From contig NZ_NVEC01000065.1 of assembly GCF_002571225.1 (NCBI RefSeq), forward strand, positions 1 to 64,000: a stretch of 64,000 nucleotides of DNA. Reading direction: 5' to 3'. The notes below the pieces were generated by a model, which ran no database searches, was not told where the DNA came from, and saw nothing but the letters and a program-made list of their open reading frames with translations. This document shows positions 1 through 64,000 of this stretch, piece by piece. Origin of the DNA: Bacillus sp. AFS059628. GTDB lineage: Bacteria; Bacillota; Bacilli; Bacillales; Bacillaceae_G. How positions within the stretch are numbered: the stretch's first letter is position 1; each line of letters starts with the position of its first letter. Position numbers and translations under genes: made by a program.

Positions 1-124
1 CTCAAAATTCAGCGAAAGCAAAGAATTTAGGTGGGGGTCGGGCTGCCCATAAAAGTCCGATTGGTGAGTGCTAATAATCAGTGGGGGATGAACAAAACCC
101 CCACTGATTAAAGTTTCACTTTAT
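1..124 (+). repeat. bcr1-type repeat, cut by the window edge
   Basis: The sequence contains two hairpin-forming G/C blocks (GTGGGGG at 31-37 and 81-87, and CCCCCAC at 98-104) and ends in GTTTCAC-TTTAT at 113-124. A related copy lies at 63742-63850 and a short inverted one at 841-894; all share the CCCCCACTGATTAAAGTTTC end. The length, the TTTAT edge and dispersal fit the bcr1 family of the B. cereus group as I remember it. That name is a recollection and was not looked up. The left end lies outside the window. Confidence 0.75.
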
Positions 125-299
125 ACGAGATATAAAACAAATTTCAAATACGAAAAATCCAATTGCGGCTCATGCTTTATCATTTGATCGATTTGAAATT
201 GTTTACGGCGCGCATCAAACAGAAATTATTTCTCCTAAAGATAAAGCGCAATTCATCAATCTTGTTAAAAGTAAAAATCCACACATTGAAATGAAGTAA
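123..299 (+). pseudogene. 3' remnant of a bacterial PH-domain (YyaB-like) protein gene
   Basis: An open frame of about 58 codons begins inside the repeat boundary and ends at TAA 297-299. It has no start codon or ribosome site. The translated end (ALSFDRFEIVYG then EIISPKDKAQF then NPHIEMK) matches the pattern of the C-terminal strand-helix of small YyaB-like PH domains, as in SxDRxEIxYG and ISPKDKxxFI. The reading frame is stopped upstream by a TGA within the repeat (105-107). I infer that the repeat inserted into the gene, so the 5' half should lie just left of the window. Confidence 0.6.
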
Positions 300-325
300 A
301 AGAGTGGCTCGGAAGCCACTCTTTT
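298..325. terminator. bidirectional terminator
   Basis: Perfect 11-bp stem (AAAAGAGTGGC with GCCACTCTTTT) and 6-nt loop, with A and T runs at both feet. It separates the PH-domain remnant from the minus-strand gene that follows. Confidence 0.8.
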
Positions 326-722
326 ACTTTGGATTTGTCATATAAGGTTGTACATGAATCATACATAGATCCCGGAACTTTCCTTCAGCAGTTGTGACAA
401 TGACGACTGCTCTTCCGGCACTTTTTCCAGTAATCGTTACCGTATCGCCTTTTGGATACATTGTGATGACATCACCATTCATATTTGTCCAAATAAGTTC
501 TTTATTCGTCGCTTGCATCGGCAACACGGAAGCTGATAACTCAGTGCTTTGTCCCGTTCTTATTTTCAACTTATTTTTTCCCATATGAACACCAATGACT
601 GACATAACAGAAGGAGCAATTGAAATTTTAGGTGGATTAGGTTGTATGTTCAAACAAGACGCAGAAGTATTTGTGATAGGTGAAAATTTTCGTGTTTGTT
701 GTTGCTGGAAAGCCGCTAACAT
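324..722 (-). CDS. small protein with a bacterial Ig-like (BIG2-type) domain
   Basis: A 132-residue protein. Residues about 45-125 have the pattern of a BIG2-like immunoglobulin fold: a start such as [16 protein letters not shown], a central Trp in NKELIWTN, then [17 protein letters not shown] and a final strand. There is no signal peptide or membrane segment; the N-terminus is Gln-rich ([11 protein letters not shown]). Start ATG at 722 is preceded by GAAAGGGG on the minus strand. It is a single gene between its own terminator and a divergent small ORF. The domain call is pattern recognition only and the biological role is unknown. Confidence 0.65.
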
Positions 723-778
723 GTTGGAGTCCCCTTTCTGTATAAGTGCTGATAGTATTACTATAAAGGAGTAGTGTT

Positions 779-841
779 ATGTTTAATTTAACGAAACATA
801 AAGAAATTGTTAAATTCGAGCAGAAGATTGTCGAACTTTGA
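779..841 (+). pseudogene. truncated small ORF ended by the repeat boundary
   Basis: ATG at 779 follows a good ribosome site (AAAGGAG, 765-771) and reads 20 codons, beginning MFNLTKHKEIVKFEQK, to TGA 839-841. The final A of that stop is the first base of the ATAAA edge of the repeat copy at 841-894, so the stop is created at the junction. Directly beyond the repeat is the putP terminator, so no downstream half is visible. It may be the 5' end of a lost gene or a genuine very short peptide. I do not recognise the family. Confidence 0.4.
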
Positions 842-894
842 TAAAGTGAAACTTTAATCAGTGGGGGTCTTACTGCACGTTAATGCGGGATAAA
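841..894 (-). repeat. 54-bp deletion form of the bcr1-type repeat, inverted
   Basis: On the minus strand it runs from TTTATCCCGC (894-885) through GTAAGACCCCCACTGATT to GTTTCAC-TTTAT (841). Both edges are TTTAT, as expected of a target duplication. The inside of the element is missing, and the join falls at a CCCCCAC block that occurs twice in longer copies. Confidence 0.75.
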
Positions 895-897
895 AAG

Positions 898-930
898 AAA
901 GCTCTGCTGATACGATAACAGCAGAGCTTT
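898..930 (-). terminator. putP: putP terminator
   Basis: Stem AAAGCTCTGCTG paired with CAGCAGAGCTTT and a 9-nt loop lies just past the putP stop. On the minus strand it is followed by TTTCTTTTTAT, and the last T residues of that tract belong to the repeat edge. Confidence 0.85.
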
Positions 931-934
931 CCCT

Positions 935-2413
935 CTATAGATTATGACTATGTTGTTTTTCGAAATTCTCAAATTGCTCTTCAACTTCTTTTGAAGGTTG
1001 TGTTAGTAAACTAACAATTACGATAGCTAGTAAACTAATAGCGAAACCTGGAATCATTTCATATAAGAAATCTTTTAAGAATTTGAATTGAGTCCATATA
1101 ATAACAGTAGCGGCACCAGAAATCATACCAGCAAGCGCGCCCCATTTCGTCATACGTTTCCAATATAAGCTTAATAAAATAGCAGGTCCGAATGAAGAAC
1201 CAAAACCAGCCCAAGCGTATCCAACAAGAGCTAAAATCGTATCATTTTGTTTAAATGCTAATGCGCACCCAACTAATGCAATAACAAGCACAGCCATACG
1301 ACCGACAAATACAAGCTCTTTATCAGAGGCAGAGCGTTTAAAGAATGTACGATATAAGTCTTCCGTTACGGCACTAGAAGTAACGAGTAACTGAGATGAG
1401 ATTGTACTCATAATTGCTGCTAAAATAGCTGCTAATAAAAATCCAGTAATAAGTGGATGGAATAAAATTTTTCCTAGTTCAAGGAAAATTGTTTCTGGGT
1501 TAGATAATGTTAACCCTTGTTGTGAATAGTAAGCAATACCAATAAGACCAGTAAACATAGCTCCGACAACAGAGAAAATCATCCAGCTCATACCAATTCT
1601 TCGTGCGCTTTTCAGTTCTTTTACAGATGAAATCGCCATAAAGCGTACGATGATATGAGGTTGTCCAACATAACCAAGGCCCCATGCGAATAAAGAAATC
1701 ATTCCTAAAGTAGAGGCACCTTTAAAAATATCTAGACGTGTTGGATCTACAGAACGAATTGTATCAAATGCAGGTCCAAGTCCGTTCGAATTCATAATTG
1801 TTACGATAGGAACAAGAATAAGAGCGACTACCATAATGATTCCTTGCACGAAGTCTGTCCAACTTACTGCTAAGAAACCACCAAATAATGTGTAAGCTAC
1901 AACAACGCCTGCAACAATGAATAATCCAACGTGGTAGTTCATACCAAATGAATTTTCAAATAATACAGCGCCTGAAACTAATCCTGAAGCTACATAAAAA
2001 GTAAAGAAAATCATAATAACAAGTCCGGATACTAAGCGTAGCATATGAGATTTGTCGTGGAAACGGTGTTCCAAAAATTCTGGGATAGTAATAGAGTTGT
2101 TTGCAATTTCAGAGTAGGTACGTAAGCGAGGAGCAACATATAGCCAGTTTGCGTATGCGCCTAGTGTTAGGCCGATTGCAATCCAACTGCTACTTAATCC
2201 AACGCTAAACATTGCACCGGGTAGTCCCATTAAAAGCCAACCACTCATATCGGATGCTCCAGCGCTTAATGCTGTTACTGCGGGGCCTAGTGTACGCCCG
2301 CCAAGCATATAATCTGTTAAGTTGGACGTTCGTTTATAGGCGAAATAGCCAATGACTAACATCCCGAGCATGTAAATAGAGATTGAAGTTAAAGTTAACA
2401 TCTGCGTACTCAT
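935..2413 (-). CDS. putP: sodium/proline symporter PutP
   Basis: A 492-residue sodium:solute symporter (SSS family) that imports proline with Na+ across the cytoplasmic membrane. About 13 hydrophobic segments are visible. Family landmarks include DYMLGGRTLGPAVTALSAGASDMSGWLLMGLPG near residues 34-67, an SSS pattern in GFLAVSWTDFVQGI, and the region AILAAIMSTISSQLLVTSSAVTEDLYR near 328-355. The start ATG follows AAGGAAGGGG. Length matches PutP/OpuE. It is monocistronic with a terminator behind it. Whether it serves proline as a nutrient or for osmoprotection cannot be told from sequence, and no putB/putC genes are nearby. Confidence 0.93.
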   Translation of the reverse strand: MSTQMLTLTSISIYMLGMLVIGYFAYKRTSNLTDYMLGGRTLGPAVTALSAGASDMSGWLLMGLPGAMFSVGLSSSWIAIGLTLGAYANWLYVAPRLRTYSEIANNSITIPEFLEHRFHDKSHMLRLVSGLVIMIFFTFYVASGLVSGAVLFENSFGMNYHVGLFIVAGVVVAYTLFGGFLAVSWTDFVQGIIMVVALILVPIVTIMNSNGLGPAFDTIRSVDPTRLDIFKGASTLGMISLFAWGLGYVGQPHIIVRFMAISSVKELKSARRIGMSWMIFSVVGAMFTGLIGIAYYSQQGLTLSNPETIFLELGKILFHPLITGFLLAAILAAIMSTISSQLLVTSSAVTEDLYRTFFKRSASDKELVFVGRMAVLVIALVGCALAFKQNDTILALVGYAWAGFGSSFGPAILLSLYWKRMTKWGALAGMISGAATVIIWTQFKFLKDFLYEMIPGFAISLLAIVIVSLLTQPSKEVEEQFENFEKQHSHNL

Positions 2414-2672
2414 GTAGTTCCCCTTCCTTTTGTCATGTCTTTTGATGCGTTATGCATATTTATAATCTATCATGATTATTCTGAAAAATCCATACAGAAA
2501 TATGAATTTTCAGAAATGTAAGCGTTTTTTGATATCATTTTACTTTTTTAATATATAATATTCATACAAAAAACCTTATTTTTAATAGAGTATTTATTAT
2601 ATTTACATAAAAAGAGGTTGTTTTGTCAATATAATATTGAAAGGAGAGAAAAATAAAATTTTTTAAAAAGTA

Positions 2673-2702
2673 TTGACTTATGAAAAAAGTTAAGTCTATA
2701 AT
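2673..2702 (+). promoter_or_regulatory. sigma-A promoter of the trp operon leader
   Basis: TTGACT at 2673-2678 and TATAAT at 2697-2702 with an 18-nt spacer, ahead of the first T-box. The spacer and -35 contain the inverted repeat GACTTA-N10-TAAGTC (2675-2696). Transcription should start near 2709. The 259 bp between this promoter and the putP start is AT-rich and shows no gene. Confidence 0.85.
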
Positions 2703-2708
2703 GAGTGC

Positions 2709-2980
2709 AACTTAAAAAAATGCAAGCGTTGATGAAGAAGAGTACACATGATGAACATGTCAGAGAGCTGATGGTTGGTGCGAATCAGTATGGAATTGAT
2801 GTGGAATGGGCTTCGGAGCTTCCAAACCGAAACGAAAGAAGTAGGCTTTGGCGACATGATCTCATCGATACAAGAGACACGTATTGTTTTTGATACGGTA
2901 AAGTGCGTTACATTCGTAACGAATTAAGGTGGCACCACGGGAGTACCCGTCCTTTCTATAGGATGAGTACTCCCTTTTTG
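2709..2980 (+). promoter_or_regulatory. T-box riboswitch 1, tryptophan specifier
   Basis: Canonical T-box leader. It has the Stem I conserved pieces (GAAGAAGAGTA near 2733, CAGAGAGCTGATGGTTGGTGC near 2761), the specifier TGG at 2807-2809 within GAATGGGCTT, and the T-box proper AAGGTGGCACCACGG at 2926-2940. The terminator pairs GGGAGTAC (2939-2946) with GTACTCCC (2967-2974) before a T run. Uncharged tRNA-Trp should bind and favour the antiterminator, allowing read-through to the second T-box. Confidence 0.95.
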
Positions 2981-2991
2981 TGTACAAAAAA

Positions 2992-3275
2992 TTAAATAAA
3001 TGAAATCGTTGAAGTAAGAAGAGTACGTATATTGGAGACGTTACAGAGAGCCGGGGATAGGTGGGAGCCCGGTGCGGTGCCATATACGGAATGGGCTTAC
3101 GAGAGGTATGCTGAACAATTCTTTTCAGTAGGCAACCCGGGTTCCGCCGTTACAAGGATAAGGTATATATTTTGTACCTGAATAAAGCGGGATGCTTTTG
3201 CGTCCAACATGAGGTGGTACCACGGTAAATTTATCGTCCTCTACATATTTTCGATATGTAGGGGACTTTTTTATT
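2992..3275 (+). promoter_or_regulatory. T-box riboswitch 2, tryptophan specifier
   Basis: A second full T-box directly after the first. It has AGAAGAGTAC near 3017, CAGAGAGCCGGGG near 3045, the specifier TGG at 3092-3094 in the same GAATGGGCTT context, the T-box AGGTGGTACCACGG at 3212-3225, and a terminator pairing GTCCTCTACATAT with ATATGTAGGGGAC (3236-3266) before a T run. Two Trp-specific units in series should give a tighter, more switch-like response to tRNA-Trp charging than one. Confidence 0.95.
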
Positions 3276-3296
3276 TTTCAGACTGAGGTGAAAGGC

Positions 3297-4715
3297 ATGA
3301 TGACAAAAGAGGAATTTATGAAGCAAAAAGAACAGGGAAGAGCATTTCTAGTAATCTCTGAAGAAGAAGGAGATAGCATTACGCCAATTTCTTTATATAG
3401 ACGTATGAAAGGAAAGAAAAAGTTTTTATTAGAAAGTTCGCAGCTTCATCAAGATAAAGGACGCTATTCTTACTTAGGATGTAACCCATATGGTGAAGTG
3501 AAAAGTGTTGGTACAGAAGTAGAACGAACGATTTACGGCCGGGCAGAAAAGTTGCAAGGTAACGTACTACAAGTGTTAGAAGGAGAAACCCGGTCAGCTC
3601 AAGTAGACAGTCCATTTCCATTTTGCGGAGGAGCAGTTGGTTATATTGGCTATGACGTCATTCGGCAATATGAAAACATTGGAGCAGATTTACATGATCC
3701 ATTGAATATTCCAGAAGTACACCTTTTATTGTACCGTGAGTTTATCGTGTATGACCACTTACGCCAAAAATTATCATTTGTATATGTATGCAGGGAAGAT
3801 GATTCAGCAGATTATGAAGAAGTATATGAAAGATTGCAAGTATACAAAGAGCAAGTGTTACAGGGAGAAGAAGCGGAAGTAATTGAAACAAAATCGACAT
3901 TATCATTCACTTCTTCTATAACAGAAAAAGAATTTTGCGTGATGGTAGAAACGGCGAAAGAATACATTCGGGCCGGGGACATATTCCAAGTCGTATTATC
4001 CCAGCGTTTGCAAAGTGAATGTATTGGTGATCCATTCGCGTTATACCGAAAACTACGAATAGCCAATCCATCACCATATATGTTCTATATCGATTTTCAA
4101 AATTATGTTGTACTCGGTTCCTCGCCGGAAAGTTTGTTATCAGTAAGAGAAGATAAAGTGATGACGAATCCAATTGCTGGTACGAGGCCGAGAGGGAAGA
4201 CAAAGCAGGAAGATACGGAAATTGAAAAAGAGCTGTTAGAAAATGAGAAAGAACGAGCGGAGCATATGATGCTTGTGGACCTTGGGCGGAATGATATTGG
4301 CAGAGTAAGTGAAATTGGTTCCGTGACGATAGATAAATATATGAAAGTAGAAAAATATTCTCACGTTATGCACATTGTATCTGAAGTTTACGGAACATTG
4401 CGAAAACAAATGAGTGGATTTGATGCATTAGCGTATTGTCTACCAGCAGGAACAGTGTCAGGCGCTCCGAAAATTAGAGCGATGGAAATTATAAATGAGT
4501 TAGAGAATGAAAAAAGAAATATATATGCGGGGGCAGTTGGATACGTTAGTTTTTCAGGGAATCTTGATATGGCGCTCGCCATTCGAACGATGGTCGTAAA
4601 AGATAAAAAAGCATACGTTCAGGCAGGAGCAGGAATTGTTTACGATTCAGACCCAATAGCTGAATATGAAGAAACGTTAAATAAAGCAAGAGCGCTTTTG
4701 GAGGTAATGAAATGA
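3297..4715 (+). CDS. trpE: anthranilate synthase component I
   Basis: Converts chorismate and ammonia to anthranilate, with TrpG supplying ammonia from glutamine. I place the start at ATG 3297, because GAGGTG at 3285-3290 is a ribosome site 6 nt upstream; a GTG at 3288 lies inside that site. This gives 472 residues. The tryptophan feedback motif LLES is at residues 44-47. The chorismate-binding domain shows IAGTRPRG (293-300), HMMLVDLGRND (323-333) and PAGTVSGAPK (383-392). The gene is directly under the tandem T-box and overlaps trpG by 4 bp (ATGA), so control is both at transcription and by enzyme feedback. Confidence 0.97.
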   Translation: MMTKEEFMKQKEQGRAFLVISEEEGDSITPISLYRRMKGKKKFLLESSQLHQDKGRYSYLGCNPYGEVKSVGTEVERTIYGRAEKLQGNVLQVLEGETRSAQVDSPFPFCGGAVGYIGYDVIRQYENIGADLHDPLNIPEVHLLLYREFIVYDHLRQKLSFVYVCREDDSADYEEVYERLQVYKEQVLQGEEAEVIETKSTLSFTSSITEKEFCVMVETAKEYIRAGDIFQVVLSQRLQSECIGDPFALYRKLRIANPSPYMFYIDFQNYVVLGSSPESLLSVREDKVMTNPIAGTRPRGKTKQEDTEIEKELLENEKERAEHMMLVDLGRNDIGRVSEIGSVTIDKYMKVEKYSHVMHIVSEVYGTLRKQMSGFDALAYCLPAGTVSGAPKIRAMEIINELENEKRNIYAGAVGYVSFSGNLDMALAIRTMVVKDKKAYVQAGAGIVYDSDPIAEYEETLNKARALLEVMK

Positions 4716-5299
4716 TTGTACTAATTGATAATTACGATTCATTCACATATAACTTGTATCAACTGTTAGGTCAATATGAAGAAAATATTGTAGTCGTAAG
4801 AAATGACCAAATAACGATAGAACAATTAGAAGAAATGAAGCCGAAAGGAATTGTACTTTCACCAGGACCAGGAAAACCAGAGGATGCTGGCATTTGTATC
4901 GAAGTGATTCGTCATTTTTATAAGAACGTTCCCATATTAGGTATTTGTCTTGGTCATCAAGCGATTATAGCAGCATTTGGAGGAGAGATTGTAAGAGCAG
5001 AACGTATTAAACACGGAAAAACATCTCGTGTGAAACATAATGGAACTTCAATCTTTTCATATGTAACACAGCCATTAACAGCGATGCGTTATCATTCCCT
5101 TGTTGCAGCGCAGACAAGTTTGCCAGAGTGTTTTGACATACTAGCGACAGCGATGGACGACGGAGAAATAATGGCAGTTCGTCACAATTATTATCCGCTA
5201 TTCGGATTACAGTTTCATCCGGAATCAATCGCAACAGAAGAAGGCGGAAAGTTAATACGTGCCTTTTTAGGCGAAGTGAAAAAGGAGGAAAGAGTATGA
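4712..5299 (+). CDS. trpG: anthranilate synthase component II, glutamine amidotransferase
   Basis: A 195-residue class I glutamine amidotransferase that releases ammonia for TrpE. The catalytic triad is visible: Cys79 in GICLGHQ, and His169 and Glu171 in FHPES. The oxyanion-side motif [11 protein letters not shown] is at 50-60. It overlaps trpE and trpD by 4 bp each. In B. subtilis the amidotransferase is shared with folate synthesis (pabA) and lies elsewhere; here a copy sits within the trp operon, a known difference of the B. cereus group. Sequence alone does not exclude use by PabB as well. Confidence 0.96.
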
Positions 5300-6321
5300 A
5301 TAACTATCTTCGTAAATTAGTGGAGGGGCAACATTTGACAGAAGAGGAAATGTATAGAGCAGGGCTTCTTTTATTAAATGAAAACATATTGGAAAGTGAA
5401 ATTGCAGCTTTCCTAGTATTACTGAAAGCGAAAGGTGAAACAGCAGAAGAAATATACGGCCTCGTTCGAGCGCTTCGTGACAAGGCATTACCATTTTCGA
5501 ACCATATACAAGGAGCGATGGACAATTGCGGGACAGGTGGTGACGGTGCCCAAACGTTTAATATTAGTACAACATCGGCATTTGTACTGGCGGGAGCTGG
5601 TGTAAAGGTTGCCAAACATGGTAATCGTGCTGTTTCTAGTAAAACAGGAAGTGCAGATTTATTAGAAGAACTCGGTGTAAATATTAGCAGTACGCCAAAC
5701 GAAATTGATTATTTACTAGAGCATGTCGGAATCGCATTTTTATTCGCACCAGCGATGCATCCAGCATTAAGACGCATTATGAAAATAAGAAAAGAATTAA
5801 ACGTGCCGACGATCTTTAACTTAATTGGTCCTTTAACAAATCCGGTGAATTTAGAAACACAATTTGTCGGCATTTATAAACGAGATATGTTACTACCAGT
5901 TGCGCAAGTATTACAGAAACTAGGAAGAAAACAAGCGCTTGTCGTAAACGGGAGTGGTTTTTTAGATGAAGCATCATTACAAGGAGAAAATCACGTTGTC
6001 ATTTTAAAAGATAATGAAATAGTAAAAACGAGTATTGAACCTGAGAAATACGGTTTCAAAATAGTGAGAAATGAAGAGATTAGAGGCGGGAATTCGAAAG
6101 AGAATGCAAAGATTACGCTCGGAGTATTAAGCGGAGAAAAGAGTGTTTACCGCGATACTGTTTTATTCAATGCAGGTCTAGCTCTTTTTGCAAATGGAAA
6201 AACGGAAACGATTGAAGAAGGAATTACACTAGCGGCACATAGCATTGACTCTGGAAAAGCATTAGCCAAACTAAACTTATTAATTACAGCAAGTAATGAG
6301 AAATTAGAAAGGGTGAATTAA
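5296..6321 (+). CDS. trpD: anthranilate phosphoribosyltransferase
   Basis: Joins anthranilate to phosphoribosyl pyrophosphate, the second step of tryptophan synthesis. The 341-residue length is normal. The PRPP/Mg loop GTGGDG is at residues 79-84 followed by [16 protein letters not shown], and [21 protein letters not shown] (from 107) binds anthranilate and phosphate. An N-terminal helical region precedes the glycine-rich fold. It overlaps trpG by 4 bp and is separated from trpC by a single base, which indicates translational coupling within the operon. Confidence 0.97.
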
Positions 6322-6322
6322 C

Positions 6323-7084
6323 GTGGGGACGATTTTAGACAAAATTGTAGACCAAAAGAAAAAGGAAGTGGCGGCATTATATGAAACGTATATACCAGTA
6401 AAAGAAAGTAGAAACACACATTCACTTGTAGAAGCATTACAGCAGTTTACTGTCATTGCAGAAGTAAAGCGAGCATCACCATCAAAGGGAGATATCAATT
6501 TACACGTTGATGTACGAAAACAAGTAAAAACATATGAAGAATGCGGCGCAGGAGCAGTTTCTGTTTTAACAGACGGTCAGTTTTTTAAAGGATCGTTTCA
6601 TGATTTACAAACGGCGAGAGAAGAAAGTAACATTCCGCTTTTATGCAAAGATTTTATAATAGATAAAATTCAAATTGATAGAGCGTATGAAGCTGGCGCA
6701 GATATTATTTTACTAATCGTAGCGGCGTTAACGGAAGAGAAGTTAAAAGAGCTGTATAGTTACGTACTAGAAAAAGGATTAGAAGCAATTGTTGAAGTTC
6801 ATGATGAGCAGGAATTAGAAATTGCGATCCAATTAAATCCGCACGTTATCGGTATTAACAACCGTAATTTAAAAACGTTTGAAGTGGATTTAAACCAAAC
6901 GGAAAAGCTCGGGAAACGATTAAATGAGGAGAAATTACTTTGGATTAGCGAAAGCGGGATTCATTCAAAAGAGGATATTATTCGTGTTAAAAAAGCAGGA
7001 GCAAAAGGTGTATTAGTTGGGGAAGCGCTTATGACATCATCTTCTATTCGTAACTTTTTTGAAGATTGTAAGGTGAACATATGA
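6323..7084 (+). CDS. trpC: indole-3-glycerol phosphate synthase
   Basis: Closes the indole ring from carboxyphenylamino-deoxyribulose phosphate. The protein has 253 residues and a TIM-barrel fold. Signature [10 protein letters not shown] lies at 47-56, the catalytic Lys region LCKDFIID at 107-114, and [14 protein letters not shown] and [10 protein letters not shown] occur later. The start is GTG 6323, with AAAGGGTG 7 to 14 nt upstream. It is a separate gene from trpF, unlike the fused enteric enzyme, and overlaps trpF by 4 bp. Confidence 0.97.
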
Positions 7085-7695
7085 AAGTGAAAATTTGCGG
7101 CATCACTGATATGGAAACAGCAAAACGTGCTTGCGAATACGGAGCAGATGCACTCGGATTTGTTTTTGCAGAAAGTAAACGGAAAATTACTCTGGAGCAG
7201 GCGAAAGAAATTATTACGGAACTTCCGGCACACGTGTTAAAGGTTGGTGTTTTCGTAAATGAATCAGTAGAGGTAATCCAGAAAATTGCAGATGAATGCG
7301 GGTTAACGCATGTGCAACTACATGGGGATGAAGATAATCATCAAATTAAGAGATTGAATATTCCGTCTATAAAAGCTCTCGGAGTAACTTCAGAGGCCGA
7401 TATGAAAAACGCTCAAGCATATGAAACGGATTATATATTGTTTGATAGCCCAAAAGAAAAGTTTCACGGTGGAAATGGAAAGAATTTTTCATGGGAACTA
7501 CTCGCACATATGCCAAAAGAGTTGCGAGAGAAAACGATATTAGCTGGTGGATTAAACGCTCTTAATATAGAAGAAGCAATTCGAACTGTTCGGCCATATA
7601 TGGTCGATGTGAGCAGCGGAGTAGAGACAGAAAGAAAGAAAGATGTAGAGAAAATAAAACAATTTATTATAAAAGCGAAGGAGTGTTCCAAATGA
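7081..7695 (+). CDS. trpF: phosphoribosylanthranilate isomerase
   Basis: Amadori-type isomerase and TIM barrel of 204 residues. The N-terminal KICGIT carries the catalytic Cys6, and the loop THVQLHG and the phosphate-binding LAGGLN segment are present. DYILFDS contains the expected catalytic Asp. It overlaps trpC by 4 bp. It also overlaps trpB by 4 bp if trpB starts at ATG 7692, which matches the pattern of overlaps through this operon. Confidence 0.96.
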
Positions 7696-8885
7696 ACTAC
7701 GCATATCCAGATGAAAAAGGACATTACGGTATATACGGAGGACGATACGTTCCAGAAACGTTAATGCAATCTGTACTAGAACTAGAAGAAGCATATAAAG
7801 AAGCGATGCAAGATGAGGCGTTTCAAAAGGAATTAAATCATTATTTAAAAACGTACGTCGGAAGAGAAACACCGCTATATTATGCTGATAATATGACGAA
7901 GTATTGCGGCGGTGCAAAAATTTATTTAAAACGTGAAGATTTGAACCATACAGGAGCTCATAAAATTAACAATACAATCGGTCAGGCACTACTTGCAGTA
8001 CGAATGGGCAAGAAAAAAGTTGTCGCTGAAACAGGGGCAGGACAACACGGTGTTGCAACCGCTACTGTATGTGCTCTACTCGGATTAGAATGCGTCATCT
8101 TTATGGGAGAAGAAGATGTGAGACGTCAAAAATTAAATGTGTTCCGAATGGAATTACTCGGAGCGAAAGTAGAAAGCGTAGCAGCAGGTAGCGGCACATT
8201 AAAAGATGCGGTGAACGAGGCGCTTCGCTACTGGGTTTCACACGTGCATGATACACACTACATTATGGGATCTGTTCTCGGACCGCATCCATTCCCACAA
8301 ATTGTTCGTGATTTCCAAAGTGTAATTGGGAAAGAAACAAAAAAACAATATGAAGCGTTAGAAGGGAAGTTACCAGAAGCTGTCGTTGCTTGTATTGGCG
8401 GCGGTAGTAATGCGATGGGCATGTTTTATCCGTTCGTGCATGATGAAGAAGTTGCTCTTTACGGCGTAGAAGCAGCTGGAAAAGGCGTTCATACAGAAAA
8501 GCACGCAGCGACTTTAACGAAAGGAAGCGTTGGTGTTTTACACGGATCGATGATGTATCTTCTGCAAAATGAAGAAGGGCAAATTCAAGAAGCTCACTCT
8601 ATTTCAGCAGGACTTGATTACCCAGGTGTTGGGCCAGAACATAGTTTACTAAAAGATATTGGACGCGTTTCTTATCATTCCATTACAGATGAAGAAGCGT
8701 TAGAAGCATTTCAATTATTAACGAAAAAAGAAGGGATTATTCCGGCTTTAGAAAGCTCGCATGCTGTCGCATATGCATTAAAATTAGCGCCGAAAATGAA
8801 GAAAGAAGAAGGACTTGTCATTTGCTTATCTGGCCGCGGAGATAAAGATGTAGAGAGTATAAAACGTTATATGGAAGAGGTGTAA
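7692..8885 (+). CDS. trpB: tryptophan synthase beta subunit
   Basis: PLP enzyme that condenses indole with serine. The start is ATG 7692, 8 nt after AAGGAG (7678-7683) and overlapping the trpF stop as ATGA; an upstream in-frame GTG at 7683 lies in the ribosome site. This gives 397 residues. PLP lysine Lys91 is in HTGAHKINN, the phosphate-binding GGGSNAMG is at 236-243, and GAGQHG (115-120) forms the substrate loop. It partners TrpA through an indole tunnel, and three bases separate its stop from the trpA start. Confidence 0.97.
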
Positions 8886-8888
8886 AAA

Positions 8889-9665
8889 ATGGGAGTAGAA
8901 AAAATTAAAGCAGCGTTTGAAAATGGTAAGAAAGCATTTATTCCGTACGTAATGGGCGGAGATGGTGGCCTTGAAAAATTAAAAGAAAGAATTCGTTTTC
9001 TAGACGAAGCAGGAGCAAGCATCGTTGAAATTGGTATCCCGTTTTCAGATCCAGTTGCAGATGGTCCAACAATTCAAAGAGCAGGGAAACGAGCGCTAGA
9101 TAGCGGTGTAACAGTAAATGGTATTTTTCAAGCATTGATAGAGGTAAGGAAAGAAGTGCAAATTCCGTTTGTACTCATGACATATTTAAATCCAGTACTC
9201 GCATTCGGAAAAGAAAGATTCATCGAAAACTGTATAGAAGCAGGTGTAGACGGCATCATCGTTCCAGATTTACCGTATGAAGAACAAAATATTATTGCCT
9301 CGTTACTGCAAGAGGCAAACATGGCGCTAATTCCACTCGTTACCGTAACGAGCCCAATTGAGCGAATCGAAAAAATTACGAGTGAATCAGAAGGATTCGT
9401 CTACGCCGTTACAGTAGCGGGCGTAACAGGCGTACGTCAAAACTTTAAAGATGAGATTCATAGTTACTTAGAAAAAGTAAAATCACATACGCATTTACCG
9501 GTAGTGGCAGGGTTCGGTATTTCAACAAAGGAACATGTAGAAGAAATGATTACAATATGTGACGGCGTTGTCGTTGGAAGTAAAGTTATTGAGCTGTTAG
9601 AAAATGAAAAACGAGAAGAAATATGTGAATTAATACAGGCAACAAAACAAAAAGAAGAGGCATAA
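8889..9665 (+). CDS. trpA: tryptophan synthase alpha subunit
   Basis: Cleaves indole-3-glycerol phosphate to indole, which passes to TrpB. The TIM barrel has 258 residues. Catalytic Glu47 and Asp58 are in [15 protein letters not shown], and the phosphate-binding GVTGVR and GFGIS segments are present. The start ATG 8889 follows GAAGAGGTG. It is the last gene of the operon and its stop codon lies inside the terminator hairpin. Confidence 0.97.
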
Positions 9666-9683
9666 GTCTCTTCTTTTTGTTTT
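9644..9683 (+). terminator. trp operon terminator overlapping the trpA stop
   Basis: AAAACAAAAAGAAGAG (9644-9659) pairs with CTCTTCTTTTTGTTTT (9668-9683). The trpA stop TAA (9663-9665) is in the loop. Confidence 0.85.
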
Positions 9684-9739
9684 ACGAAATAAATGTTAAA
9701 ATATACAGAAAATACATATAATTTAGAGGGTGAGAAAGC

Positions 9740-10099
9740 ATGCTAAGACGGAAACTACTATATCTTCTTTTAACTGTACCACTATACGCTTGGCTCATTA
9801 GCATGACGAAAATAGAGTTGATGGCTCTATTTTTAGGATATGTATTCATCTTTTCCAACTTAAATCGCATTCAAGAGCAATCTATTTTAGAAATATGTAT
9901 ATTTTCGATTAGTATAGAACTATTTAGTATCGTTTCGATTGTATTATTAAATGAATTATTCCGCTGGATCCATTCATTTGAATTCATGAAATTTGGAAAT
10001 GTTGTATTGCAAGTCATATGTGCTTATATTGTGTTTGTTCTGTTAAACAAAATGGTCGGACAGCAGACAGTTTTTCAGGATAATAGAAAATGGGAGTGA
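9740..10099 (+). CDS. small integral membrane protein of unknown function
   Basis: A 119-residue hydrophobic protein with three to four predicted membrane segments (about 5-22, 25-44, 50-73 and 88-110) and a short charged C-terminal tail. ATG 9740 follows GAGGGTGAG. It stands alone between the trp terminator and its own terminator. No catalytic or binding motif is visible and I do not recognise the family. Confidence 0.75.
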   Translation: MLRRKLLYLLLTVPLYAWLISMTKIELMALFLGYVFIFSNLNRIQEQSILEICIFSISIELFSIVSIVLLNELFRWIHSFEFMKFGNVVLQVICAYIVFVLLNKMVGQQTVFQDNRKWE

Positions 10100-10101
10100 T
10101 T

Positions 10102-10130
10102 AAAAAAGGAGCCATTCGGTTCCTTTTTTT
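10102..10130 (+). terminator. terminator
   Basis: AAAAAAGGA pairs with TCCTTTTTTT across a 10-nt loop, 3 bp after the membrane protein gene. Confidence 0.8.
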
Positions 10131-10215
10131 GTATCTGTTGCAAAAACAATTGAAATTTACGGCATCTGTTATATAATAGTTAAAAATTGTATTTTTAATG
10201 AAAAGAGATGATAAC

Positions 10216-11715
10216 ATGTCCATATTGTTGGCACTTATCCCAATTATGATGATTTTCATTTGTTTATTTTTATTTAAACAAACGTCATTAAGATCCTCTT
10301 TAATTGCTTACGTTGTGTCTGTTGGAATCGTTTTACTCTCGCCAACGTTTCAACTAGGGATAAGTCAAACTGTGCACGCAACGATTAAAGGTTGGTTAAT
10401 TTGTTTTATTGTCGGATACGTTTTATTTTTCGGTATTTTTTTATTTCACCTCATGAACAAAATGGGGTACATCGATCAAGTAGCACGTTTTCTAGAAGAA
10501 GTGACACACGATCGTTTATTACAAATGCTTCTTATGTGTTTTGGTATTTGTCCACTAATTGAATCAGTAAGTGGATTTGGAATTGGCTTTATGGTTGCAG
10601 CACCTATTTTTCTATCATTAGGCTATAAACCGTTTCAAGCTGTACTACTTTCATTTATTGGTTTACTAGCTAGTTCATGGGGGGCAATGGCAACTGGTAC
10701 GATTATCGGTTCGCAGCTTATAAATATGCCGCTTACAACACTTGGGACAAATACGGCACTACTAAGCATTCCGATGTTTGCTTATTTTGTCATTCTTTCC
10801 TTACACGTTGTAGGTGGCTGGCAGGCTGTGATTGAAAAGTGGAAAGAAGGATTCGGTTTCTTTTTATTATTCTCTCTCGGAATCTATCTTTCTAACGCAT
10901 ACGTAAGTGTTGAACTCGCAGGTATATTAAGTTCTATCGTTACAATTACATTTGGCTTTCTTATCGTTAAATTAAAAGGAAAAAACGAACAAAACCTAAT
11001 AACAGAACATGCTGCTACAACGGAAAGAGAAGTATCTATTATAAAAATTATTAGCCCTTATATATTCTTAACTGTTTGTATATTGCTTTCTCGCCTCGTG
11101 CCAGCATTACATGATTTGTTCAGATCATATGCAGTCCTTGATTTAAAATCATACTCTTACAAGCTAGAAATGCTATATTCACCAGGATTTTGGCTCGGTA
11201 TGACTTGCTTATTTACGATTATTTTCTTCCGCATTCCATCTCATATTATTAAACAATCACTCTCGCAAACGATAAAACAATGGATTCCGTTTGCAATTAC
11301 GACAACAATGTTTATTGCCATTTCAGAACTAATGGGTGCATCTGGCATGCATTCGTTACTGGCAAAAACAGCAGGTGAAACATTTGGAACGTTTTTCGTT
11401 TTCGTTGCTCCGTTCATCGGAGCAATAGGTGGATTCTTAACAGGTAGTAACGCAGGATCAAATGCGATGTTTATAAAACTACAAATGCAAACTGCGCAAA
11501 ACGTAGCACTTCCGTGGCAATACGTCACAACGCTTCAAAACACCGCGTCATCAGTAGCGACAATTGCTTGCCCGTCACGTATTACATTAGGTGCGTATTT
11601 ATGTAACATCCCGTATCGTGAAAATGAACTATTAAAGAAGACGACGTTAATGATCTTTGGTGCGGTGTTGCTCGTAGTGGTGGAGGTTATTGTTTGGTAT
11701 ATGTTGAGAAAATAA
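10216..11715 (+). CDS. L-lactate permease (LctP family)
   Basis: A 499-residue membrane transporter with about 12-13 hydrophobic segments. The pattern CPLIESVSGFGIGFMVAAP with a following SSWGAMATGT, and the late GFLTGSNAGSNAMF and LQNTASSVATIACPSR segments, are hallmarks of the LctP/LldP family that takes up lactate or glycolate with protons. I place the start at ATG 10216, since AAGAGATG precedes it; an ATG at 10198 lacks a ribosome site. It is a single gene with its own terminator and no lactate dehydrogenase gene is adjacent. The glycolate oxidase genes at 56576-59313 are distant but would use a related substrate. Confidence 0.9.
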   Translation: MSILLALIPIMMIFICLFLFKQTSLRSSLIAYVVSVGIVLLSPTFQLGISQTVHATIKGWLICFIVGYVLFFGIFLFHLMNKMGYIDQVARFLEEVTHDRLLQMLLMCFGICPLIESVSGFGIGFMVAAPIFLSLGYKPFQAVLLSFIGLLASSWGAMATGTIIGSQLINMPLTTLGTNTALLSIPMFAYFVILSLHVVGGWQAVIEKWKEGFGFFLLFSLGIYLSNAYVSVELAGILSSIVTITFGFLIVKLKGKNEQNLITEHAATTEREVSIIKIISPYIFLTVCILLSRLVPALHDLFRSYAVLDLKSYSYKLEMLYSPGFWLGMTCLFTIIFFRIPSHIIKQSLSQTIKQWIPFAITTTMFIAISELMGASGMHSLLAKTAGETFGTFFVFVAPFIGAIGGFLTGSNAGSNAMFIKLQMQTAQNVALPWQYVTTLQNTASSVATIACPSRITLGAYLCNIPYRENELLKKTTLMIFGAVLLVVVEVIVWYMLRK

Positions 11716-11716
11716 G

Positions 11717-11748
11717 AAATCCTCCTGAGAAAGGAGGATTTTCTTTTT
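11717..11748 (+). terminator. terminator
   Basis: AAATCCTCC and GGAGGATTT stem with a 7-nt loop and a T-rich tail, directly after the lactate permease stop. Confidence 0.85.
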
Positions 11749-11806
11749 ATATGGATAATGCCTTAAGTATGTAAAGCTTCTACTAAATGAATAGGAGATG
11801 AAATGT

Positions 11807-12490
11807 ATGCCCCTAAAAAACTACGGTGTGTTAAAAGGTACAGTTATACAATCAAAGATTGGAAAAGGGAAAACACCTCATTATCAAGTTCATTTACAAG
11901 GCGAAGCAGAAGTAGATTACCGTATTGCAATTAACGTAAAGTCGCAAAGTTATCCGTCAGAAGTTTTATATTTTGCGAGTAATGATATTCGGTCAGAGGC
12001 GATTCATATTTTACCGACATTGCCATTTGGTTTTACAGAAGTAAAAAACAATGAACCGAAAGTAGCTTTAGATTATGTGAGAGGTAATTTATTTGATTCC
12101 AAGCAAATGATTCCTTTACCTGCTGAAAAAGCAGGAGTAGACAATGATTTAAATGAAAAAATAGAACATTATATAAAACGAGCGATAGAAGAAAAAGCAA
12201 TTATATACGCATTCGGTGAAAGATGGGGACCAGAAGAAAATACACCTGATTCTTACTTTCATTTCGAACCAGGAAACGGTATACATGATATTCACATGAA
12301 TCAAGGAAATGTAGAGAAATGGAAAGGGGATAATGGTATATGGCAAGACGGAGGCATACTCATTCACTTTGAAAAGGAAGAAGAATGGATTGGTATCTTT
12401 CTAGCCTTCCAGTCGCAGTCATGGTGTACGGATGACGAGGGACATGCTCGCGTTCCCGTTGAGCATTGTGATTATAAGAGTAATAATTGA
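11807..12490 (+). CDS. yukJ: YukJ-like DUF2278 protein
   Basis: A 227-residue soluble protein that begins MPLKNYGVLKG, a typical opening of the YukJ/DUF2278 family. The middle has HYQVHL and DYRIAINVKS, and later come GERWGPE, GIHDIHMNQGN and QDGGILIHF. ATG 11807 is 9 nt after AGGAG (11793-11797), so an ATG at 11798 is not used. The function of the family is not established. It is a lone gene that ends at a strong two-way terminator. Confidence 0.8.
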   Translation: MPLKNYGVLKGTVIQSKIGKGKTPHYQVHLQGEAEVDYRIAINVKSQSYPSEVLYFASNDIRSEAIHILPTLPFGFTEVKNNEPKVALDYVRGNLFDSKQMIPLPAEKAGVDNDLNEKIEHYIKRAIEEKAIIYAFGERWGPEENTPDSYFHFEPGNGIHDIHMNQGNVEKWKGDNGIWQDGGILIHFEKEEEWIGIFLAFQSQSWCTDDEGHARVPVEHCDYKSNN

Positions 12491-12492
12491 GG

Positions 12493-12525
12493 AGAGGAGG
12501 GCGTTCAAAACGAACGCCCTCCTCT
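12493..12525. terminator. bidirectional terminator between convergent genes
   Basis: Perfect 14-bp arms, AGAGGAGGGCGTTC and GAACGCCCTCCTCT, around a 5-nt loop. The stop codon of the minus-strand gene (12505-12507) lies in the hairpin. Confidence 0.9.
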
Positions 12526-13338
12526 TATTTTATAAAACCAAAAACTAACAAGTGTAGAAATACAAGAAAATAGTAGTGCCACACTAGAAAATGCGATGAG
12601 GTACATATTATACTTCATCACTTTTCCAATGAGCTGGTTACTATCGTACTGAAATAGTCCTGCGATTATGTTGAATAAAAATAATACGATAAACATGACG
12701 ATAACACCGTCTATTGATCCTTTAATATCCGGTTTACTTAAAGCGATATGTGCAGAAATACAAATGGCGATAAATAAAAATAGCCAAAAGGAAGGGTTCA
12801 ATACATTGCTTATTGTAAATAAGCTTTTCAATAATACAAACGTTGACAAGAGCATGTTTTGAACCATTTCTACATTAATAGAAGTAGAAGCAATTGTTTT
12901 TTCGAGAGTTGTATTAAATAAAAAATATGAATCTGGTACAAAATAGCGCATTAAAAGGATTAATGCAGTAATACCAGAAATAATAGGCCCAATTCCAATG
13001 AAGAAGTTCCCAATTCGTTGATATACACTTTTTTGATTGTATTGATGTTGTACGTAGCCTAAAGCGCCCTGACTTGTATCTGTTGGGAAAAACTGCGTTG
13101 CTACAATTTTATGACGAAATAGTACACACATAATGGCATGTCCAAGTTCGTGAATCGGGACACCGATCCAAGCCGTTAAAAGGAATCCTTTTCTTCCGAA
13201 AGCTCTCGACCAATACATGCGTGTGAGAGATTCTAAATAACCTAATAGAAATCCAATTACAATGATAACGCCAATTAAGGAAAATAATTGGATTACGCTT
13301 GTAAGGAGTATGTGAAAAATTGAGTTTACCAATTCCAT
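12505..13338 (-). CDS. M50-like membrane zinc metalloprotease
   Basis: A 277-residue membrane protein with about six hydrophobic segments. The zinc-binding motif HELGH is at residues 63-67 within the second hydrophobic block, as in site-2-type or M50B-like membrane proteases. A conventional distal NxxPxxxxDG motif is not evident; GPIISG and NPSFW occur later. This makes a proteolytic role likely but not certain. Start ATG 13338 has a weak ribosome site (GGATGACAGG). It is a single gene, and the substrate is unknown. Confidence 0.7.
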   Translation of the reverse strand: MELVNSIFHILLTSVIQLFSLIGVIIVIGFLLGYLESLTRMYWSRAFGRKGFLLTAWIGVPIHELGHAIMCVLFRHKIVATQFFPTDTSQGALGYVQHQYNQKSVYQRIGNFFIGIGPIISGITALILLMRYFVPDSYFLFNTTLEKTIASTSINVEMVQNMLLSTFVLLKSLFTISNVLNPSFWLFLFIAICISAHIALSKPDIKGSIDGVIVMFIVLFLFNIIAGLFQYDSNQLIGKVMKYNMYLIAFSSVALLFSCISTLVSFWFYKIRGGRSF

Positions 13339-13535
13339 TGCCTGTCATCCAATCTGTTAAAAATGTTATTTGTTCTGTTTCATAATAGCATTATTTTTCA
13401 AGATTGCTAGCACATATATTTTCATTTGAAAGAAGGATTTCATAATCTTTTTCTTGTAGTCATGTTTTATGTACAAAGTCATATATTGAATTTGTAACAC
13501 CCTATATGGTATCTGCTTAAGGGGGGAATGCGAGA

Positions 13536-14297
13536 ATGAAATGTCCGGCGTGTCATACGGAAAATACAGCAGAGGCAAAATTTTGCGGGAATTGTGGACA
13601 TTCGTTGACGGAGGAAGAAGGTGAGCAACAGGAGCGCGTAGCTTTAGCAAAGGAAACTCGACCAAATGAAACGGTAGAGCAAGCGAAGCGGTTTGCAAGT
13701 GGCTATTTTCAGTTTTTTAAACACGCATTACAAGCACCGACAGCTATTATGAAAAGTGGCAAGGTTGAAGTACGAAATGGAATTGTAAGTCTTGTTCTTA
13801 TTTGTTTTTTAGGAGCATGTATTTTTTATAGAATGATGAGTGCTGCAGCAACTGTTACGAGAACATTTGCACCAGATATACCTACTCCTACATTCTTTTT
13901 GGACTCTGTAACGGTCTTTTTGTTTTTACTCATTTTAACTTTATTTGTCGGATTTATTATTTTTGTCAGTGGGAAGATGATGAAATCATCTTTTTCATTT
14001 CTTGAAGTATTTGGAATATGGGGAACGATAGCAACTCCGGTAATTGCTATATTAGTGCTTTCTTTTCTGTTTAGTTTTTTATTAATCTTTTTCTTACCAA
14101 TCTTATTAGGGCTGGCTACAACATATATGGGAATTAGTATAATTGTAGCTACAGTAAAACTAGATAACGGTGGATTAGATCTTGTTTACACTCTTTTTAT
14201 CGCAAATATTTTCATTGGAATTGCAACGTTTATCGTGTTTTGGTCTTACATAAACACGATAATTCAAACCTTTACACAGGGATTAACTGGCCTCTAA
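13536..14297 (+). CDS. zinc-ribbon multipass membrane protein
   Basis: A 253-residue protein. An N-terminal zinc ribbon has Cys3, Cys6, Cys17 and Cys20 (CPACHTE to CGNC). A polar linker follows, then four to five membrane segments between residues 85 and 245. ATG 13536 follows a strong AAGGGGGGAA site. The stop is 19 bp ahead of the start of the next zinc-ribbon gene, so they are probably one operon. The function is unknown; the pairing suggests a shared envelope or stress-sensing role, which is inference. Confidence 0.75.
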   Translation: MKCPACHTENTAEAKFCGNCGHSLTEEEGEQQERVALAKETRPNETVEQAKRFASGYFQFFKHALQAPTAIMKSGKVEVRNGIVSLVLICFLGACIFYRMMSAAATVTRTFAPDIPTPTFFLDSVTVFLFLLILTLFVGFIIFVSGKMMKSSFSFLEVFGIWGTIATPVIAILVLSFLFSFLLIFFLPILLGLATTYMGISIIVATVKLDNGGLDLVYTLFIANIFIGIATFIVFWSYINTIIQTFTQGLTGL

Positions 14298-14316
14298 AGA
14301 AAAGGTGGTTGAATGG

Positions 14317-15552
14317 ATGAATGTATGTACAAAGTGTGGGACTCAGCTTGAAGACGGTGTGCAATTTTGTCAAAGCTGCGGTCAGAAGAGGGAACGTCTT
14401 GTCGTAAAGAAGAAAATGAGCGGCGGTACAAAAGTTGGCATTACACTTTTAACATTACTTGCAGTAGTAATTGTTGGACTGTATTTGTACGGATTATCGT
14501 ACTATAAGCAGTCGGCACAAGTAGATCGGATCATTACTATTGTACAAGAGCGGGACGGGGAGAAGTTAGCTGAAATCGTCACGGCAGATGATCCATCAGT
14601 TATTGTAACGAAAGAGAGTCTAATGCCACTATTTTCGTATATAAAAGAAAATCCATCTTATGTGAATCAATTGAAAGAACAGTTAAGGATAGGTGAAAAA
14701 CAAGGGAACGGAATCGAAAGAGCAGACTTTACGTTAACGAAAGACGGAAAGTATTTCTTTTTATTTGATCGGTATAAATTAAAAGCAAAGACGTATTATA
14801 CGACATTGCTTTCAAATGAAAAAGGTACGTCTTTAAAAATGAACGGAAAAGAAATAGATAAAACAGATGACAAAAAGTTTGAGAAGCAATATGGACCGTT
14901 TCTTCCAGGGGCTCAAGTGTTTCAAGCAGAATATAAAAATGATTATGTGAAACTATCACGTGAAGAAAAGGTTGTACTTATGAAACAAGATCAAAATAAC
15001 GTAACGATAGATTTAACGTTGAAAGGACAATATATTACGGTTCAAACGAACGCGCCTGGTGCAACATTGTATGTGAATCAAAAGCCAGTTACAGCGCTGG
15101 CTGGAGAAGAAATTATGTGGGGACCGGTAGCAACTGATGGAAGTACGACGATTTATTTAGAACGAAATGGAGAAAATGGAAGGGAAACGACGAAGGTAGA
15201 AACGGTAACGCTACTATCGTCTTATAATCTTCCATTCCAAAAGAAAAGTACAGAAAAAACAGTTGTTTACAATGTTACTCCGCCGTCTACCACTCCGTAT
15301 GTATATAATGGTTTCATTTTTCCAGATAGTGATATTCGAAAACTAACGAGTACGGACTTAGCATATTTATCGAAAGAACAATTGAAAATAGCGAGAAACG
15401 AAATATACGCAAGACATGGACATATGTTTCAAACGAAAGATATGCAAGCTTATTTTTTAAAACAGTCTTGGTATAGGGAAAATCCATATTTTACAGGGAA
15501 ACTGACAGATATTGAAACTTATAATGTTGAACTCATCAAATCAAGAGAATAA
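14317..15552 (+). CDS. TcaA-like zinc-ribbon membrane protein with C-terminal YARHG domain
   Basis: A 411-residue protein. An N-terminal zinc ribbon (Cys4, Cys7, Cys18, Cys21) is followed by a single membrane segment near 38-60, then an extracellular part that resembles TcaA, and a C-terminal YARHG domain (IARNEIYARHGHMF). TcaA/YvbJ-type proteins are linked to cell-wall antibiotic responses in Firmicutes. ATG 14317 lies 8 nt after AAAGGTGG, so GTG 14305 is not the start. It is co-transcribed with the preceding zinc-ribbon gene and ends at a terminator. Confidence 0.82.
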   Translation: MNVCTKCGTQLEDGVQFCQSCGQKRERLVVKKKMSGGTKVGITLLTLLAVVIVGLYLYGLSYYKQSAQVDRIITIVQERDGEKLAEIVTADDPSVIVTKESLMPLFSYIKENPSYVNQLKEQLRIGEKQGNGIERADFTLTKDGKYFFLFDRYKLKAKTYYTTLLSNEKGTSLKMNGKEIDKTDDKKFEKQYGPFLPGAQVFQAEYKNDYVKLSREEKVVLMKQDQNNVTIDLTLKGQYITVQTNAPGATLYVNQKPVTALAGEEIMWGPVATDGSTTIYLERNGENGRETTKVETVTLLSSYNLPFQKKSTEKTVVYNVTPPSTTPYVYNGFIFPDSDIRKLTSTDLAYLSKEQLKIARNEIYARHGHMFQTKDMQAYFLKQSWYRENPYFTGKLTDIETYNVELIKSRE

Positions 15553-15560
15553 ACACGTGA

Positions 15561-15589
15561 AAAAGGTACAGTGCATAACTGTACCTTTT
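15561..15589. terminator. bidirectional terminator
   Basis: AAAAGGTACAG pairs with CTGTACCTTTT over a 7-nt loop, between convergent genes. Confidence 0.85.
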
Positions 15590-15595
15590 CTATGG

Positions 15596-16027
15596 TTATT
15601 TATCTGAACCAGGATCCCTTGAGAAAAAGATGTGAAAGAGAAATGTGACTTTACTTGATCCTCCTGATGTACTAGCTTGTATATGGGATAAAGGACCAGA
15701 CGTTAGAGCTGCCTCGGAATGGGGTGGTACGACTATTTTGAGTGCATGATCTGAATCTGGTGAAGCAGTAACAGTTATTGTATCATCAGAAAAGTTCAAA
15801 ATTTTAACAGAACCGACTGGAAAGATGGACTTGCCAGCATGTGATGCTGAAGCGAATTGGGTAGCTTTCCAAATATCTTGCGCAAACGTATCATCGTTAG
15901 ATAACCAAGCACGAGCGCTGTATATTGTTGCATTAATGGAAAATTCTTGGTCAAGTGAGAGGGCGGGTTTCGGTTCTTTTGGTTCTTGCGGTTCATCTGG
16001 AAGCTGGGCGAGAAGGCCGGCGCACAT
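15596..16027 (-). CDS. hypothetical soluble protein
   Basis: A 143-residue protein if translation starts at ATG 16027, which follows AGGTGA by 7 nt; a TTG at 16048 is in frame upstream but has no ribosome site. The N-terminus has an acidic, proline-rich run (PDEPQEPKEPKP). The rest contains beta-type segments (VGSVKILNFSDDTITVTASP, then HALKIVVPPHSEAAL) that resemble a small beta-sandwich. No signal peptide or membrane segment is seen, and I do not recognise the family. It is a single gene. Confidence 0.6.
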   Translation of the reverse strand: MCAGLLAQLPDEPQEPKEPKPALSLDQEFSINATIYSARAWLSNDDTFAQDIWKATQFASASHAGKSIFPVGSVKILNFSDDTITVTASPDSDHALKIVVPPHSEAALTSGPLSHIQASTSGGSSKVTFLFHIFFSRDPGSDK

Positions 16028-16208
16028 GTATGTTTCACCTACTTTCAATAGTAACTGTTATAGCATATTAAACATGTTGTTTATAAGACACGACGGCTAC
16101 CTATTCAGGCATAGGTTTGTGCACCAAATTTGAAGATGAAATCCTCTTTCTTTACAATAGAAGTAGGTGTTATTTCTGTAAAATATGGAAAACGTAAAGA
16201 GTATGTAG

Positions 16209-17558
<1,350 letters not shown>

Positions 17559-17561
<3 letters not shown>

Positions 17562-17584
17562 CACTTTTTAAGTGCTATTTTTTT
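17559..17584 (+). terminator. terminator overlapping the cdr stop
   Basis: TAGCACTT and AAGTGCTA arms with a short loop, then a T run. The stop TAG is the first triplet of the hairpin. Confidence 0.85.
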
Positions 17585-17662
17585 CGTTAAAGGGGAATCA
17601 TTATTTTTGGCGAATGAAGAGGATTGGGAAATAGTTACATATAGGGAAGGGGATCATTAAAA

Positions 17663-18151
17663 ATGGGTGTAACACTTCAAACAGTTCAAGAATCAGAAAA
17701 AGAAATATTACGTAATTTGTATGCACTATATCTTCATGACCTCTCTACATTCACTCCTAATATAAAGATTGGAGCAAATGGGTTTTTTGAATACGAAGAT
17801 TTGCATATGTTTTGGGAAAATGAAGGAATTACCCCGTATTTTATTAAAAATGATAATGATATTGTAGGATTTTTATTATTACTGGAACGTCCATTCTTGA
17901 AAAAAGAAAATGACTTTGGTATAAATGACATTTTCATATTGAATCAGTACAAAGGAAAAGGAATCGGTAAACAAGTTATTGAGAATGTATTAAAAGAGAA
18001 ACGAGGACAGTATTTCGTTATCGAACTTGTGAAAAATGTACCAGCTGTTTCTTTTTGGAAGAAAGTATATAGGGAACTAAACATCGAATTTGATGAGAAA
18101 AAACAGTTAATCGATGATGAAGAATGTCTCGTTCAAACGTTTAAAATATAA
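17663..18151 (+). CDS. GNAT-family N-acetyltransferase
   Basis: A 162-residue protein with GNAT architecture. The central strand is IVGFLLLLERP, followed by GINDIFILNQYKGKGIGKQVIENVL, where the acetyl-CoA pyrophosphate loop QYKGKGIGK replaces the consensus Q/RxxGxG/A. A late strand is YFVIELVKNVPAVSFWKKVY. ATG 17663 follows AGGGGATC. The substrate is unknown. It lies alone; the 146 bp after it holds no gene. Confidence 0.82.
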   Translation: MGVTLQTVQESEKEILRNLYALYLHDLSTFTPNIKIGANGFFEYEDLHMFWENEGITPYFIKNDNDIVGFLLLLERPFLKKENDFGINDIFILNQYKGKGIGKQVIENVLKEKRGQYFVIELVKNVPAVSFWKKVYRELNIEFDEKKQLIDDEECLVQTFKI

Positions 18152-18297
18152 TGAAATGGATTCTTTTAGTATATTACTTTGAAATTTAACTTTATTTTGA
18201 ATATATCTTTCACCCTTGAAAACATAGTATGTATCGCTTATATTGTCATATAGTATTTATTTTAAAATAAAGCAATGAACGAACCAGGGGGCGCAGT

Positions 18298-18708
18298 ATG
18301 GCAATTAATATGAAAACAATCGAAGAATGGATTGCTGAATCAAACACAAGACATGAAGAAGACTTTGGACACGTTATTGAAGAGATGAAAGAAGTATGCG
18401 TCGGACTTGATAATGCGACATTAATTTATACGAAAAATGTATTTTGTTTCGGTAAGAAAGTAGAAGTATTGTTCTTCTTCCAAGACCATGTCGTGATTGG
18501 ACAAGAAAAAGAAGAGTATATTGAGATTGAAAAATTAAAGTACGATGCGATTACACATAGTAACTTAAAAACAAATGATAAAAATACAACGCTAGAATTA
18601 AAGTTTGCTAACGGACAATCTATCAATTTAGATAGTTTAAATGATAACTACGGTACGAAAAACTGGTTATTTGCGAGACAAATTAAGAGTATTTTTAAGC
18701 TAATCTAA
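18298..18708 (+). CDS. hypothetical protein, possibly PH-like (DUF3908-type)
   Basis: A 136-residue acidic soluble protein. An N-terminal helix is followed by alternating strands (VLFFFQDHVVIGQEKEEYIEIEKL, then TLELKFANGQSINLDSL) and a final helix NWLFARQIKSIF. The layout recalls small PH-like Bacillus proteins. The DUF3908 assignment is a tentative recollection. ATG 18298 follows AGGGGGCG. It is a single gene with its own terminator, and its function is unknown. Confidence 0.65.
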   Translation: MAINMKTIEEWIAESNTRHEEDFGHVIEEMKEVCVGLDNATLIYTKNVFCFGKKVEVLFFFQDHVVIGQEKEEYIEIEKLKYDAITHSNLKTNDKNTTLELKFANGQSINLDSLNDNYGTKNWLFARQIKSIFKLI

Positions 18709-18742
18709 GTAAAAAGCAGACCTTAAAAGGTCTGCTTTTTAC
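18709..18742. terminator. bidirectional terminator
   Basis: GTAAAAAGCAGACC and GGTCTGCTTTTTAC form a perfect 14-bp stem between convergent genes. It contains the stop codon of the minus-strand methyltransferase. Confidence 0.9.
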
Positions 18743-19329
18743 TTGTTTCCTATTACACAAAGGCATCCTCTTTCTTCGTAGCATTTCACGCTTGTAAAAC
18801 CTGTTTTATAAAATAGGTTTATTAATTCTTCAGTCGTTTTATATTTCTCCATATGATATTGAATTTTGAAAGTTTCAGCGACTAATAAAAAGGATCCGTT
18901 CGGTTGTAGGACGCGAAATACTTCTTTTATATCTTGTTCCACATCAGGCCAGAAGTAGTGTGTTTGAAAAGCGGTAACGAGATCGAAGAAGTTTGTAGGA
19001 TAGGGAATAGAAGAAATGCTTGCTTGTTGAACAATGACTTTTTGTTTTTGAACATCCTTTATATTCGTCTGTATAGAATTTTTTACAGCTTGATTGGAGT
19101 AATCAATCCCGTATATTTTCCCAAGTGGAGTTCGTTTTGAAAGAGTGTGTATCGTTTTACCGCCGCCACAACCGATATCTAATATGATGGCATCTTTCTT
19201 TATATGTACTTTCTGTAGTGCCCAATTGGTTAGTCTCGTATGTGCACTGTTCATAATACAAAGCATGGAAGAACCAATTGTCCCACGAGGATTTTTTGCT
19301 TGCTGGATTAATCGTTGTAAAATGCTCAA
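18739..19329 (-). CDS. class I SAM-dependent methyltransferase
   Basis: A Rossmann-fold methyltransferase. Motif I is ILDIGCGGGKTIHTLS, motif II ends in KIYGIDYSNQAV, motif IV is FDLVTAFQTHYFWPD, and VFRVLQPNGSFLLVAE follows. I choose TTG 19329 because AAAAGGAGAG ends 6 nt upstream and the resulting start (MSILQRLIQQAKNP) fits the family; an ATG at 19365 has no ribosome site. This gives 196 residues. The substrate is unknown. It is 92 bp past the terminator of the hca operon on the same strand. Confidence 0.82.
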   Translation of the reverse strand: MSILQRLIQQAKNPRGTIGSSMLCIMNSAHTRLTNWALQKVHIKKDAIILDIGCGGGKTIHTLSKRTPLGKIYGIDYSNQAVKNSIQTNIKDVQKQKVIVQQASISSIPYPTNFFDLVTAFQTHYFWPDVEQDIKEVFRVLQPNGSFLLVAETFKIQYHMEKYKTTEELINLFYKTGFTSVKCYEERGCLCVIGNK

Positions 19330-19390
19330 GTTAAACTCTCCTTTTATGTAAGAATATATACTCATTTCGCTTTTTATAAATTAAGTCCTT

Positions 19391-19421
19391 TAAAAAAAGC
19401 ACGCCGTACACCGGCGTGCTT
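19391..19421 (-). terminator. terminator of the hca operon
   Basis: AGCACGCCG and CGGCGTGCT arms (19398-19420). On the minus strand a run of seven T residues follows. Confidence 0.88.
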
Positions 19422-20963
19422 CTAATTACGCAAATCCCCTTTTAACCAATTCCGCGCCCGATAAGCTCCAACAGGAATTTGAATAAGAGACGTTTCATTC
19501 CCAGTATCTATCCCGTACAACTGATCACATGAATTTGTATCAAAACTAAGTAAAGGATGCCCAGCCATTCCCATTGCGGTCGCTGCGAAAACGAGTTTAT
19601 GAACGAGTATGCCAGCTTCCATTTGGTGAATACGATATCCTCTATAGCCTAATGTATGTGTATAGTAATCTTTCTTTCCAACTACATGTAGGCAAAGCGG
19701 TACTTGAAAAAGGTTTACATTATCCATCGTCATACTAGATTGAAGGGGATAACGAAGGTCTCCGTATCGAAGTGGCTGTATGGAATGCGTTTTACTGTTA
19801 TAAGTGTAAGCACCGTTTTCTATATCTTTTACGTTATAAAAACACCCATATAAGGAGACGCGTGCATTTTCATTTACATACTTACCATCAAGGTCGTTGT
19901 AATAAGGGAAGGAGAGGCTCGCTTCTTGTAGTAAAGTAGCGAGCTCGGCTGCCTCCCATTTCGTTAAAGCAAAGTCAGCATCGGGTGAATACCGTTGTTT
20001 ACAAAGTTGTAAAAAATCGTATGATAATCGCTCTACTTTCGGTAGTTGTACAGCGTGTGCATGATGTTGATAGTGCTCTTCATGATGTAGTGTTTGGAAG
20101 TGCGCTGTCGATTCGATCATAGAAGCTTCATTTATTTTTGTTACCATCGGATATTCATTTACATGTTTTGAGCGAACGAAATGTTTATGTGCTAACGGCG
20201 GAATTTGCTGTAACAACTCATGAGAAGTAACGTTTTTATTTTCACGGTAATCATTGTGAAACCAATTCGTTTGTGGTTCTGTACTTAAAGGAACGACAGC
20301 ATACACGCTTTCTTCGCCTTCTGACAGTCCGAGTAAATGATTGATTGCCCGGTCTAGAAACTGAAAGTATACGCCATTTGTGTAACCGAATTGTTTGGCA
20401 CATTCAAGTAATTGTCCGATGAGAACACCACTATCTAATCCTTGAAGTCGATAGGAAAAGTTATTGTATTTAAAGTAGTTTTTCCAAAACATAGTGGATA
20501 CGAATGCAGCGCCAAAACAAGACTGTATGTTACAACGATTGCCAAGTGCTTCTGTAATATAAGAATCGAAATTTCCTTCGCGAAGTAAAATAAGTCGGTG
20601 GTGCGCAGCGTCGTAATGGTAAATACCGTCTGGGTAATCGTCAATCTTTAAATATATATACAATTCATTTGGATATAAAGCGCCGCCTGAAGGGATAGAT
20701 CTTCGGAATAAAATTTTCTCGCTATTTAGCTGACATAACTGTGTTAAACCAAATGAGGTCCAAAGGTAATGATCAATCTCCTTCAAAGTAGGTGTAGTAG
20801 AAGAGTTAGGTAAAGATAATGGGATTTCTAAAGAGAGTGGAATGATAGGTACATTTCGATATAGTTTATAAGGAAGCGGTGCATCTTCCCAGTCCACTTC
20901 CTGATTCGGCATAATTTCATCGATAGAAAAATGGAGATGATGTAAAAAAGTATCCAGCTGCAT
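19422..20963 (-). CDS. hcaB: SagB-type azoline dehydrogenase with two nitroreductase-like halves
   Basis: A 513-residue FMN-dependent oxidoreductase of the SagB family, which oxidises thiazolines or oxazolines to aromatic azoles in azole-modified peptides. Two nitroreductase-like halves are seen. The first (about 60-250) contains RRSIPSGGALYPNELYIYL and YHYDAAHHRLILLREG; the second (about 300-510) contains SLYGCFYNVKDIENGAYTYN and MAGHPLLSFDTN. ATG 20963 follows AAAGGAGGGG. It is 16 bp after hcaD and is the last gene of the operon. The product fits heterocycloanthracin-type maturation, an inference from the whole operon. Confidence 0.87.
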   Translation of the reverse strand: MQLDTFLHHLHFSIDEIMPNQEVDWEDAPLPYKLYRNVPIIPLSLEIPLSLPNSSTTPTLKEIDHYLWTSFGLTQLCQLNSEKILFRRSIPSGGALYPNELYIYLKIDDYPDGIYHYDAAHHRLILLREGNFDSYITEALGNRCNIQSCFGAAFVSTMFWKNYFKYNNFSYRLQGLDSGVLIGQLLECAKQFGYTNGVYFQFLDRAINHLLGLSEGEESVYAVVPLSTEPQTNWFHNDYRENKNVTSHELLQQIPPLAHKHFVRSKHVNEYPMVTKINEASMIESTAHFQTLHHEEHYQHHAHAVQLPKVERLSYDFLQLCKQRYSPDADFALTKWEAAELATLLQEASLSFPYYNDLDGKYVNENARVSLYGCFYNVKDIENGAYTYNSKTHSIQPLRYGDLRYPLQSSMTMDNVNLFQVPLCLHVVGKKDYYTHTLGYRGYRIHQMEAGILVHKLVFAATAMGMAGHPLLSFDTNSCDQLYGIDTGNETSLIQIPVGAYRARNWLKGDLRN

Positions 20964-20979
20964 AAAATCCCCTCCTTTA

Positions 20980-22929
20980 CTATGGAAACGGATGCGGATG
21001 TGGATTTAATTGTTCATTCGTTAAAGGTTCATTTGTATACCCAAGTGTCATCGGCACGGTATACACTCTATCCAGTCCTGTAACCCGAGTGAGATGGTGG
21101 CCGAACGTCATCGGTAGCATGCCTGGGATAATGACTTTTACACAATGTAATCCGTTTTTTTCTATAAGAGGTACTGTTTGATTTACAACGATTACGTCAA
21201 GTCCAGATTGCTGCAGGCGGTTTAAAAGTTGATGCAGATCGGATGTTAAATCTAGATTAACTGATTGTAATGTATTCATTTCTTGGAACGATTGCACCGG
21301 TGCATCGTCACGTAAAAGGAAGTGAAGGCGTTCTTCCGCTTCTTTCAATCCGTACAGCATACTATGGTCTTCCATTTTATTTACGAGATAAGGGTCTTGT
21401 AAGCAATTTTCGTAGTGCTCTCTTTTTTGTTCGAGTTCATCGTCTGTTATAAGTAACATACCTGCTATTTCGTGAATGGCACTCTTTAAAGCGCGGATTG
21501 GGTCCAAATGAGAGCCTCCAGCACAAACAACGTTCATTCCATTTTCACGCGTATTTTTCGCGATTACCCATAAGCTTGGGATGCCGTGTTCCATCGTTGC
21601 GTTAAAAGCATACAATTCATAACCGGTAATCGTGTACAGCCGCTGAATCATTAATTGTAATTCCGTATCATTTGCTGAACTAAGATCAAGGCGGGGAAGA
21701 GGTAATTCGGCATACCAAGTGAGCAAGAAGGCGTCACGCTCTACAATTTCTAAAATACCGTGAAAAATCGCTTCTTCTAAACTACCACCAATGGCACATC
21801 CATTTGATGTTTCGTATACGTAAGCATCTCGATGACCGAGGCTATAATAAGCGATTGATTCAGGAACTAAAATTGGCTGGTTTTGTAGTAAAGAGTATCC
21901 CCATACCCAGTTTTGTTCATAGTCAGGATCAAACGGTTTAAACGGAAAACTATCACGATTATAATGTTCATTTGTATGTACACCGAGCGAGAGGGGATTT
22001 AGTGCATAATCCTCTAAATCATGAAAGCTACCATGCACATTCGTCTTTTTTCCTCGAGGTGACATACCACAATATCTTTCTAAACCTTCTAAAATAGCAG
22101 TCGCTTCACTCATTGCAAATGAATGAGTTCGGCCTGCAACACCTTCATTTCCAAACAGTAATGGCATGTTTATAATAACGTCAGCAAACGGTAATAAAGA
22201 ATGTTGCATTTTTCCGTTCAACATACCGACTCGGTAATCTAAATAATCTCTCGTTAAAAATGTGTTTAGTTCATGAATGGAGCGACAGCGATAAGTTGCA
22301 TCACTTGTTTTTAAGCTCGGTTGTAACGAGATCACTGCTGCATCTGCCGTGTCATCAGGTAAATTGCTACATACGGGGCAGAGCGGATCTGGAAGAAAAG
22401 AATGCCGTGTACATTGCAGTGTTTGTAAGTTTAGTAAAATGAGTTCATTTTCTAAAGAAGAATGCTCATGAGCTAATATCTTCTCTGTTTCTGCGCAAAT
22501 AAGATGGCACATTTGTAACATCCCATTTTGAGTGGCACGTACATCACGCCTCGTTACGTTATCTTCTTTTACCGCGTATTTTCGTTGTAGCTCCCACATT
22601 TCTTTTTGATCAAAGCCAGCGATAAACCGGCGTCCATCAGAACAATGAGAACAGCCAGTTGCAGAGGGATGAATGTAAGGACCGATAATACCTTCACCAA
22701 ATGAAGTAAACCCGCGTAGCCACGGAATATGATTTGACCGAAAAATAAGCTCAGCATCATGATGAATAGCAGAAGGAGAGCCATCATGTAAGACGAGAGC
22801 GAGTGTAATGTTTTCAGGGAGTTCATCTGTAAGGTTATGTTGGCGAATGATAGAATATTGATGGCATAGTTGATCATGTACATAGTTTGCCAGAAGGCCA
22901 TCTCCTATAAGCAATATATTTTGAGTCAT
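20980..22929 (-). CDS. hcaD: fused E1-like/YcaO cyclodehydratase for azoline peptide synthesis
   Basis: A 649-residue TOMM (thiazole/oxazole-modified microcin) cyclodehydratase. The N-terminal part (1-220) resembles an E1/SagC-like domain with a likely zinc tetrad at Cys93, Cys96, Cys184 and Cys187. The YcaO part follows with the ATP-binding SEATAILEGLERYCG (274-288) and EEAIFHGILEIVERDA (385-400). The C-terminus is PHPHPFP, the proline-rich tail typical of peptide-modifying YcaO proteins. It converts Cys/Ser/Thr of a precursor to azolines using ATP. It overlaps hcaF by 4 bp (ATGA) with AAAGGAGG before its ATG. No precursor gene is adjacent. Confidence 0.92.
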   Translation of the reverse strand: MTQNILLIGDGLLANYVHDQLCHQYSIIRQHNLTDELPENITLALVLHDGSPSAIHHDAELIFRSNHIPWLRGFTSFGEGIIGPYIHPSATGCSHCSDGRRFIAGFDQKEMWELQRKYAVKEDNVTRRDVRATQNGMLQMCHLICAETEKILAHEHSSLENELILLNLQTLQCTRHSFLPDPLCPVCSNLPDDTADAAVISLQPSLKTSDATYRCRSIHELNTFLTRDYLDYRVGMLNGKMQHSLLPFADVIINMPLLFGNEGVAGRTHSFAMSEATAILEGLERYCGMSPRGKKTNVHGSFHDLEDYALNPLSLGVHTNEHYNRDSFPFKPFDPDYEQNWVWGYSLLQNQPILVPESIAYYSLGHRDAYVYETSNGCAIGGSLEEAIFHGILEIVERDAFLLTWYAELPLPRLDLSSANDTELQLMIQRLYTITGYELYAFNATMEHGIPSLWVIAKNTRENGMNVVCAGGSHLDPIRALKSAIHEIAGMLLITDDELEQKREHYENCLQDPYLVNKMEDHSMLYGLKEAEERLHFLLRDDAPVQSFQEMNTLQSVNLDLTSDLHQLLNRLQQSGLDVIVVNQTVPLIEKNGLHCVKVIIPGMLPMTFGHHLTRVTGLDRVYTVPMTLGYTNEPLTNEQLNPHPHPFP

Positions 22930-24845
22930 AGACTATCCTCCTTTGCAATTAATACTCCGTACACACCATCCAAGTTTTCTTTCAAAAATGGTTCAATAGC
23001 TAAATCAAACACGAATGGATAAAAATTATGTTCTTCTAAATGTTGCAAGGCAAGCTGTACAGATTGCGTGCTTGGAATTTCTTCTTCCGCTTGTATTTCT
23101 AACCTAAAAGAATCCGTGTCATATAAAATAATAGAGGATTCCGGCAAGATAGTAGCTCTGTATGGAGTCTCTTCATTTTGAATGTGAAGAAGGGATAGTT
23201 GTAGTGCGTTTCGTAACGCTAACGTTGTATTAATATTAGATGCGCCGTACCATCGATCATGTATACCGACCCAAACGACTGGAAAGCTGAGAATTTCTTC
23301 ACTTACTGCTATTTTAGGTGTTTCATGAATTGTAGCGAGAGAATCGTAATAAAATCTACAATGTTTATCATGAATTTCGGTTAAGTCGACTGTCGTAATT
23401 TCTTCTAGTATATGTGACTGCCGCTCATACAATTTATTATTTAAATGTTGTTGTAGTGCCCGGTATACACCTTCTGTCATCGTTTCCCCGGCGCCAATAC
23501 CGATATCGTTATGCTCAGGGATAAGGCGGTGCATAATTTCTGCTACATAGGTTTCAATTCCTGCTAAACCAGCTTCTCTGCGCGCTTCATTATGAGTCAA
23601 ACCACCACAAGTCATAAGAGGCAGGAGGGAAGCAGGACCATCTGATAGTGGAGTAGCTACTTGAATATGGCATTGTGATAACGGTAATTGATATAAATCT
23701 TCTTCATCCCATACGTGGAATATACCAGCTTCTTTAGAAGTTAATGAATCGAAAAAACGGAATAAATCAGTTGAGGTATGTTGGTTGGACCGATGCTCAA
23801 GTTGTGCAGAAAGATTTTCTATCGTATCAATTGTAAAACTTTCATCAGTTGCGAGAGGATGTTTTATAAAAGGATGCCATGTTCCTTCGAGTGTTTCATA
23901 GTTTAATAAAAAGAATTGTGGATTCTTTTCTCGATGTGAATCACCAGCAATATGTTTAAATAATTCAAAAACGATTATATTTGCTAACATTGCAGATGTA
24001 ACTGGTGAAAAGGATGCTGATGAGTGTTCATTTTGTAAAGTCGTTTCATGTAGCCGATGCCATGCGGACTCCCAGCATTCTTCACGATTAGCTGTTACGA
24101 CAGGACCAGCTATACCAAGTGTTGATAAACAGACGGCTGGTATAAAATTCTTTCCTATTTCTCTACAAATTGTATGAATTGCTCTTAGGCCTTCAATATC
24201 CCCATTTTGAGAAACGTACAAAATCCAGTCGAAAGGCTCGAACACTTCATGCAGAGGTCGATCAATTGTCGTATCTATTTCTTGAACAAGTACAGTATCA
24301 TCTACTTCATGGGCAAGTTCTACTAGCTCATGAATGCGGTCGTAATTTGTTTCCGCATAATCTGTCACAAGGTAATGAAAGGTAGGTAATCCGGATTCTA
24401 ATAAAGAAGAAACTAAGGAAGTAAGCATATTACCACAACCAATTATAAGGACATTTGCTGTGCGGTACGTTTCGAATTTTAGAGCACCTGAATGAGAATC
24501 TGCTTCTAAAAATTCAATTTGCGAAGCATATCTATCAAGTAATGCGCTGTTTAATTCATGAGGTGCATCTTGACTTACATCACGGACAAATCCATTTGTA
24601 TATAAAATCTCTCCAATTTCAAGTACACGATTTTGATAGGGAAGAGGGAGACCATCCGTTATTTCTGCTAAAGAATAATTACCGTCAAACATCGGCATTA
24701 ATTTTTCAATCCAGTTATAAATTCCGTCACCGTCCATACGAAATGAACTGGCGTTATTTCGAAAATAGACACCCCCGTTTGAGTCGGGGAGGAAGAAGGT
24801 ATCCTTATTTGCTTTCAATTTTGCATGAATTGGAAGGTTACTCAT
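22926..24845 (-). CDS. hcaF: ocin-ThiF-like leader-peptide-binding partner (F protein)
   Basis: A 639-residue protein of the type once annotated as putative thiazole-containing bacteriocin maturation protein. Its N-terminal 90 residues resemble a peptide recognition element, then a ThiF-like core has VLIIGCGNMLTSLVSSLLESG and DWILYVSQNGD. Work on heterocycloanthracin shows that F proteins of this class bind the leader peptide and activate the YcaO partner. ATG 24845 follows AAGGAGG by 7 nt, so an ATG at 24875 is not used. It is the first gene of the operon. Unlike true E1 enzymes it need not activate a carboxylate. Confidence 0.88.
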   Translation of the reverse strand: MSNLPIHAKLKANKDTFFLPDSNGGVYFRNNASSFRMDGDGIYNWIEKLMPMFDGNYSLAEITDGLPLPYQNRVLEIGEILYTNGFVRDVSQDAPHELNSALLDRYASQIEFLEADSHSGALKFETYRTANVLIIGCGNMLTSLVSSLLESGLPTFHYLVTDYAETNYDRIHELVELAHEVDDTVLVQEIDTTIDRPLHEVFEPFDWILYVSQNGDIEGLRAIHTICREIGKNFIPAVCLSTLGIAGPVVTANREECWESAWHRLHETTLQNEHSSASFSPVTSAMLANIIVFELFKHIAGDSHREKNPQFFLLNYETLEGTWHPFIKHPLATDESFTIDTIENLSAQLEHRSNQHTSTDLFRFFDSLTSKEAGIFHVWDEEDLYQLPLSQCHIQVATPLSDGPASLLPLMTCGGLTHNEARREAGLAGIETYVAEIMHRLIPEHNDIGIGAGETMTEGVYRALQQHLNNKLYERQSHILEEITTVDLTEIHDKHCRFYYDSLATIHETPKIAVSEEILSFPVVWVGIHDRWYGASNINTTLALRNALQLSLLHIQNEETPYRATILPESSIILYDTDSFRLEIQAEEEIPSTQSVQLALQHLEEHNFYPFVFDLAIEPFLKENLDGVYGVLIAKEDSL

Positions 24846-24914
24846 TTGAATCCTCCTTACGTTATAGGCATACATTATTAGCTTATGTCATGCGATTTGT
24901 CCCGTATGAACGCA

Positions 24915-24948
24915 ATAAAAAAAAGACTGTAGAATGATTATTCTACAG
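24915..24948 (-). terminator. odhAB terminator
   Basis: CTGTAGAA and TTCTACAG stem (24927-24948). On the minus strand it is followed by a long T run. Confidence 0.88.
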
Positions 24949-24970
24949 CCTGTAATAGATTATTAATCTA

Positions 24971-26230
24971 TCAACCTTCTAATAATAATGATTTTGGATC
25001 TTCAAGCATATCTTTAACAGCAACAAGGAAGCTAACTGCTTCTTTACCATCAACGATACGGTGATCGTAAGATAAAGCGATGTACATCATTGGACGGTTT
25101 TCCATACGTTCTGCATCAATAGCAACAGGACGTACTTGGATTTTGTGCATTCCTAAAATACCAACTTGTGGGCTGTTTAGGATCGGTGTTGACATTAGAG
25201 AACCGAACACACCACCGTTTGTAATTGTGAATGTACCACCTTGTAGTTCTTTTAATGAAAGTTTGTTGTCACGTGCTTTTTTACCTAATTCACGAATTTC
25301 GCTTTCGATTTCAGCGAAGTTTAATTGGTTCGCATCGCGTACAACTGGAACAACTAATCCATCTGGAGCTGCTACTGCAATACCGATATCATAGAATTTT
25401 TTAATGATAAGCTCGTCGCCTTGAATTTCAGCATTTAATAATGGGAATTGTTTTAATGCTGCAACAACTGCTTTTGTGAAGAATGACATGAAACCAAGAC
25501 GTACATCATGTTTTTTCTCGAAAGCGTCTTTACGCTCTTTACGTAATTCCATGATTGCAGTCATATCAACTTCGTTAAATGTTGTTAACATTGCAGATGT
25601 TTGTTGAACTTCTACAAGGCGTTTTGCAATTGTTTGACGGCGGCGGGACATTTTCACGCGCTCAACTGGTTTTTCAAATTCAGTTTTTGCAACTGGAGCA
25701 GGAGCTGGACTTTTTGGAGCAGCTGGTGCTTCTTTTGGTGCTGCAGCATGAGCTTGTACATCGTGTGGTCTCACACGTCCAAGTGGATCTGTGCTACGTA
25801 CGTCATTTAAGTCGATTCCTAATTCACGAGCCATTTTTCTAGCAGCTGGTGATGCGATAGGACGGTTCGTATTTGGTAACCCTTGTAGAGTTGCAGTTTG
25901 CTCAGCATTTGGTGCCGCAGCTTTCGGTGCTTCAGCCGTTTCTTGTTTTGGTTGCTCAGCCACTGGTGCAGGTGTACTTACTGCAACTGGTGCTCCGTTT
26001 GCATCTAAAATTGCGATAGTTGCGCCAACTTCAACTGTATCCCCAGGTTCGCCTAGTAACTTCGATACAATACCTGAATCTTCTGCAATGATTTCTACAT
26101 TGACTTTATCAGTTTCAAGCTCAACAACGCTTCCACCTTTCTCAACTTTGTCACCTACGTTGATAAGCCATTGTGAGATAGTTCCTTCAGTAATAGATTC
26201 TGCAAGCTCAGGTACTTTAATTTCGATCAT
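24971..26230 (-). CDS. odhB: dihydrolipoyllysine succinyltransferase, E2 of 2-oxoglutarate dehydrogenase
   Basis: A 419-residue E2 component of the TCA-cycle 2-oxoglutarate dehydrogenase complex. The lipoyl domain (1-75) carries the modified lysine Lys42 in [11 protein letters not shown]. An Ala/Pro linker follows, then a peripheral subunit-binding domain ([14 protein letters not shown], about 127-165), a second Ala/Pro linker and the catalytic domain ending in [13 protein letters not shown], which holds the active-site His. ATG 26230 follows GGGGAGGA. It lies downstream of odhA in an operon, with a strong hairpin in the gap. Confidence 0.97.
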
Positions 26231-26309
26231 TTTAAATGTCCTCCCCTTATTTGCCTAACGGTGTGTTTTTTCTTCTTTTGTTTTCGGTAATCTCCATTTG
26301 TTAGCCTAC

Positions 26310-26334
26310 CCCTGGGCAGATATTCTGCCCAGGG
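26310..26334 (-). other. perfect hairpin in the odhA-odhB gap
   Basis: CCCTGGGCAGA and TCTGCCCAGGG form an 11-bp GC-rich stem with a 3-nt loop, 28 bp beyond the odhA stop. There is no T run on the minus strand, so it is more likely an RNA processing or stability element, or a partial attenuator, than a full terminator. Confidence 0.7.
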
Positions 26335-26362
26335 AACAAGCTAGAAACCTTCATTGTTACTT

Positions 26363-29230
26363 TCAGTTGCTGAAAACTTCAATTTCTTGTTTATCTTGAC
26401 GAAAGTTATACTTCACATCTAAAGCGTGTGAAACAATTAGTTCTTGCTCAGCTTTGTGAGCGAATGGATCGCCACCAGATGGGCTAGAGCGATCTGGGCG
26501 TCCAATATAACCTGTTTTCACTTTATCTCCAGCTAGCTCGAACAGAATTGGAGCCATGTAATGCCATGCGCCCATATTACGAGGTTCTTCTTGAACCCAA
26601 ATAATTTCTTCTAAGTTTTTAAAGCGTTTAATAATAGATTGAATTTTCTCAGCAGGGAATGGGTATAGCTGTTCAATACGAACGACATGAATTTCATCTA
26701 AGTTGTAGTCATGTTTACCAGACTCGATTTCTGCTGCTAAGTCAATCGCCATTTTACCTGTGCTTAAAACAAGGCGTTTTACTTTGTTTGGTTTCGTGCC
26801 AAGGTTTTCTTGTTCTAGAGCAGGTTGGAAACGTCCTTCGCTTAACTGACTAGCAGTTGAAAGCGTAAGTGGGTGACGTAATAAACTCTTCGGCGTCATC
26901 AGTACTAATGGTCGAACAGCTTCTGTTCCTAGGATAGATGCTTGACGACGTAAAATATGGAAGTATTGTGCCGCACTCGTTAAGTTGGCAACTGTCCAGT
27001 TATTCTCAGCAGCTAACTGTAGGAAACGTTCAGGACGTGCACTAGAGTGCTCTGGTCCTTGACCTTCATAACCGTGTGGTAATAGAAGAACTAAACCAGA
27101 TTTTTGACCCCATTTTGCTCTTCCTGCTGAAACATATTGATCAAATAATGCTTGCGCAGTATTTGAGAAGTCACCATATTGCGCTTCCCACATAACAAGC
27201 GTTTCTGGAGCGAATACGTTATAACCATACTCGTAACCAACAACAGCAGCCTCTGATAACGGACTGTTATGAACAGAGAATGAAGCGTTAATGTTTGGTA
27301 AGCGATGTAATGGTGAATATGTTTCATTTGTATCAGTATCGTGTAATACGATGTGACGGTGTGCGAATGTACCACGTTGTGAATCTTGACCAGTTAAACG
27401 AATTGGTGTACCTTCTTGTAAAATAGAAGCGAATGCTAATGACTCAGCAAGTGCCCATTCAATTTTACCGTTCTCTTCAAGAGCATCTTTACGGCGTTCA
27501 AGAATTTTCTTCACTTTCGGATATACGTTAAAGCCTTCTGGCCAAGATAGTAGACCCTCATTAATTGCACGAAGTGAGTCAAGCTCAACACCAGTATCAA
27601 TTGACTGAATGCCCTTTGCAACAACATCTGGCACTTTAACGTGAATTGTTGCATCGCTCGTATCAGCTGGTGGTACTTGTGCATAGTCAGATTTTAATTG
27701 TTCTTGTGTAAACTGAGTAATTGTTTCAATCTCATCTGCATTTAGAACACCGGCAGCTTGTAATTGATCTGCATAAATTGCTCTTACAGTTGGGTGATTT
27801 TTAATCTTTTTGTACACTTGTGGTTGTGTCACTGCTGGGTCGTCCATTTCGTTATGACCGTAGCGGCGGTAACCAATTAAATCGATTAAGAAATCTTTTT
27901 TGAACAACATGCGATATTGAATCGCAAGGTTAGCAGCTGCGAGACAAGCTTCCGGATCATCAGCGTTCACGTGAACAATCGGAATATCGAAACCTTTTGC
28001 AAGGTCGCTTGAATATTTCGTAGAACGAGAATCATAGCTATCAGTCGTAAAACCAACTGCATTGTTTGCGATAACATGAATTGTTCCACCCGTTTGGTAC
28101 GCGTTCAATCTGCTTAAGTTCAACGTTTCAGATACAATACCTTGACCAGGGAATGCAGCATCACCATGAACTAAAATTACGAATGATTTTGAAGTATCTT
28201 GTTCTGGAAGACCAGACTTTTTACGATTTTCTTGAGCCGCACGTGCGAAACCTTCTACAACAGGATTAACGAACTCAAGGTGACTTGGGTTATTTGCTAA
28301 TGTAACGCGAGTGCTAACTTCTTCGTTACTAACGACTTGTTCTCTACCTAAATGGTATTTCACGTCGCCAGTCCAGCCTGAATTAGCTACTGCGCCTTCT
28401 ATTTTTGCATGTTTGAATTCAGCAAACATGTGACTATATGGTTTTTCTAATACGTGTGCAAGTACGCTTAGGCGACCGCGGTGAGCCATACCAATCATGA
28501 CATCTTCTACGCCATTTTTAGCACCTTCTAGCACAATCTCATCTAGAACAGGTACAAGCATATCAACGCCCTCGATAGAGAAACGCTTTTGCCCAACGAA
28601 TGTTTTATGCAAGAATTGCTCGAAACCTTCAACAGCTGTTAAACGTTTTAAAAGAGCAGTTCGTTTTTTATTTGATAGTGGTTGACGCAATGAATTTGAT
28701 TCCACCATTTGATGCAACCACGCGCGTTCTTCACTATCTTGTATATGAGAAAATTCATAAGCTAAAGTTTGTGTATACACTTCTTTTAATCTATGAATTA
28801 CATCAAGTGCAGTGTGAATACCCTCTGGTGCATCTTGCCATACTGTTTTTGCTGGAATCGCTTTCAAATCAGCATCGCTCAGTTCGTTCATTGCTTTCTC
28901 AAGAAGAGATTGTCCATTTGCAGCATCTTCCATCGGATTGATGTGAGCTAACGTATGCCCGAAAGAACGAATCTGTTCAACAAGCTGAACGACTTTAAGA
29001 ATTTTTTCAATGTTCCCTGTGTTTTGAGGAGAAAAATGTGTTGCTGTGTTGTCCCCTGTTACGACATCATCTTGAAACGAAGGAGCTCCAAAAATTTCAA
29101 AAAGCTCTTGTAATTCCGGATCAACAGAACCTGCTCCAGTTACGTAAAGATCATACTGCTCAATAACATAACCAAGGTTCGGACCGTGGAACTTGGCCCA
29201 AGGGTTTGTCGTTGTATTCTTCCTCGTCAT
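26363..29230 (-). CDS. odhA: 2-oxoglutarate dehydrogenase E1
   Basis: A 955-residue thiamine diphosphate-dependent E1 of the 2-oxoglutarate dehydrogenase complex. The start is ATG 29230 after GGGAGG; frames that extend it to 29419 run through AT-rich leader without a ribosome site. Landmarks are [38 protein letters not shown], the TPP-Mg region [30 protein letters not shown] and, near the C-terminus, [12 protein letters not shown]. It decarboxylates 2-oxoglutarate and transfers succinyl to OdhB. Confidence 0.97.
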
Positions 29231-29995
29231 TTGTTTAAACCTCCCAATGCATATAATCCTTTTTCCATACAAAAGGTGCATTTTGCTCTTTTCAATAATT
29301 GATGAACCAATAATCAATGTAAATGTTTTCTTTACTCTTATGTTATTACAATAATTTACATAATACCAAACACTATTACTTATCTGTTTTGTAAAAAAAC
29401 ATTCACAATAACTTATCACCCAAGTTAATCTTTTATGTTATAAAGTAATTTTACAGAAAAATGGGGTGGATATATTTGGTATACCTATACAAATAACTAA
29501 AATTGTTGCATGTAAATATAAGTATAATAGTTAGAATGTTTCGATAAAAATGAGTTCGAATTATGTATATTGAAATAATAAGCGCTTTCATTGATATTAT
29601 ACAACAATATAACGGAATATAGTATAAAAAATAAAAAATTATGAATTTAGAGTAAACTTTATTTAGATAGTGTTAAATATTGAAAGGAAAGTGAAGGATT
29701 TCTACAAAAAAAGTTGCTAAACATAAAAAATGCTTCATAAACAGTTAGTTTCTATAAATATGACGAAAAACACTGTAAAACCAATAACGCATTTCGTGGA
29801 ATAAAGAGAGAAATGAAATATTTTAAAAGGATAAAACAAATATGGAGATATTAAATTTTAAAAAAAGAGAGGAGGAAATATAGTAACAGTTCATTACAGT
29901 GTTCCATGTTTCATTACAAAATAGACGTGCCGAAATTAAAAAAGTTTCTTCTATATAAATAGAGTGAAACAAACTAAAATACATGTAAAGGAAAC
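29231..29995. other. long AT-rich intergenic region between odhA and the XRE gene
   Basis: About 765 bp between divergent genes. It must hold the odhAB promoter on the minus strand. A partial catabolite-response-like sequence (AGCGCTTTCATTGAT, 29581-29595; one half matches the consensus) is present. A ribosome-site-like AGAGAGGAGGAAAT near 29868 is followed only by very short frames. I see no gene, RNA or repeat array here. Confidence 0.5.
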
Positions 29996-30025
29996 TTGAC
30001 GTAAAGGATGCTTTACATATATACT
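29996..30025 (+). promoter_or_regulatory. promoter with embedded palindromic operator
   Basis: TTGACG (29996-30001) and TATACT (30020-30025) with an 18-nt spacer. Within the spacer the palindrome GTAAAG-GATG-CTTTAC spans 30001-30016. A further GTAAAGGA occurs at 29985. The position suggests autorepression by the XRE protein encoded 28 bp downstream. Confidence 0.72.
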
Positions 30026-30053
30026 CAGTGTAAGGAAGGAGGGAGAAATTTCC

Positions 30054-30263
30054 TTGGAAAATAAAATGGTCGAATACCGAAAAAAATTTGGACTATCTCA
30101 AGAAAAATTGGCTGAGAAACTTGGAGTTTCTAGACAAACCATCATTTCAATTGAAAAAGGAAAATACGATCCATCACTTCCGTTAGCATTTGAAATCGCG
30201 AAAACATTTCAGACAACGATAGAACATGTATTTATTTATGAAGGAAAAGAAGAGGAGGAGTAA
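30054..30263 (+). CDS. small XRE-family transcriptional regulator
   Basis: A 69-residue helix-turn-helix protein, nearly all of it the XRE domain: YRKKFGLSQEKLAEKLGVSRQTIISIEKGKYDPSLPLAFEIAKTF, with QEKLAEKLGVSRQTIISIE as the DNA-binding unit. TTG 30054 follows GGAGG by 11 nt; an in-frame ATG at 30066 is farther away. It is followed after 2 bp by a membrane-protein gene, a common arrangement in which the small regulator controls its own operon. The palindrome in the promoter is the likely operator. Confidence 0.87.
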   Translation: MENKMVEYRKKFGLSQEKLAEKLGVSRQTIISIEKGKYDPSLPLAFEIAKTFQTTIEHVFIYEGKEEEE

Positions 30264-30265
30264 AG

Positions 30266-30643
30266 ATGAACTATTCACAAAAGTACTTCGTAATTATGGG
30301 GATTATTTTTCTATTTATGAGTGGATTTATGATATTAACAGGTATAATGACGTATTCTGCACCACCACCAGCAACTTATCCATTACTTGGTATGATGATT
30401 ATGTGTTTTTGCTTAAGTTATTTACACCCACAATTTAAAGAAAAAGACGAGCGAATGAAACTCATTCGTTATAAAGGAATGTTCTTCAGCTTTTTTGCAT
30501 TAATAGCGTATTATCTTCTTTTCTCTTTCGGCTTAAACTTAAAAATACTTACACTATCTGCTACTGAACTATTGAATATACTTATGGCACTTACGATGAG
30601 TACAGTTTTTATCTCATTTGTTGTTTTGTCGAAAAGATATTAA
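30266..30643 (+). CDS. small four-segment membrane protein linked to the XRE regulator
   Basis: A 125-residue protein with four hydrophobic segments (about 8-28, 40-55, 68-88 and 100-120). The central PQFKEKDERMKLIRYKGMFFSF is a positively charged cytoplasmic loop of the type seen in DUF2178-like and related membrane proteins next to XRE genes. ATG 30266 lies after GAGGAGGAG. The role is unknown; it may be a sensor, antagonist or the regulated product. Confidence 0.72.
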   Translation: MNYSQKYFVIMGIIFLFMSGFMILTGIMTYSAPPPATYPLLGMMIMCFCLSYLHPQFKEKDERMKLIRYKGMFFSFFALIAYYLLFSFGLNLKILTLSATELLNILMALTMSTVFISFVVLSKRY

Positions 30644-30671
30644 GATGGAAGAGAGAAAGGAAGATTAACAT

Positions 30672-30854
30672 ATGCAAATGACGTATGCTTTTGGCATTGG
30701 GCTTGTATTATTTTTAGCCGTATTCTTATTTATTCGGAAAGACGTTCAAGGCGGGACGTTAACGAAACGAGGCTTTTATAAAATGATCGGCTGTTTAGTT
30801 GTTATGTTTATAGCGATTATCGTAATGATCGTTTTAATAAATCGATCACTATAG
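30672..30854 (+). CDS. 60-residue membrane protein
   Basis: Two membrane segments (about 4-23 and 37-57) joined by a short charged loop (RKDVQGGTLTKRGFYK). ATG 30672 follows GAAAGGAAG by about 9 nt. It is the third gene of the XRE operon and is followed by a terminator. The function is unknown. Confidence 0.65.
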   Translation: MQMTYAFGIGLVLFLAVFLFIRKDVQGGTLTKRGFYKMIGCLVVMFIAIIVMIVLINRSL

Positions 30855-30858
30855 AATG

Positions 30859-30886
30859 AACCTTACTGGAGTAAGGTTTTTCTTTT
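30859..30886 (+). terminator. terminator of the XRE operon
   Basis: AACCTTAC and GTAAGGTT stem with a 4-nt loop and a T-rich tail. Confidence 0.85.
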
Positions 30887-30979
30887 TTGTATAAAATCCG
30901 AAAATTCCCGCTAAATCAATTTACTGCATATAATCGATATTATATAATTTAATAAAATGATAGATAAGGAGAATAGTAT

Positions 30980-31339
30980 ATGAATAAAAAAGCTATCTTC
31001 TTTTTATTAACATGTATACTACTTATAGCTACTGCTACTTATATAATATGTAACAAACGAGAACAAGTGCCACCTATGTTAGTATGGGAGGGGCAGGAAT
31101 ACTATGTAACGCATGGACCTGCGAAAGCAGAAGAAGTTGGGCAAAGGCTCGGAGAAGTAACAAAGAAAATTGAAACAAGTAAAAAACCTACTAAAAATAG
31201 TGAATCTAACACATTACAAGAAAAAACAGAAGTATTCACAATGATAGAGGAAGAAAAACATCTTCACTCACCTTTAATCATAAAGGAGCCTCATAGTGAC
31301 GAATATAGAGTAGTAAGACCGATGTTAAAAGTACTATAA
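30980..31339 (+). CDS. small membrane-anchored or secreted protein of unknown function
   Basis: A 119-residue protein. One hydrophobic N-terminal segment (4-23) is followed by CNKREQVPPMLVWEGQEYYV and a polar, Lys/Glu-rich outer part (residues 55-95). The segment could be an uncleaved anchor; the Cys at 25 lacks a convincing lipobox. ATG 30980 follows AAGGAGAA. It is probably co-transcribed with the next gene, 17 bp away. I do not recognise the family. Confidence 0.65.
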   Translation: MNKKAIFFLLTCILLIATATYIICNKREQVPPMLVWEGQEYYVTHGPAKAEEVGQRLGEVTKKIETSKKPTKNSESNTLQEKTEVFTMIEEEKHLHSPLIIKEPHSDEYRVVRPMLKVL

Positions 31340-31356
31340 AATAAAAAGAGATCCAT

Positions 31357-31626
31357 ATGCAGACAGTAACTTCATATCCATGGTCGTTAAGAAAAATGTT
31401 TGTATTTTTCCTTTGCTTCATCCTTCCGCCAATCGGTGCAATTTATAGTTTGATGAATCAAGAGGCGCTACAAAAGAGAGACTTCATTTTATATGTATTA
31501 TTTGTTGCTATTAATATATCGCTTTGGTTATCGCTTATGATCTTTAATCGGAGTATGTGGATGGTAGCGGGGCATTATGTGCTTGGAGCAATTGTTATTG
31601 TTGTTTCGAATATGAATAAGAAATAA
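31357..31626 (+). CDS. small integral membrane protein
   Basis: An 89-residue protein with three likely membrane segments (12-32, 41-60 and 65-84). The loop between the first two is charged (NQEALQKRDF). The ribosome site is weak (AGAGATCC), which leaves the start slightly uncertain. It follows the preceding gene by 17 bp and ends at a terminator. The function is unknown. Confidence 0.6.
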   Translation: MQTVTSYPWSLRKMFVFFLCFILPPIGAIYSLMNQEALQKRDFILYVLFVAINISLWLSLMIFNRSMWMVAGHYVLGAIVIVVSNMNKK

Positions 31627-31627
31627 G

Positions 31628-31656
31628 CCAGCAACCTTAAAGTTGCTGGTTTTTAT
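31628..31656 (+). terminator. terminator
   Basis: CCAGCAAC and GTTGCTGG arms with a 6-nt loop, then TTTTTATTTT. Confidence 0.85.
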
Positions 31657-31707
31657 TTTGCTATTTATAATGAAGAAACAAATTTTTAATAGAGAGTAGT
31701 GGGCGTT

Positions 31708-32253
31708 ATGAGATGGAAAGAGGGAACGTTTGAAAAAATAGAAACGAATGACTCATCTGTTGAGCAACTCGTACATACATTCAAGGAGCAAAACGTAAAT
31801 GGCGGAGCGATTATAAGCTGTTTTAAAGTACATAACGGAAATTTTTTCAAAGAAATACCACATTCGAAAGATGGATACGAGCACTTCTTTCGAAGAATCT
31901 TTAACTCTTTAGATATAATTAATAGCTTAGAAGAGTTAAAAATACATACGTCAGAAAAATATAAGTTTCATTTTAAAGAGCAGCTAGCAGTCATGCTTGA
32001 TGGTAGCATTGCCGCGCAAATTTTGTGGGGCGGAGCATATGAAGGGTTTAAGGAACGACCAGTTATCGCCAAGCAATTAGCAGTCAATGTATGTCAATAT
32101 ATGTTCCAAGATCGATACGAAGATATTAAAGTGTTTGAAAGCTATCGCCCTTGGACAGATTGGTTTTACGATGTTGCGTGGGATGTTACTTGGATGGTGT
32201 TAGATAGTAAGGAGCATAAAATGTGGTTAGTTTGTGTTACGGATACGGATTGA
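31708..32253 (+). CDS. hypothetical soluble protein
   Basis: A 181-residue protein from ATG 31708; a GTG at 31699 is in frame but is only 2 nt from the likely ribosome site AGAGAG. It is rich in Trp and Phe towards the C-terminus (YRPWTDWFYDVAWDVTWMVLDS). There is no signal or membrane segment. I do not recognise the family. It is monocistronic, with an imperfect terminator just behind. Confidence 0.6.
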   Translation: MRWKEGTFEKIETNDSSVEQLVHTFKEQNVNGGAIISCFKVHNGNFFKEIPHSKDGYEHFFRRIFNSLDIINSLEELKIHTSEKYKFHFKEQLAVMLDGSIAAQILWGGAYEGFKERPVIAKQLAVNVCQYMFQDRYEDIKVFESYRPWTDWFYDVAWDVTWMVLDSKEHKMWLVCVTDTD

Positions 32254-32256
32254 TAG

Positions 32257-32293
32257 AAGAGGGCCTTGTAGAAATGCTGCAAGGCTCTTTATC
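32257..32293 (+). terminator. imperfect terminator
   Basis: AAGAGGGCCTTG pairs imperfectly with CAAGGCTCTTT, followed by a T-rich stretch. Confidence 0.6.
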
Positions 32294-32410
32294 TTTTGGG
32301 AATGAATAGAAAATGAATCATATAAATGCTATACTAAAAAATGTTTGTAATGTCATTTTTATACTATTTTATAGTGATGACTTACTAGAAAAGATAAGAG
32401 GAGAATGAAC

Positions 32411-33007
32411 GTGCAAAAGATAAAGAAATTATTGTTGTTAATGATGGTAGTAGGATTAACAGTAGGTGTTTTAGCAGGATGTGCAAATCCGAAAGATACG
32501 ACAGAAGAATTTTTAACAGCGATACAAAAAGGTGATGTAGAAAAGGCTCGTACATTTGTTGAGAGTGACAAAGAATTTAATAAACTAAATGAAAAAACAG
32601 ATGATGCTGAGGCAAAAGCAATGCTGAGTGTAATTACGAAAAACTTTAAATTTGAAAAGCTAGAAGAAGTATCGAAAAAAGATGACAAAGCAGAAGTGAA
32701 AGTGAAAATTACATCTGCCGATCTATCTGTGGCTGTAACAAAAGCAGTAGGAGAAGTTATGTCAATGGCCTTCGCTAGCGCTTTTAGCGAAGACAAAGAG
32801 CAATCTGAAAAAGCAATCGAAAAAACAATGACATCAGCAATCGTCAAACACTTATCAGATAAAGATGCAATCATGGCAACTCGCGAAGTTACATTGAACT
32901 TAAAGAAAAACAAAGATGGCGACTATAAAATCGTTGCAGATGATAACTTGAAAGAAGTATTGTTTGCCAATGCGAAGTCTTTGGAGAAGATGTTTGGTGG
33001 GAAGTGA
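32411..33007 (+). CDS. lipoprotein with a DUF4878/NTF2-like domain
   Basis: A 198-residue lipoprotein. The signal peptide ends in the lipobox LAGC, with Cys24 as the acylated residue. The mature part starts NPKDTTEEFLTAIQKGDVEKARTFV, typical of NTF2-like DUF4878 lipoproteins. I choose GTG 32411, which is 8 nt after AGGAG; an ATG at 32405 is only 2 nt away from that site. It is anchored on the outer face of the membrane, with unknown ligand. A terminator follows. Confidence 0.8.
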   Translation: MQKIKKLLLLMMVVGLTVGVLAGCANPKDTTEEFLTAIQKGDVEKARTFVESDKEFNKLNEKTDDAEAKAMLSVITKNFKFEKLEEVSKKDDKAEVKVKITSADLSVAVTKAVGEVMSMAFASAFSEDKEQSEKAIEKTMTSAIVKHLSDKDAIMATREVTLNLKKNKDGDYKIVADDNLKEVLFANAKSLEKMFGGK

Positions 33008-33018
33008 TTGATTTAGAT

Positions 33019-33068
33019 AAAAAAGAGAAGCCATATCAAGTAGAAGGTTGATATGGTTTCTCTTTTTT
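33019..33068 (+). terminator. terminator, its tail abuts the island repeat
   Basis: AAAAAAGAGAAGCCATATCA pairs with a near-perfect partner at 33048-33068. The T run of the tail is the start of the left 29-bp repeat. Confidence 0.85.
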
Positions 33069-33093
33069 ATGACCCCGGAGAGGCTCGAACTCA
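33065..33093 (+). repeat. left attachment-like repeat (free copy of the tRNA-Val end)
   Basis: Identical over 29 bp to 35450-35478, in the same orientation, starting TTTTATGACCCCGG. Beyond it, identity drops to 6 of 9 bases. Confidence 0.8.
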
Positions 33094-33464
33094 GAATCTC
33101 CATCAACAATCTTTCATGGTTATAGCAGATGATAGGGGATGAAAGTTGTTGTAGCTCCGTTCCATAGAGATACTATACAGGAAACAGTTGATAGGCATAC
33201 CTCTTTAGTTTTATCTAGAAAAATAGAATGGGAATAGGTCTACGTATTTAATAGTAGATACTTATAGTAGAAATAATTTCGTAGAATGGGACTAGATGAT
33301 ATTACTGAGTTAGCGCCAATGCATAAGGTATAATTTCAAATGCCGAAAGGATAACTTTTAGGATAGAAAGAGTTTGGAGTTGTAAGATTATATAAAATAT
33401 TCGTAGTTGCAACAATTCTATTGTGGTAAAATATTCTATATAAATATTTAAAAGGGGAATGGCT

Positions 33465-34340
33465 ATGGGGGATATAAAAGTTACTCCTGAACAGTTGCGA
33501 AAAGTGGCAGGGACTATTAGATCAACTATCATGAATGCAACTGCAACACAGGAGCGACTAAAACGAGATATTGATATGATTTCTAGTAATTGGTTGGGCT
33601 CAACCTATATGAAATTTAATACGGATTTCCGTGATTCATCCTTTAAGATGGGACAATTTATAATCATATTAGAGCCACTTGAGAAGTTTCTTCTTGATTC
33701 TGCTAATAAATTCGAACAGGTAGATAATATGGATGTTGCTATTGCGATGGCTTCTGGTATTCTTAATAAAAATAATGATAAAGTCGAATATCTTACGGGT
33801 AAGGCAGAAGGTGCTGAAGGAGATCGACTTGGAGGGAAATTAGAAGGTACAGTAGTAAATGGTGAGTTTGAATTAAGTAAGAATAGTAAAATAAATACAA
33901 AGTTCGGTACTGGTTCTGCAGAGCTAAATATTCCGTATAGTAAAGAAACACTCCGCGAAGATGCTTCTAGTGGTAACTTGATTGGTGGAAAAGTGGAGGC
34001 ACGCGCTCAAGAAACATCTTATGTAAGAACGGATATTCCTTATATGGAAGATATAACTGTAACTCAAAAAATGCACGATTTTAGTAGTATTGTAGGTTAT
34101 GATGAGTATACAGCGAAGGTAGGTGCGGAATATAGTTCGCGCAAGTATGAATTGCTTTTAGAGAAAATTGATGTTCCGGATATTATTCCGTATTTCAGTG
34201 ATCACGATATAACAATCCGCTTAGAATTGGGAGTAGGGACTTATGGGTATAAGCTTCACATGGGTCAAGAGAAAGGTTTTTATGCATCATACGAAGGTTT
34301 TGGAGGAGGTTTTTTCTTGAAACCTGAAAAAAAGGAGTAA
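33465..34340 (+). CDS. WXG100-type secretion substrate with an unassigned C-terminal domain
   Basis: A 291-residue protein. Residues 1-90 form a WXG100-like helical hairpin: KVTPEQLRKVAGTIRS at the start and the turn motif Trp43-Leu44-Gly45 in SSNWLGSTYMKF. This marks a type VII secretion substrate. The rest (about 95-291) is Gly-rich and beta-like (KINTKFGTGSAELNIPYS, LGVGTYGYKLHMGQEKGF), with no recognised toxin catalytic motif. ATG 33465 is 7 nt after AAGGGG. The downstream genes are DUF4176 and small membrane proteins, a typical T7SS cargo setting. A toxin role is inference. Confidence 0.72.
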   Translation: MGDIKVTPEQLRKVAGTIRSTIMNATATQERLKRDIDMISSNWLGSTYMKFNTDFRDSSFKMGQFIIILEPLEKFLLDSANKFEQVDNMDVAIAMASGILNKNNDKVEYLTGKAEGAEGDRLGGKLEGTVVNGEFELSKNSKINTKFGTGSAELNIPYSKETLREDASSGNLIGGKVEARAQETSYVRTDIPYMEDITVTQKMHDFSSIVGYDEYTAKVGAEYSSRKYELLLEKIDVPDIIPYFSDHDITIRLELGVGTYGYKLHMGQEKGFYASYEGFGGGFFLKPEKKE

Positions 34341-34346
34341 TCACAC

Positions 34347-34550
34347 ATGTTTAAACAAGGACGTATTTTGATGTATATTTTTACCGCGGTTTTATTTTTT
34401 TCTTCATTCTTTTTTCCGCAGCCAATGGAAAAAAGGTTTTTAACAGCTATTGCAGCATTGATTATTGGTGGAATAGGTATTGGAATTTCCTATCTATTAG
34501 AAATTTTGAGTAACAAGTCGAAGAATATATCTAAAAAGAACGGAGAATGA
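34347..34550 (+). CDS. 67-residue membrane protein, candidate immunity or partner
   Basis: Two membrane segments (about 5-22 and 30-51) and a Lys-rich tail (SNKSKNISKKNGE). The start is 6 bp after the WXG gene and the end overlaps or touches the DUF4176 gene, so they are one operon. Small membrane proteins next to secreted T7 substrates are often immunity factors against membrane or wall-targeting toxins; here that is only a possibility. Confidence 0.6.
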   Translation: MFKQGRILMYIFTAVLFFSSFFFPQPMEKRFLTAIAALIIGGIGIGISYLLEILSNKSKNISKKNGE

Positions 34551-34552
34551 CG

Positions 34553-34801
34553 ATGGAACTTTTCCCGATTGGTTCAGTTGTAAAGCTAAAAGATCTAAAC
34601 CAACCTGTTATGATTATTGGAAGAATGGTCATTTCAGCGGATAAACGTGATTTTGATTATGTAGGGGTTCTTTATCCGGTGGGTTATTTAGGTGATGAAA
34701 AAGTATTATGTTTTAATCATGATAAAATTGTAGAGGAAATGCATAGAGGGTATATGACTGAGAGTGAATTGGTTCTACGTGAGAAATTAGTAGAATTGTA
34801 A
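34553..34801 (+). CDS. DUF4176 protein
   Basis: An 82-residue protein, MELFPIGSVVKLKDLNQPVMIIGR onwards, with FDYVGVLYPVGYLG in the middle, the recognisable pattern of DUF4176. This family is repeatedly encoded with type VII secretion substrates, and its function is not established. ATG 34553 is 6 nt after GGAGA; an overlapping ATG at 34547 directly touches the site. It is part of the island operon. Confidence 0.75.
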   Translation: MELFPIGSVVKLKDLNQPVMIIGRMVISADKRDFDYVGVLYPVGYLGDEKVLCFNHDKIVEEMHRGYMTESELVLREKLVEL

Positions 34802-34841
34802 AAAGAAACGTAAATCTTAAAGATATGATAGGGGAAACAAA

Positions 34842-35030
34842 ATGGGAAAGATAATGAGAACTCTTGTAATCATAGGTATACTTATCCCTCCGGTACTACT
34901 GTGGAGTGCACCTGATATTCCTCTAAATGATAAACTGCTGTTTACAGGTTTACAACTAACTGTAGGATTCACCACAGTAGTAGTGTTAGAGGTTATATTT
35001 AGAAATCGAAAAAAGAAGAGAGCAAAATAG
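34842..35030 (+). CDS. 62-residue membrane protein
   Basis: Two membrane segments (about 4-22 and 32-52) and a basic tail (RNRKKKRAK). ATG 34842 follows AGGGGAAAC. It is 40 bp after DUF4176 and probably the last gene of the island operon. Its size, topology and charge match the 67-residue gene upstream, so it could be another immunity-type partner. That is an inference from context. Confidence 0.6.
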   Translation: MGKIMRTLVIIGILIPPVLLWSAPDIPLNDKLLFTGLQLTVGFTTVVVLEVIFRNRKKKRAK

Positions 35031-35098
35031 ATATAAATTGTATAGAATGGCAGATAAGAATATTGGTGGTTAATCATCTCAATAAAAGAAGCTAACAG

Positions 35099-35128
35099 AA
35101 GCAGGGAGAAATCCTTGCTTTATTTTTT
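35099..35128 (+). terminator. likely terminator of the island operon
   Basis: AAGCAGG and CCTTGCTTT stem with one mismatch, followed by TATTTTTTG. Confidence 0.6.
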
Positions 35129-35316
35129 GTATAGAATTGCTAAGTAGAGTATCGTTAAATCAGGATATCTGAAGGGGGGGATAGGGATCTGAGTTAGATA
35201 AACGGTAGTCTTAAGAGTTATCTAACTGATTTCAATGAGTGTAAAAACTATAATTTTAATTACTATACAAACTTAAGTAGCATTTTCTTTTTAGTCCTTT
35301 CTCAGTTTTATGGAAA

Positions 35317-35371
35317 CAAAAAAGAGGACGTCCCCTGAGCCAGCTGGTTTGCTGACTAGAAGTAGTCCTCT
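35317..35371 (-). terminator. terminator downstream of tRNA-Val
   Basis: On the minus strand AGAGGAC (35371-35365) pairs with GTCCTCT (35329-35323) with an inner CAGC/GCTG stem, then TTTTTTG. It lies about 85 bp past the tRNA 3' end, inside the island segment. Confidence 0.7.
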
Positions 35372-35449
35372 GTTAACTTGTGGTGTCTGATGGAGATCTC
35401 CATAAGTTTAGCTTTTGAGAATACCCCCTCAAGCCTTGATACTATTAGG

Positions 35450-35478
35450 TTTTATGACCCCGGAGAGGCTCGAACTCA
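35450..35478 (+). repeat. right attachment-like repeat, within the tRNA-Val 3' end
   Basis: Second copy of the 29-bp repeat. It covers the T arm, acceptor strand and 5 bp beyond the tRNA. Confidence 0.8.
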
Positions 35479-35527
35479 CGACCTCCACCCTGTCAAGGTG
35501 GCGCTCTCCCTGCTGAGCTACGGGATC
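35455..35527 (-). tRNA. tRNA-Val, anticodon GAC
   Basis: A cloverleaf is visible on the minus strand. The acceptor is GATCCCG with CGGGGTC (one G-T pair), the D arm is GCTC/GAGC, the anticodon stem CCACC/GGTGG encloses loop TTGACAG (anticodon GAC), and the T arm has loop TTCGAGC. The T stem has one T-T mismatch (GTGAG with CTCTC). The discriminator is A and CCA is not encoded. It is a single tRNA, not in a cluster, and its 3' end is the island repeat. Confidence 0.88.
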
Positions 35528-35713
35528 TTCAAAAATGCGTATGTAACAGCACCTTCAATATTTATGCTAAAGTAATTATATAAAAATAACTGAAATTTTA
35601 CAATATTTTATATTGAATTTGAAGGGAAATTATTTTGAATCACGCTAGTCGTGTATTAAGGAATATATAAGTAGAGAATGTAATGAAAAGTGGATTTGAA
35701 TAAAGTGGTTATA

Positions 35714-35938
35714 TTATTTTTTTCTATACCAATCTAAAGGACCCTCATTACTTAAATCAACAAGAAAAGGGAATAAGAAGTGTAAAGGTAAGCTTATAAG
35801 TTCTGGCATAGCGTTCACTGTTTTCTTTGATAGATATTGCCTCCTAAAACAATACGGGCAATCTTTTTCAAATGTCACGAGTATTGACCATACATCTTTT
35901 ATTGTCCACTTCGTTTTACAATACGTACAACGGGCCAT
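35714..35938 (-). CDS. CxxC-20-CxxC zinc-ribbon-like protein
   Basis: A 74-residue protein with two CxxC pairs about 20 residues apart (ARCTYCKTKW and KDCPYCFRRQY), the pattern of the Bacillus cxxc_20_cxxc family. A hydrophobic stretch (MPELISLPLHFLFPFLV) follows. ATG 35938 is 6 nt after AGGAGGAA; an in-frame start at 35980 is not supported. It is just beyond the tRNA, not in the island. Its function is unknown. Confidence 0.75.
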   Translation of the reverse strand: MARCTYCKTKWTIKDVWSILVTFEKDCPYCFRRQYLSKKTVNAMPELISLPLHFLFPFLVDLSNEGPLDWYRKK

Positions 35939-36223
35939 AAAGTTCCTCCTCATGTTAATATTTCTTCTAGTATATTCCATTTTATTGTACTGAAGTCATT
36001 TGTATTTGGTGTGATAAAATGTAATTATTTTTATTTTTATTTAAATTTATTTAGTTATTTATGTTCATTTACATATCGTTTCATATTTTTGCATGGTGAT
36101 AGATTTTCAGCTTCGATATGCAAACTGGCCAATATATCCTTTTTACAATTTACTTAAAATCATGTATAACAGAGATACAAGATTATTTTATAAATATTCA
36201 GAAGTAGAGGGAGAATTATTGTA

Positions 36224-36451
36224 ATGGTTAGGAAAACGTTCAAGATGCGTGTATCTAGAAATAGAACGATTTCGATTAATGGATCAATTCTTGATGTGGA
36301 TGTTACACATGATGAGTTTTTACAAGAGTTTGTTGAGTGGGTTGATTCTAAAGGTTGGTCGTTTATGGGGATGACAGATGAGATTACACCTGAGGAAGCT
36401 AGTCAAAAATTAATAGATTCATTGATTGATGAGAAGGATAAGAAAGAATAA
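36224..36451 (+). CDS. 75-residue hypothetical protein
   Basis: A small, charged, soluble protein: TFKMRVSRNRTISINGSI at the N-terminus, then FLQEFVEWVDSKGWSFMGMTDEI and an acidic C-terminus (DSLIDEKDKKE). ATG 36224 follows GAGGGAGAA. The strand-helix pattern would fit a small ribbon-helix fold but no family is recognised. It is a single gene. Confidence 0.6.
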   Translation: MVRKTFKMRVSRNRTISINGSILDVDVTHDEFLQEFVEWVDSKGWSFMGMTDEITPEEASQKLIDSLIDEKDKKE

Positions 36452-36606
36452 TTCTTTCTTATTTTTTATTGTATATTTATGTCATTCATCGTAAAAGTAT
36501 GATATGGTAAAAAACAGTGAATATTCTTCCAATTTAATACAAATTACATATAGATTGGTAGATTCAATTTTTAAACTGTGAGAGTATAGGGAAAAGGGAG
36601 AGTCAT

Positions 36607-37893
36607 ATGGTAAAATTTAAGAAAATTTTGGCTTTTATTACCGTTATTTGTTTATTTTTTTTGACACCTATGACGTTACGTGCTGAGACAAATATTGGAG
36701 TGAATCCAGAACAAGTAGCCCCACCACCTAAGGAAGGGCCGAATGTTTTTAGTCAGTTTGCAACTACGATTGATGCGAAAACTGGAGATATTTTGTATGA
36801 TAAAAACGCACATCATCGTGCATTTCCAGCTAGTATGACGAAGGTATTAACGGCGATTTTACTTATGGAGCATACGAAGCCTGAGGATCAATTTACGTTT
36901 TCACAATTAGCATTAGATCAAGAGAAGAGTAATTATCAAATTGAGTTTCAACCTGGTGAGACGATTAATAGAAATACTGCGCTTATGATTTTAATGGTGC
37001 TGAGTGCGAATGATGTGTCGTATGCGATTGCGGAGCATATTGGTGGAAGTGTTGAGAATTTCGCTCATATGATGAATGAGAGAGCGAAACAATTAGGGGC
37101 TACAGATAGTCACTTTGTCACGCCAAATGGATTGCATGATCCGAATCATTATACTACGCCATATGATATGGCGATGATTACGAGAGGTGTACAAAAGTAT
37201 CCTGAAATTCTGCAAGCAATGAATACGAAAAGGACGACAGTTACGACATCTAGACAGACGGTGTCTATTTTTAACAAGTCTACTTATTTTGAAAATCCAT
37301 ATAGTATTGGTGGAAAGACTGGTTTTACAAATGAAGCGCGTAATACACTCGTTTTATTAAATGAGAAGGATGGAAATCGTATTATAAATGTAGTAATGGC
37401 TTCTCAAAGACCTGAAATTTATGAAGATTTGAAGCAGATGGCGGACTATTCTTTCGGTCAATTTGTGAAGCAAACGGTACTAGATAAACATAGTTGGCAT
37501 CAAAAGACAACATATTTAAATAAAGATATTGATATCGAACTTGAGCAAAGTGCAGAACTTATGCTTAAGAAAGATGAAGGGAAAAACGTAAGGACGATTT
37601 TCCGTGCGGCTTCATTAGATGAAGATTCTTTATATCATAAAGGAATCCATCGCGGTGAGGTAGTTGGGGCAGTTGATATTACGAAAAATAATCAAACAAT
37701 TGCGACGGTAAATGTTCTTTCAAAAGAAGATGTTACTTTTGCGATGTCTAAAAAAGATACGGCTACGCCTGAAGTAAAAGAATCAAATGTGAAAATAATA
37801 AGCATTGGGATAGGTGCTGCTGTACTATTTGGAGCTATTTTATTTGTAGTGCTACGCCGAAATACAACAGGAATGAAATCAGAAGAAAAATAA
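36607..37893 (+). CDS. D-alanyl-D-alanine carboxypeptidase (class C low-MW PBP)
   Basis: A 428-residue penicillin-binding protein of the S11 family that trims the D-Ala of peptidoglycan stem peptides. It has a signal peptide (about 1-26), catalytic SMTK at 76-79, SAN at 133-135 and KTG at 237-239. A second domain follows, then a C-terminal membrane anchor (about 399-418) and a basic tail. The layout matches DacA/DacF-type enzymes. ATG 36607 follows AAAGGGAG. It is monocistronic. Confidence 0.93.
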   Translation: MVKFKKILAFITVICLFFLTPMTLRAETNIGVNPEQVAPPPKEGPNVFSQFATTIDAKTGDILYDKNAHHRAFPASMTKVLTAILLMEHTKPEDQFTFSQLALDQEKSNYQIEFQPGETINRNTALMILMVLSANDVSYAIAEHIGGSVENFAHMMNERAKQLGATDSHFVTPNGLHDPNHYTTPYDMAMITRGVQKYPEILQAMNTKRTTVTTSRQTVSIFNKSTYFENPYSIGGKTGFTNEARNTLVLLNEKDGNRIINVVMASQRPEIYEDLKQMADYSFGQFVKQTVLDKHSWHQKTTYLNKDIDIELEQSAELMLKKDEGKNVRTIFRAASLDEDSLYHKGIHRGEVVGAVDITKNNQTIATVNVLSKEDVTFAMSKKDTATPEVKESNVKIISIGIGAAVLFGAILFVVLRRNTTGMKSEEK

Positions 37894-37903
37894 ATTACTA
37901 ATT

Positions 37904-37934
37904 AAAAGGCAGTTCAGCGTGAACTGCCTTTTTT
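37904..37934 (+). terminator. terminator
   Basis: AAAAGGCAGTTCA and TGAACTGCCTTTT with a 3-nt loop and T tail. Confidence 0.88.
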
Positions 37935-38006
37935 ATTTTTAAAATAACTAATAATTGTAAATCTTCTTATTGCATTTCTAGTTTGTTCGTTATATTATTT
38001 AGTTGT

Positions 38007-38022
38007 GTTCTTGTTAAAGAAC
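38007..38022 (+). promoter_or_regulatory. SinR operator ahead of sipW
   Basis: GTTC-TTGTTAAA-GAAC, an inverted pair of SinR boxes (GTTCTYT consensus), 57 bp upstream of sipW. Another GTTCG occurs at 37985. Confidence 0.8.
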
Positions 38023-38078
38023 AAAAATGAATATTGCATACTTCAAATAATATAAAACAACGGAGAGGAAGAGAAACG

Positions 38079-38648
38079 ATGAAATTAATTTGGAAGGTGA
38101 TTAGCAACGTTATCTCATTTGTTTTATTTGCGTTGATGGTTTGCTTAGCTTTTGTAGTTATTTCTTCAAAAGCGAGTGGTGGTGATCCAACGGTAATGGG
38201 ATATCAATTTAAGAGTGTTCTTTCAGGATCGATGGAGCCAACATTTTTAACAGGATCAATCATTGCGATAGAGCCGACGAAAGATGGTTCTAAATATCAA
38301 AAAGGTGATGTTATTACTTTTAAAGAGAAAGATCAAAAAATTATCACTCACCGTATTATCGGTGTGAAAGATATAAATGGAAAAGTAATGTATGAAACAA
38401 AAGGGGATAACAACAACGGCGCTGATTTAGAACCAGTACTTGCGGAGAATGTCATTGGAAAATACGCGGATATTACAGTTCCTTATGCAGGGTATGCATT
38501 AAATTATGCAAATTCAAAAGCTGGAGCTGCTTTACTTCTTATTATTCCAGGAGTCTTTTTATTAGGATATTCCGCTATTACTATTTTTGGTGCTATTCGT
38601 AGCATAGACGGAGAAAAGAAAGAGAAAAAAGTAGAACAATCTGTCTAG
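38079..38648 (+). CDS. sipW: ER-type signal peptidase SipW
   Basis: A 189-residue type I signal peptidase with Ser-His chemistry typical of the ER/archaeal class: Ser51 in SGSMEP and His91 in ITHRIIG, in place of the bacterial Lys. There is one N-terminal and one C-terminal membrane segment (about 8-29 and 150-175). It processes TasA and CalY, whose genes follow. ATG 38079 follows GGAGAGGAAGAG; in-frame 38034 is not supported. SinR represses it, as the upstream operator suggests. Confidence 0.95.
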   Translation: MKLIWKVISNVISFVLFALMVCLAFVVISSKASGGDPTVMGYQFKSVLSGSMEPTFLTGSIIAIEPTKDGSKYQKGDVITFKEKDQKIITHRIIGVKDINGKVMYETKGDNNNGADLEPVLAENVIGKYADITVPYAGYALNYANSKAGAALLLIIPGVFLLGYSAITIFGAIRSIDGEKKEKKVEQSV

Positions 38649-38710
38649 TTCATTTGGTTATACTTTCCGTTTAGGAAGTTGACAAATATATAAATCAAGG
38701 GGATATGGAC

Positions 38711-39298
38711 ATGACTTTAAAGAAAAAATTAGGAATGGGTATCGCATCAGCAGTATTAGGAGCAGCGTTAGTTGGCGGAGGAACGTTTGCATTTTTCAGT
38801 GATAAAGAAGTGTCAAACAATACATTTGCGGCTGGTACGCTTGATTTAGCATTAAATCCATCAACAGTTGTTAATGTATCGAATTTAAAACCTGGTGATA
38901 CAGTTGAAAAAGAATTTAAATTAGAAAATAAAGGAACATTAGATATTAAAAAAGTACTACTAAAAACAGATTATAATGTAGAAGATGTGAAGAAAGATAA
39001 TAAAGATGATTTTGGTAAACATATTAAAGTAACATTCTTAAAAAATGTAGACAAGCATGAAACAATCGTAAAGGAAACAACGCTAGATAAATTGAAGGGT
39101 GACACACTTACTGCGGTAAATAACGATTTAGCTGCTTGGTTCTGGGATGAAAAAGGTATTTCTGCAGGTAAGTCTGATAAATTCAAAGTGAAATTTGAGT
39201 TCGTTAATAATAAAAAAGATCAAAATGAATTCCAGGGGGATAAGCTACAATTAACTTGGACGTTTGATGCACAACAAGGTGAAGCTGAAGGAAAATAA
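38711..39298 (+). CDS. tasA: biofilm matrix fibre protein TasA
   Basis: A 195-residue camelysin/TasA family protein. A signal peptide (LGMGIASAVLGAALVGGGTFA) precedes FFSDKEVSNNTFAAGTLDL, the hallmark of the family. Exported, cut by SipW and assembled into amyloid-like fibres of the biofilm matrix. ATG 38711 is 8 nt after AAGGGG; the ATG at 38705 is only 2 nt from it. It lies 62 bp after sipW, probably in one transcript, and ends at a strong terminator. Confidence 0.93.
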   Translation: MTLKKKLGMGIASAVLGAALVGGGTFAFFSDKEVSNNTFAAGTLDLALNPSTVVNVSNLKPGDTVEKEFKLENKGTLDIKKVLLKTDYNVEDVKKDNKDDFGKHIKVTFLKNVDKHETIVKETTLDKLKGDTLTAVNNDLAAWFWDEKGISAGKSDKFKVKFEFVNNKKDQNEFQGDKLQLTWTFDAQQGEAEGK

Positions 39299-39306
39299 TA
39301 AGGACA

Positions 39307-39344
39307 AGAAAAAGAGACTATCAAAAATGATAGTCTCTTTTTCT
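39307..39344 (+). terminator. terminator of sipW-tasA
   Basis: A perfect 17-bp stem, AGAAAAAGAGACTATCA with its complement, and a 4-nt loop. Confidence 0.9.
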
Positions 39345-39418
39345 GTTAAAAGGGAAATGTAAAAAGAAAGATAATTTTTATATCATTTTGTAATTCACTT
39401 TATTATAATAAAGATATA

Positions 39419-39434
39419 GTTCTTGATAAAGAAC
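39419..39434 (+). promoter_or_regulatory. SinR operator ahead of the DUF4047 gene
   Basis: GTTC-TTGATAAA-GAAC, one base different from the sipW operator in the middle. It lies 25 bp before the ATG, and a further GTTCG occurs at 39440. Confidence 0.8.
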
Positions 39435-39459
39435 GAGTTGTTCGATAGGAGAGATTAAA

Positions 39460-40140
39460 ATGCTGAAGCCACCTCGCAATTTTAAACAGATTCTTATATT
39501 GCCATGTTTGTGTTCTATTACTTTTTATTTAGGCTCTCAAATGATGACTTATACAGAAGCAACTTTCGTTCATGAAACGAAAGTAACGGCTACGATTTCT
39601 ACAGCAAGTATTTTTCCAAAAACAGTTGATCAATTAGCAGAACAAGCTAAGAAACATAAGGAAGTTATTTTACATGAGTATGGAGAGATGCAATCAAAAG
39701 TAACTGTTACCTCCGTTCAAGAGTTAGAACAGGCGCTTGTTACGTGGAAGCAAGGGCGGGAGAAAATAGTTGCTGAGAGAGAATCTTTACAAAAAGTGTA
39801 TAAATCAATAGAAGAACCTTATAATCAAGTACAAGAAGAGTTAAAAGGAAATACAACTGAATCGAATAAGCAAGTATTCTCGTATGTGAATGCTGGTTTT
39901 CATATAGTGAAAGAAAACTGTGAGTATGTTGATAAAGAAGTTAATTTACAAGTGATTGATAAACAAATTCAAGATTTTGAGAAGTTACTAGTAGATGAAA
40001 CAGCAAAACTAGAAGAAAGTAAGAAACAAGAAGAAGCGAAAAAGTTAGAAGAGAAGAAACAAGAGGAAGCGAAAAAATTAGAAGAGAAGAAGAAACAAGA
40101 GGAAGCAAAAAAGCAAGAAGAGAGTAAAAAACAAGAATAG
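39460..40140 (+). CDS. DUF4047 protein of the matrix locus (BC1280-like)
   Basis: A 226-residue protein. It begins with a hydrophobic segment (about 11-32, ending near FHEL-like TEATFVHE), then a helical coiled-coil-like body with many Glu/Lys/Gln, and a C-terminal low-complexity run of KLEEKKQEEAKK units from about residue 184. It sits between tasA and calY where B. cereus group genomes carry the gene known as BC1280. It has its own SinR-type operator and terminator, so it is a separate transcript of the regulon. The mode of action is not known to me. Confidence 0.8.
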   Translation: MLKPPRNFKQILILPCLCSITFYLGSQMMTYTEATFVHETKVTATISTASIFPKTVDQLAEQAKKHKEVILHEYGEMQSKVTVTSVQELEQALVTWKQGREKIVAERESLQKVYKSIEEPYNQVQEELKGNTTESNKQVFSYVNAGFHIVKENCEYVDKEVNLQVIDKQIQDFEKLLVDETAKLEESKKQEEAKKLEEKKQEEAKKLEEKKKQEEAKKQEESKKQE

Positions 40141-40183
40141 TAAGTAAAATACAGCAACATATAGAGCGAATAGCGGTTATACA

Positions 40184-40223
40184 GCCGAATAGGTGAGAGA
40201 GCATTGCGACTCACCTATTCGGC
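40184..40223 (+). terminator. long hairpin after the DUF4047 gene
   Basis: GCCGAATAGGTGAG and CTCACCTATTCGGC form a perfect 14-bp stem with a 12-nt loop. A T-rich stretch begins about 8 nt later, so it may serve as a terminator or a stability element. Confidence 0.72.
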
Positions 40224-40428
40224 GTATCCTCTTTATTTTAACGATACATGTAACAATCTAGAAGATAGGAGAAAACTAGTTGGCAGTATGATAGTGAAGG
40301 AGAATAATTAGTTTAAATATTAATTAACATTTTTTATTTCTCGATATTTTTTAGAAATTTCGGAATAATATTGAGAAATAAAAATAACTGAAAATATTAA
40401 TAAATATTTGTTGTATTTATATAGGTTT

Positions 40429-40444
40429 GTTCGTTATAATGAAC
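40429..40444 (+). promoter_or_regulatory. SinR-type operator ahead of calY
   Basis: GTTC-GTTATAAT-GAAC. The arms match the other two operators, and the spacer includes a TATAAT-like sequence that may be the -10 element. Confidence 0.72.
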
Positions 40445-40499
40445 ATAAGGTTTTTAAAAAAGAACAAATATTAGCTAATGCTAATATAGTTTTAGTTAC

Positions 40500-40522
40500 A
40501 TCTCTTATTTTAAATAAGAGAT
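40500..40522 (+). other. palindromic hairpin in the calY leader
   Basis: A perfect inverted repeat with 11-bp arms beginning ATCTCTTATTT, 40 bp before the start codon. It is likely in the 5' untranslated RNA and could stabilise the mRNA, or be a protein binding site. Confidence 0.6.
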
Positions 40523-40562
40523 AGCAATAAAAATATAAAAAAACAGCTAGGGGGAATTGATT

Positions 40563-41156
40563 GTGAGTCTGAAAAAGAAATTAGGTATGGGAGTTGCATC
40601 AGCAGCATTGGGGTTATCTTTAATTGGTGGAGGAACATTCGCATACTTTAGCGATAAAGAAGTATCGAATAATACATTTGCGGCTGGGACGTTAGATCTT
40701 ACATTAGACCCTACAACGCTTGTAGATATTAAAGATTTAAAACCAGGGGATTCTGTTAAGAAAGAGTTCTTATTAAAGAATAGCGGTTCATTAACAATTA
40801 AAGACGTTAAATTAGCGACAAAGTATACTGTGAAAGATGCAAAAGGCGATAATGCTGGTGAAGACTTTGGTAAGCACATTAAAGTGAAATTCCTTTGGAA
40901 CTGGGATAAACAAAGTGAACCTGTATATGAAACAACTTTAGCAGACTTACAAAAAACCGATCCAGATCTTTTAGCTAAAGACATCTTTGCTCCTGAGTGG
41001 GGAGAAAAGGGTGGATTAGAAGCTGGTACAGAGGATTATTTATGGGTACAATTTGAATTTGTAGATGATGGAAAAGACCAAAATATCTTCCAAGGTGATT
41101 CATTGAATTTAGAATGGACATTCAATGCTAACCAAGAAGCTGGCGAAGAAAAATAA
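40563..41156 (+). CDS. calY: camelysin CalY
   Basis: A 197-residue TasA paralogue. The signal peptide is LGMGVASAALGLSLIGGGTFA and AYFSDKEVSNNTFAAGTLDL follows, nearly identical to TasA there. The remainder diverges, with Trp-rich LWNWDKQSEP and DIFAPEWGEKGG. It is a cell-surface casein-cleaving protein and matrix subunit in the B. cereus group. I choose GTG 40563, which lies 8 nt after AGGGGG; TTG 40557 is only 2 nt away. The gene is monocistronic with its own SinR operator and terminator. Confidence 0.92.
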   Translation: MSLKKKLGMGVASAALGLSLIGGGTFAYFSDKEVSNNTFAAGTLDLTLDPTTLVDIKDLKPGDSVKKEFLLKNSGSLTIKDVKLATKYTVKDAKGDNAGEDFGKHIKVKFLWNWDKQSEPVYETTLADLQKTDPDLLAKDIFAPEWGEKGGLEAGTEDYLWVQFEFVDDGKDQNIFQGDSLNLEWTFNANQEAGEEK

Positions 41157-41187
41157 TAAAAAAGCGGGTATCCCCCGCTTTTTTTAT
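41157..41187 (+). terminator. calY terminator
   Basis: AAAGCGGG and CCCGCTTT stem followed by a T run. Confidence 0.85.
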
Positions 41188-41191
41188 AAAG

Positions 41192-41222
41192 AAAAAAGAA
41201 GTGCTGATTGTAAGCACTTCTT
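41192..41222 (-). terminator. sinR terminator
   Basis: AGAAGTGCT and AGCACTTCT stem with a 7-nt loop. On the minus strand TTCTTTTTTC follows. Confidence 0.82.
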
Positions 41223-41230
41223 TCTATTTA

Positions 41231-41554
41231 TTATTTTTGATCTTGTTTCCATTTTGTAAATTCAAGAAATTCACGAAATTGTTCTTTGGAGACGCCGGAG
41301 TTCATTGCATCTTTAACGAGCTGTGTCCATTCGGAGTCTAAGTGATTTTCCTTTGTTGTTTCATCATGAAGTAAAGTATCAACTGGAATTTGTAGAACTG
41401 CTGCAATTTTTTCAAGAAACTGAATGGAAGGGTTTTTTTGTAAATTTCGTTCTATAGAACTAATGTAAGATTTAGCAACGCCAGCTTTTTCGGCAAGTTC
41501 AGTTAATGAAATACCTTTTTGTAAACGCAGGCGTTTTATACGTTCTCCAATCAT
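41231..41554 (-). CDS. sinR: biofilm master repressor SinR
   Basis: A 107-residue protein. The N-terminal XRE domain MIGERIKRLRLQKGISLTELAEKAGVAKSYISSIERN contacts GTTCTYT boxes, and the C-terminal domain (SEWTQLVKDAMNSGVSKEQFREFLEF) is the SinI-like dimerisation helix pair. ATG 41554 is preceded by AAAGGTG; an earlier ATG at 41575 lacks a site. Represses sipW-tasA and calY, and is antagonised by SinI. It is convergent with calY and has its own promoter after sinI. Confidence 0.96.
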   Translation of the reverse strand: MIGERIKRLRLQKGISLTELAEKAGVAKSYISSIERNLQKNPSIQFLEKIAAVLQIPVDTLLHDETTKENHLDSEWTQLVKDAMNSGVSKEQFREFLEFTKWKQDQK

Positions 41555-41600
41555 ATTTGCGCACCTTTCTATCAATATGTCGTCGTCTTATGATGTCATT

Positions 41601-41631
41601 ATTATAACATAAACTTCGCTAAAAAGAACAA
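41601..41631 (-). promoter_or_regulatory. sinR promoter overlapped by a SinR box
   Basis: On the minus strand TATAAT (41606-41601) is preceded by 17 nt and GTTCTTT (41629-41623), which matches the SinR box and covers the -35 position. This suggests autoregulation of sinR. Confidence 0.6.
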
Positions 41632-41633
41632 AC

Positions 41634-41768
41634 CTATTGAGCCTGAGTGGCCGGCTTCATACGTTGGAAAAAATGTTCGATATCTTGTAGTGCGATACCA
41701 GCGTCTAGAGCTTCAAGTATTAAATCAATCCATTCTTGATCCAATGCGTCAGTCTTATCTTTGTACAA
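41634..41768 (-). CDS. sinI: SinR antagonist SinI
   Basis: A short 44-residue gene with TTG start at 41768, 7 nt after GGGAGGAA on the minus strand. The sequence DALDQEWIDLILEALDAGI followed by ALQDIEHFF matches SinI, which mimics the SinR dimerisation helices and sequesters SinR. It is directly upstream of sinR in the same direction. The TTG start and the short length make the gene easy to miss. It is expected to be under Spo0A control in related species; I cannot identify a clear Spo0A box here. Confidence 0.9.
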   Translation of the reverse strand: MYKDKTDALDQEWIDLILEALDAGIALQDIEHFFQRMKPATQAQ

Positions 41769-42111
41769 ATGTAATTCCTCCCTAATTATCGGTCATAACT
41801 GCTGCTACAGAATACGTGATAATACAATCAGATTTTGTATTTTTATGTAGTGAATTATCAAATATTTTGTAGATAAAACAAAGATAAAATCCCCATTAAA
41901 TTCCCTCTATGGCGATTATAAAGTTTCTGACAAATATTTTCAATATTTTCAGAAAACATTGTTGAATTGTGATATATTCGTATGCTAACTATGGAATTTT
42001 TACAAATATATTAAAAACATTACATAATATGACTAAATATTGAAAAAATATTGAATTTTTAATAAAATTCAATTTGTAATACATATTATTTATTAGGGGA
42101 GGAAATAAGGG
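41769..42111 (+). promoter_or_regulatory. divergent sinI and inhA1 upstream region
   Basis: A 343-bp AT-rich region. An inverted repeat TTTCTGA...TCAGAAA brackets AATATTTTCAATATT near 41928-41960. A perfect palindrome TTGAATTTT-TAAT-AAAATTCAA at 42051-42072 lies 40 bp ahead of the inhA1 ATG, probably in its leader. No gene is seen. Confidence 0.55.
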
Positions 42112-44502
42112 ATGAACAAGAAACCGTTCAAAGTTTTATCATCAATCGCTTTGACAGCTGTATTAGGTCTTTCATTCGGAGCAGGTGGCCAGTCTGCATA
42201 TGCTGAAACGCCTGTTAATAAGACAGCTACGAGCCCAGTTGATGATCATTTAATTCCGGAAGAACGTTTAGCAGATGCGCTAAAAAAACGTGGGGTAATT
42301 GATTCGAAGGCTTCAGAGACAGAAACAAAGAAAGCCGTCGAAAAATACGTAGAGAACAAAAAGGGTGAAAATCCTGGGAAAGAAGTATCAAATGGGGACC
42401 CACTTACGAAAGAAGCATCTGACTTTTTAAAGAAAGTGAAAGATGCAAAAGCAGATACGAAAGAAAAGTTAGATAAACCTGCGACAGGAACACCTGCAGC
42501 GACAGGGCCAGTTAAAGGTGGTTTAAATGGTAAAGTACCAACATCTCCAGCAAAGCAAAAAGCGTACAACGGTGATGTTCGTAAAGATAAAGTACTCGTT
42601 CTACTTGTAGAGTACGCTGACTTTAAACATAACAATATCGATAAAGAACCTGGTTATATGTATTCGGAAGACTTTAACAAAGAACATTATGAAAAAATGT
42701 TATTTGGTAATGAGCCATTCACATTAGATGATGGAAGTAAAATTGAAACATTTAAACAATATTATGAAGAGCAATCTGGCGGTAGTTATACAGTAGACGG
42801 AACAGTTACAAAATGGTTAACAGTTCCTGGTAAAGCTGCTGATTACGGTGCGGATGCTGCAAGCGGCGGTCATGATAATAAAGGACCAAAAGGACCACGT
42901 GATTTAGTAAAAGATGCATTAAAAGCAGCTGTAGATAGCGGTATTGATTTATCAGAGTTCGACCAATTCGATCAATACGATGTAAATGGCGATGGAAATC
43001 AAAATCAACCGGACGGTTTAATCGATCACTTAATGATTATTCATGCAGGTGTTGGACAAGAAGCAGGCGGTGGTAAATTAGGTGACGATGCAATTTGGTC
43101 ACATCGCTGGACTGTTGGACCGAAACCATTCCCAATCGAAGGCACACAAGCGAAAGTTCCGTATTGGGGAGGAAAGATGGCAGCATTTGACTACACAATT
43201 GAGCCAGAAGATGGCGCAGTTGGTGTATTCGCACATGAATATGGTCATGATTTAGGTCTTCCAGATGAGTATGATACACAATATAGCGGTCAAGGTGAGC
43301 CGATTGAATCTTGGTCTATTATGAGTGGCGGTAGCTGGGCTGGTAAAATTGCAGGAACAACGCCAACAAGTTTCTCACCGCAAAATAAAGAGTTTTTCCA
43401 AAAAACAATCGGTGGTAACTGGGCAAATATCGTAGAAGTAGATTACGAGAAATTAAATAAAGGTATTGGTCTAGCAACATATTTAGACCAAAGTGTTACG
43501 AAATCTAACCGTCCAGGTATGATTCGTGTAAACTTACCTGATAAAGATGTAAAAACAATTGCCCCAGCATTTGGTAAACAGTATTACTACAGCACAAAAG
43601 GTGACGATCTTCATACGAAGATGGAAACACCACTGTTCGATTTAACGAATGCAACGACTGCAAAATTTGATTTCAAATCATTATATGAAATTGAAGCAGA
43701 GTATGACTTCCTTGAAGTACATGCTGTAACAGAAGATGGTAAACAAACGTTAATTGAAAGACTTGGTGAGAAAGCTAATAATGGAAATGCAGATTCGACA
43801 AATGGAAAATGGATTGACAAATCATATGACTTAAGCCAATTCAAAGGTAAGAAAGTAAAATTAACATTTGATTACATTACTGATGGTGGTTTAGCATTAA
43901 ATGGATTTGCTCTTGATAATGCTTCATTAACAGTAGATGGTAAAGTAGTATTCTCTGATGATGCAGAAGGGACACCACAATTAAAATTAGACGGCTTCGT
44001 TGTATCTAACGGAACTGAGAAGAAAAAACATAACTATTATGTAGAGTGGAGAAACTATGCTGGTGCAGATAACGCATTGAAATTTGCACGCGGTCCAGTA
44101 TTTAACACTGGTATGGTTGTATGGTATGCGGATTCAGCTTACACAGATAACTGGGTTGGCGTACATCCAGGACACGGTTTCCTTGGGGTAGTTGATTCTC
44201 ACCCAGAAGCAATTGTAGGAACTTTAAATGGTAAACCGACAGTTAAGAGTAGTACACGATTCCAAATTGCTGATGCGGCGTTCTCATTCGACAAAACACC
44301 AGCTTGGAAAGTTGTATCTCCAACGCGTGGAACATTTACGTATGATGGCTTAGCGGGTGTACCGAAGTTTGATGATTCAAAAACGTATATTAATCAACAG
44401 ATTCCAGATGCAGGACGTATTTTACCGAATCTTGGCCTGAAGTTTGAAGTAGTAGGACAAGCTGATGATAATTCTGCAGGTGCTGTTCGTTTATATCGTT
44501 AA
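42112..44502 (+). CDS. inhA1: secreted M6 metalloprotease immune inhibitor A1
   Basis: A 796-residue secreted zinc protease. Signal peptide (about 1-31, ending SAYA), a propeptide to about residue 150, then an M6 catalytic domain with HEYGHD at 375-380 and the downstream Glu in LPDEYD. A Met-turn is in WSIMSGG. The C-terminal part has jelly-roll-like strands ([20 protein letters not shown]). It degrades antibacterial peptides and host proteins. Its place next to sinI identifies InhA1 rather than InhA2 or A3. ATG 42112 follows GGGGAGGA. Confidence 0.96.
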
Positions 44503-44508
44503 TACAGT

Positions 44509-44545
44509 AAAACTACCGAGAGATTTTCTTTCGGTAGTTTTTTTG
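44509..44545 (+). terminator. inhA1 terminator
   Basis: AAAACTACCG and CGGTAGTTTT stem with T run. Confidence 0.88.
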
Positions 44546-44673
44546 TGAGCAATGAATTTTATATAAAAGAAGAAATTATATATAATGTAACTTTATGAAT
44601 AGAAATTTATTATAGATAAAGTCTATATAAATAATGAAAGAATTGGATAAAAATAGTGGGAGAAGGTGAATGA

Positions 44674-46041
44674 ATGAGTGTTTCTTCTATTGTAAATAAA
44701 CAAAAAGCATATTTTTATAATGGTCATACGAGAAGTATAGAAGTGAGAAAGAATAATTTGAACAAGCTTTATGAAGGCATTCAGCGTTTTGAAGAAGAAA
44801 TATTTCAGGCATTGAAATTAGATTTAAATAAGTCAGCTCACGAGTCATTTACAACGGAAGTTGGATATGTATTAAAGGAAATTTCCTTTCAATTGAAGCA
44901 TATTTCATCGTGGAGTAAACCGAAGCGAGTTCGAACAGCACTTACTCACTTTGGATCAAAAGGAAAAGTAGTGCCAGAGCCATATGGTGTGACACTTATT
45001 ATCGCGCCGTGGAATTATCCGTTTCAATTAGCAATTGCACCACTTGTAGGAGCGCTGGCAGCTGGAAATACAATCGTTTTAAAGCCGTCAGAGTTAACGC
45101 CAAACGTTTCTAAAGTACTAACGAGAATGTTAGGTGAATTATTCCAAGAAGAGCTTGTAGCGGTAGTAGAAGGCGGCGTTGAAGAGAGTACAGCTTTGCT
45201 GAAGGAACCATTTGATTATATTTTCTTTACAGGTAGTGTGGGCGTTGGGAAGGTTGTCATGGAGGCAGCTGCGAAACAGTTGACGCCGCTTACGTTAGAA
45301 CTTGGCGGAAAAAGCCCATGTATTGTACATAAAGATGCAAAAATAGACGTAACAGCAAGAAGAATTGTTTGGGGGAAGTTTTTAAATGCAGGGCAAACGT
45401 GTGTAGCACCTGATTATATGTATGTGCATGCTTCCGTGAAAGAACAGTTAATTGAAGCGTTGCGACATGAAATTGAGGAGCAGTATGGAAAAGAGCCACT
45501 GCACAATGATAATTATGTACGAATTGTGAGTGAACGTCATTTTGAACGTTTATGTACGTTTTTGAAAGATGGTAAAACTGTAATTGGCGGGAACTATAAT
45601 AAAGAAACTTTACATATAGAACCAACGGTGTTAACTAATGTTACATGGAACAGTGCTGTTATGGAAGACGAAATTTTTGGTCCGATTTTACCAATTATAG
45701 AATACAACAACATAGAAGAGGTAATTGACAAGATTCAGCAACATCCGAAGCCGTTAGCGTTATATGTATTTTCTGAAGATAAAGAAGTACAAAGGCAGGT
45801 AACGAGTAATATTTCGTATGGCGGAGGCTGTATTAATGATGTTGTCTATCATCTTGCAACGCCATATTTACCTTTTGGTGGCGTCGGAAGTAGTGGATTA
45901 GGGAGTTATCATGGGGAAGAAAGTTTTCGGACTTTTTCACATTATAAAAGCATTTTAGCCCAATCTACGGCGTTCGATATGAAAATTCGTTACTCTTCTA
46001 CAAAAAGTGCTTTAAAATTCATACGAAAGTTGTTAAAATGA
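44674..46041 (+). CDS. aldehyde dehydrogenase (YwdH-like)
   Basis: A 455-residue NAD(P)-dependent aldehyde dehydrogenase. The catalytic Cys243 is in GQTCVAPDY and the general base Glu209 in LELGGKSP; the cofactor region has PWNYPF (112-117) and FTGSVGVGK (185-193). It matches the short ALDH class 3 type, with a hydrophobic C-terminus, which favours long-chain or aromatic aldehydes. ATG 44674 follows AGAAGG. It is a single gene with a terminator; the physiological substrate is unknown. Confidence 0.92.
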   Translation: MSVSSIVNKQKAYFYNGHTRSIEVRKNNLNKLYEGIQRFEEEIFQALKLDLNKSAHESFTTEVGYVLKEISFQLKHISSWSKPKRVRTALTHFGSKGKVVPEPYGVTLIIAPWNYPFQLAIAPLVGALAAGNTIVLKPSELTPNVSKVLTRMLGELFQEELVAVVEGGVEESTALLKEPFDYIFFTGSVGVGKVVMEAAAKQLTPLTLELGGKSPCIVHKDAKIDVTARRIVWGKFLNAGQTCVAPDYMYVHASVKEQLIEALRHEIEEQYGKEPLHNDNYVRIVSERHFERLCTFLKDGKTVIGGNYNKETLHIEPTVLTNVTWNSAVMEDEIFGPILPIIEYNNIEEVIDKIQQHPKPLALYVFSEDKEVQRQVTSNISYGGGCINDVVYHLATPYLPFGGVGSSGLGSYHGEESFRTFSHYKSILAQSTAFDMKIRYSSTKSALKFIRKLLK

Positions 46042-46080
46042 TGATGGTGTTTATCAGTAGGCGTAGCCGTATGATAATAG

Positions 46081-46107
46081 CCCCTTCGTAATGGAAGGGG
46101 TTTTTCT
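46081..46107 (+). terminator. terminator
   Basis: CCCCTTC and GAAGGGG stem with T run, 39 bp after the aldehyde dehydrogenase. Confidence 0.85.
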
Positions 46108-46279
46108 GTTCGAGATTATGTATCATGCGAAAATGAATCAAACATACTACATAAAGAATAGAAGTGAACGCTTGCTAAATAACCATTTTTGTTTGGATCG
46201 AAACAAAAAATAGTCTATAGAACATAAATATGTATTCATGAATATAAAAATTAAAATTTAAGGTAGATTGGACGGGAAA

Positions 46280-47263
46280 ATGAAAAAGATTATTAAAGTT
46301 GAAGCAGTAGAAAAACATTTTGGAAATCAAGTGATTATCCCACCGCTTTCTTTAGATATTAAAGAAGGGGAATTTTTAACGATTTTAGGGCCGAGTGGTT
46401 GCGGAAAAACGACGTTACTTCGTATGATCGCGGGATTTGAAACCCCAACTAAAGGGAATCTTTTGTTAGATGATGAAAAGATTAACGATTTGCCACCATA
46501 TAAACGTCATATGAACCTAGTGTTCCAACATTATGCGTTATTCCCACATATGAATGTGGAGAAAAATATTTGTTTCGGTATGAAAATGCAGAAAGTACCG
46601 GCAGCAGAGCAGAAAGAGCGTGCTGAAGAGGCAATGCGTTTAACGCAGTTACTTGAGTTCCGTAATCGTAAACCTGCAAAGCTTTCTGGTGGACAGCAGC
46701 AGCGTGTAGCAATTGCGAGAGCGATTGTAAATAATCCGCGTGTATTATTACTAGATGAGCCACTTGGGGCGTTAGACTTTAAGTTAAGAAAAGACTTGCA
46801 ACGTGAATTGAAAAACTTACAACGTAATTTAGGAATTACGTTCATATACGTAACGCACGATCAAGAAGAAGCGATGAGCATGAGTGATCGTATCGTTGTT
46901 ATGAATAAAGGACATATTGAACAAATTGGAACGCCGAAAGAAATTTATAATAAGCCGAAAACATTGTTCGTTGCGACATTTATCGGTGAAAATAATATTG
47001 TGAAAAACGGGGAAGGCTATGTAGCAATTCGCCCTGAAAACGTAAAAGTGCGTTCGGTTGAAGAGCCGGTTTTAAAAGAATACCATCTTGGACATATTGA
47101 AGACATTGAGTTTGTTGGAAATATGGAAAAGCTTTATGTACGTGATGAGAAAACATCAGAATTACTAATGGCATATCAAACTGCTGAAGAAGCAGCGCAG
47201 TGGAGCATTGGAGATAATGTATACGTAGGCTGGGAGCAAGAGGACGAGGTGACCTTAAATTGA
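46280..47263 (+). CDS. potA: spermidine/putrescine ABC transporter ATP-binding protein
   Basis: A 327-residue ATPase. Walker [11 protein letters not shown]-loop FQHYALFP, signature [14 protein letters not shown], Walker [13 protein letters not shown] and H-loop VTHDQ are all present, with a C-terminal TOBE-like regulatory domain (IRPENVKV onwards). ATG 46280 is chosen over TTG 46268; the ribosome site is weak. It powers polyamine uptake by PotBC. It is first gene of potABCD and overlaps potB. Confidence 0.94.
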
Positions 47264-48108
47264 AAAAAGGGAAATTACTCGCACTACCTACAGTCGCGTG
47301 GCTATTAATATTCTTCCTAATTCCCCTTCTGTTTGTATTGGCATTTGCCTTCATGCAGCGCGGAGCATATGGGACAGTGGAAATGCAATTTACATTAGAG
47401 AACATAGCACGTGTATTTGATCCATTATATATGGGGACGTTATGGGAAACAGTGAAAATTGCGGTTATTACGACAGTAATATGTTTACTAATTGGTTATC
47501 CATTTGCGTATACAATTACAATTGTTGATCGTAAATATCGTTCCATTCTTTTATTATTGGCAACGATCCCGTTTTGGATTAACTTCCTTGTTCGTTCATA
47601 CGCATGGATTGTTATTTTACGTTCACAAGGTCTTGTAAACACATTGTTATTGAAGCTAGGCATTATTAGTGAACCGTTAAATTTACTATACAATACACCT
47701 TCTGTAATACTTGGGATGGTATATTCTTTATTACCATTTATGATTTTACCGGTGTATGCAGCGATTGAGCAGCTTGATAAGCGTAAGCTAGAAGCAGCCT
47801 ATGATTTAGGGGCGACACCAGTAAAGGCATTTTGGAATGTAACAGTACCAATGACGATGTCAGGGATTGCTACTGGTTCTATTTTAGTGTTTGTTTCTTC
47901 TATCGGAATGTTTGTTGTATCAGACGTTATGGGTGGATCGAAAGTAGCATTAATCGGAAACGTAATTCAAAATCAATTCTTAGGAGCGCGTGATTGGCCG
48001 TTTGGATCTGCGTTATCTATGATTGTTGTTCTATTCTCTGTTCTGTTAATTTACTTATATTATCGTGCAACGAAAGTATATAAATATGATGGGAACGGAG
48101 GGGAATAG
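47260..48108 (+). CDS. potB: spermidine/putrescine ABC transporter permease PotB
   Basis: A 282-residue permease with six membrane segments. The EAA-like loop is [22 protein letters not shown], which docks onto PotA. TTG 47260 overlaps the end of potA by 4 bp, after GAGGTGACC. With PotC it forms the polyamine channel in the membrane. Confidence 0.94.
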
Positions 48109-48114
48109 GCAAAA

Positions 48115-48915
48115 ATGAAGAAGTTTTTAGTTTCTTATTCTTGGTTAATTTTATTGTTCTTGTATTTTCCAATGATGGTTTTAATGGTATATTCCTTCAA
48201 TGATTCTCGCATTAATGCGGAATGGGAAGGATTCACATTCCATTGGTATACAGATTTATTTCAAAAACAAGATGTTATTGATGCATTTGTAAATAGTATG
48301 ACGATTGCAATCGTAACGACGATTGTAACGACTGTTCTTGGTGTGATTTTCGCAATTGCATTACATCGTTATAAATATCGTTATGAAGGGGCCATTAACG
48401 GTCTTGTGTATTTACCAATTTTAATTCCTGATATTTTAATGGGATTATCTTTACTTATTTTATTTAGTCAATTAGGTATGGAGCTTGGTAAAACAACAAT
48501 TATTATTGCACACATTACTTTTAGCATTTCATTTGTTGTCGTTATTTTAGCAGCACGTCTTTCTGGTATGGGACGTGATTTAGAAGAGGCTGCGAATGAT
48601 TTAGGAGCAACGCCGTGGCAAACATTTCGTTTTGTAACGTTCCCAGCGATTGCACCTGGAGTTATTTCGGCTGCATTATTAACATTCACATTATCAATTG
48701 ATGATTTTGTAATTAGTTTCTTCGTATCAGGACCAGGATCAACAACATTGCCATTATACATTTACAGTATGGTTAAGCGCGGAGTATCACCAGAAATTAA
48801 TGCACTTTCTACAATTTTAATTGTAGCTATCGTAGGATTAATGGTTCTATCTGAAATCTTCCGTAACAAAGGTGCAGATGGTGAAGAAAACTCTGGAGGA
48901 CACCTTCCTTTATAA
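48115..48915 (+). CDS. potC: spermidine/putrescine ABC transporter permease PotC
   Basis: A 266-residue six-segment permease. The EAA loop is LEEAANDLGATPWQTFRFVTFP. Only 6 bp separate it from potB, and ATG 48115 follows GGAGGGGAA. The hydrophilic C-terminus GADGEENSGGHLPL is cytoplasmic. It acts with PotB as a heterodimer. Confidence 0.94.
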   Translation: MKKFLVSYSWLILLFLYFPMMVLMVYSFNDSRINAEWEGFTFHWYTDLFQKQDVIDAFVNSMTIAIVTTIVTTVLGVIFAIALHRYKYRYEGAINGLVYLPILIPDILMGLSLLILFSQLGMELGKTTIIIAHITFSISFVVVILAARLSGMGRDLEEAANDLGATPWQTFRFVTFPAIAPGVISAALLTFTLSIDDFVISFFVSGPGSTTLPLYIYSMVKRGVSPEINALSTILIVAIVGLMVLSEIFRNKGADGEENSGGHLPL

Positions 48916-48953
48916 TACGAACGATATAGAAAGTACGAGGGGGTAATAAACCG

Positions 48954-50003
48954 ATGAAATTAATGAAAAGATTAGCCGGCGCAGCAATTAGCTTTAGCCT
49001 TGTTGCTGGTGTACTTGCTGGTTGTGGTGAAAAAAAAGAAGAGTTAAACATTTATAGCTGGGCTGACAATTTTGATGAGCAAGTGCTAAAAGATTTTGAA
49101 AAGAAATATAACGTGAAAATAAACTATGATAAGTATGCAAGTAATGAAGAAATGCTTGCGAAATTGCAAGCTGGTGGTGCGAAGTATGATTTAATTCAGC
49201 CATCTGACTACATGGTTAAAACAATGGCGAAAATGGACTTATTAGCACCGTTAGATAAGAAGAATATCCCGAATATCGAAAATATGGTTTCTAATTTCAA
49301 AACACCTGCGTTTGATCCAGAGAATAAATATTCTTTAGTATATACTTGGGGTGTAACAGGAATCGCATACAATAAAAAGTATGTGAAAGAAGCACCTACA
49401 AGCTGGGCTGACTTATGGAATGAGAAATATAAAGGGCATGTAACTTTATTAAATGATTCTCGTGAAGTGTTAGGAATGGGTCTTAAAAAGCATGGTTTCT
49501 CAAACAGCACGAAAGACGATGCGCAGTTAAAGACAGCAGCAGATGATTTAAAGAAGCTGCTTCCAAACTTATTAGCATTTGATACAGATAATATTAAACA
49601 GAAATTTATTACAGAAGATGCGTGGATCGGAACAGTTTGGTCTGGAGATGCAGCATTTATCGCTAAAGATAATAAAGATGTAGAGTACGTTGTACCAAAA
49701 GAAGGCGGCACAATTTGGGCTGACACGTTAGCAATTCCAAAAGGCGCGAAAAACAAAGAGCTTGCAGAGAAGTTTATGAACTACTTATTAGATGAAAAAG
49801 TAAGTGTGAAAAACTACGAGTCAATTGGATACAGTAATCCAAATGAAAAAGCTCATCCTCTTCATAGTAAAGAATATCGTGATAACCACATGATCTTCTT
49901 AACGAAGGAAGAATTAGATCGTACAGAATGGCTTGTTGATGTGGACGATAAGTTAAAAGACTATGATCGTTACTGGACAGAGCTAAAAACAAAAGGTAAA
50001 TAA
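48954..50003 (+). CDS. potD: spermidine/putrescine-binding lipoprotein PotD
   Basis: A 349-residue substrate-binding lipoprotein. Lipobox LAGC gives Cys24 as the lipid site. The mature protein begins GEKKEELNIYSWADNFDEQVL, the typical polyamine-binding start, and contains YTWGVTGIAYNKK and TVWSGDAAF of the family. ATG 48954 follows GAGGGGGTAA. It delivers polyamines to PotBC and is the final gene of the operon, followed by a terminator. Confidence 0.95.
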   Translation: MKLMKRLAGAAISFSLVAGVLAGCGEKKEELNIYSWADNFDEQVLKDFEKKYNVKINYDKYASNEEMLAKLQAGGAKYDLIQPSDYMVKTMAKMDLLAPLDKKNIPNIENMVSNFKTPAFDPENKYSLVYTWGVTGIAYNKKYVKEAPTSWADLWNEKYKGHVTLLNDSREVLGMGLKKHGFSNSTKDDAQLKTAADDLKKLLPNLLAFDTDNIKQKFITEDAWIGTVWSGDAAFIAKDNKDVEYVVPKEGGTIWADTLAIPKGAKNKELAEKFMNYLLDEKVSVKNYESIGYSNPNEKAHPLHSKEYRDNHMIFLTKEELDRTEWLVDVDDKLKDYDRYWTELKTKGK

Positions 50004-50008
50004 GTAAG

Positions 50009-50043
50009 AAAATGCGGTTTCTACAGTAGAAATCGCATTTTTT
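50009..50043 (+). terminator. potABCD terminator
   Basis: AAAATGCG and CGCATTTT with an inner TTTCTAC/GTAGAAA stem and a T run. Confidence 0.85.
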
Positions 50044-50062
50044 CATAGTAGGAGGAAATCGT

Positions 50063-50710
50063 TTGAAGAAGAAGTTACATCAATATGAGCTAATATGTAT
50101 CGCTTTATTACTTGCTGTATTTGGCATTGTTGCTTGGCGCGTACATGCGGGTGGCGTTACAGTGATGGATACATATGTCCGAGGATTAGTAAAAGGAGTA
50201 CAAACAGAAGAGTCGTTTGCATTTTTCTCACATTATACAAAATTAGGGTCTGCCATTGGAATCGTAACTACGCTCATTATAAGTTTACTTGTTTTTTGGA
50301 GAAAACGTTATTTTGCTGCGATGATTGTATATCCTATGGGCATTTTAGTAACACATCTTGTGAATAAAGGAATAAAAGAAATTGTGAAAAGAGATCGTCC
50401 TTCGTTAAACGAAGCGTTGGATGCACTTGGATATAGCTTTCCTAGTGGACATGCAATGTTATCTATTATGACATTTGGGTTTCTTGCTTATATCATTGCG
50501 GCAAATTTGAAGAGTGTAACAGGGAAATATGTGATAACGATTTTGATGGGAATAGTCATTGTATCGATTGGATTAAGTAGAGTTATATTAAATGTACATT
50601 ATCCAACTGATATTTTAGCTGGTTATTGCGTAGGTGGTATTTTGTTAATTATGGCGATTTATTGCCATCGTTTACTTACTGAGAGACTTGGTCTTAATAA
50701 AGAGAGATAA
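50063..50710 (+). CDS. PAP2-family lipid phosphatase
   Basis: A 215-residue membrane phosphatase with about six hydrophobic segments. The three-part PAP2 signature is complete: Lys105 to Arg112-Pro113 (KEIVKRDRP), PSGH at 127-130 with His130, and SRVILNVHYPTD with His179 and Asp183. It probably removes phosphate from phosphatidylglycerol phosphate, undecaprenyl pyrophosphate or a similar lipid. TTG 50063 follows AGGAGGAAA. It is monocistronic. Confidence 0.9.
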   Translation: MKKKLHQYELICIALLLAVFGIVAWRVHAGGVTVMDTYVRGLVKGVQTEESFAFFSHYTKLGSAIGIVTTLIISLLVFWRKRYFAAMIVYPMGILVTHLVNKGIKEIVKRDRPSLNEALDALGYSFPSGHAMLSIMTFGFLAYIIAANLKSVTGKYVITILMGIVIVSIGLSRVILNVHYPTDILAGYCVGGILLIMAIYCHRLLTERLGLNKER

Positions 50711-50756
50711 AAAACGTCTGGAAAACTATTATTATAGTGTTTCCAGACGTTTTTTG
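50709..50756 (+). terminator. terminator
   Basis: AAAAAACGTCTGGAAA and TTTCCAGACGTTTTTT form a 16-bp perfect stem around a 15-nt loop. Confidence 0.9.
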
Positions 50757-50818
50757 TTTGTATGAAGATGTGATACATTATAAGTAACAATTGAATTATG
50801 TAAAGTAGGTGAAAATGT

Positions 50819-53011
50819 GTGAAAACAAATGTACATAAAGTAGATAAGTGGGGGAAGTTAGGCGCTTTTTTATATCAGTTTCGTTATACAGTAATTGTAG
50901 CATTACTATTGCTTGCGATAGCACTCGGTATTTTCGCTCCAAAGTTACCGGGAGTATTAGGTGGTGACGGTTTCCAAACAGAAGGAGACTATCAAAAAAC
51001 GAAAGAAATTTTAGATAAAGATTTTAAGAGGTCTCAAGATACGCTGTTACTCGTTTTTGAAAAAAATAAAGGTGTTTCACATGAGGAATTTCAAAAGCAA
51101 GTAGAGGGAATTGTAAAAAATGTACAAGAGAAAGAGACATATGAATCTTTCCATCATCCAGTGAAAAATAAAGAAATGTTACAAAATGATATCGGCTATG
51201 CGACAATTTTATTTTCCGGGAAAACAAATAAGGAACGAATGGAAAAGACGTTACAATTTGCTGATAAAGTCGAAAAGGAAAGTAATGCATCGTTAAAAGT
51301 AACGCCTACAGGATTTCCGAAAATTAATCAAGAGATTAATGAAAGAACGCAAAATGATTTAAAAGTAGCAGAGATGATTGGATTACCAATTGCATTTCTC
51401 GTATTACTATTTTCATTTGGTAGCCTTTTGGCATCTATTTTACCAATTGTAAATGGGGCACTTAGTGTTATTAGTACGATGGGCATATTATACTTTATAG
51501 GTGTCGATAAGGAACTATCTATCTTTGTGTTAAATGTTGCACCGATGGTTGGACTTGCGTTATCTATTGATTTTGCACTATTATTTGTAAATCGCTTTCG
51601 AGAGGAAGTTGCAAAGCGAACGGTAAAAGAAGCGATAGCAATTACATATCAGACAGCAGGGCGTGCAATCGTATTTTCAGGATTATGTGTATTTGTTGGA
51701 TTATCCGGTTTGTTCTTCTTTAAAATTGATTATATTCAGTCAGTTGCAATTAGCGGAATGATTGTTGTGATTATGAGTATCTTATTTTCACTCACACTCC
51801 TTCCAGCGCTATTATCCTTAATTGGTAAACGAATATTAAAAAAGAATCAAGTAGCACATACGCCGGCAAAGGCGTGGCGTAAATTTGCACAATTTGTAAT
51901 GAAACACCCAATTGCGATGATTATTGTTGTTACAACATTTATTGTGATTTGTTTATTACCATTACGTACAGCTAATTTACAGTTCCCCGACGTAGAAGCT
52001 TTACCTAAACAAAGTGATACAAGAATTGCATATGAGAAGTACGAAGAGGCATTTAATAAAACTGCAAAAACACATGCTGATGTTACGTTAGTGGTAGAGA
52101 CGAAAAAAGATATGAAAGAAAAAGAAAGTTTACAAAAGGTAGAAGAAGTCATTCAAAAGTTAAAAGATGATAAAAAAGTGCATGAAGTAAGAAGTTTATA
52201 CGACGGGTTAACTGGAATGAAAGCAGATCAAGTTGCTGGAATATTAGCGTCGCCAGAAGTAGCAAAGCTAGCTCCTATATTTGAAGCATACACGAAAGGG
52301 AATAAGACGACGATAGAAGTCTTTCTAAAAACAAAACCACGTGATGAAACTGCTAAACAGTGGGTTCGTGATTTTAAACAAAATTATAAAGAAACAGATG
52401 TTACGTATTATTTAGGCGGAATGACGACGTTCCAACAAGAGTTAGAAGATGAAATTAAAGATAAAGTTGCAATTGGGATGTCTGTTATATTTGGATCGAC
52501 CTTTGTTATATTATTATTCGCATTCCGATCTATACTCATTCCAATTAAGGCAATTATTATGAATATACTTAGTTTAAGCGCAACAATTGGAATTGTTGTT
52601 TGGTTATTTGAAGGTGGGCATTTCGGTTTAGAAGCAAGTCCTGTTCTATTTGTCTTACCAATCTTCATTTTCGGTCTCGTATTTGGGCTTAGCATGGATT
52701 ATGAAGTCTTTCTTATTTCACGTATCCATGAATTATATGAAGAAACAGGAGATAACGATCAGGCGACGTTAGAAGGACTTGTTTCAACAAGTAGAATTAT
52801 TACATCAGCTGCATTAATTATGATTGTTGTAACGGGCGCATTCGCCTTTACTGATATTTTACCAGTAAGACAAATGGGGCTTGGTGTTGCATTAGCAATA
52901 TTCCTTGATGCAACAATTATTCGTCTTATGCTTGTACCAAGTTTAATGAAATTGTTTGGAGACTGGAATTGGTGGTTACCATTTCGGAAGAAAAGAGAAA
53001 AATCATCGTAA
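50819..53011 (+). CDS. MMPL/RND-type transporter
   Basis: A 730-residue membrane protein with two repeats of one plus five membrane segments, and outside loops after the first (about 40-185) and seventh (about 390-550) segments. The functional Asp-type motif of MMPL proteins is seen in GLALSIDFALLFVNRFREE and GLSMDYEVFLISRIHE. It exports lipids, drugs or other hydrophobic compounds using proton flow, as does YdfJ. GTG 50819 follows TAGGTGAA. It is monocistronic with a terminator. Confidence 0.9.
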   Translation: MKTNVHKVDKWGKLGAFLYQFRYTVIVALLLLAIALGIFAPKLPGVLGGDGFQTEGDYQKTKEILDKDFKRSQDTLLLVFEKNKGVSHEEFQKQVEGIVKNVQEKETYESFHHPVKNKEMLQNDIGYATILFSGKTNKERMEKTLQFADKVEKESNASLKVTPTGFPKINQEINERTQNDLKVAEMIGLPIAFLVLLFSFGSLLASILPIVNGALSVISTMGILYFIGVDKELSIFVLNVAPMVGLALSIDFALLFVNRFREEVAKRTVKEAIAITYQTAGRAIVFSGLCVFVGLSGLFFFKIDYIQSVAISGMIVVIMSILFSLTLLPALLSLIGKRILKKNQVAHTPAKAWRKFAQFVMKHPIAMIIVVTTFIVICLLPLRTANLQFPDVEALPKQSDTRIAYEKYEEAFNKTAKTHADVTLVVETKKDMKEKESLQKVEEVIQKLKDDKKVHEVRSLYDGLTGMKADQVAGILASPEVAKLAPIFEAYTKGNKTTIEVFLKTKPRDETAKQWVRDFKQNYKETDVTYYLGGMTTFQQELEDEIKDKVAIGMSVIFGSTFVILLFAFRSILIPIKAIIMNILSLSATIGIVVWLFEGGHFGLEASPVLFVLPIFIFGLVFGLSMDYEVFLISRIHELYEETGDNDQATLEGLVSTSRIITSAALIMIVVTGAFAFTDILPVRQMGLGVALAIFLDATIIRLMLVPSLMKLFGDWNWWLPFRKKREKSS

Positions 53012-53043
53012 AAAATACTCATCTATAAGATGAGTATTTTTTT
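53010..53043 (+). terminator. terminator overlapping the stop codon
   Basis: AAAATACTCATC and GATGAGTATTTT stem with long T run. Confidence 0.88.
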
Positions 53044-53112
53044 ATGAATAGCAAGACCTACATTTTGCAAATAGTATGTGATAAGAACATTACATATAAG
53101 TAGGTGAAGGCA

Positions 53113-53529
53113 ATGTTTCGTTATTTTAAGTTTAAGCTAAATGATACAGTACAGTTTGCAGAAAACGATGGGCATATGTACCGCATTGTCGGTTATCGGT
53201 TAGAAAAAGGGTTTTATCCAAAAGATGAATGGACTCATATCATTTATGAATTGCTTAGAGATTTTGATGGGTATACGATGGATGCGGAGGAAGAGGAACT
53301 TGTAAAAGTTATTCAAGTAGAGGATGAGTATTACAAAATACAAGAAGTATCGGGCTATCGTTATCCAGTAAAAATGAAGCAAAAACAACAAGTGATGAAA
53401 GCAGAAAAGATGGATGACTTATTAGATACGTATAATGATTATAAAAGATTGGCGGATTTCTTTAAAGATTTATCGTATGAACAAAAAGCGGAAGAAGTAT
53501 TGCAGGAAATGAAAAAGCGTAGAGCATGA
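53113..53529 (+). CDS. hypothetical protein
   Basis: A 138-residue soluble protein. The N-terminal half is beta-rich (FKLNDTVQFAENDGHMYRIVGYR) and could be a small SH3-like or YodN-like domain; the C-terminal half is helical (KRLADFFKDLSYEQKAEEVLQEMKKRRA). ATG 53113 is preceded by TAGGTGAAG, so GTG 53104 is not the start. It has its own terminator. The function is unknown. Confidence 0.65.
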   Translation: MFRYFKFKLNDTVQFAENDGHMYRIVGYRLEKGFYPKDEWTHIIYELLRDFDGYTMDAEEEELVKVIQVEDEYYKIQEVSGYRYPVKMKQKQQVMKAEKMDDLLDTYNDYKRLADFFKDLSYEQKAEEVLQEMKKRRA

Positions 53530-53563
53530 GGGACAGTCTATTATAAGACTGTCCTCTATTTTT
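53528..53563 (+). terminator. terminator
   Basis: GAGGGACAGTCT pairs with AGACTGTCCTC, then a T run. Confidence 0.85.
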
Positions 53564-53627
53564 GACGGTGCATCAAAGTCTATTTTCCGTTACAATGAGA
53601 GAATCAATAGAAATAAGGTGATACAGT

Positions 53628-54551
53628 ATGGAAACGAAGAAGAAGGGTGAATGGTGCGAAATGACTGTTCCAGCGAAATGGAATGGTATAAGCATTGAGT
53701 CATTATTAAAAATAGAATGGGAAATACCGAAAAAGTTGTTACATCAGCTTCGTATGGAAAAAGGTGTTACTGTTAATGGAGAACCGAGAAGATGGAATGA
53801 GCTTTTAAAAGAGGGTGATAAGTTACAAGTCCATATGTTTATGGAGGAAGAATACGATGTAGAGCCTGAGTATGGTGAATTACATGTAGTGTATGAAGAC
53901 GATCACGTACTCATTGTAAATAAGCCTGAGAAGATGGATACGCATCCTGCTGAAAAAGGCGGGATGGGAACACTTGCAAACCTTGTTGCCTTTCATTTTC
54001 AAATGCAAGGTTTAGAGACGAAGGTTCGTCATATTCATCGGTTAGATAAAGATACGACAGGTGGTGTCGTGTTTGCGAAGCATAGAATTGCTGGTGCAAT
54101 TATGGATCGTTTATTAATGGAACGAAAAATTAAAAGAACGTATGCGGCCCTTGTGGAAGGAAAAGTAAAAAAGAAGCAAGGAACAATTGACGCGGCTATT
54201 GGAAGAGATCGTCATCACGCGACGAGACGACGTGTTTCTCCAAAGGGAGACCAAGCTATCACATTTTATAAAGTAGAGAAGTACTTTATAAATCAAAATG
54301 TTACGCTCGTAACGTTACAATTAGAAACAGGTAGAACTCATCAAATTCGTGTTCATATGAGCTATAATGGCAATCCATTAATTGGGGATGTATTATATGG
54401 TGGACAAACGAAATATATGTCTAGGCAAGCGTTACATGCCATGAAGATAAACTTCTTACATCCCATTACGAAAGAAGAAATCGAAGTGGATGTACCATTT
54501 CCTATAAAATTAAATGATACAATAAAAGAATTTCAAAGAATGAATGCATAA
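53628..54551 (+). CDS. RluA-family pseudouridine synthase
   Basis: A 307-residue enzyme that converts uridine to pseudouridine in RNA, probably rRNA. It has an N-terminal S4-like region (about 15-75, MEKGVTVNGEPRRWNE) and a catalytic domain with Asp140 in HRLDKDTTGG. QLETGRTHQIRVHM and NPLIGDVLYGG complete the RluA pattern. ATG 53628 follows AAGGTGATA. It resembles YhcT/YjbO-type paralogues; the modified position cannot be told. It is a single gene. Confidence 0.88.
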   Translation: METKKKGEWCEMTVPAKWNGISIESLLKIEWEIPKKLLHQLRMEKGVTVNGEPRRWNELLKEGDKLQVHMFMEEEYDVEPEYGELHVVYEDDHVLIVNKPEKMDTHPAEKGGMGTLANLVAFHFQMQGLETKVRHIHRLDKDTTGGVVFAKHRIAGAIMDRLLMERKIKRTYAALVEGKVKKKQGTIDAAIGRDRHHATRRRVSPKGDQAITFYKVEKYFINQNVTLVTLQLETGRTHQIRVHMSYNGNPLIGDVLYGGQTKYMSRQALHAMKINFLHPITKEEIEVDVPFPIKLNDTIKEFQRMNA

Positions 54552-54636
54552 AGTGTAAGGTTGAGAAAAGTAGATTCTTGCAGGAATTTCTCTAAAAGAA
54601 GCGAAGCCGTTAAGAGAAAAGAGAGGTGAGAATTGC

Positions 54637-55242
54637 TTGGTCAAATATAAATATATATTAGGAATATTATTCGCTTGTCTTTTAGTTACTCTATGCCTCT
54701 ATCCATATTTACCAAATGAGATGGCCGTACATTGGGATGAAAATGGTGGGCCGAACGATTTTATGAGTAAACGAGTTGTTATAGCATTTATTCCTTTTTT
54801 TCTTATTTTTTTACATGGATTGATGTATATTATTTCACATAATATATATAAGTTTAATGAAGGCGAGCATGTCATTATAAGTGGATTTCTAAAGACGATT
54901 ACTTTATTTATGTTGTTTATCCATATGCTCATTCTCTTTATTAATTTTGGAAGTATGATATCCTTTCAAACAGGACTAACAATTGGGATTAGTATGTTTC
55001 TGTTTATGCTTAGTAAGTTGTTTAAACAAGTTCAGAGTACGGAAAAAGACCTAATCAAATTACAAAAGATCCGTTTAGTGAGTAGGCGGATTTTTCAAGT
55101 GATGGCATGTAGTATATTATTTTCATTATTTTTGAATTTGAAGTGGGGGTTTTATGTATTACTTAGTGTAATAAGTAGTGGTTCTATTTTGTTCATGTTT
55201 TACATTTTATACTCATACATAATAGAAAGTTATGAAACATAA
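54637..55242 (+). CDS. DUF1648-type membrane protein
   Basis: A 201-residue protein with about five membrane segments. After the first is YPYLPNEMAVHWDENGGPNDFMSK, the characteristic DUF1648 stretch seen at the N-terminus of SdpI-like immunity and sensory proteins. The rest has no recognised motif. TTG 54637 follows GAGAGGTGAG. No SdpC-like toxin or SdpR gene is near, so a specific immunity role is not supported. Confidence 0.75.
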   Translation: MVKYKYILGILFACLLVTLCLYPYLPNEMAVHWDENGGPNDFMSKRVVIAFIPFFLIFLHGLMYIISHNIYKFNEGEHVIISGFLKTITLFMLFIHMLILFINFGSMISFQTGLTIGISMFLFMLSKLFKQVQSTEKDLIKLQKIRLVSRRIFQVMACSILFSLFLNLKWGFYVLLSVISSGSILFMFYILYSYIIESYET

Positions 55243-55275
55243 AAAAGAGTCTTCTCATTATGAGAAGACTCTTTT
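55241..55275. terminator. bidirectional terminator
   Basis: AAAAGAGTCTTCTCA and TGAGAAGACTCTTTT form a perfect 15-bp stem between convergent genes. Confidence 0.92.
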
Positions 55276-55282
55276 AAACTAT

Positions 55283-56110
55283 TTACTTCGTAATAAATTG
55301 TTGTGTCCAGTAGTTGCCGCTTTCTACGTAGCCAACACCGATGTGAGTGAAACCGTTATTTAAGATGTTTGCACGGTGTCCAGCGCTATTCATCCAAGCT
55401 TGTACTACTTCTTCAGGTGTACGTTGGCCTTGAGCAATGTTTTCACCTGCAGATGTATAAGAAATACCAAATTTCTTCATCATGTCAAACGGAGATCCGT
55501 AAGTAGGGCTGTTATGATCAAAGTAGTTGTTTTTTTGCATATCTTCAGATTTAATACGTGCTACTTTGCTTAATTCAGTATCGATTTTTAAAGCTGATAA
55601 ACCTTGTTTTGCACGCTCAGCGTTTGTTAATTCAACAACACGTTGTTCGAACTCACTTAAAGATTTTGCTTCTTCAGCAGGCTTTTGCTCAGCAGGTTTT
55701 TGTTCAGCTGGTTTTTGAGTATTGTTGTTTTCAGCAGGCTTTTGAGCTTCTGGTTTTTGAACTTCTTCAGCAGGCTTTTGCTCAACTGGTTTTTGCTCAG
55801 CAGGTTTTTGAGTTTCTGGCTTAGCTGTTGGTTGCTCAGTTACAACATTTTCAGTAGGTTGTTGATTAGGAATATAGCAATTTGGTTGGAAGTTTCCTTG
55901 TTGCCATTGTGCTAATGATTCCACGCCCATAGATTGTAAGAATGCTTGTAATTCTTGTTGGCTCATTTGCTTCATCATCACTTTCGAATGCTGAATATTT
56001 TGAACCTTTATATTAGATGGTTGTACTGTTGCAGCTTGTGCATCTAGAGAAGATACTCCTAAAGTAAGAGCTGTTGCAGCAGCTACAGATAATAAAACAC
56101 GCTTTTTCAT
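55283..56110 (-). CDS. secreted CAP-domain protein (YkwD-like)
   Basis: A 275-residue secreted protein. Signal peptide (about 1-27, cut after AQA). An N-terminal region has QELQAFLQSMGVESLAQWQQGNFQPN. A Pro/Glu/Lys-rich linker of QKPAEQKPAEE repeats spans about 90-150. The CAP (SCP/PR1) domain is at 155-275, with NAERAKQGLSAL, FDHNSPTYGSPF, SAGENIA, AWMNSAGHRANIL and YWTQQF. ATG 56110 follows AGGGGGAC. It is likely extracellular or wall-associated; its substrate is not established. Confidence 0.92.
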   Translation of the reverse strand: MKKRVLLSVAAATALTLGVSSLDAQAATVQPSNIKVQNIQHSKVMMKQMSQQELQAFLQSMGVESLAQWQQGNFQPNCYIPNQQPTENVVTEQPTAKPETQKPAEQKPVEQKPAEEVQKPEAQKPAENNNTQKPAEQKPAEQKPAEEAKSLSEFEQRVVELTNAERAKQGLSALKIDTELSKVARIKSEDMQKNNYFDHNSPTYGSPFDMMKKFGISYTSAGENIAQGQRTPEEVVQAWMNSAGHRANILNNGFTHIGVGYVESGNYWTQQFITK

Positions 56111-56503
56111 AATGTGTGTCCCCCTATGTAAAGTTTTAATTTGTTTTCACACGATTTGTTTTTGACAGCCTGTCTGACTGACAAATTCATCGTAGCATAC
56201 AATTTGCGAGAAAAAAGATGGAAAAAAATTCATAGACTTTAAAATTACCTAATTTATCCTAAGAGGGGAAAAGAGGAAAAATAAGAGAAACATAGAGTAT
56301 AAAAGGAATTTTCAGCATTTTTATACTATGTTATAGGAGGGTGTTTTTGGATAAATTTACCTAAAAAGAAAATGAAGAATCCTATTGTATCAATGGTTTG
56401 AGAGGTTTTTTGAGGAATATAATGGATTGTTTTTTACAAAACTGTAATGTTTCTGTTGTTCTTTTTTATAATAAAGTAACATATTTTTAATGTTGTAGAG
56501 GAC
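56111..56503. other. intergenic region upstream of the CAP gene
   Basis: About 390 bp of AT-rich DNA. It carries the CAP promoter and a GACAGCCTGTCTGACTGAC stretch with short inverted repeats (56165-56184). I see no gene. Confidence 0.45.
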
Positions 56504-56549
56504 AAAAAAGCGGCTATCTCTTTACGTAGACGAAGGAGATAGCCGTTTT
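56504..56549 (-). terminator. glcDF terminator
   Basis: CGGCTATCTC and GAGATAGCCG stem. On the minus strand CTTTTTTG follows. Confidence 0.88.
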
Positions 56550-56575
56550 CTTATTATTACGTATGTTACGAGTTA

Positions 56576-57904
56576 TTACGAGTTGGTTTCAATTGCTTCT
56601 AATAATAAATCTACAATATGAATTCCTCTCATTTTATGAGAAAGACCTTCTCGCTCAATACCTAATTTCATTTGTAATAAACAACCTGGATTTGCGGTAA
56701 CAATGGTTGCTGCGTCTGTTTCATGCACACGATCCATTTTGTAATCTAGAAATTCCATTGATAACTCTGAATGAACAATATTGTAAATACCAGCAGAACC
56801 ACAGCAGCGATCCGCGTCTTTCATTTCACGGTATGTTGCGCCTTGAATTGCTTCTAGTAACATACGAGGTTCTGAAGATGTTCGCATAACATTGCGTAAA
56901 TGACAAGAGTCTTGATACGTAATAATTTGCGGCGTGAGTCGTAAGTCAGTTCGCTTGTGGAAGTCTAGTTCTACTAGAATAGCGGTAATATCTTTAATTT
57001 TAGAGACAAACTGCTTCGCACGTTCAGCCCACTGTGGATCATCTTTTAAAAGATAATCGTAGTCTACGAGGTAAGCTCCGCAACCACCAGCATTCGTAAT
57101 AATATAATCGATGTTTAAATCTTCGAATGCTTTTATATTGCGTTTCGCTAATTCTTTTGCTCCGCTTTTCTCACCAGCATGCCCATGTAATGCCCCGCAG
57201 CAACTTTGTGTTTTCGGAATAACGATATCACAACCAGCTAACTGAAGAAGTTTTATTGTTGCATTATTTGTTTCTAAAAACATCGTATCCATTAAACAAC
57301 CTGTGAAGAATGCAACTTGTTTCTTTTTTGTACTTTCAGCATGTAAAAATTCAGGGCGATCTTTCATTGCTTTCATTTTAGGGACTTTTGGTAGAACGAG
57401 ATCCATCGTTGCAAGTGTTTCAGGGAATAGTTTCATAATTCCTGTTTTATGTGTTATCGTTTGTAAACCAGAACGCTGATAAAATCCAATTAGACCGGTT
57501 AATGTTCTCATTCGATTTTGATGCGGGAAGAGTCCTTCAAAAACGACTTTACGAACTGCTCTCACTGGCACCGAAAACTTTTTGTTTTGATTTATAATAT
57601 CACGAGCTTCTTCTAATAAATGTCCATAATTCACACCAGATGGACAAACAGGTTCACAAGCACGGCAACCGAGGCAAACATTTAATGTATTTTCAACATC
57701 TTCATCTGGCTCAATCAAACCGTCAACGACCGCTTTCATTAACGCGATACGTCCTCGTGGTGAATGTGATTCTTTATACCCAGATTGAATGTAAGTAGGG
57801 CAAGTTAGTAAGCAGAAACCGCATCGCATACAGTTTAGTAGTTCATCTTCACTTAATCGTTCTTTAAATTCTTTTTGAATGTTTTCTTTATTTAATGTTG
57901 TCAT
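56576..57904 (-). CDS. glcF: glycolate oxidase iron-sulfur subunit
   Basis: A 442-residue iron-sulfur protein. Two 4Fe-4S motifs are CMRCGFCLLTCPTY (Cys25, 28, 31, 35) and CLGCRACEPVCPSG (Cys77, 80, 83, 87). CCG-type motifs occur later (QSCCGALHGH and RCCGSAGIY). It passes electrons from GlcD to the membrane. ATG 57904 overlaps glcD by 4 bp. It matches the ysfD gene of the ysfBCD group of B. subtilis; the upstream regulator is also of that group. Confidence 0.92.
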   Translation of the reverse strand: MTTLNKENIQKEFKERLSEDELLNCMRCGFCLLTCPTYIQSGYKESHSPRGRIALMKAVVDGLIEPDEDVENTLNVCLGCRACEPVCPSGVNYGHLLEEARDIINQNKKFSVPVRAVRKVVFEGLFPHQNRMRTLTGLIGFYQRSGLQTITHKTGIMKLFPETLATMDLVLPKVPKMKAMKDRPEFLHAESTKKKQVAFFTGCLMDTMFLETNNATIKLLQLAGCDIVIPKTQSCCGALHGHAGEKSGAKELAKRNIKAFEDLNIDYIITNAGGCGAYLVDYDYLLKDDPQWAERAKQFVSKIKDITAILVELDFHKRTDLRLTPQIITYQDSCHLRNVMRTSSEPRMLLEAIQGATYREMKDADRCCGSAGIYNIVHSELSMEFLDYKMDRVHETDAATIVTANPGCLLQMKLGIEREGLSHKMRGIHIVDLLLEAIETNS

Positions 57905-59313
57905 CGCTCAATCACCACTCTTTTACGAGTGTCCTTCGCGAACATCTTTCCTGGATTCATAATGTTATTTGGATCGAAGGCTTGTTTAATCCCTTGCATT
58001 GCAGCAATACCTTCTTTACCTAATTTCATTTCTAAATACGGAGCTTTCATCGCACCAACACCATGTTCGCCAGTAATTGTGCCGCCAAGTTCGATTGCTT
58101 TTGCAAATATTTCAGCAAAAGCTTGTTCAGCTCGGTGCATTTCTTCTTCATTACGAGCATCTGTCATACAAGTTGGATGTAGATTACCATCACCAGCATG
58201 TCCAAACGTACAAATAGGAATATTATATTTTTTTGCAATGGCATTAATAGCTTCAACCATCGGAGCGATTTGTGAACGTGGCACAGTTGCATCTTCTAGT
58301 ATTGTTGTAGGTTTTAGTCTTGCAAGTGCTGATAGTGCGCTACGGCGAGCAGTACGAAGCGCATCTGCTTCCGGTTCATCTTTTGCAACGCGAACATCGA
58401 CTGCATTCATAGAGCGGCAAACGTTAGCCATTTTTTCAATATCTCGATTGACAACTTCAGGTGGACCATCTTGTTCAATTAATAAAATTGCTTTTACGTC
58501 AGTTGGTAAACCGATTTGTGCAAACTCTTCTACAACTTCAATTGTCGGCTGATCTAAAAACTCGAGTGTCGCTGGAATGATTTTATTTGCAATAATAGAA
58601 GAAACAGCGCGTGCAGCTTCATTAATATCTTCATATAGCGCAAGCATCGTTTTCTTCGTTTCAGGCATAGGAACAAGTTTTAATATCGCTTCTGTTACGA
58701 CGCCAAGTGTTCCTTCAGAACCGATAAATAAACGAGTTAAATCGTAACCAGCTACATCTTTTGCTAATTTACCACCAGTACGAATCATATCGCCATTTGG
58801 TAAGACAAGTTCAAGGCCCATCACATAATCACGTGTTACGCCATATTTTAATCCGCGTAATCCACCTGAGTTTTCATTAATGTTACCGCCAATTGTAGAA
58901 ATTTTCATCGAGCTTGGATCTGGTGGATAAAATAAACCTTTTTCTTCTACGGCTTTAATAATATCAAGTGTAATAACACCAGCTTGTACAGTAATGGTTA
59001 AATTCTTTTCATCAATTTCTAAAATGTTATTCATATGACGGAAGATAAGGACGATACCGCCTTCAAGTGGACATGTTCCTGCGCAAAGGTTTGTTCCAGA
59101 GCCACGAACATATACAGGAATGTTGTGAGTGTTACATACTTTTAACACTTCTGCTACTTCATTTGTATTACGAGGAGCAATGACTGCATCAGGCATTGCT
59201 TGGAAGTTTGGAGTGGCATCATAACTATACGTTAAACGCCCCATATTGGATGTATCTACATTATCTTCGCCAACAATGGATACGAATGAATGAATAATTT
59301 GCTTTTCTAACAT
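57901..59313 (-). CDS. glcD: glycolate oxidase FAD-binding subunit
   Basis: A 470-residue flavoprotein of the FAD_binding_4/FAD-oxidase C family. The FAD motif region is VRGSGTNLCAGTCPLEGGIVL and STIGGNINENSGG; the C-terminal catalytic region has FGHAGDGNLHP and GTITGEHGVGAMKAPYL. It oxidises glycolate, or possibly D-lactate, to the keto acid. ATG 59313 follows GAGGGGGATT. It overlaps glcF and lies after the cdaR-type gene; a promoter with TATAAT on the minus strand is near 59380. Confidence 0.92.
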   Translation of the reverse strand: MLEKQIIHSFVSIVGEDNVDTSNMGRLTYSYDATPNFQAMPDAVIAPRNTNEVAEVLKVCNTHNIPVYVRGSGTNLCAGTCPLEGGIVLIFRHMNNILEIDEKNLTITVQAGVITLDIIKAVEEKGLFYPPDPSSMKISTIGGNINENSGGLRGLKYGVTRDYVMGLELVLPNGDMIRTGGKLAKDVAGYDLTRLFIGSEGTLGVVTEAILKLVPMPETKKTMLALYEDINEAARAVSSIIANKIIPATLEFLDQPTIEVVEEFAQIGLPTDVKAILLIEQDGPPEVVNRDIEKMANVCRSMNAVDVRVAKDEPEADALRTARRSALSALARLKPTTILEDATVPRSQIAPMVEAINAIAKKYNIPICTFGHAGDGNLHPTCMTDARNEEEMHRAEQAFAEIFAKAIELGGTITGEHGVGAMKAPYLEMKLGKEGIAAMQGIKQAFDPNNIMNPGKMFAKDTRKRVVIER

Positions 59314-59430
59314 TGGAAATCCCCCTCAACCTGTTAACGTAATTAGTCATAATAAAAAACGTTGTCACAGTGCTTTCATTATAATGATAAAAAAGTTGGG
59401 GGATTCTTTCTATGTATAATCATCTAAAGA

Positions 59431-60546
59431 TTAATCTGTTTTATCATTCTTTTTTGTGTGATTATCTAATAAGAGGAGCGAGAAGTATAAAATACTTAAG
59501 TCTTTGAATTGTTTCGGATCAAGTCCTGTATGCTCCTCAATTTTTTTAAGCCTGTAATGTAATGTGTTAATGTGTATATGTAATTGCTCAGCTGTTTGTT
59601 TATAAGATTGGTTATAATCAATAAATAAACGTAAAGTGTGCATAAGTTCAGGCGATGCTAGTAAGTTTTCGATCGTGCGTCTTAGAAACTGTTCCCGCGT
59701 TTCAGCAGAAATATCTTGTAAGCACATTTCTAAACGTAAATCTTCATTAAATACAATTTTTTTCGTTTCAAGTGATACAGAAAGAGCTTGTAACGCTTGT
59801 TCGTACGATAAGTTCATATTGTTTGGCGTAACGGTTTGTCCAATCCCGATATATAAAGGAATAGAAAATAAAGTTTCACAGTCTTGTTTTAATCGTTTTA
59901 AAAATTGATACGTTTGCTCTTTGGAGTTCGTGGCTGTAAATAAAATAAATCGATCATTTCCCCAGCGAACAAATAGATGCTCCTTTGTTAATAGATTGCG
60001 TACGTGTTGCCAAACTTTACGCTGAAGCATCGTGTCATTTTGATCGATTGAGAACAAAATAAGTTGTTTCTTCTTATATAAATCAATACCAAGTGTTTTT
60101 GCGCGATCAAGAAAGCTTGGAGACCAGTCTGTATTTTGAAGCCAATCAAAGACAAATGCTTCATAAGAACGATGTTCAAGTTCTAGTTGTTCTAAAAAGT
60201 AGTTTTCGTGAATGAGTAGTTCGGTCATTTTACGTAATATTTCTCCGTATTGTGAAATATTTTCAGGTTCACCTGTAATTCCAATGACACCAATTACTTC
60301 GTCATGGAATAGTAAGGGGAGGTTCATACCCGTCTTTACGCCCTGTAAGCATCGTTCATCCTTTTTTGTAATAATGACAGTTTTCTTTTGTTTCGCACAG
60401 CGGAGTGCACCTTCATGAAATTGACCGATTCTTTCTACATCTGTACTTGCGATAATAACGCCTTGTATATTAATAATAATGATATTTTCTTTAATTAGTC
60501 TGCGTACTTCTCGTACAATTTTATTCGCTAAATCAGGAAAAAGCAT
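59431..60546 (-). CDS. CdaR-type (YsfB-like) transcriptional regulator
   Basis: A 371-residue regulator. An N-terminal diacid recognition domain (about 1-135) contains DVERIGQFHEGALRC and GITGEPENISQYGEIL; a GGDEF-like middle region follows, and a PucR-type HTH is at the end (YKQTAEQLHIHINTLHYRLKKIEEHTGLD). ATG 60546 is 8 nt after GAGGTG, so GTG 60555 is not the start. It is the likely activator of glcDF, which follow on the same strand after 117 bp, with a sugar-acid or glycolate-type ligand. Confidence 0.88.
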   Translation of the reverse strand: MLFPDLANKIVREVRRLIKENIIIINIQGVIIASTDVERIGQFHEGALRCAKQKKTVIITKKDERCLQGVKTGMNLPLLFHDEVIGVIGITGEPENISQYGEILRKMTELLIHENYFLEQLELEHRSYEAFVFDWLQNTDWSPSFLDRAKTLGIDLYKKKQLILFSIDQNDTMLQRKVWQHVRNLLTKEHLFVRWGNDRFILFTATNSKEQTYQFLKRLKQDCETLFSIPLYIGIGQTVTPNNMNLSYEQALQALSVSLETKKIVFNEDLRLEMCLQDISAETREQFLRRTIENLLASPELMHTLRLFIDYNQSYKQTAEQLHIHINTLHYRLKKIEEHTGLDPKQFKDLSILYFSLLLLDNHTKKNDKTD

Positions 60547-60682
60547 AATTTGCACACCTCAAATTCTATTTGTTGTACATTATATATGTAAATGATGTAA
60601 GAAAGGGAAATTTCACACTTTCCACACATTTATTTGTTATTTTACAATTATAACGAAATCATCCGAAGATGGAGGGAATCTT

Positions 60683-61657
60683 TTGAGAAAGTATGTTTTT
60701 CTTCTCTGTTTTTTATTTCTATTAGTAGGGTGTCAAGGAAGTTCATATACACCGATTGCTAAAGATAAAAGTGTTATTATAACAACGAATATAAAAGAAG
60801 GTAGTCTTAGTTTTGTAGATAAACAAACTAAAAAGTTAATTACGACATGGGAACTTAATGAACCAATGGCAGGAATTGCACTACTTCCAAACGGTGAGAA
60901 CATACTTGTATATGGTAAGCAGCTAGAGTACATGTATGTATATTCACTAGCAGAAGGAAGGCAAGTGGAAAAATATAAAACGGGAAAAGGCATTGTAAAT
61001 GTTGTCGTATCAGAAGATAAAAAACAATTATTTGCTGCCGATCAAAATGCTCAAAAGGTAAGGTTTTTTACGATAAAAGGAAAAGAGACGGGGAGTGTGT
61101 CAACCGGAAAAGGACCAATAACGATGGTAGAGCACGATAACCAGTTATCTGTATTAAACTTTTATGATACGAAGCTAACGACAATTGATACAAAGAAAAA
61201 AGAAGTGGTCCAATCTTTTATGATTCCCCCAGCGTCAACTGGAGCGACAATTAGTCCGAATGGGAAAGAAATATGGATTGGCGGGCATGGTGATGGAAAT
61301 CAAGTGAATGAGAAAGTATTAGTGTATTCTTTGCAGAGCGGGGAAATGGTACGTTCTTTACACGCCCCGTTTATGCCTGTGAATATAACGAATGATAATA
61401 AGTATGTATATGCATTAAGTCACGGCTCGAATATGCTTAGAAAGTTTGATGTTAGCACGTATAAAGAGGTTGCTTCTGTAGAAGTAGGATCGAACCCATT
61501 TGCATTTTTGAAGAGCGGAGCAGAAGGCTACGTAGCAAGCTATGATAGTGATGAAGTGTGCGTCATAGATATGAAGAATTTGAAAATAAAACAAACAATT
61601 AAAGTCGGAAAAGGGCCGTTTCAACTCATAGAGAGAGAAGGGAAGGACAATGAGTAA
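60683..61657 (+). CDS. YVTN/YncE-like beta-propeller lipoprotein
   Basis: A 324-residue lipoprotein. Lipobox LLVGC puts Cys17 as the lipid site. The mature part has repeated blades of the form NGKEIWIGGHGDGN and VYALSHGSNMLRKFDV, typical of YncE/YVTN beta-propellers. TTG 60683 follows GGAGGGAATC. The end overlaps the response regulator gene by 8 bp, so lipoprotein, regulator and kinase are one operon. It could act as an accessory sensor outside the membrane; this is inference. Confidence 0.82.
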   Translation: MRKYVFLLCFLFLLVGCQGSSYTPIAKDKSVIITTNIKEGSLSFVDKQTKKLITTWELNEPMAGIALLPNGENILVYGKQLEYMYVYSLAEGRQVEKYKTGKGIVNVVVSEDKKQLFAADQNAQKVRFFTIKGKETGSVSTGKGPITMVEHDNQLSVLNFYDTKLTTIDTKKKEVVQSFMIPPASTGATISPNGKEIWIGGHGDGNQVNEKVLVYSLQSGEMVRSLHAPFMPVNITNDNKYVYALSHGSNMLRKFDVSTYKEVASVEVGSNPFAFLKSGAEGYVASYDSDEVCVIDMKNLKIKQTIKVGKGPFQLIEREGKDNE

Positions 61658-62321
61658 ATATAGGGTGCTAGTTGTAGATGATGAAAGTGATATGAGACAG
61701 CTTGTTGGAATGTACTTAGATAATTTTGGGTACGAGTGGGGAGAAGCTGAAAATGGAAAAGAAGCGTTACAAAAATTGGAGAAGAATCATTATGATTTTG
61801 TTGTACTAGATATTATGATGCCAGAGATGGATGGACTTTCAGTTTGTAAAGAAATTAGAAAAACGTCAGATGTACCAATTATATTTTTAACAGCAAAAGG
61901 TGAAGAGTGGAATAGAGTGAACGGCTTACGTATGGGAGCAGATGATTATATTGTAAAGCCATTTAGTCCTGGAGAATTAATTGCTCGTATGGAAGCTGTG
62001 TTAAGACGTTATACAAAGCAAGAACAACAAGAGGAAGTTCAATTTGGACCGATCCTTATTAATGAAAAAAGTAGGAAGATTGAGGCAGATGGTGAACCGA
62101 TCTCTCTTACAGTAAAAGAGTTTGATTTACTCTATTTTCTTTGTCAACATACGGGACAAGTATTTAGCCGAGAACAATTGCTGGAAAAGGTATGGGGATA
62201 TGATTATGCCGGAAGTACAAGAACGGTAGATACGCACGTGAAAACAATGCGTTTGAAACTTGGAGAAAGTGGAAACTACATTCAAACTGTTTGGGGTGTA
62301 GGCTATAAATTTGAGGTGTAA
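61650..62321 (+). CDS. OmpR/PhoB-family response regulator
   Basis: A 223-residue regulator. The receiver domain (1-120) has the acidic DD at 10-11, phospho-acceptor Asp54 in VLDIMMPEMDG and Lys in IVKPFSPGEL. The winged-helix output domain (about 130-223) has PISLTVKEFDLLYFL, TRTVDTHVKTMRLKL and IQTVWGVGYKFEV. It is coupled to the histidine kinase 3 bp after it. The target genes are unknown. It may control its own operon; no promoter repeat was found. Confidence 0.92.
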   Translation: MSKYRVLVVDDESDMRQLVGMYLDNFGYEWGEAENGKEALQKLEKNHYDFVVLDIMMPEMDGLSVCKEIRKTSDVPIIFLTAKGEEWNRVNGLRMGADDYIVKPFSPGELIARMEAVLRRYTKQEQQEEVQFGPILINEKSRKIEADGEPISLTVKEFDLLYFLCQHTGQVFSREQLLEKVWGYDYAGSTRTVDTHVKTMRLKLGESGNYIQTVWGVGYKFEV

Positions 62322-62324
62322 CGT

Positions 62325-63725
62325 ATGTTTACGATGGTACAGAAGCTTTGGCTGACAGTAGTATGTGCAGTATTTGTAACAGTTTCTTTTCTCTATTTTG
62401 TATCTTTATACTCGTACGAAAAACTATACGTTGATAATTTAAAAGATTCATTAGTAACGGAGGGGAAGGGGCTTGCTGCGCAATATGATAAGCGTGAAGG
62501 CATATCAAATTTTGAAGAGAAAGTAAGAGCATTTGATCAAATATCTAGTTCAGACGTTCTTTTTGTATCCAACCCACGTGATTTAAGCGCATGCTTACCT
62601 TTTGATGTGCATCATCATTCTCTTATAAGTGAAGGGGACAGGCAAGCATTATTAGATGGGAAAACTGTGACAAAGATAGGATATGAGGAACATTTTGAAC
62701 GTAATATTATGGGGGTTGTCATCCCTGTTTTAGAAAATAAAAAATTAGTAGGCATTGTATATTCTTATATTCCTTTAAAAAGTATAAAAGACTTAATATA
62801 TGATATGGGCCTTATTTTGGCACCGTTAGCACTTGCTATAACTTTACTGACAATATGGATTGGCAGAAAAATTATTATTGCCATTACGAGACCGCTTTCG
62901 CAAATGGAACGAGTTGCGAATCATTTGGCTACGGGAGATTTCTCAGAACGAATTACAATTTCTTCTGAAGATGAAATTGGACGATTAGGAAAAGCATTTA
63001 ATAAAATGGCAAATTCTTTAGAGACAGAAGACGTAAAGCGTAAGGAATTTCTAGCTAACGTTTCGCACGAACTAAGAACACCGCTTAGTTATATAAAAGG
63101 ATATAGCGAGGCTATTTTAGATGGTGTAGCGAAGGGACCACAGCAAGAAAAAGTAACACAGCTCATCCATAAAGAAGCAGATCGTATGCAGCGTCTCGTA
63201 CATGATTTATTAGATTTAGCACAATTAGAAGGGGAACATTTTCCGTTAAAGAAACAACCTATCGTTTTTTCACAGCTCATTGAAGATGTGCTAGATACGT
63301 ATGAGCTTAAGTTTATAGAAAAGAAAATTCGTATTTCAACAAATTTAAACCCAGAAATCATTGTAATGATAGATGAGGATCGTATGCAACAAGTGCTTCA
63401 TAACGTGTTAGATAATGCGATACGGTATACAAATCCAAACGGGGATATTATGATAACGCTTAGGCAGATAGATGATTATTGTGAATTGAACATAAAAGAT
63501 ACGGGAATCGGTATTGATACAGAGCATTTAGAAAATCTTGGCGAACGTTTTTATCGCGTTGATAAAGCGAGAAGTCGCCAACATGGTGGGACAGGTTTAG
63601 GTCTTGCTATTGTAAGACAAATTGTTCATATACATGATGGACAGTGGCGAATTGAAAGTGAAAAAGGGAATGGGACGACAGTTATTATTAAATTGAAAGT
63701 ACAGGATGAGGCAAGCATGTTCTAG
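62325..63725 (+). CDS. sensor histidine kinase
   Basis: A 466-residue kinase. Two membrane segments (about 9-29 and 161-180) flank an outside domain of 130 residues. A HAMP linker (about 181-233) follows. The HisKA motif NVSHELRTPLSYIKGY holds His248, and the HATPase region has NVLDNAIRYTNP, DTGIGI and GGTGLGLAIV. The stop lies in the terminator hairpin. The signal is unknown; the outside domain resembles no class I can name. Confidence 0.92.
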   Translation: MFTMVQKLWLTVVCAVFVTVSFLYFVSLYSYEKLYVDNLKDSLVTEGKGLAAQYDKREGISNFEEKVRAFDQISSSDVLFVSNPRDLSACLPFDVHHHSLISEGDRQALLDGKTVTKIGYEEHFERNIMGVVIPVLENKKLVGIVYSYIPLKSIKDLIYDMGLILAPLALAITLLTIWIGRKIIIAITRPLSQMERVANHLATGDFSERITISSEDEIGRLGKAFNKMANSLETEDVKRKEFLANVSHELRTPLSYIKGYSEAILDGVAKGPQQEKVTQLIHKEADRMQRLVHDLLDLAQLEGEHFPLKKQPIVFSQLIEDVLDTYELKFIEKKIRISTNLNPEIIVMIDEDRMQQVLHNVLDNAIRYTNPNGDIMITLRQIDDYCELNIKDTGIGIDTEHLENLGERFYRVDKARSRQHGGTGLGLAIVRQIVHIHDGQWRIESEKGNGTTVIIKLKVQDEASMF

Positions 63726-63745
63726 TTTTAGAGCGTGCTTTTTTA
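63712..63745 (+). terminator. terminator joined to the repeat edge
   Basis: AAGCATG (with one G-T pair) and CGTGCTT arms enclose the stop codon. The T run (63738-63744) overlaps the TTTAT edge of the following repeat. Confidence 0.75.
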
Positions 63746-63850
63746 TTCCGCTATTTGCCGGGCAGTGAGACCCCACCTCAAAATTCAGCAGAAGCAAAGA
63801 AGTTAGGTGGGGGATGAACAAAACCCCCACTGATTAAAGTTTCACCTTAT
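63742..63850 (+). repeat. bcr1-type repeat with an internal 50-bp deletion
   Basis: It starts TTTATTCCGC and ends GTTTCAC-CTTAT, with the same order of blocks as the copy at 1-124. The stretch between the two GTGGGGG blocks of that copy (a 50-bp unit) is missing. The right edge is CTTAT rather than TTTAT. The 150 bp that follow to the window end show no gene. Confidence 0.78.
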
Positions 63851-64000
63851 GAGGAAACTTAAATAGGTGAATCTAAGTTTCTCTATAATATATGAAACTA
63901 CAATTAGAAAATCACATATTTTTTAAAGGAGTTAATGGGTAATTGTACGTGCTAAAATCTTTATTAAAAATATCCTGTACTAATTGGATAGTTTCATAGT

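What the first reader, a model, noticed from the sequence alone, without database searches (positions are those of the whole stretch)
33065..35478. Small integrase-less island between two perfect 29-bp copies of the tRNA-Val end
The 29-bp direct repeats, one inside a tRNA 3' end, are the signature of tRNA-directed integration. The cargo is a WXG-type substrate with two small membrane proteins and DUF4176, a type VII secretion-linked set. It is just 2.4 kb and has no integrase, so it would be mobilised in trans or is a deletion remnant. I know of no described element of this shape at this tRNA in the B. cereus group.
Basis: partly seen in the sequence, partly recalled or inferred. Interest (0 to 1): 0.78.

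Follow-up and report, generated by a model that had tools for sequence, protein, structure and literature searches.

The report
Prophage-scar island at a tRNA-Val gene
A 2.4-kb stretch between two copies of the end of a tRNA gene looks like the leftover of an integrated phage-like element that kept its passenger genes for a type VII secretion cargo protein but lost its own integration enzyme; such remnants are a known kind of thing, though I found no description of this one.

Summary
An exact 29-bp repeat (33065-33093, 35450-35478; 35 of 38 when extended) ends in the 3' end of an intact tRNA-Val(GAC) gene and brackets four genes: a WXG100-domain protein, a small hydrophobic protein, a DUF4176 protein and a second small hydrophobic protein. 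No integrase was found inside. Joining the flanks puts the tRNA directly on a bidirectional terminator-like hairpin, as an empty site should look. An IMG/VR record 93% identical over the left flank has, at that junction, other DNA and then a 47-nt tRNA-Val 3' match beside a tyrosine integrase of a satellite- or prophage-like element. So this tRNA end is a used integration site and the window's arrangement is not fixed. A 38.7-kb prophage record carries the second small gene and DUF4176 (80% identical) behind its endolysin, at the end opposite its integrase. Best reading: a CIME-like, decayed prophage-type element that kept its att sites and a T7SSb cargo cassette. No B. cereus-group chromosome was found in the collections searched, so empty sites could not be surveyed. 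New member of a known kind; modest interest.

The parts
33017..33070 (.). terminator-like hairpin with 23-nt arms on both strands, which would serve both the lipoprotein-like gene and tRNA-Val in an empty site
   Evidence: (z -8.5 on each strand); the consensus scan lists it on the minus strand only
33065..33093 (+). distal att-like copy of the tRNA-Val 3' end (29 bp; 35 of 38 to 33102)
33459..34340 (+). 293-aa protein: WXG100 domain (6-90) plus glycine-rich C-terminal part; putative T7SSb substrate
34347..34550 (+). 67-aa small hydrophobic protein (TM1); similar by shuffle test to the L009 small protein, not to TM2
34547..34801 (+). DUF4176 protein (family called Ltc chaperone in PMC13355648)
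34842..35030 (+). 62-aa small hydrophobic protein (TM2); relatives next to DUF4176 in prophage record L063 and in L008
35098..35131 (+). terminator-like hairpin after the cargo genes
   Evidence: folding alone is weak (8 of 200 shuffles of 35062-35135 fold as well)
35318..35371 (-). terminator-like hairpin now downstream of tRNA-Val, inside the island
35450..35478 (+). proximal att-like copy, overlapping the tRNA 3' end
35455..35527 (-). intact tRNA-Val(GAC)

Best explanation
The 2.4 kb is the remnant of a prophage-type element that integrated by site-specific recombination into the 3' end of tRNA-Val. Shown: the two repeat copies, the intact tRNA, the cargo, the absence of a recognisable integrase, and integrases beside tRNA-Val 3' copies in other records, one of them next to the same left-flank genes. 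Inferred: the incoming element restored the tRNA end at its right and left the displaced copy at its left. Later deletion removed integrase, phage and lysis genes and kept both att sites and the passenger genes, giving a CIME-like island. The cargo most likely encodes a type VIIb secretion substrate (WXG100 head, glycine-rich tail) with a DUF4176/Ltc-type chaperone. The two small hydrophobic proteins are best guessed to be immunity or partner proteins; that step is inference only. Movement, if any, would need an integrase supplied by another element at the same tRNA.
For: Repeat, intact tRNA and sharp loss of similarity outside the repeat. Joined flanks put tRNA-Val directly on a hairpin with 23-nt arms, while the island brings its own terminator-like hairpin for the tRNA. 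L041 (IMG/VR record G400): 93% identical to window 31357-33009, then 1.5 kb of other DNA, a 47-nt match to the tRNA-Val 3' end and a tyrosine integrase, with repressor-, excisionase-, primase- and small-terminase-like genes. G401 has two tRNA-Val 3' copies 15.6 kb apart (47 nt identical; 71 nt at 90%), each near an integrase gene. L063 (record G404, 38.7-kb prophage): TM2-like and DUF4176 genes (80% amino-acid identity) behind holin and GH25 endolysin, integrase at the other end, portal and capsid genes between. PHROGs has families of unknown function that match the WXG head and the DUF4176 protein. CIME definition: PMC5704250, passages.
Against: No true empty site and no longer version of this very island was seen; no B. 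cereus-group chromosome was found in the collections searched. The attP-like inner arm of the left copy has no exact match in IMG/VR, and the island has no DNA relative in the phage or plasmid records beyond tRNA-size and chance-size pieces. The WXG gene itself was not found in a phage: L063 ends at the TM2 gene, and the WXG query found no relative in IMG/VR, phage records or G404; its two PHROG matches cover the WXG head only. Short repeats that might be integrase arm sites are at chance level (68 of 500 simulations as good). Composition is host-like. L041 ends before the tRNA, so the same cargo further on in that strain is not excluded.
Confidence: 0.66

Rival explanations
1. A small integrase-less element that is still mobilised in trans by the integrase of a satellite or prophage at the same tRNA.
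For: Both att-like copies are intact over 29 bp; integrases next to tRNA-Val 3' copies exist in other records.
Against: No second copy of the island and no close relative of its WXG gene was found in phage, plasmid or IMG/VR records. The L041 copy matches the tRNA end over 47 nt but the window's left copy over 29, then 35 of 38, so the two need not answer to one integrase.
Confidence: 0.1
2. The left copy is a partial duplication of the tRNA 3' end unrelated to integration, and the cargo is ordinary chromosomal DNA.
For: Host-like composition; no integrase or phage structural gene is recognisable in the island.
Against: 29 of 29 identity that stops sharply within the tRNA, as att cores do; the same tRNA end is found next to integrases, once beside the same left-flank genes; two cargo genes have relatives at a prophage end.
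Confidence: 0.1
3. The island is one member of a former tandem array at tRNA-Val: other elements came and went, and the cargo may come from more than one of them.
For: G401 has two tRNA-Val 3' copies 15.6 kb apart with integrase genes near each; L041 has 1.5 kb of other DNA between the left-flank gene and the att copy; tandem accretion is described for such sites (PMC5704250, passages).
Against: Only two copies are present in the window, and three of the cargo genes look like one unit found elsewhere.
Confidence: 0.14

Closest known systems
CIME (cis-mobilizable element; PMC5704250, passages read)
   Same: att-flanked, no integration genes, at a tRNA 3' end, in a site where tandem elements occur
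   Different: CIMEs are defined there as decayed ICEs or IMEs; here the cargo points to a prophage-type parent, and cis-mobilisation was not shown
T7SSb LXG effector operons with Lap partners and DUF4176/Ltc chaperone (PMC9600955, PMC13355648, PMC11322744, passages read)
   Same: secretion-type N-terminal domain, DUF4176 gene, small genes that could give immunity
   Different: WXG100 rather than LXG head; no Lap1/Lap2 (DUF3130/DUF3958) among the four cargo proteins; no secretion machinery within the island
LXG toxin genes on phage-type elements of B. subtilis (yobL, yokI, yqcG; PMC8321402, one passage read)
   Same: T7SS cargo genes carried on phage-type elements
   Different: this cargo is a WXG100 protein in a 2.4-kb stretch without phage genes

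Membership tests
[quoted passage not shown]
   repeats and tRNA; that they act as att sites is inferred
CIME | no integrase gene | tested here: met
   none of the four cargo proteins is one; tblastn of four integrase queries, no match inside
CIME | derived by decay of an ICE or IME that has lost integration and transfer genes | tested here: inconclusive
   two cargo genes have relatives at a prophage end; no longer version of the island seen
CIME | mobilised in cis after accretion with an integrating element | not testable with these tools
   needs excision and transfer data
T7SSb LXG effector operon | LXG N-terminal domain | tested here: not met
   Pfam gives WXG100, no LXG family at E up to 1
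T7SSb LXG effector operon | Lap1/Lap2 (DUF3130/DUF3958) partner genes | tested here: not met
   not among the families of the four cargo proteins; shorter ORFs of the island were not scanned
T7SSb LXG effector operon | DUF4176 (Ltc) gene | tested here: met
   PF13780 3.8e-26; PDB 9dcs DUF4176 chain at 6.6e-7
WXG100 T7SS substrates | WXG100 domain | tested here: met
   PF06013 1e-11, TIGR03930 6.7e-17; EsxB chains in the PDB at 2.4e-13
WXG100 T7SS substrates | secretion through T7SSb | not testable with these tools
   needs a secretion assay

The most novel reading that the evidence does not exclude
T7SSb cargo cassettes (WXG100 protein, small hydrophobic proteins, DUF4176 chaperone) are passenger genes of temperate phages, placed behind the lysis genes. 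After prophage decay they persist as att-flanked mini-islands that other integrases at the same tRNA can still move, so that strains exchange secretion cargo through phage attachment sites.
Probability: 0.15. Interest if true: 0.6.

Novelty: new member of a known kind. Interest (0 to 1): 0.36.

Why it matters
It links a T7SSb cargo cassette to a phage attachment site and to a prophage gene neighbourhood, which suggests how such orphan cassettes may spread in Bacilli. The mechanism class (att-flanked remnant at a tRNA) is known, so the gain is a concrete, checkable example rather than a new kind of element.

Tried and rejected
Arm-type integrase sites: the 8-mer TAGAATGG occurs 3 times in the two non-coding arms, but 68 of 500 simulated arm pairs had an 8-mer at least as frequent; dropped. 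A 10-base inverted match between the arms is also near expectation (1 seen, mean 0.46 in shuffles). Foreign base composition: not seen. Parent element by its attP arm: no exact match in IMG/VR; the 43-base att query gave 14 phage and 4 plasmid records, E 0.2 or worse, none from Bacillus. The exact 29-mer gave 0 stretches in IMG/VR, the 22-mer inside it 6. The plasmid hit H29 (B. paramobilis phage-plasmid) matches only the N-terminal half (29.5% over query 3-141); no DUF4176 was found in its fetched locus. A tRNA next to the DacA relatives L028-L030: none found, in short loci. Flank proteins in IMG/VR: the lipoprotein-like gene found only G400 again, the DacA-like gene nothing. The att surroundings in G402 had no close match in plasmids. 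Structure prediction was asked for seven times and never ran, so nothing is claimed about the fold.

Literature: the searches (0 papers; 15 listed; 1 listed, on a Pseudomonas) showed, in their listings, no paper on an element at this tRNA in the B. cereus group; none of those papers was opened. That is not proof of absence. PMC12478183 and PMC12482557 (DUF4176 work) are not held and are known here only through the reference list of PMC13355648.

Full report
What is there. The 29-bp direct repeat is exact (33065-33093, 35450-35478), 35 of 38 when extended. It has no other place in the window with up to 3 mismatches, and 100 shuffles gave none. The right copy is the 3' end of the only tRNA found in the window, tRNA-Val(GAC), 35455-35527 minus. 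Beyond the extended repeat, 6 of 40 bases match inward, and 6 of 40 match outward, so the left copy does not look like a decayed whole tRNA.

Empty-site test. The 54-nt stretch 33017-33070 folds into a hairpin with 23-nt arms; on both strands the 3' arm ends in a run of T that pairs with a run of A (z -8.5 on each). The consensus scan lists it as terminator-like on the minus strand only. Joining 33009-33064 to 35450-35527 in a script puts the tRNA directly on this hairpin. In the present state the tRNA runs instead towards a terminator-like hairpin inside the island (35318-35371). This is what an insertion between tRNA and terminator predicts, but it is an inference from one sequence.

Other strains. 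No genome was held for the window. The genome-contig scan with the DacA-like flank protein gave 6 loci, the best 35% identical. In 398 genomes of the class of one of those loci (G001, the Paenibacillus senegalensis locus L005), the best match was 44%. I infer that the B. cereus group is not held there. IMG/VR was searched instead. The exact 22-mer of the tRNA end hit 6 stretches in 5 contigs. In three contigs 36 or more nt are identical to the window's tRNA-Val end: G400, G401 and G402; G401 has a second copy, 90% over 71 nt. The other two match over 26 and 29 nt at 96%, one of them inside a tRNA-Lys gene.

The most useful record is L041 (G400, 18,755 bases). It is 93% identical to window 31357-33009 and then departs. 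It carries a 217-aa and a 128-aa ORF, then a 47-nt match to the tRNA-Val 3' end at 3198-3244, then a tyrosine integrase (PF00589, 7.1e-30), a repressor-like and an excisionase-like gene, a D5-type primase and a small-terminase-like gene. Models of the WXG and DUF4176 proteins found no relative in its ORFs of 40 aa or more; but the record ends before the tRNA, so cargo further on cannot be excluded. L049 carries the same integrase at 98%. G401 has a tRNA-Val 3' copy 200 bases after a 219-aa integrase ORF, perhaps a fragment, and another 50 bases from a second integrase (24.8% identical to the L041 enzyme over 242 columns).

The cargo. The 293-aa protein has a WXG100 domain and a glycine-rich remainder for which Pfam gave nothing above its cut-off. 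DUF4176 is secure. PMC13355648 (passage) says that Ltc chaperones, formerly DUF4176 proteins, bind a disordered region of some LXG toxins and stabilise them. PMC9600955 and PMC11322744 (passages) report DUF4176 genes in LXG clusters. In one search, 44 of 398 genomes had a match to the 293-aa protein, mostly over its WXG part. Of the 20 loci fetched there, 2 (L008, L009) carry DUF4176 within the fetched stretch, in the order WXG-type protein, small protein, DUF4176; 18 do not. L009's protein lacks the W-x-G motif in the alignment and was matched through its C-terminal part. TM2 resembles the L063 and L008 small proteins, and TM1 the L009 one (0 of 200 shuffles as good in each); TM1 and TM2 do not resemble each other (101 of 200).

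The phage link. With DUF4176 as query, IMG/VR gave 28 pattern matches and 1 relative: L063, 80% identical, in a 38,667-base record. At one end lies an integrase (PF00589, 1.2e-26), in the middle portal and capsid genes, then a holin and a GH25 endolysin. Facing these at the far end lie DUF4176 (PF13780, 1.6e-26) and a TM2-like gene. The record stops at the TM2-like gene, so a WXG gene beyond it is unproven. The WXG head matches two PHROG families of unknown function (9.8e-10 and 1.5e-7) and the DUF4176 protein one (1.8e-19), so related proteins are filed from phages; the small proteins match none. With L063's DUF4176 as query, 8 of 50,697 phage records matched, all under 60% identity, from Streptococcus, Staphylococcus or unnamed hosts. 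PMC8321402 (passage) places three B. subtilis LXG toxin genes on phage-type elements, so phage carriage of T7SS cargo is not new.

Conclusion. The finding is real and best read as a decayed, att-flanked, prophage-type element: CIME-like in form (PMC5704250, passages), with a T7SSb cargo cassette. The step 'mobilised in trans' has no support here. The missing survey of B. cereus-group chromosomes is the decisive gap.

Noticed in passing
L044 7861-7896 (record G402, 71 kb): A 36-nt tRNA-Val 3' copy beside a type IV restriction gene (AspBHI-N plus Mrr domains) in a record that also holds a ParA-type ATPase gene and ORFs that look phage-like by eye; a block of about 53 nt is repeated five times in L044.
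   Followed up: partly
L042 15234-15280 and L043 12861-12931 (record G401): Two tRNA-Val 3' copies 15.6 kb apart, each near a tyrosine integrase gene, one of them perhaps a fragment; looks like tandem accretion.
   Followed up: partly
L065 8388-8606: Group I intron (Rfam RF00028, 96.9 bits) in the prophage record that carries the DUF4176 gene, between two long ORFs in the presumed tail region.
   Followed up: no
L007 8001-9674: B. paramobilis phage-plasmid with a different WXG100 protein and two small ORFs facing annotated amidase and holin genes, the same kind of place as in L063.
   Followed up: partly
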